A stretch of 5,402 bases of DNA from an uncultured Clostridia bacterium (lineage in GTDB: Bacteria > Bacillota_A > Clostridia > Oscillospirales > Oscillospiraceae), in assembly GCA_947307505.1 (NCBI GenBank), contig CAMZJG010000087.1:1-5402 (forward strand). The letters run 5' to 3'. The position numbers and the translations under genes were made by a program. The stretch's first letter is position 1. The number at the start of each line of letters is the position of its first letter. Below the pieces are notes generated by a model that was not told the origin of the DNA, ran no database searches, and worked only from the letters and a program-made list of their open reading frames with translations. This document shows positions 1 to 5,402 of the stretch, piece by piece.

Positions 1-304
1 GGCCTTCCTTCCGCAGTTCCTCCTCCACCTTGATCTGGGTGGCGATGCCCGCGTGGTCCACCCCGGGGACCCACAGGGCGGCATAACCCTGCATCCGCTT
101 GAAGCGGATGAGGATATCTTGGAGGGTGCAGTCCATGGCATGGCCCATATGGAGCTGACCGGTCACGTTGGGAGGGGGCATGACAATGGTGAAGGGTTTC
201 TTGTCGGGGTCGCGCCTGGTGGAGAAATAACCTCCGTCCAGCCACATCTGGTAGATGGAAGTCTCCACGGCTTTGGGATCATAGGTTTTGGGCAGGTCTT
301 TCAT
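1..304 (-). CDS. valS: Valyl-tRNA synthetase, N-terminal part (runs off left edge)
   Basis: Cytoplasmic class Ia aminoacyl-tRNA synthetase that joins valine to tRNA-Val using ATP. Only the first 101 codons are present; the gene continues beyond base 1. The translation begins [14 protein letters not shown] and shows the ATP-binding HIGH-type motif as HMGH at residues 52-55 inside [14 protein letters not shown]. The family-typical stretch [12 protein letters not shown] (about residues 79-90) separates ValRS from the related Ile and Leu enzymes. The start at 302-304 is preceded by AGAGGAG about 7 nt upstream, and the N-terminus has the normal length before the HIGH motif. The gene is the only visible target of the T-box leader directly upstream, and the valine identity of that leader agrees with the product. 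The KMSKS motif, editing domain and C-terminal coiled coil lie outside the window. Confidence 0.97.
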
Positions 305-320
305 GGTAACACTCCTCTGC

Positions 321-363
321 AAAGTAAAACGCCCCGGGAACGCTTGATCGCGTTCCCGGGGCG
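321..363 (-). terminator. T-box controlled intrinsic terminator upstream of valS
   Basis: A perfect 14-bp GC-rich stem (363-350 with 343-330) with a 6-nt loop, followed on the minus strand by TTTTACTTT. Its 5' arm contains the bases that form the 3' arm of the T-box antiterminator, so it should form when tRNA-Val is fully charged. It ends 17 nt before the valS start codon. Confidence 0.95.
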
Positions 364-580
364 GAAAAATTCCGCGGTACCACCCGGATTTCTCACTTCG
401 CCGCTTTCACGGCTTCGCCCGATCACGGGAGCACCCGTCGGCGCCTACGGCGGCCATGCCGCTTTCAGACCGCAGCTCAGGGGTGACTTCCGCACGGTTC
501 CGGAAAGGCTCGCAGCATCCGCCTTCTCTCTGCACCGGTGCTCTGCGCGTACTGGTCCCCGTCACAGCCTTTATGAGATT
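321..580 (-). promoter_or_regulatory. T-box riboswitch (valine) in the valS leader
   Basis: Leader RNA that binds uncharged tRNA-Val and then lets transcription continue into valS. On the minus strand, bases 385-372 read GGGTGGTACCGCGG, the T-box signature. The antiterminator can be drawn completely: lower helix 387-383 with 360-356, a 7-nt bulge UGGUACC (382-376), and upper helix GCGGAA (375-370) with UUCCGC (366-361). The bulge UGGU fits a tRNA ending in ACCA. It shares bases 350-366 with the terminator, so the two exclude each other. In Stem I the segment GGAAGTCACCCCTGAGC contains GUC at 487-485 followed by A, as expected of a specifier codon, and GUC is valine. An AGTA motif and a GAGAGAAGG segment nearby fit Stem I. 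The tertiary fold was not computed; the specifier assignment is slightly less certain than the T-box call. Confidence 0.95.
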
Positions 581-586
581 ATCGGG

Positions 587-615
587 AGTATACCCCCGGA
601 AAGCGCTGTTGTCAA
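587..615 (-). promoter_or_regulatory. Promoter for the T-box leader and valS
   Basis: On the minus strand a perfect -35 TTGACA (615-610) is followed after 17 nt by -10 TATACT (592-587). Transcription should start near 580, giving a leader of about 275 nt, the usual T-box length. It is back to back with the methyltransferase promoter, the two -35 boxes being 14 nt apart. Confidence 0.88.
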
Positions 616-629
616 GGGGGTATTTCCGC

Positions 630-658
630 TTGGCACTCCGTTCCGTTTGCGGTATACT
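630..658 (+). promoter_or_regulatory. Promoter for the methyltransferase gene
   Basis: TTGGCA (630-635), a 17-nt spacer and TATACT (653-658) make a strong housekeeping sigma-type promoter. Predicted start is near 665, giving a leader of about 26 nt before the ATG at 691. It is divergent from the valS promoter. Confidence 0.8.
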
Positions 659-690
659 ATACGATACAAAAGCTGATGGTGGTGAACAGG

Positions 691-1282
691 ATGCCCGCTC
701 TTCCCTATTGGAACCACAACACCGCGTATTATCCCTGGATTAAGCGGCGGCTCCTGGGCTGCCGCCGCGTTCTGGACGTGGGCTGCGGACGGGACCCTGG
801 TCCGGTATCTGCAGGAGGAGGGGCGTAGGATCGTCGGCATCGACATCTCCCCGACCATGGTCGCCCGGGCCGAGGCGGACTTGCATGGGTCGGAGATCCG
901 CTTTGCCCTGTGTCCCTTTGCCGCATATCCGGAGGATAAATCCCTTGACGCCGTAGTCTTCGTCGCCTCCCTGCATCATATGGAAATGCCCGCCTCCCTG
1001 GAAAAGGCTAAGCGCCTGCTGGCGGAGGGCGGCAGTTTGCTGGTGGTGGGGCTGGCCTCCCCCTCCTCCCTCGGAGACCATATTCTGGATTGCCTCCGGG
1101 TGATCCCCGCCCGGTTCGGCTCCAGGCTGCATCGGATGCGTTCCTCAGAGGAGCTGGGCATTCCCACCAACGGAATCTATCCGGAAATGCGGGAGATCCG
1201 GGAGTCGGTACGGCGGCTCCTGCCTGGAGCGAAGCTGCGGCGGGGGCTTTACTGGCGGTATCTGCTCTCCTGGAAAAAATGA
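691..1282 (+). pseudogene. Class I SAM-dependent methyltransferase, frameshifted
   Basis: A small Methyltransf_11-like gene in two reading frames. The first frame starts at 691 (MPALPYWNHNTAYYPW...), reaches the SAM-binding motif I VLDVGCG, then runs into nonsense and stops at 826-828. The second frame picks up exactly where motif I should continue (DGTLVRYLQEEG, from 788), then shows the acidic motif GIDIS, DAVVFVASLHHM and the RLLAEGGSLLVVGL strand, ending at 1280-1282. Only one base lies where the last Gly codon of GCG-DGT should be, so a 2-nt deletion at about 787-788 is the simplest reading. Repaired, it would be about 197 aa, normal for a small member of this family. The start at 691 has GGTGGTG 6 nt upstream; an in-frame ATG at 676 is also possible. 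The substrate cannot be told. The loss falls in the cofactor site, so the product should be inactive unless the deletion is an assembly error or is bypassed. Confidence 0.8.
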
Positions 1283-1300
1283 CCGGACGCCCCGGTTTTC
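1281..1300 (+). terminator. Possible weak terminator after the methyltransferase
   Basis: ACCGG (1282-1286) can pair with CCGGT (1292-1296) around a 5-nt loop and runs into TTTTC. The stem is only 5 bp and the T-run is short, so this is tentative. Confidence 0.35.
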
Positions 1301-1313
1301 TCCCGTTTCTGCA

Positions 1314-1342
1314 TTGACAGGCGCATAAGCCTATGTTAATAT
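1314..1342 (+). promoter_or_regulatory. Promoter of the glnS leader and glnS
   Basis: A perfect -35 TTGACA (1314-1319), a 17-nt spacer and -10 TAATAT (1337-1342). Start is expected near 1349, which places the leader-peptide Shine-Dalgarno about 10 nt from the 5' end and gives a leader of roughly 148 nt before glnS. A strong constitutive promoter fits a gene controlled downstream by attenuation. Confidence 0.9.
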
Positions 1343-1371
1343 TTCCATACTTTGAATCGGAGGTAAGGGCA

Positions 1372-1413
1372 ATGGCGCTGTGGATGGATCGACAGCAGGG
1401 CGGACGCAGGTAG
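1372..1413 (+). CDS. glnS leader peptide with tandem Gln codons
   Basis: A 13-codon ORF, MALWMDRQQGGRR, in the 5' leader of glnS. Evidence that it is translated: GGAGGT at 1359-1364 sits 7 nt before the ATG, one of the best ribosome binding sites in the window. The ORF is in a different frame from glnS and ends at TAG 1411-1413. Codons 8 and 9 (1393-1398, CAG CAG) are both glutamine, the substrate of the enzyme encoded downstream. They lie directly before the first arm of a 9-bp RNA hairpin (1399-1407), so a ribosome waiting for Gln-tRNA would cover that arm. The peptide has no recognisable domain and probably acts only through the position of the translating ribosome, as in the trp, his and leu leaders of enteric bacteria. 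It also has three Arg codons, two of them (CGA, AGG) usually rare, which might add stalling. Function is inferred, not shown. Confidence 0.78.
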   Translation: MALWMDRQQGGRR

Positions 1414-1481
1414 CGTCTGCCGCATCGCACCTGCCCGGAAATCGTCAGTCTGCGGCATGGCTCAGGCCATGCCGGTTTTTT
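1399..1481 (+). promoter_or_regulatory. Ribosome-mediated transcription attenuator of glnS
   Basis: Four RNA segments can pair in two exclusive ways. Segment 1 (1399-1407, GGCGGACGC) pairs with segment 2 (1413-1421, GCGTCTGCC): 9 bp with one G-U and loop AGGTA. Segment 2 can instead pair, as TGCCGCA (1418-1424), with segment 3 TGCGGCA (1451-1457): 7 perfect bp. Segment 3 overlaps the left arm of the terminator (1453-1461), whose right arm, segment 4, is 1466-1474. Predicted behaviour: a ribosome stalled at the Gln codons 1393-1398 hides segment 1, so 2:3 forms and the terminator is blocked. A ribosome that reaches the stop codon covers segments 1 and 2, and an untranslated RNA forms 1:2; in both cases the terminator forms. 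This is the layout of the E. coli trp attenuator. No T-box signature is present. Pairings are read from the sequence; the mechanism is inference. Confidence 0.75.
1453..1481 (+). terminator. Intrinsic terminator (attenuator) in front of glnS
   Basis: A perfect 9-bp stem, CGGCATGGC (1453-1461) with GCCATGCCG (1466-1474), loop TCAG, then G and six T (1476-1481). It lies between the glnS promoter and the glnS start codon and ends 15 nt before the ATG, so it can only act as a regulated stop for glnS. The methyltransferase is unlikely to be its main target because a strong promoter lies between. Confidence 0.93.
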
Positions 1482-1496
1482 ATCGGGGGTCTCGCT

Positions 1497-3179
1497 ATGG
1501 ATAAAGTGGAAAGCAAGAATTTCATCGAACAGTTCATCGAAGAGGATATGGCGCCCGGCGCCCGGTGCGACGGGGTGCAGATCCACACCCGTTTCCCGCC
1601 GGAACCCAACGGGTATCTGCACATCGGTCACGCCAAGGCGCTTTGCATCGATTTCGGGTCCGCGGAGCGTTTCGGGGGCATCACCAATCTGCGGATGGAC
1701 GACACCAACCCCGCCAAGGAGGATACGGAGTACGTAGAGGCCATCCAGGAGGATATCCACTGGCTGGGCTATGACTGGGGCGACCGGTTCTATTACGGCT
1801 CGGATTATTTCCCCCAGACCTACGAATGCGCGGTGAATCTCATCAAGCAGGGTCTGGCCTATGTGTGCGAACTCTCTCCGGAGGAATTCAAGCAAAACCG
1901 GGGGGATATCGGCGTGCCCGCCGTCTCCCCCTACCGCGACCGGCCCGTGGAGGAATCGCTGGATCTGTTCCAGCGGATGAAAAACGGGGAATTTGCCGAG
2001 GGAAGCATGACCCTGCGGGCGAAGATCGACCTGAGCAGCGGCAACTTCAATATGCGGGATCCCGTGCTCTACCGGATCCGCTATGTGGAGCACCACCGGC
2101 AGGGGAACAAATGGTGCATCTATCCCATGTACGATTTTGCCCACCCCATCCAGGACGCCATCGAGGGCATCACCCATTCTCTCTGCTCCCTGGAGTATGA
2201 GGAACACCGCCCCCTGTACGACTGGGTGGTGGAGCACGCAGGCATCCCCGGCCTCAAGCCCCGCCAGATTGAGTTCGCCCGTCTGGGCATCAACTACACC
2301 GTCATGAGCAAGCGCAAGCTGCGGAAACTCGTGGAGGACGGCGTGGTCTCCGGCTGGGACGATCCCCGGATGCCCACCCTCTGCGGCCTTCGCCGCCGGG
2401 GGTATACCGCCGCCTCCATCCGGAACTTCTGCGAGCGCATCGGCGTCGCCAAGGTGGACTCCACCGTTGACTGGGCTTTCCTGGAGAGCTGTCTGCGGGA
2501 GGACCTGAACCAGTCCGCTCCCCGGGTGATGGCGGTCCTCCACCCCGTCCTTCTCACGGTGACGAACTACCCCGAAGGGCAGACCGAGGAGGTCAGCATC
2601 GAGAACAATCCCGTGCGGCCGGAAACCGGCTCCCGCAAGGTCGTCTTCTCCCGCCGTCTTTGGGTGGAGCGGGAGGACTTCGAGGAGGAGCCGCCCAAGA
2701 AATTCAACCGTCTCTACCCCGGCAACGAGGTCCGGCTGAAGGGTGCCTACGTGGTCCGCTGCACCGGCTGCGTGAAGGACCGGGACGGGCATGTGGTGGA
2801 GGTCCTGTGCGAATACGATCCGGATTCCCGGGGCGGTGATCCCGCAGACGGCCGGAAGATCCGGGGCACGATCCACTGGGTGGACTGCGCCACCGCCGTA
2901 AACGCGGAGGTCCGGCTCTATGACTACCTGTTCAACGATCCCGACCCCGACGGTCCGGGGAAAGATTTCATGGAATGCCTGAATCCCGGCAGCCTCATGG
3001 TCCTGCGGGACTGCAAGCTGGAAGCCTGCCTGGCGGACTCCCCCGTTCCGGAAAAGGGAAAATCTGCCACCGGTTATCAGTTCCTGCGCACCGGGTATTT
3101 CTGCACCGATCCGGACAGCCGCCCCGGGCATCCGGTGTTCAACCGGAGCGTCGCTCTGAAGGACAGCTACAAAAAGTAA
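1497..3179 (+). CDS. glnS: Glutaminyl-tRNA synthetase
   Basis: Cytoplasmic class Ib synthetase that attaches glutamine directly to tRNA-Gln with ATP. The 560-aa product matches the roughly 550-aa bacterial GlnRS. Visible motifs: PPEPNGYLHIGHAKA with HIGH at residues 42-45; MDDTNPAKED at 67-76; VMSKRKL at 269-275, the KMSKS-type ATP loop; then the C-terminal beta-barrel anticodon-binding domains, ending in the family-typical GYQFLRTGYFC near the C-terminus. PPEPNGYLHIGHAKA points to GlnRS, not a bacterial GluRS. The start at 1497 (MDKVESKNFIEQ) is preceded by GGGGGT 6 nt upstream and gives the usual N-terminus. The frame is open upstream to a GTG at 1380, but that would run through the leader hairpins and add an unrelated low-complexity N-terminus. 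Expression is likely controlled by the attenuator just upstream. Many Firmicutes lack GlnRS and make Gln-tRNA by amidation with GatCAB, so its presence is informative. Confidence 0.97.
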   Translation: MDKVESKNFIEQFIEEDMAPGARCDGVQIHTRFPPEPNGYLHIGHAKALCIDFGSAERFGGITNLRMDDTNPAKEDTEYVEAIQEDIHWLGYDWGDRFYYGSDYFPQTYECAVNLIKQGLAYVCELSPEEFKQNRGDIGVPAVSPYRDRPVEESLDLFQRMKNGEFAEGSMTLRAKIDLSSGNFNMRDPVLYRIRYVEHHRQGNKWCIYPMYDFAHPIQDAIEGITHSLCSLEYEEHRPLYDWVVEHAGIPGLKPRQIEFARLGINYTVMSKRKLRKLVEDGVVSGWDDPRMPTLCGLRRRGYTAASIRNFCERIGVAKVDSTVDWAFLESCLREDLNQSAPRVMAVLHPVLLTVTNYPEGQTEEVSIENNPVRPETGSRKVVFSRRLWVEREDFEEEPPKKFNRLYPGNEVRLKGAYVVRCTGCVKDRDGHVVEVLCEYDPDSRGGDPADGRKIRGTIHWVDCATAVNAEVRLYDYLFNDPDPDGPGKDFMECLNPGSLMVLRDCKLEACLADSPVPEKGKSATGYQFLRTGYFCTDPDSRPGHPVFNRSVALKDSYKK

Positions 3180-3190
3180 CCCGATATTTT

Positions 3191-3228
3191 GCCGGGCCGT
3201 CTCAGCGAGGCGGCCCGGCGTTGCATTT
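3191..3228 (+). terminator. Probable terminator after glnS
   Basis: A 13-bp GC-rich stem (3191-3203 with 3207-3219, one G-U) begins 11 nt after the glnS stop. The stem is very strong but the following tract (GTTGCATTT) is T-poor, so efficiency is uncertain. Confidence 0.65.
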
Positions 3229-3235
3229 AAATGCA
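3222..3235. repeat. 14-bp perfect palindrome, possible operator
   Basis: TGCATTTAAATGCA is perfectly self-complementary and lies just upstream of the extended -10 of the MATE gene, over the usual -35 position. That is where a dimeric repressor or activator could bind. It also overlaps the tail of the glnS terminator. No regulator gene is present nearby, so the role is a guess. Confidence 0.4.
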
Positions 3236-3240
3236 TAATA

Positions 3241-3249
3241 TGGTATCAT
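3241..3249 (+). promoter_or_regulatory. Extended -10 promoter for the MATE transporter
   Basis: TGGTATCAT is a TGn-TATAAT type extended -10 with one mismatch. A poor -35 (TTGCAT, 3221-3226) lies 17 nt upstream, inside the palindrome. Start is expected near 3256, giving a leader of about 37 nt. Two other AT-rich hexamers nearby could serve instead. Confidence 0.5.
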
Positions 3250-3292
3250 TTATTTAATGGAATGAAGAACGGAAAAGAGATGAACGCAGCGC

Positions 3293-4786
3293 ATGGAGCA
3301 TGAGAAGCAGGAGAAACAGGAAATACAACAGAAGCGAAAAACAAAGCCCATCACTCTGGATAAACTGGAGTGGGGCACGGAAGAGACTCTGGAAGAGGAA
3401 TACCGAAAATCCAGGAAGGAAAGGAAGGTCCTGCCGGATACCATCACATCCCGGGAGCTGTATCGGGATATCACCCAGATCGCTTGGCCGTCCCTCTGCG
3501 AGCTGTTCCTCACCAGCCTGGTGTCCATGGTGGATACCATGATGGTGGGAGGCCTTGGGCCGCATGCCATCAGCGCAGTCAGCCTGGCGAGCCAGCCCCG
3601 GTTTTTGTTCATGAATCTGATCATGGCCCTGAACACCGGCGCCACCGCCGTGATCTCCCGGGCCAGAGGCATGCAGGATCGGGAGCGGGCAAACGCCATC
3701 CTGCGGCAGAATATGGTCTTCATCACGTTTATTGCCATTTTCAGCACCATCGTGGGCTTCACCCTATCCGAACCTCTTATCCGGTTCATGGCCAACGGCG
3801 GGCTGGACGACGACGTGGTGAGAGAGGGCGTCACCTATCTGCGCATCCAGTTCTGCTTCTTCCCGGTGCTGGCCTGGACGGCCGGGATCACCGCCAGCAT
3901 GAAGGGCACCGGTGAAGCCAAGCCCAGTCTGTTCTATAATTCCGCAGCCAACGTGGTGAACATCTGCTTCAACTGGCTGCTCATCAACGGCAAGCTGGGA
4001 TTCCCCAGGCTGGGGGTGGCCGGAGCCTCCCTGGCCACAGGCATCGGGCAGTGCGTCGCACTGATCATCGCCCTGTACTGCGTGTTCAGCGGACGGTTTT
4101 ACTGCAAGCTGGTCCTGAAGCACTTCCTGCATTTCGATAAGGACATCATCCATGGCATCGTGAAGGTGGGCGTGCCCAGCCTCATCGAGCAGTTCATCAT
4201 GCGCTTCGGCGTCATCATGTATACCCGCACCGTGGCCTCCCTGGGCAACCTGGAATTCGCCACCCACAATATCTGTATGAATATCCAGAGCATGTCCTTC
4301 ATGATCGGCCAGGGCTTCGCCGTTTCCTCCACCGCCCTGGTGGGCCAAAGTCTGGGAAAGAAACGTCCGGATATGGCGGAGCACTACAGCCGACGCTGCC
4401 GGAACATGGGCCTGATCGCCTCTCTGTTCATCGCCCTGCTCTTCGTGATCTTCCGCCGGTTCCTGATCGGGCTGTACAACAAGGACGCAGAAATCCTGCG
4501 TATGGGCGCCTACGTGATGCTGATGGTGGCCCTCCTCCAGCCCTTCCAGGCCAATCAGTTCATTCTGGGCGGCTCCCTCCGTGGCGCGGGAGACACCCGC
4601 TTCACCGCCATGGTCATGCTCATCACCATCGTGGGCATTCGGACTTCCGTGGCATGGCTCATGGTGGACACCCTGCACCTGGGGCTCACCGGCGCTTGGA
4701 TCGCCGTATGCGCGGACCAGATCTGCCGCAGCTTCATCATCATGGGCCGGTACAACCAGGGAAAGTGGAAAAAGATCAAGCTTTGA
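3293..4786 (+). CDS. MATE family multidrug/Na+ (or H+) efflux transporter
   Basis: A 497-aa inner-membrane protein of the MatE family, which exports cationic drugs or metabolites in exchange for Na+ or H+. The fold is two six-helix halves: the first opens with ITQIAWPSLCELFLTSL and VSMVDTMMVGGLGP (about residues 60-90), and includes MKGTGEAKPSLFYNSAANV (203-221). The second half opens near residue 287 (HGIVKVGVPSLIEQF) and carries the matching loop LRGAGDTR (429-436). The basic tail GKWKKIKL is expected to be cytoplasmic. Unusually, about 55 highly charged Glu/Lys/Arg-rich residues precede the first helix; most MATE proteins have 10-20. The ATG at 3293 is the first in-frame start after a TGA at 3281, and GGAAAAGAG lies about 13 nt upstream, a long spacing, so initiation may be weak. 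It has its own promoter and converges with the aspartate kinase gene. The substrate cannot be told. Confidence 0.93.
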   Translation: MEHEKQEKQEIQQKRKTKPITLDKLEWGTEETLEEEYRKSRKERKVLPDTITSRELYRDITQIAWPSLCELFLTSLVSMVDTMMVGGLGPHAISAVSLASQPRFLFMNLIMALNTGATAVISRARGMQDRERANAILRQNMVFITFIAIFSTIVGFTLSEPLIRFMANGGLDDDVVREGVTYLRIQFCFFPVLAWTAGITASMKGTGEAKPSLFYNSAANVVNICFNWLLINGKLGFPRLGVAGASLATGIGQCVALIIALYCVFSGRFYCKLVLKHFLHFDKDIIHGIVKVGVPSLIEQFIMRFGVIMYTRTVASLGNLEFATHNICMNIQSMSFMIGQGFAVSSTALVGQSLGKKRPDMAEHYSRRCRNMGLIASLFIALLFVIFRRFLIGLYNKDAEILRMGAYVMLMVALLQPFQANQFILGGSLRGAGDTRFTAMVMLITIVGIRTSVAWLMVDTLHLGLTGAWIAVCADQICRSFIIMGRYNQGKWKKIKL

Positions 4787-4804
4787 TCCATATGAAAAGA
4801 TTCA

Positions 4805-4831
4805 GGGGCAGGCCAAATGGCCTGCCCCCTT
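4805..4831. terminator. Hairpin between convergent genes, probable bidirectional terminator
   Basis: GGGGCAGGCC (4805-4814) pairs perfectly with GGCCTGCCCC (4819-4828), loop AAAT. It sits in the 60-bp gap between the stops of the MATE and aspartate kinase genes. T-runs are weak on both sides (CTTGG on plus; TGAATCTTTTC on minus), so it is called mainly on stem strength and position. Confidence 0.65.
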
Positions 4832-4846
4832 GGCGTTCATATCCGT

Positions 4847-5402
4847 TTATTTCCCGTAGAACTCCGCGTAGATGCCCCGGACGGCGGTCTCGTAATCCCC
4901 GGCGTCGATACCCAGGATGATGTTCAGCTCGCTGGATCCCTGGTCGATCATGCGGATATTGACCCCTGCGGCGGTGACAGCCCCCAGGATGCGGGCGGCG
5001 ATGCCCTTGTTTGCCACCATGCCGCAGCCCACCACAGCGATGAGGGCCAGATCCTCCTCCAGCTTTACGGCATCCGGCTTCAGCCGTGCCTCCACCTCCC
5101 GCAGGATGGCGTCCTTATGGGGCGCAAAAAGGCTGTCGGACACCACCACGGACATGGTATCGATCCCCGTGGGGCAGTGCTCAAAGGGCACGCCCAGATC
5201 GGCGAAAATATCCAGCAGCTTCGCTCCGAAGCCCACTTCCCCGTTCATCATGCTTTTTTCCACCAGAATGGCGTCGAAGCCTTTCCGCCCGGCCACGCCG
5301 GTGACAGGCGCGGGACTGACCCCCTCCGGCAAAGCCGGTACGATCAGCGTTCCCGGATCCTCAGGGCGGTTGGTATTGCGGATATTGATGGGGATATTCG
5401 CC
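4847..5402 (-). CDS. Aspartate kinase, C-terminal regulatory part (runs off right edge)
   Basis: Aspartate kinase phosphorylates aspartate, the first step towards lysine, threonine, methionine and diaminopimelate. About 185 C-terminal residues are present. They begin with NIPINIRNTNRPEDPGTLI, the end of the kinase domain and the linker to the regulatory part. Two ACT domains follow: the first holds EKSMMNGEVGFGAKLLDIF and GIDTMSVVVSD, the second LALIAVVGCGMVANKGIAARI and INIRMIDQGSSELNIILGI-like strands. ACT pairs of this kind bind lysine or threonine for feedback inhibition. The wording resembles the monofunctional YclM/ThrD-like aspartokinases of Firmicutes; the symbol (lysC, yclM or thrD) cannot be fixed from this part. 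There is no homoserine dehydrogenase fusion, since the protein ends ...YAEFYGK straight after the second ACT domain. An internal TTG at 5330-5332 is not the start: the conserved frame continues to the window edge. The catalytic N-terminus and promoter lie outside. Confidence 0.93.
   Translation of the reverse strand, partial: ANIPINIRNTNRPEDPGTLIVPALPEGVSPAPVTGVAGRKGFDAILVEKSMMNGEVGFGAKLLDIFADLGVPFEHCPTGIDTMSVVVSDSLFAPHKDAILREVEARLKPDAVKLEEDLALIAVVGCGMVANKGIAARILGAVTAAGVNIRMIDQGSSELNIILGIDAGDYETAVRGIYAEFYGK

Follow-up and report, generated by a model that had tools for sequence, protein, structure and literature searches.

A glutamine-codon leader ORF and terminator upstream of glnS: a candidate attenuator in Oscillospiraceae

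The arrangement of the region in front of glnS, the gene for glutaminyl-tRNA synthetase (GlnRS), in an uncultured Clostridia bacterium of the Oscillospiraceae points to ribosome-mediated transcription attenuation that senses charged tRNA-Gln through two tandem Gln codons of a short leader ORF. Based on comparison of sequences, we estimate the probability of this reading at about 0.77. The DNA analyzed here was a stretch of 5,402 nucleotides (contig CAMZJG010000087.1, referred to as the window), in which the following elements were located on the same strand.

1314–1342, + strand: promoter, with −35 TTGACA at 1314–1319, −10 TAATAT at 1337–1342, a 17-base spacer and TG before the −10
1359–1363, + strand: Shine-Dalgarno (SD) sequence GGAGG of the leader ORF, 8 bases 5′ of the ATG at 1372
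1372–1413, + strand: leader peptide ORF, MALWMDRQQGGRR, 13 codons, ATG at 1372 and stop codon TAG at 1411–1413
1390–1398, + strand: presumed control codons CGA CAG CAG (Arg7-Gln8-Gln9) within the leader ORF, CGA at 1390–1392 and CAG CAG (codons 8–9) at 1393–1398, invariant in 9/9 leaders
1399–1421, + strand: hairpin 1:2 from folding, arms 1399–1407/1413–1421
1415–1424, + strand: region 2 of the proposed antiterminator, GTCTGCCGCA, pairing with 1451–1461
1430–1439, + strand: possible second partner of the terminator 5′ arm, CCTGCCCGGA, suggested by MFE structures
1453–1483, + strand: intrinsic terminator, stem 1453–1461/1466–1474 plus a T-run
1497–3179, + strand: glnS, the presumed regulated gene, ATG at 1497, TIGR00440

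The site at 1314–1342 is a good sigma-70-type promoter. It, the strong SD, the 13-codon ORF with CAG CAG, the hairpin and the terminator all lie where the initial annotation had placed them, and its claim that the sensed amino acid fits the regulated gene holds as well, since the Gln codons precede a gene whose product scores 693 bits against TIGR00440 (cut-off 425.8). Taken alone, the leader of the window would be suggestive only, and the fold energy of 1349–1500 is unremarkable (z = −1.27, 17 of 200 shuffles as good).

A search of 300 family genomes for the glnS protein gave a match in 298. Among closer relatives, P0002–P0018 except P0009, the proteins are 83–100% identical. Seven genomes were examined from the genus of G231, a genome carrying one of the best matches (98%). 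All seven bear the leader before glnS, with the peptides MALWMDRQQGGRRQRLPHRA (L115), MALWMDRQQGGRRLRLPHRA (L085), MTLWMDRQQGGRR (L086), MTLFCFRQQRPGVN (L087), MTLFVFRQQRPYLLK (L088), MLCFTFRQQRPAGI (L089) and MVFCAFRQQRPARI (L117, in which glnS is split across two contigs). A covariance model revealed an additional leader, with the peptide MRAMIFRQQLRRPVFPGALACRAFYAP, from a separate branch (G011, the single genome examined of its genus). In these nine leaders a short ORF with a start codon and an SD of at least GGAG lies between the promoter and glnS, and a terminator lies between the ORF and glnS (both 9/9). The promoter elements TTGACA and TATGnTA are present in 8/8 genus-level leaders; in the G011 leader TTGACA is kept and the −10 region differs. 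Thus, the search for a short ORF with clustered Gln codons plus a terminator upstream of glnS in relatives, which the initial annotation had suggested, was successful, and the outcome that it had named as contrary evidence, a terminator kept with the ORF or its Gln codons lost, was not found, all of them occurring together in the window, the seven genus genomes and G011. A glnS tree with 41 rows (leaving out L117, which is partial) places G011 beside G061, a genome without the leader, and apart from the window's genus, so that presence or absence of the leader must change twice on it. Either the leader is old and was lost elsewhere, or it was transferred. The closely alike terminator arms of the G011 and genus leaders would favour a common origin.

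Sequence conservation within the leader ORF is concentrated on three codons. Arg-Gln-Gln occupies codons 7–9 in the window, the seven genus genomes and G011, and its bases, CGA-CAG-CAG, are identical in 9/9 leaders, whereas codons 2–6 and 10–15 compared between three lineages show a mean identity of 21–35% (single comparisons 11–47%), about the level of unrelated sequence. The Trp of the window peptide, the other possible control residue, is retained only in the window's own clade, which marks Gln as the conserved signal. Since CAG is the usual Gln codon (34/38 in the genes of the window, 75/75 in six related glnS genes), the third base of the Gln codons tells little. The invariance of CGA immediately 5′ of the Gln codons in 9/9 leaders was unexpected; because this codon is rare (3/103 Arg codons in the genes of the window, 4/258 in the six related glnS genes), such constancy suggests that selection acts at the level of the codon or the RNA, beyond arginine alone. 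The ORF, the Gln codons, the position of the hairpin and the terminator persist in relatives while the remaining leader diverges, a combination that, on comparison of these leaders, is beyond chance. We are almost certain that the leader ORF and its Gln codons are under selection.

An invariant Arg7 might also be expected if the nascent Arg-Gln-Gln itself stalled the ribosome in response to a small molecule, such as free glutamine or a ribosome-targeting drug, instead of an empty tRNA-Gln, the same terminator being avoided. Arg7 is indeed as invariant as both Gln residues, it lies equally far from the start codon in 9/9 leaders, the residues preceding it are mostly hydrophobic, and conserved Arg-Leu-Arg leader peptides have been linked to drug-induced stalling (accessible text of PMC8632094). 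However, one clade has Asp at residue 6 where the other leaders have Phe, residues 2–5 vary, the motif is Arg-Gln-Gln before glnS and not Arg-Leu-Arg before a resistance gene, and the downstream tRNA synthetase gene matches the repeated residue. We consider an arrest peptide of this kind distinctly improbable.

To what extent the arrangement is specific to these leaders was surveyed in 149 family loci (taken among the glnS matches listed, plus L115, L117 and L151) and the window; three were too short, and 147 upstream regions of at least 150 bases were examined. Among these matches, 23 regions have a terminator-like site, 10 have a QQ frame (two Gln codons plus a Shine-Dalgarno) and 9 have both, which are exactly the nine leaders; the other 138, again among the matches listed, include one QQ ORF without a terminator and 14 with a terminator-like site alone. 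That 138/147 of these listed regions do without a QQ ORF plus terminator was counted against attenuation. In a further set of 80 glnS loci on genome contigs, 78 with at least 150 bases, there were seven terminator-like sites, one QQ frame (L060) and none with both; the family genomes G001 and G002 are represented here, as L001 and L002, and further genomes may overlap. For some short pieces the glnS start was placed from ~20 aligned residues, so that a few starts may be slightly off.

Genome-wide searches gave a similar picture. The covariance model, built from 8 leaders and run on 400 family genomes with stricter filters by which weak matches can be missed, matched 35 at E ≤ 0.1, including the seven genus genomes and G011; of the 27 others, five loci were inspected (L139–L143) and matched mainly through the terminator. 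A pattern of SD, ATG and codons 7–9 matched 18/400 family genomes, namely 8 leaders before glnS and 10 others, to be compared with 14 matches of the reversed control pattern. Six of the 10 lie in frames of 94–509 codons and four in frames of 14–29 codons, next to which a terminator was looked for by eye and none was seen. At the order level, 7/394 genomes matched, that is, G231, G011 and five others judged to be background. The 400 family and 394 order genomes yielded no other gene preceded by this leader, in a search that would miss another Arg codon or spacing. An accidental placement of a random short ORF beside an unrelated terminator would agree with the unremarkable single-sequence fold energy and with the 14 terminator-like sites lacking a QQ ORF; nevertheless, the same arrangement is present in 8 other genomes, the control bases being identical in 9/9 leaders, and the 10 non-leader matches of the pattern do not exceed its reversed control. 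Because of this conservation, chance is refuted for practical purposes, and we assign it a negligible probability.

Other structures were seen in front of glnS in loci without a QQ leader. L003 (−69 to −37) and L047 (−73 to −45) have perfect hairpins of 12–13 pairs followed by T-rich DNA, possibly another type of early terminator or a 5′ stabilizer of glnS mRNA in other Oscillospiraceae. L237 (G124) has a terminator-like 7-pair stem at −53 to −34 with the tail CTTTTTTCG, which might be a different attenuator.

The structural elements of the leader were evaluated in an alignment of the 8 genus-level leaders, G011 being left out. Hairpin 1:2 and the terminator together have 97.7% of cells paired, and their covariation score of 0.267 is higher than in all 500 column shuffles (mean 0.139), numbers that are inflated by the relatedness of the leaders. 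Slid registers are at most 45% paired, a comparison that in itself favours the scored structures (1:2, the terminator and 2:3 alike), as they were read off the same sequences. Three pairs of hairpin 1:2 are altered on both sides between two clades, so that the hairpin after the Gln codons does covary, as the initial annotation had asked of its hairpins; because the three pairs are neighbours and all divide the leaders into the same two clades, few independent events lie behind them. Two counts stay within the shuffled range: that of pairs with both sides changed (4, reached in 311 of 500 shuffles) and that of further pair types (7, reached in 468 of 500). In the terminator, 9/9 pairs are formed in 8/8 genus-level leaders, one of them changed on both sides.

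Hairpin 1:2 begins in or right after the second Gln codon (poorly paired in L089), and its 5′ arm would lie beneath a ribosome held at the Gln codons. In terms of stability, the 1:2 region stands out from 1000 shuffles in L117 (12 as stable) and L088 (36) and weakly in L087 (61), and is no more stable than shuffles in the clade of the window (128–341 of 1000), G011 (579) and L089 (955). In one fold of the window's leader with no ribosome, the region at 1399 paired with 1430–1436, a longer rival, and not with 1413–1421, and the equivalent rival pairing was preferred over 1:2 in L086 as well. The segment CCnTGnCCGGAA, 5′ of the terminator (A2 columns ~80–91; window 1430–1440), is rather well kept in both clades, in one of which it is able to form its own small hairpin (TTCCG/CGGAA, L087).

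The pairing of region 2 with the terminator 5′ arm (2:3), which would serve as the antiterminator, was less distinct. The duplex 1415–1424/1451–1461 has an energy of −15.5 kcal/mol, with 181 of 1000 shuffles as good, and was found in the MFE of the nascent RNA of the window with a ribosome at Gln9. Duplex energy was ordinary in all 9 leaders (1000 shuffles each), and no leader reached 5% against shuffles in the folding tests of 2:3 (best 31/300 for masked pairing and 130/1000 for duplex energy). In the alignment, 83.9% of 2:3 cells are paired versus 84.2% in shuffles, and no pair is changed on both sides; the sole test favouring 2:3 was that of slid registers, in which 52% or less were paired. 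Masking by a ribosome at Gln9 raised the pairing of the terminator arm in 8/9 leaders, clearly in L085 and L115 only (0.53 to 0.86 and 0.75, respectively), slightly or hardly at all in six others (window, 0.67 to 0.68), and lowered it in L087 (0.78 to 0.44). In 6/9 leaders the ORF stops right at the 5′ edge of region 2, whereas in L085, L115 and G011 translation would run through region 2, unlike in the trp scheme. We put even odds on 1415–1424/1451–1461 being a real antiterminator. Since CCTGCCCGGA can also pair with the terminator arm, a stalled ribosome could instead act by freeing 1430–1439. The step of which we are least sure is how hairpin 1:2 connects to the terminator. Of the alternative hairpins previously proposed, 1:2 is borne out by its conservation and covariation while the antiterminator part fares no better than shuffled sequence.

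That the antiterminator is no better than chance would be expected if the ORF and terminator merely fixed a constant level of expression or reported overall translation, with no Gln-specific response. Such a role would make it needless to keep an invariant Gln pair at the foot of 1:2 while the remaining ORF changes, and we regard it as distinctly improbable. The parts themselves, their conservation and the constant position of the Gln pair at the base of 1:2 are features of the aligned leaders; from them we infer the steps of the attenuation model, namely that the ORF is translated, that the ribosome stalls, that an antiterminator forms and that the leader responds to Gln supply.

According to the attenuation model, a ribosome would begin the leader ORF while RNA polymerase transcribes the leader. 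With ample Gln-tRNA, the ribosome would clear codons 8–9 and arrive at the stop codon, and region 2 would be masked or held in 1:2, leading to formation of the terminator. With scarce Gln-tRNA, the ribosome would wait at CAG CAG, covering the 5′ arm of 1:2, and the freed RNA (region 2, or 1430–1439) would pair with the terminator 5′ arm; with this arm sequestered, transcription would proceed into glnS, giving these gut-type bacteria more enzyme when charged tRNA-Gln is low. GatB (TIGR00133) was found in 0/7 genus genomes by a search that was positive in 12/14 control genomes, and because of this GlnRS is probably the only source of Gln-tRNA in the genus, in which case feedback from Gln-tRNA to glnS makes sense. 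If true, this would be a simple loop in which the product of glnS takes away the signal that induces it.

With only two control codons, and these for a common amino acid, sensitivity may be low. As a tentative extension, which we think has the odds against it, CGA-CAG-CAG could act as a built-in timing module and make the leader a Gln-tRNA sensor whose signal is amplified by codon context: the rare, slowly read CGA would pace the ribosome before it reaches CAG CAG, and this pacing would let just two codons yield a usable response. In a his leader test system, CGA is slowly read and increases stalling and de-attenuation (accessible text of PMC4046918). The invariant rare codon would offer a direct way to study the tuning effect of codon context on attenuators that have few control codons.

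In this class of Firmicutes, tRNA charging is usually read by T-boxes (RF00230), which control synthetase genes without a ribosome, and one lies near glnS on the opposite strand.

354–574, − strand: T-box leader RF00230, 101.7 bits
615–587, − strand: promoter-like site on the same strand as the T-box, before the divergent valS

The first 102 residues encoded by the divergent gene behind the T-box match valine--tRNA ligase (valS). As the sole RF00230 match in the window is on the minus strand at 354–574, a T-box was rejected as the regulator of glnS there. The opposite orientation recurs: 36 scanned loci (20 + 16) gave 9 T-boxes, all on the opposite strand to glnS, and such a T-box is found in the window and 6/8 leader loci (L089 and L138 being without one in the DNA examined). 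Because the T-box accompanies the leader in these loci, these bacteria seem to use both a leader peptide and a T-box to read tRNA charging. Between the two, at ~690–1282 on the + strand, a reading frame with the motif VLDVGCG, which we take to be methyltransferase-like, shifts frame near 790, representing a frameshift or a sequencing error; its 857–1282 piece has no NCBIfam match.

Control-codon leader peptides are classical for biosynthetic operons (PMC1183508, accessible text). The leader described here shares with the enterobacterial trp/his attenuators the location of control codons at region I and, in the scheme, mutually exclusive I:II, II:III and III:IV pairings, but it precedes a synthetase gene, carries Gln codons and has a II:III equivalent that is only proposed. 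A close likeness is the uORFC-8-2 motif upstream of cysS in Rhodobacterales, where a tandem-Cys leader led to a proposal of attenuation (PMC8632094): in both cases a synthetase gene follows a short ORF with two tandem cognate codons and a terminator, and attenuation is proposed from comparison. Going by the description in that source, the two are set apart by amino acid (Cys versus Gln), host (Alphaproteobacteria versus Clostridia) and codon position (usually 14–15 versus 8–9). In Firmicutes, the accessible text of PMC2965389 describes bacilli in which hisZ and a paralogue of hisS have His leader peptides, likewise leader-peptide attenuation of synthetase-related genes, there with the T-box replaced; these differ in having a stretch of His codons, in bacilli, with no Gln. 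The remark in the initial annotation that Firmicutes are mostly known to use T-boxes and that leader attenuation is best known from Proteobacteria therefore needs updating.

The T-box is alike in controlling synthetase genes through tRNA charging; it differs in being ribosome-independent, and RF00230 is unmatched on the glnS strand of the window. As for glnS itself, a Shewanella study lists a predicted structured leader before it, labelled a tRNA synthetase leader (accessible text of PMC2659441), and neither glnS nor glutamine is mentioned in the main text of PMC4833913. The open-access literature searched gave no attenuator of glnS with Gln codons, subscription journals lying mostly outside the search. 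The earlier suggestion of an undescribed system accordingly stands for Gln and glnS within that literature, and does not extend to the mechanism, which is not new in kind (accessible text of PMC8632094 and PMC2965389): what is new here is the amino acid, the gene and the host group. If the attenuation reading is true, leader-peptide attenuation would extend to glutamine and glutaminyl-tRNA synthetase, in a Firmicutes class where T-boxes are the usual readers of tRNA charging.
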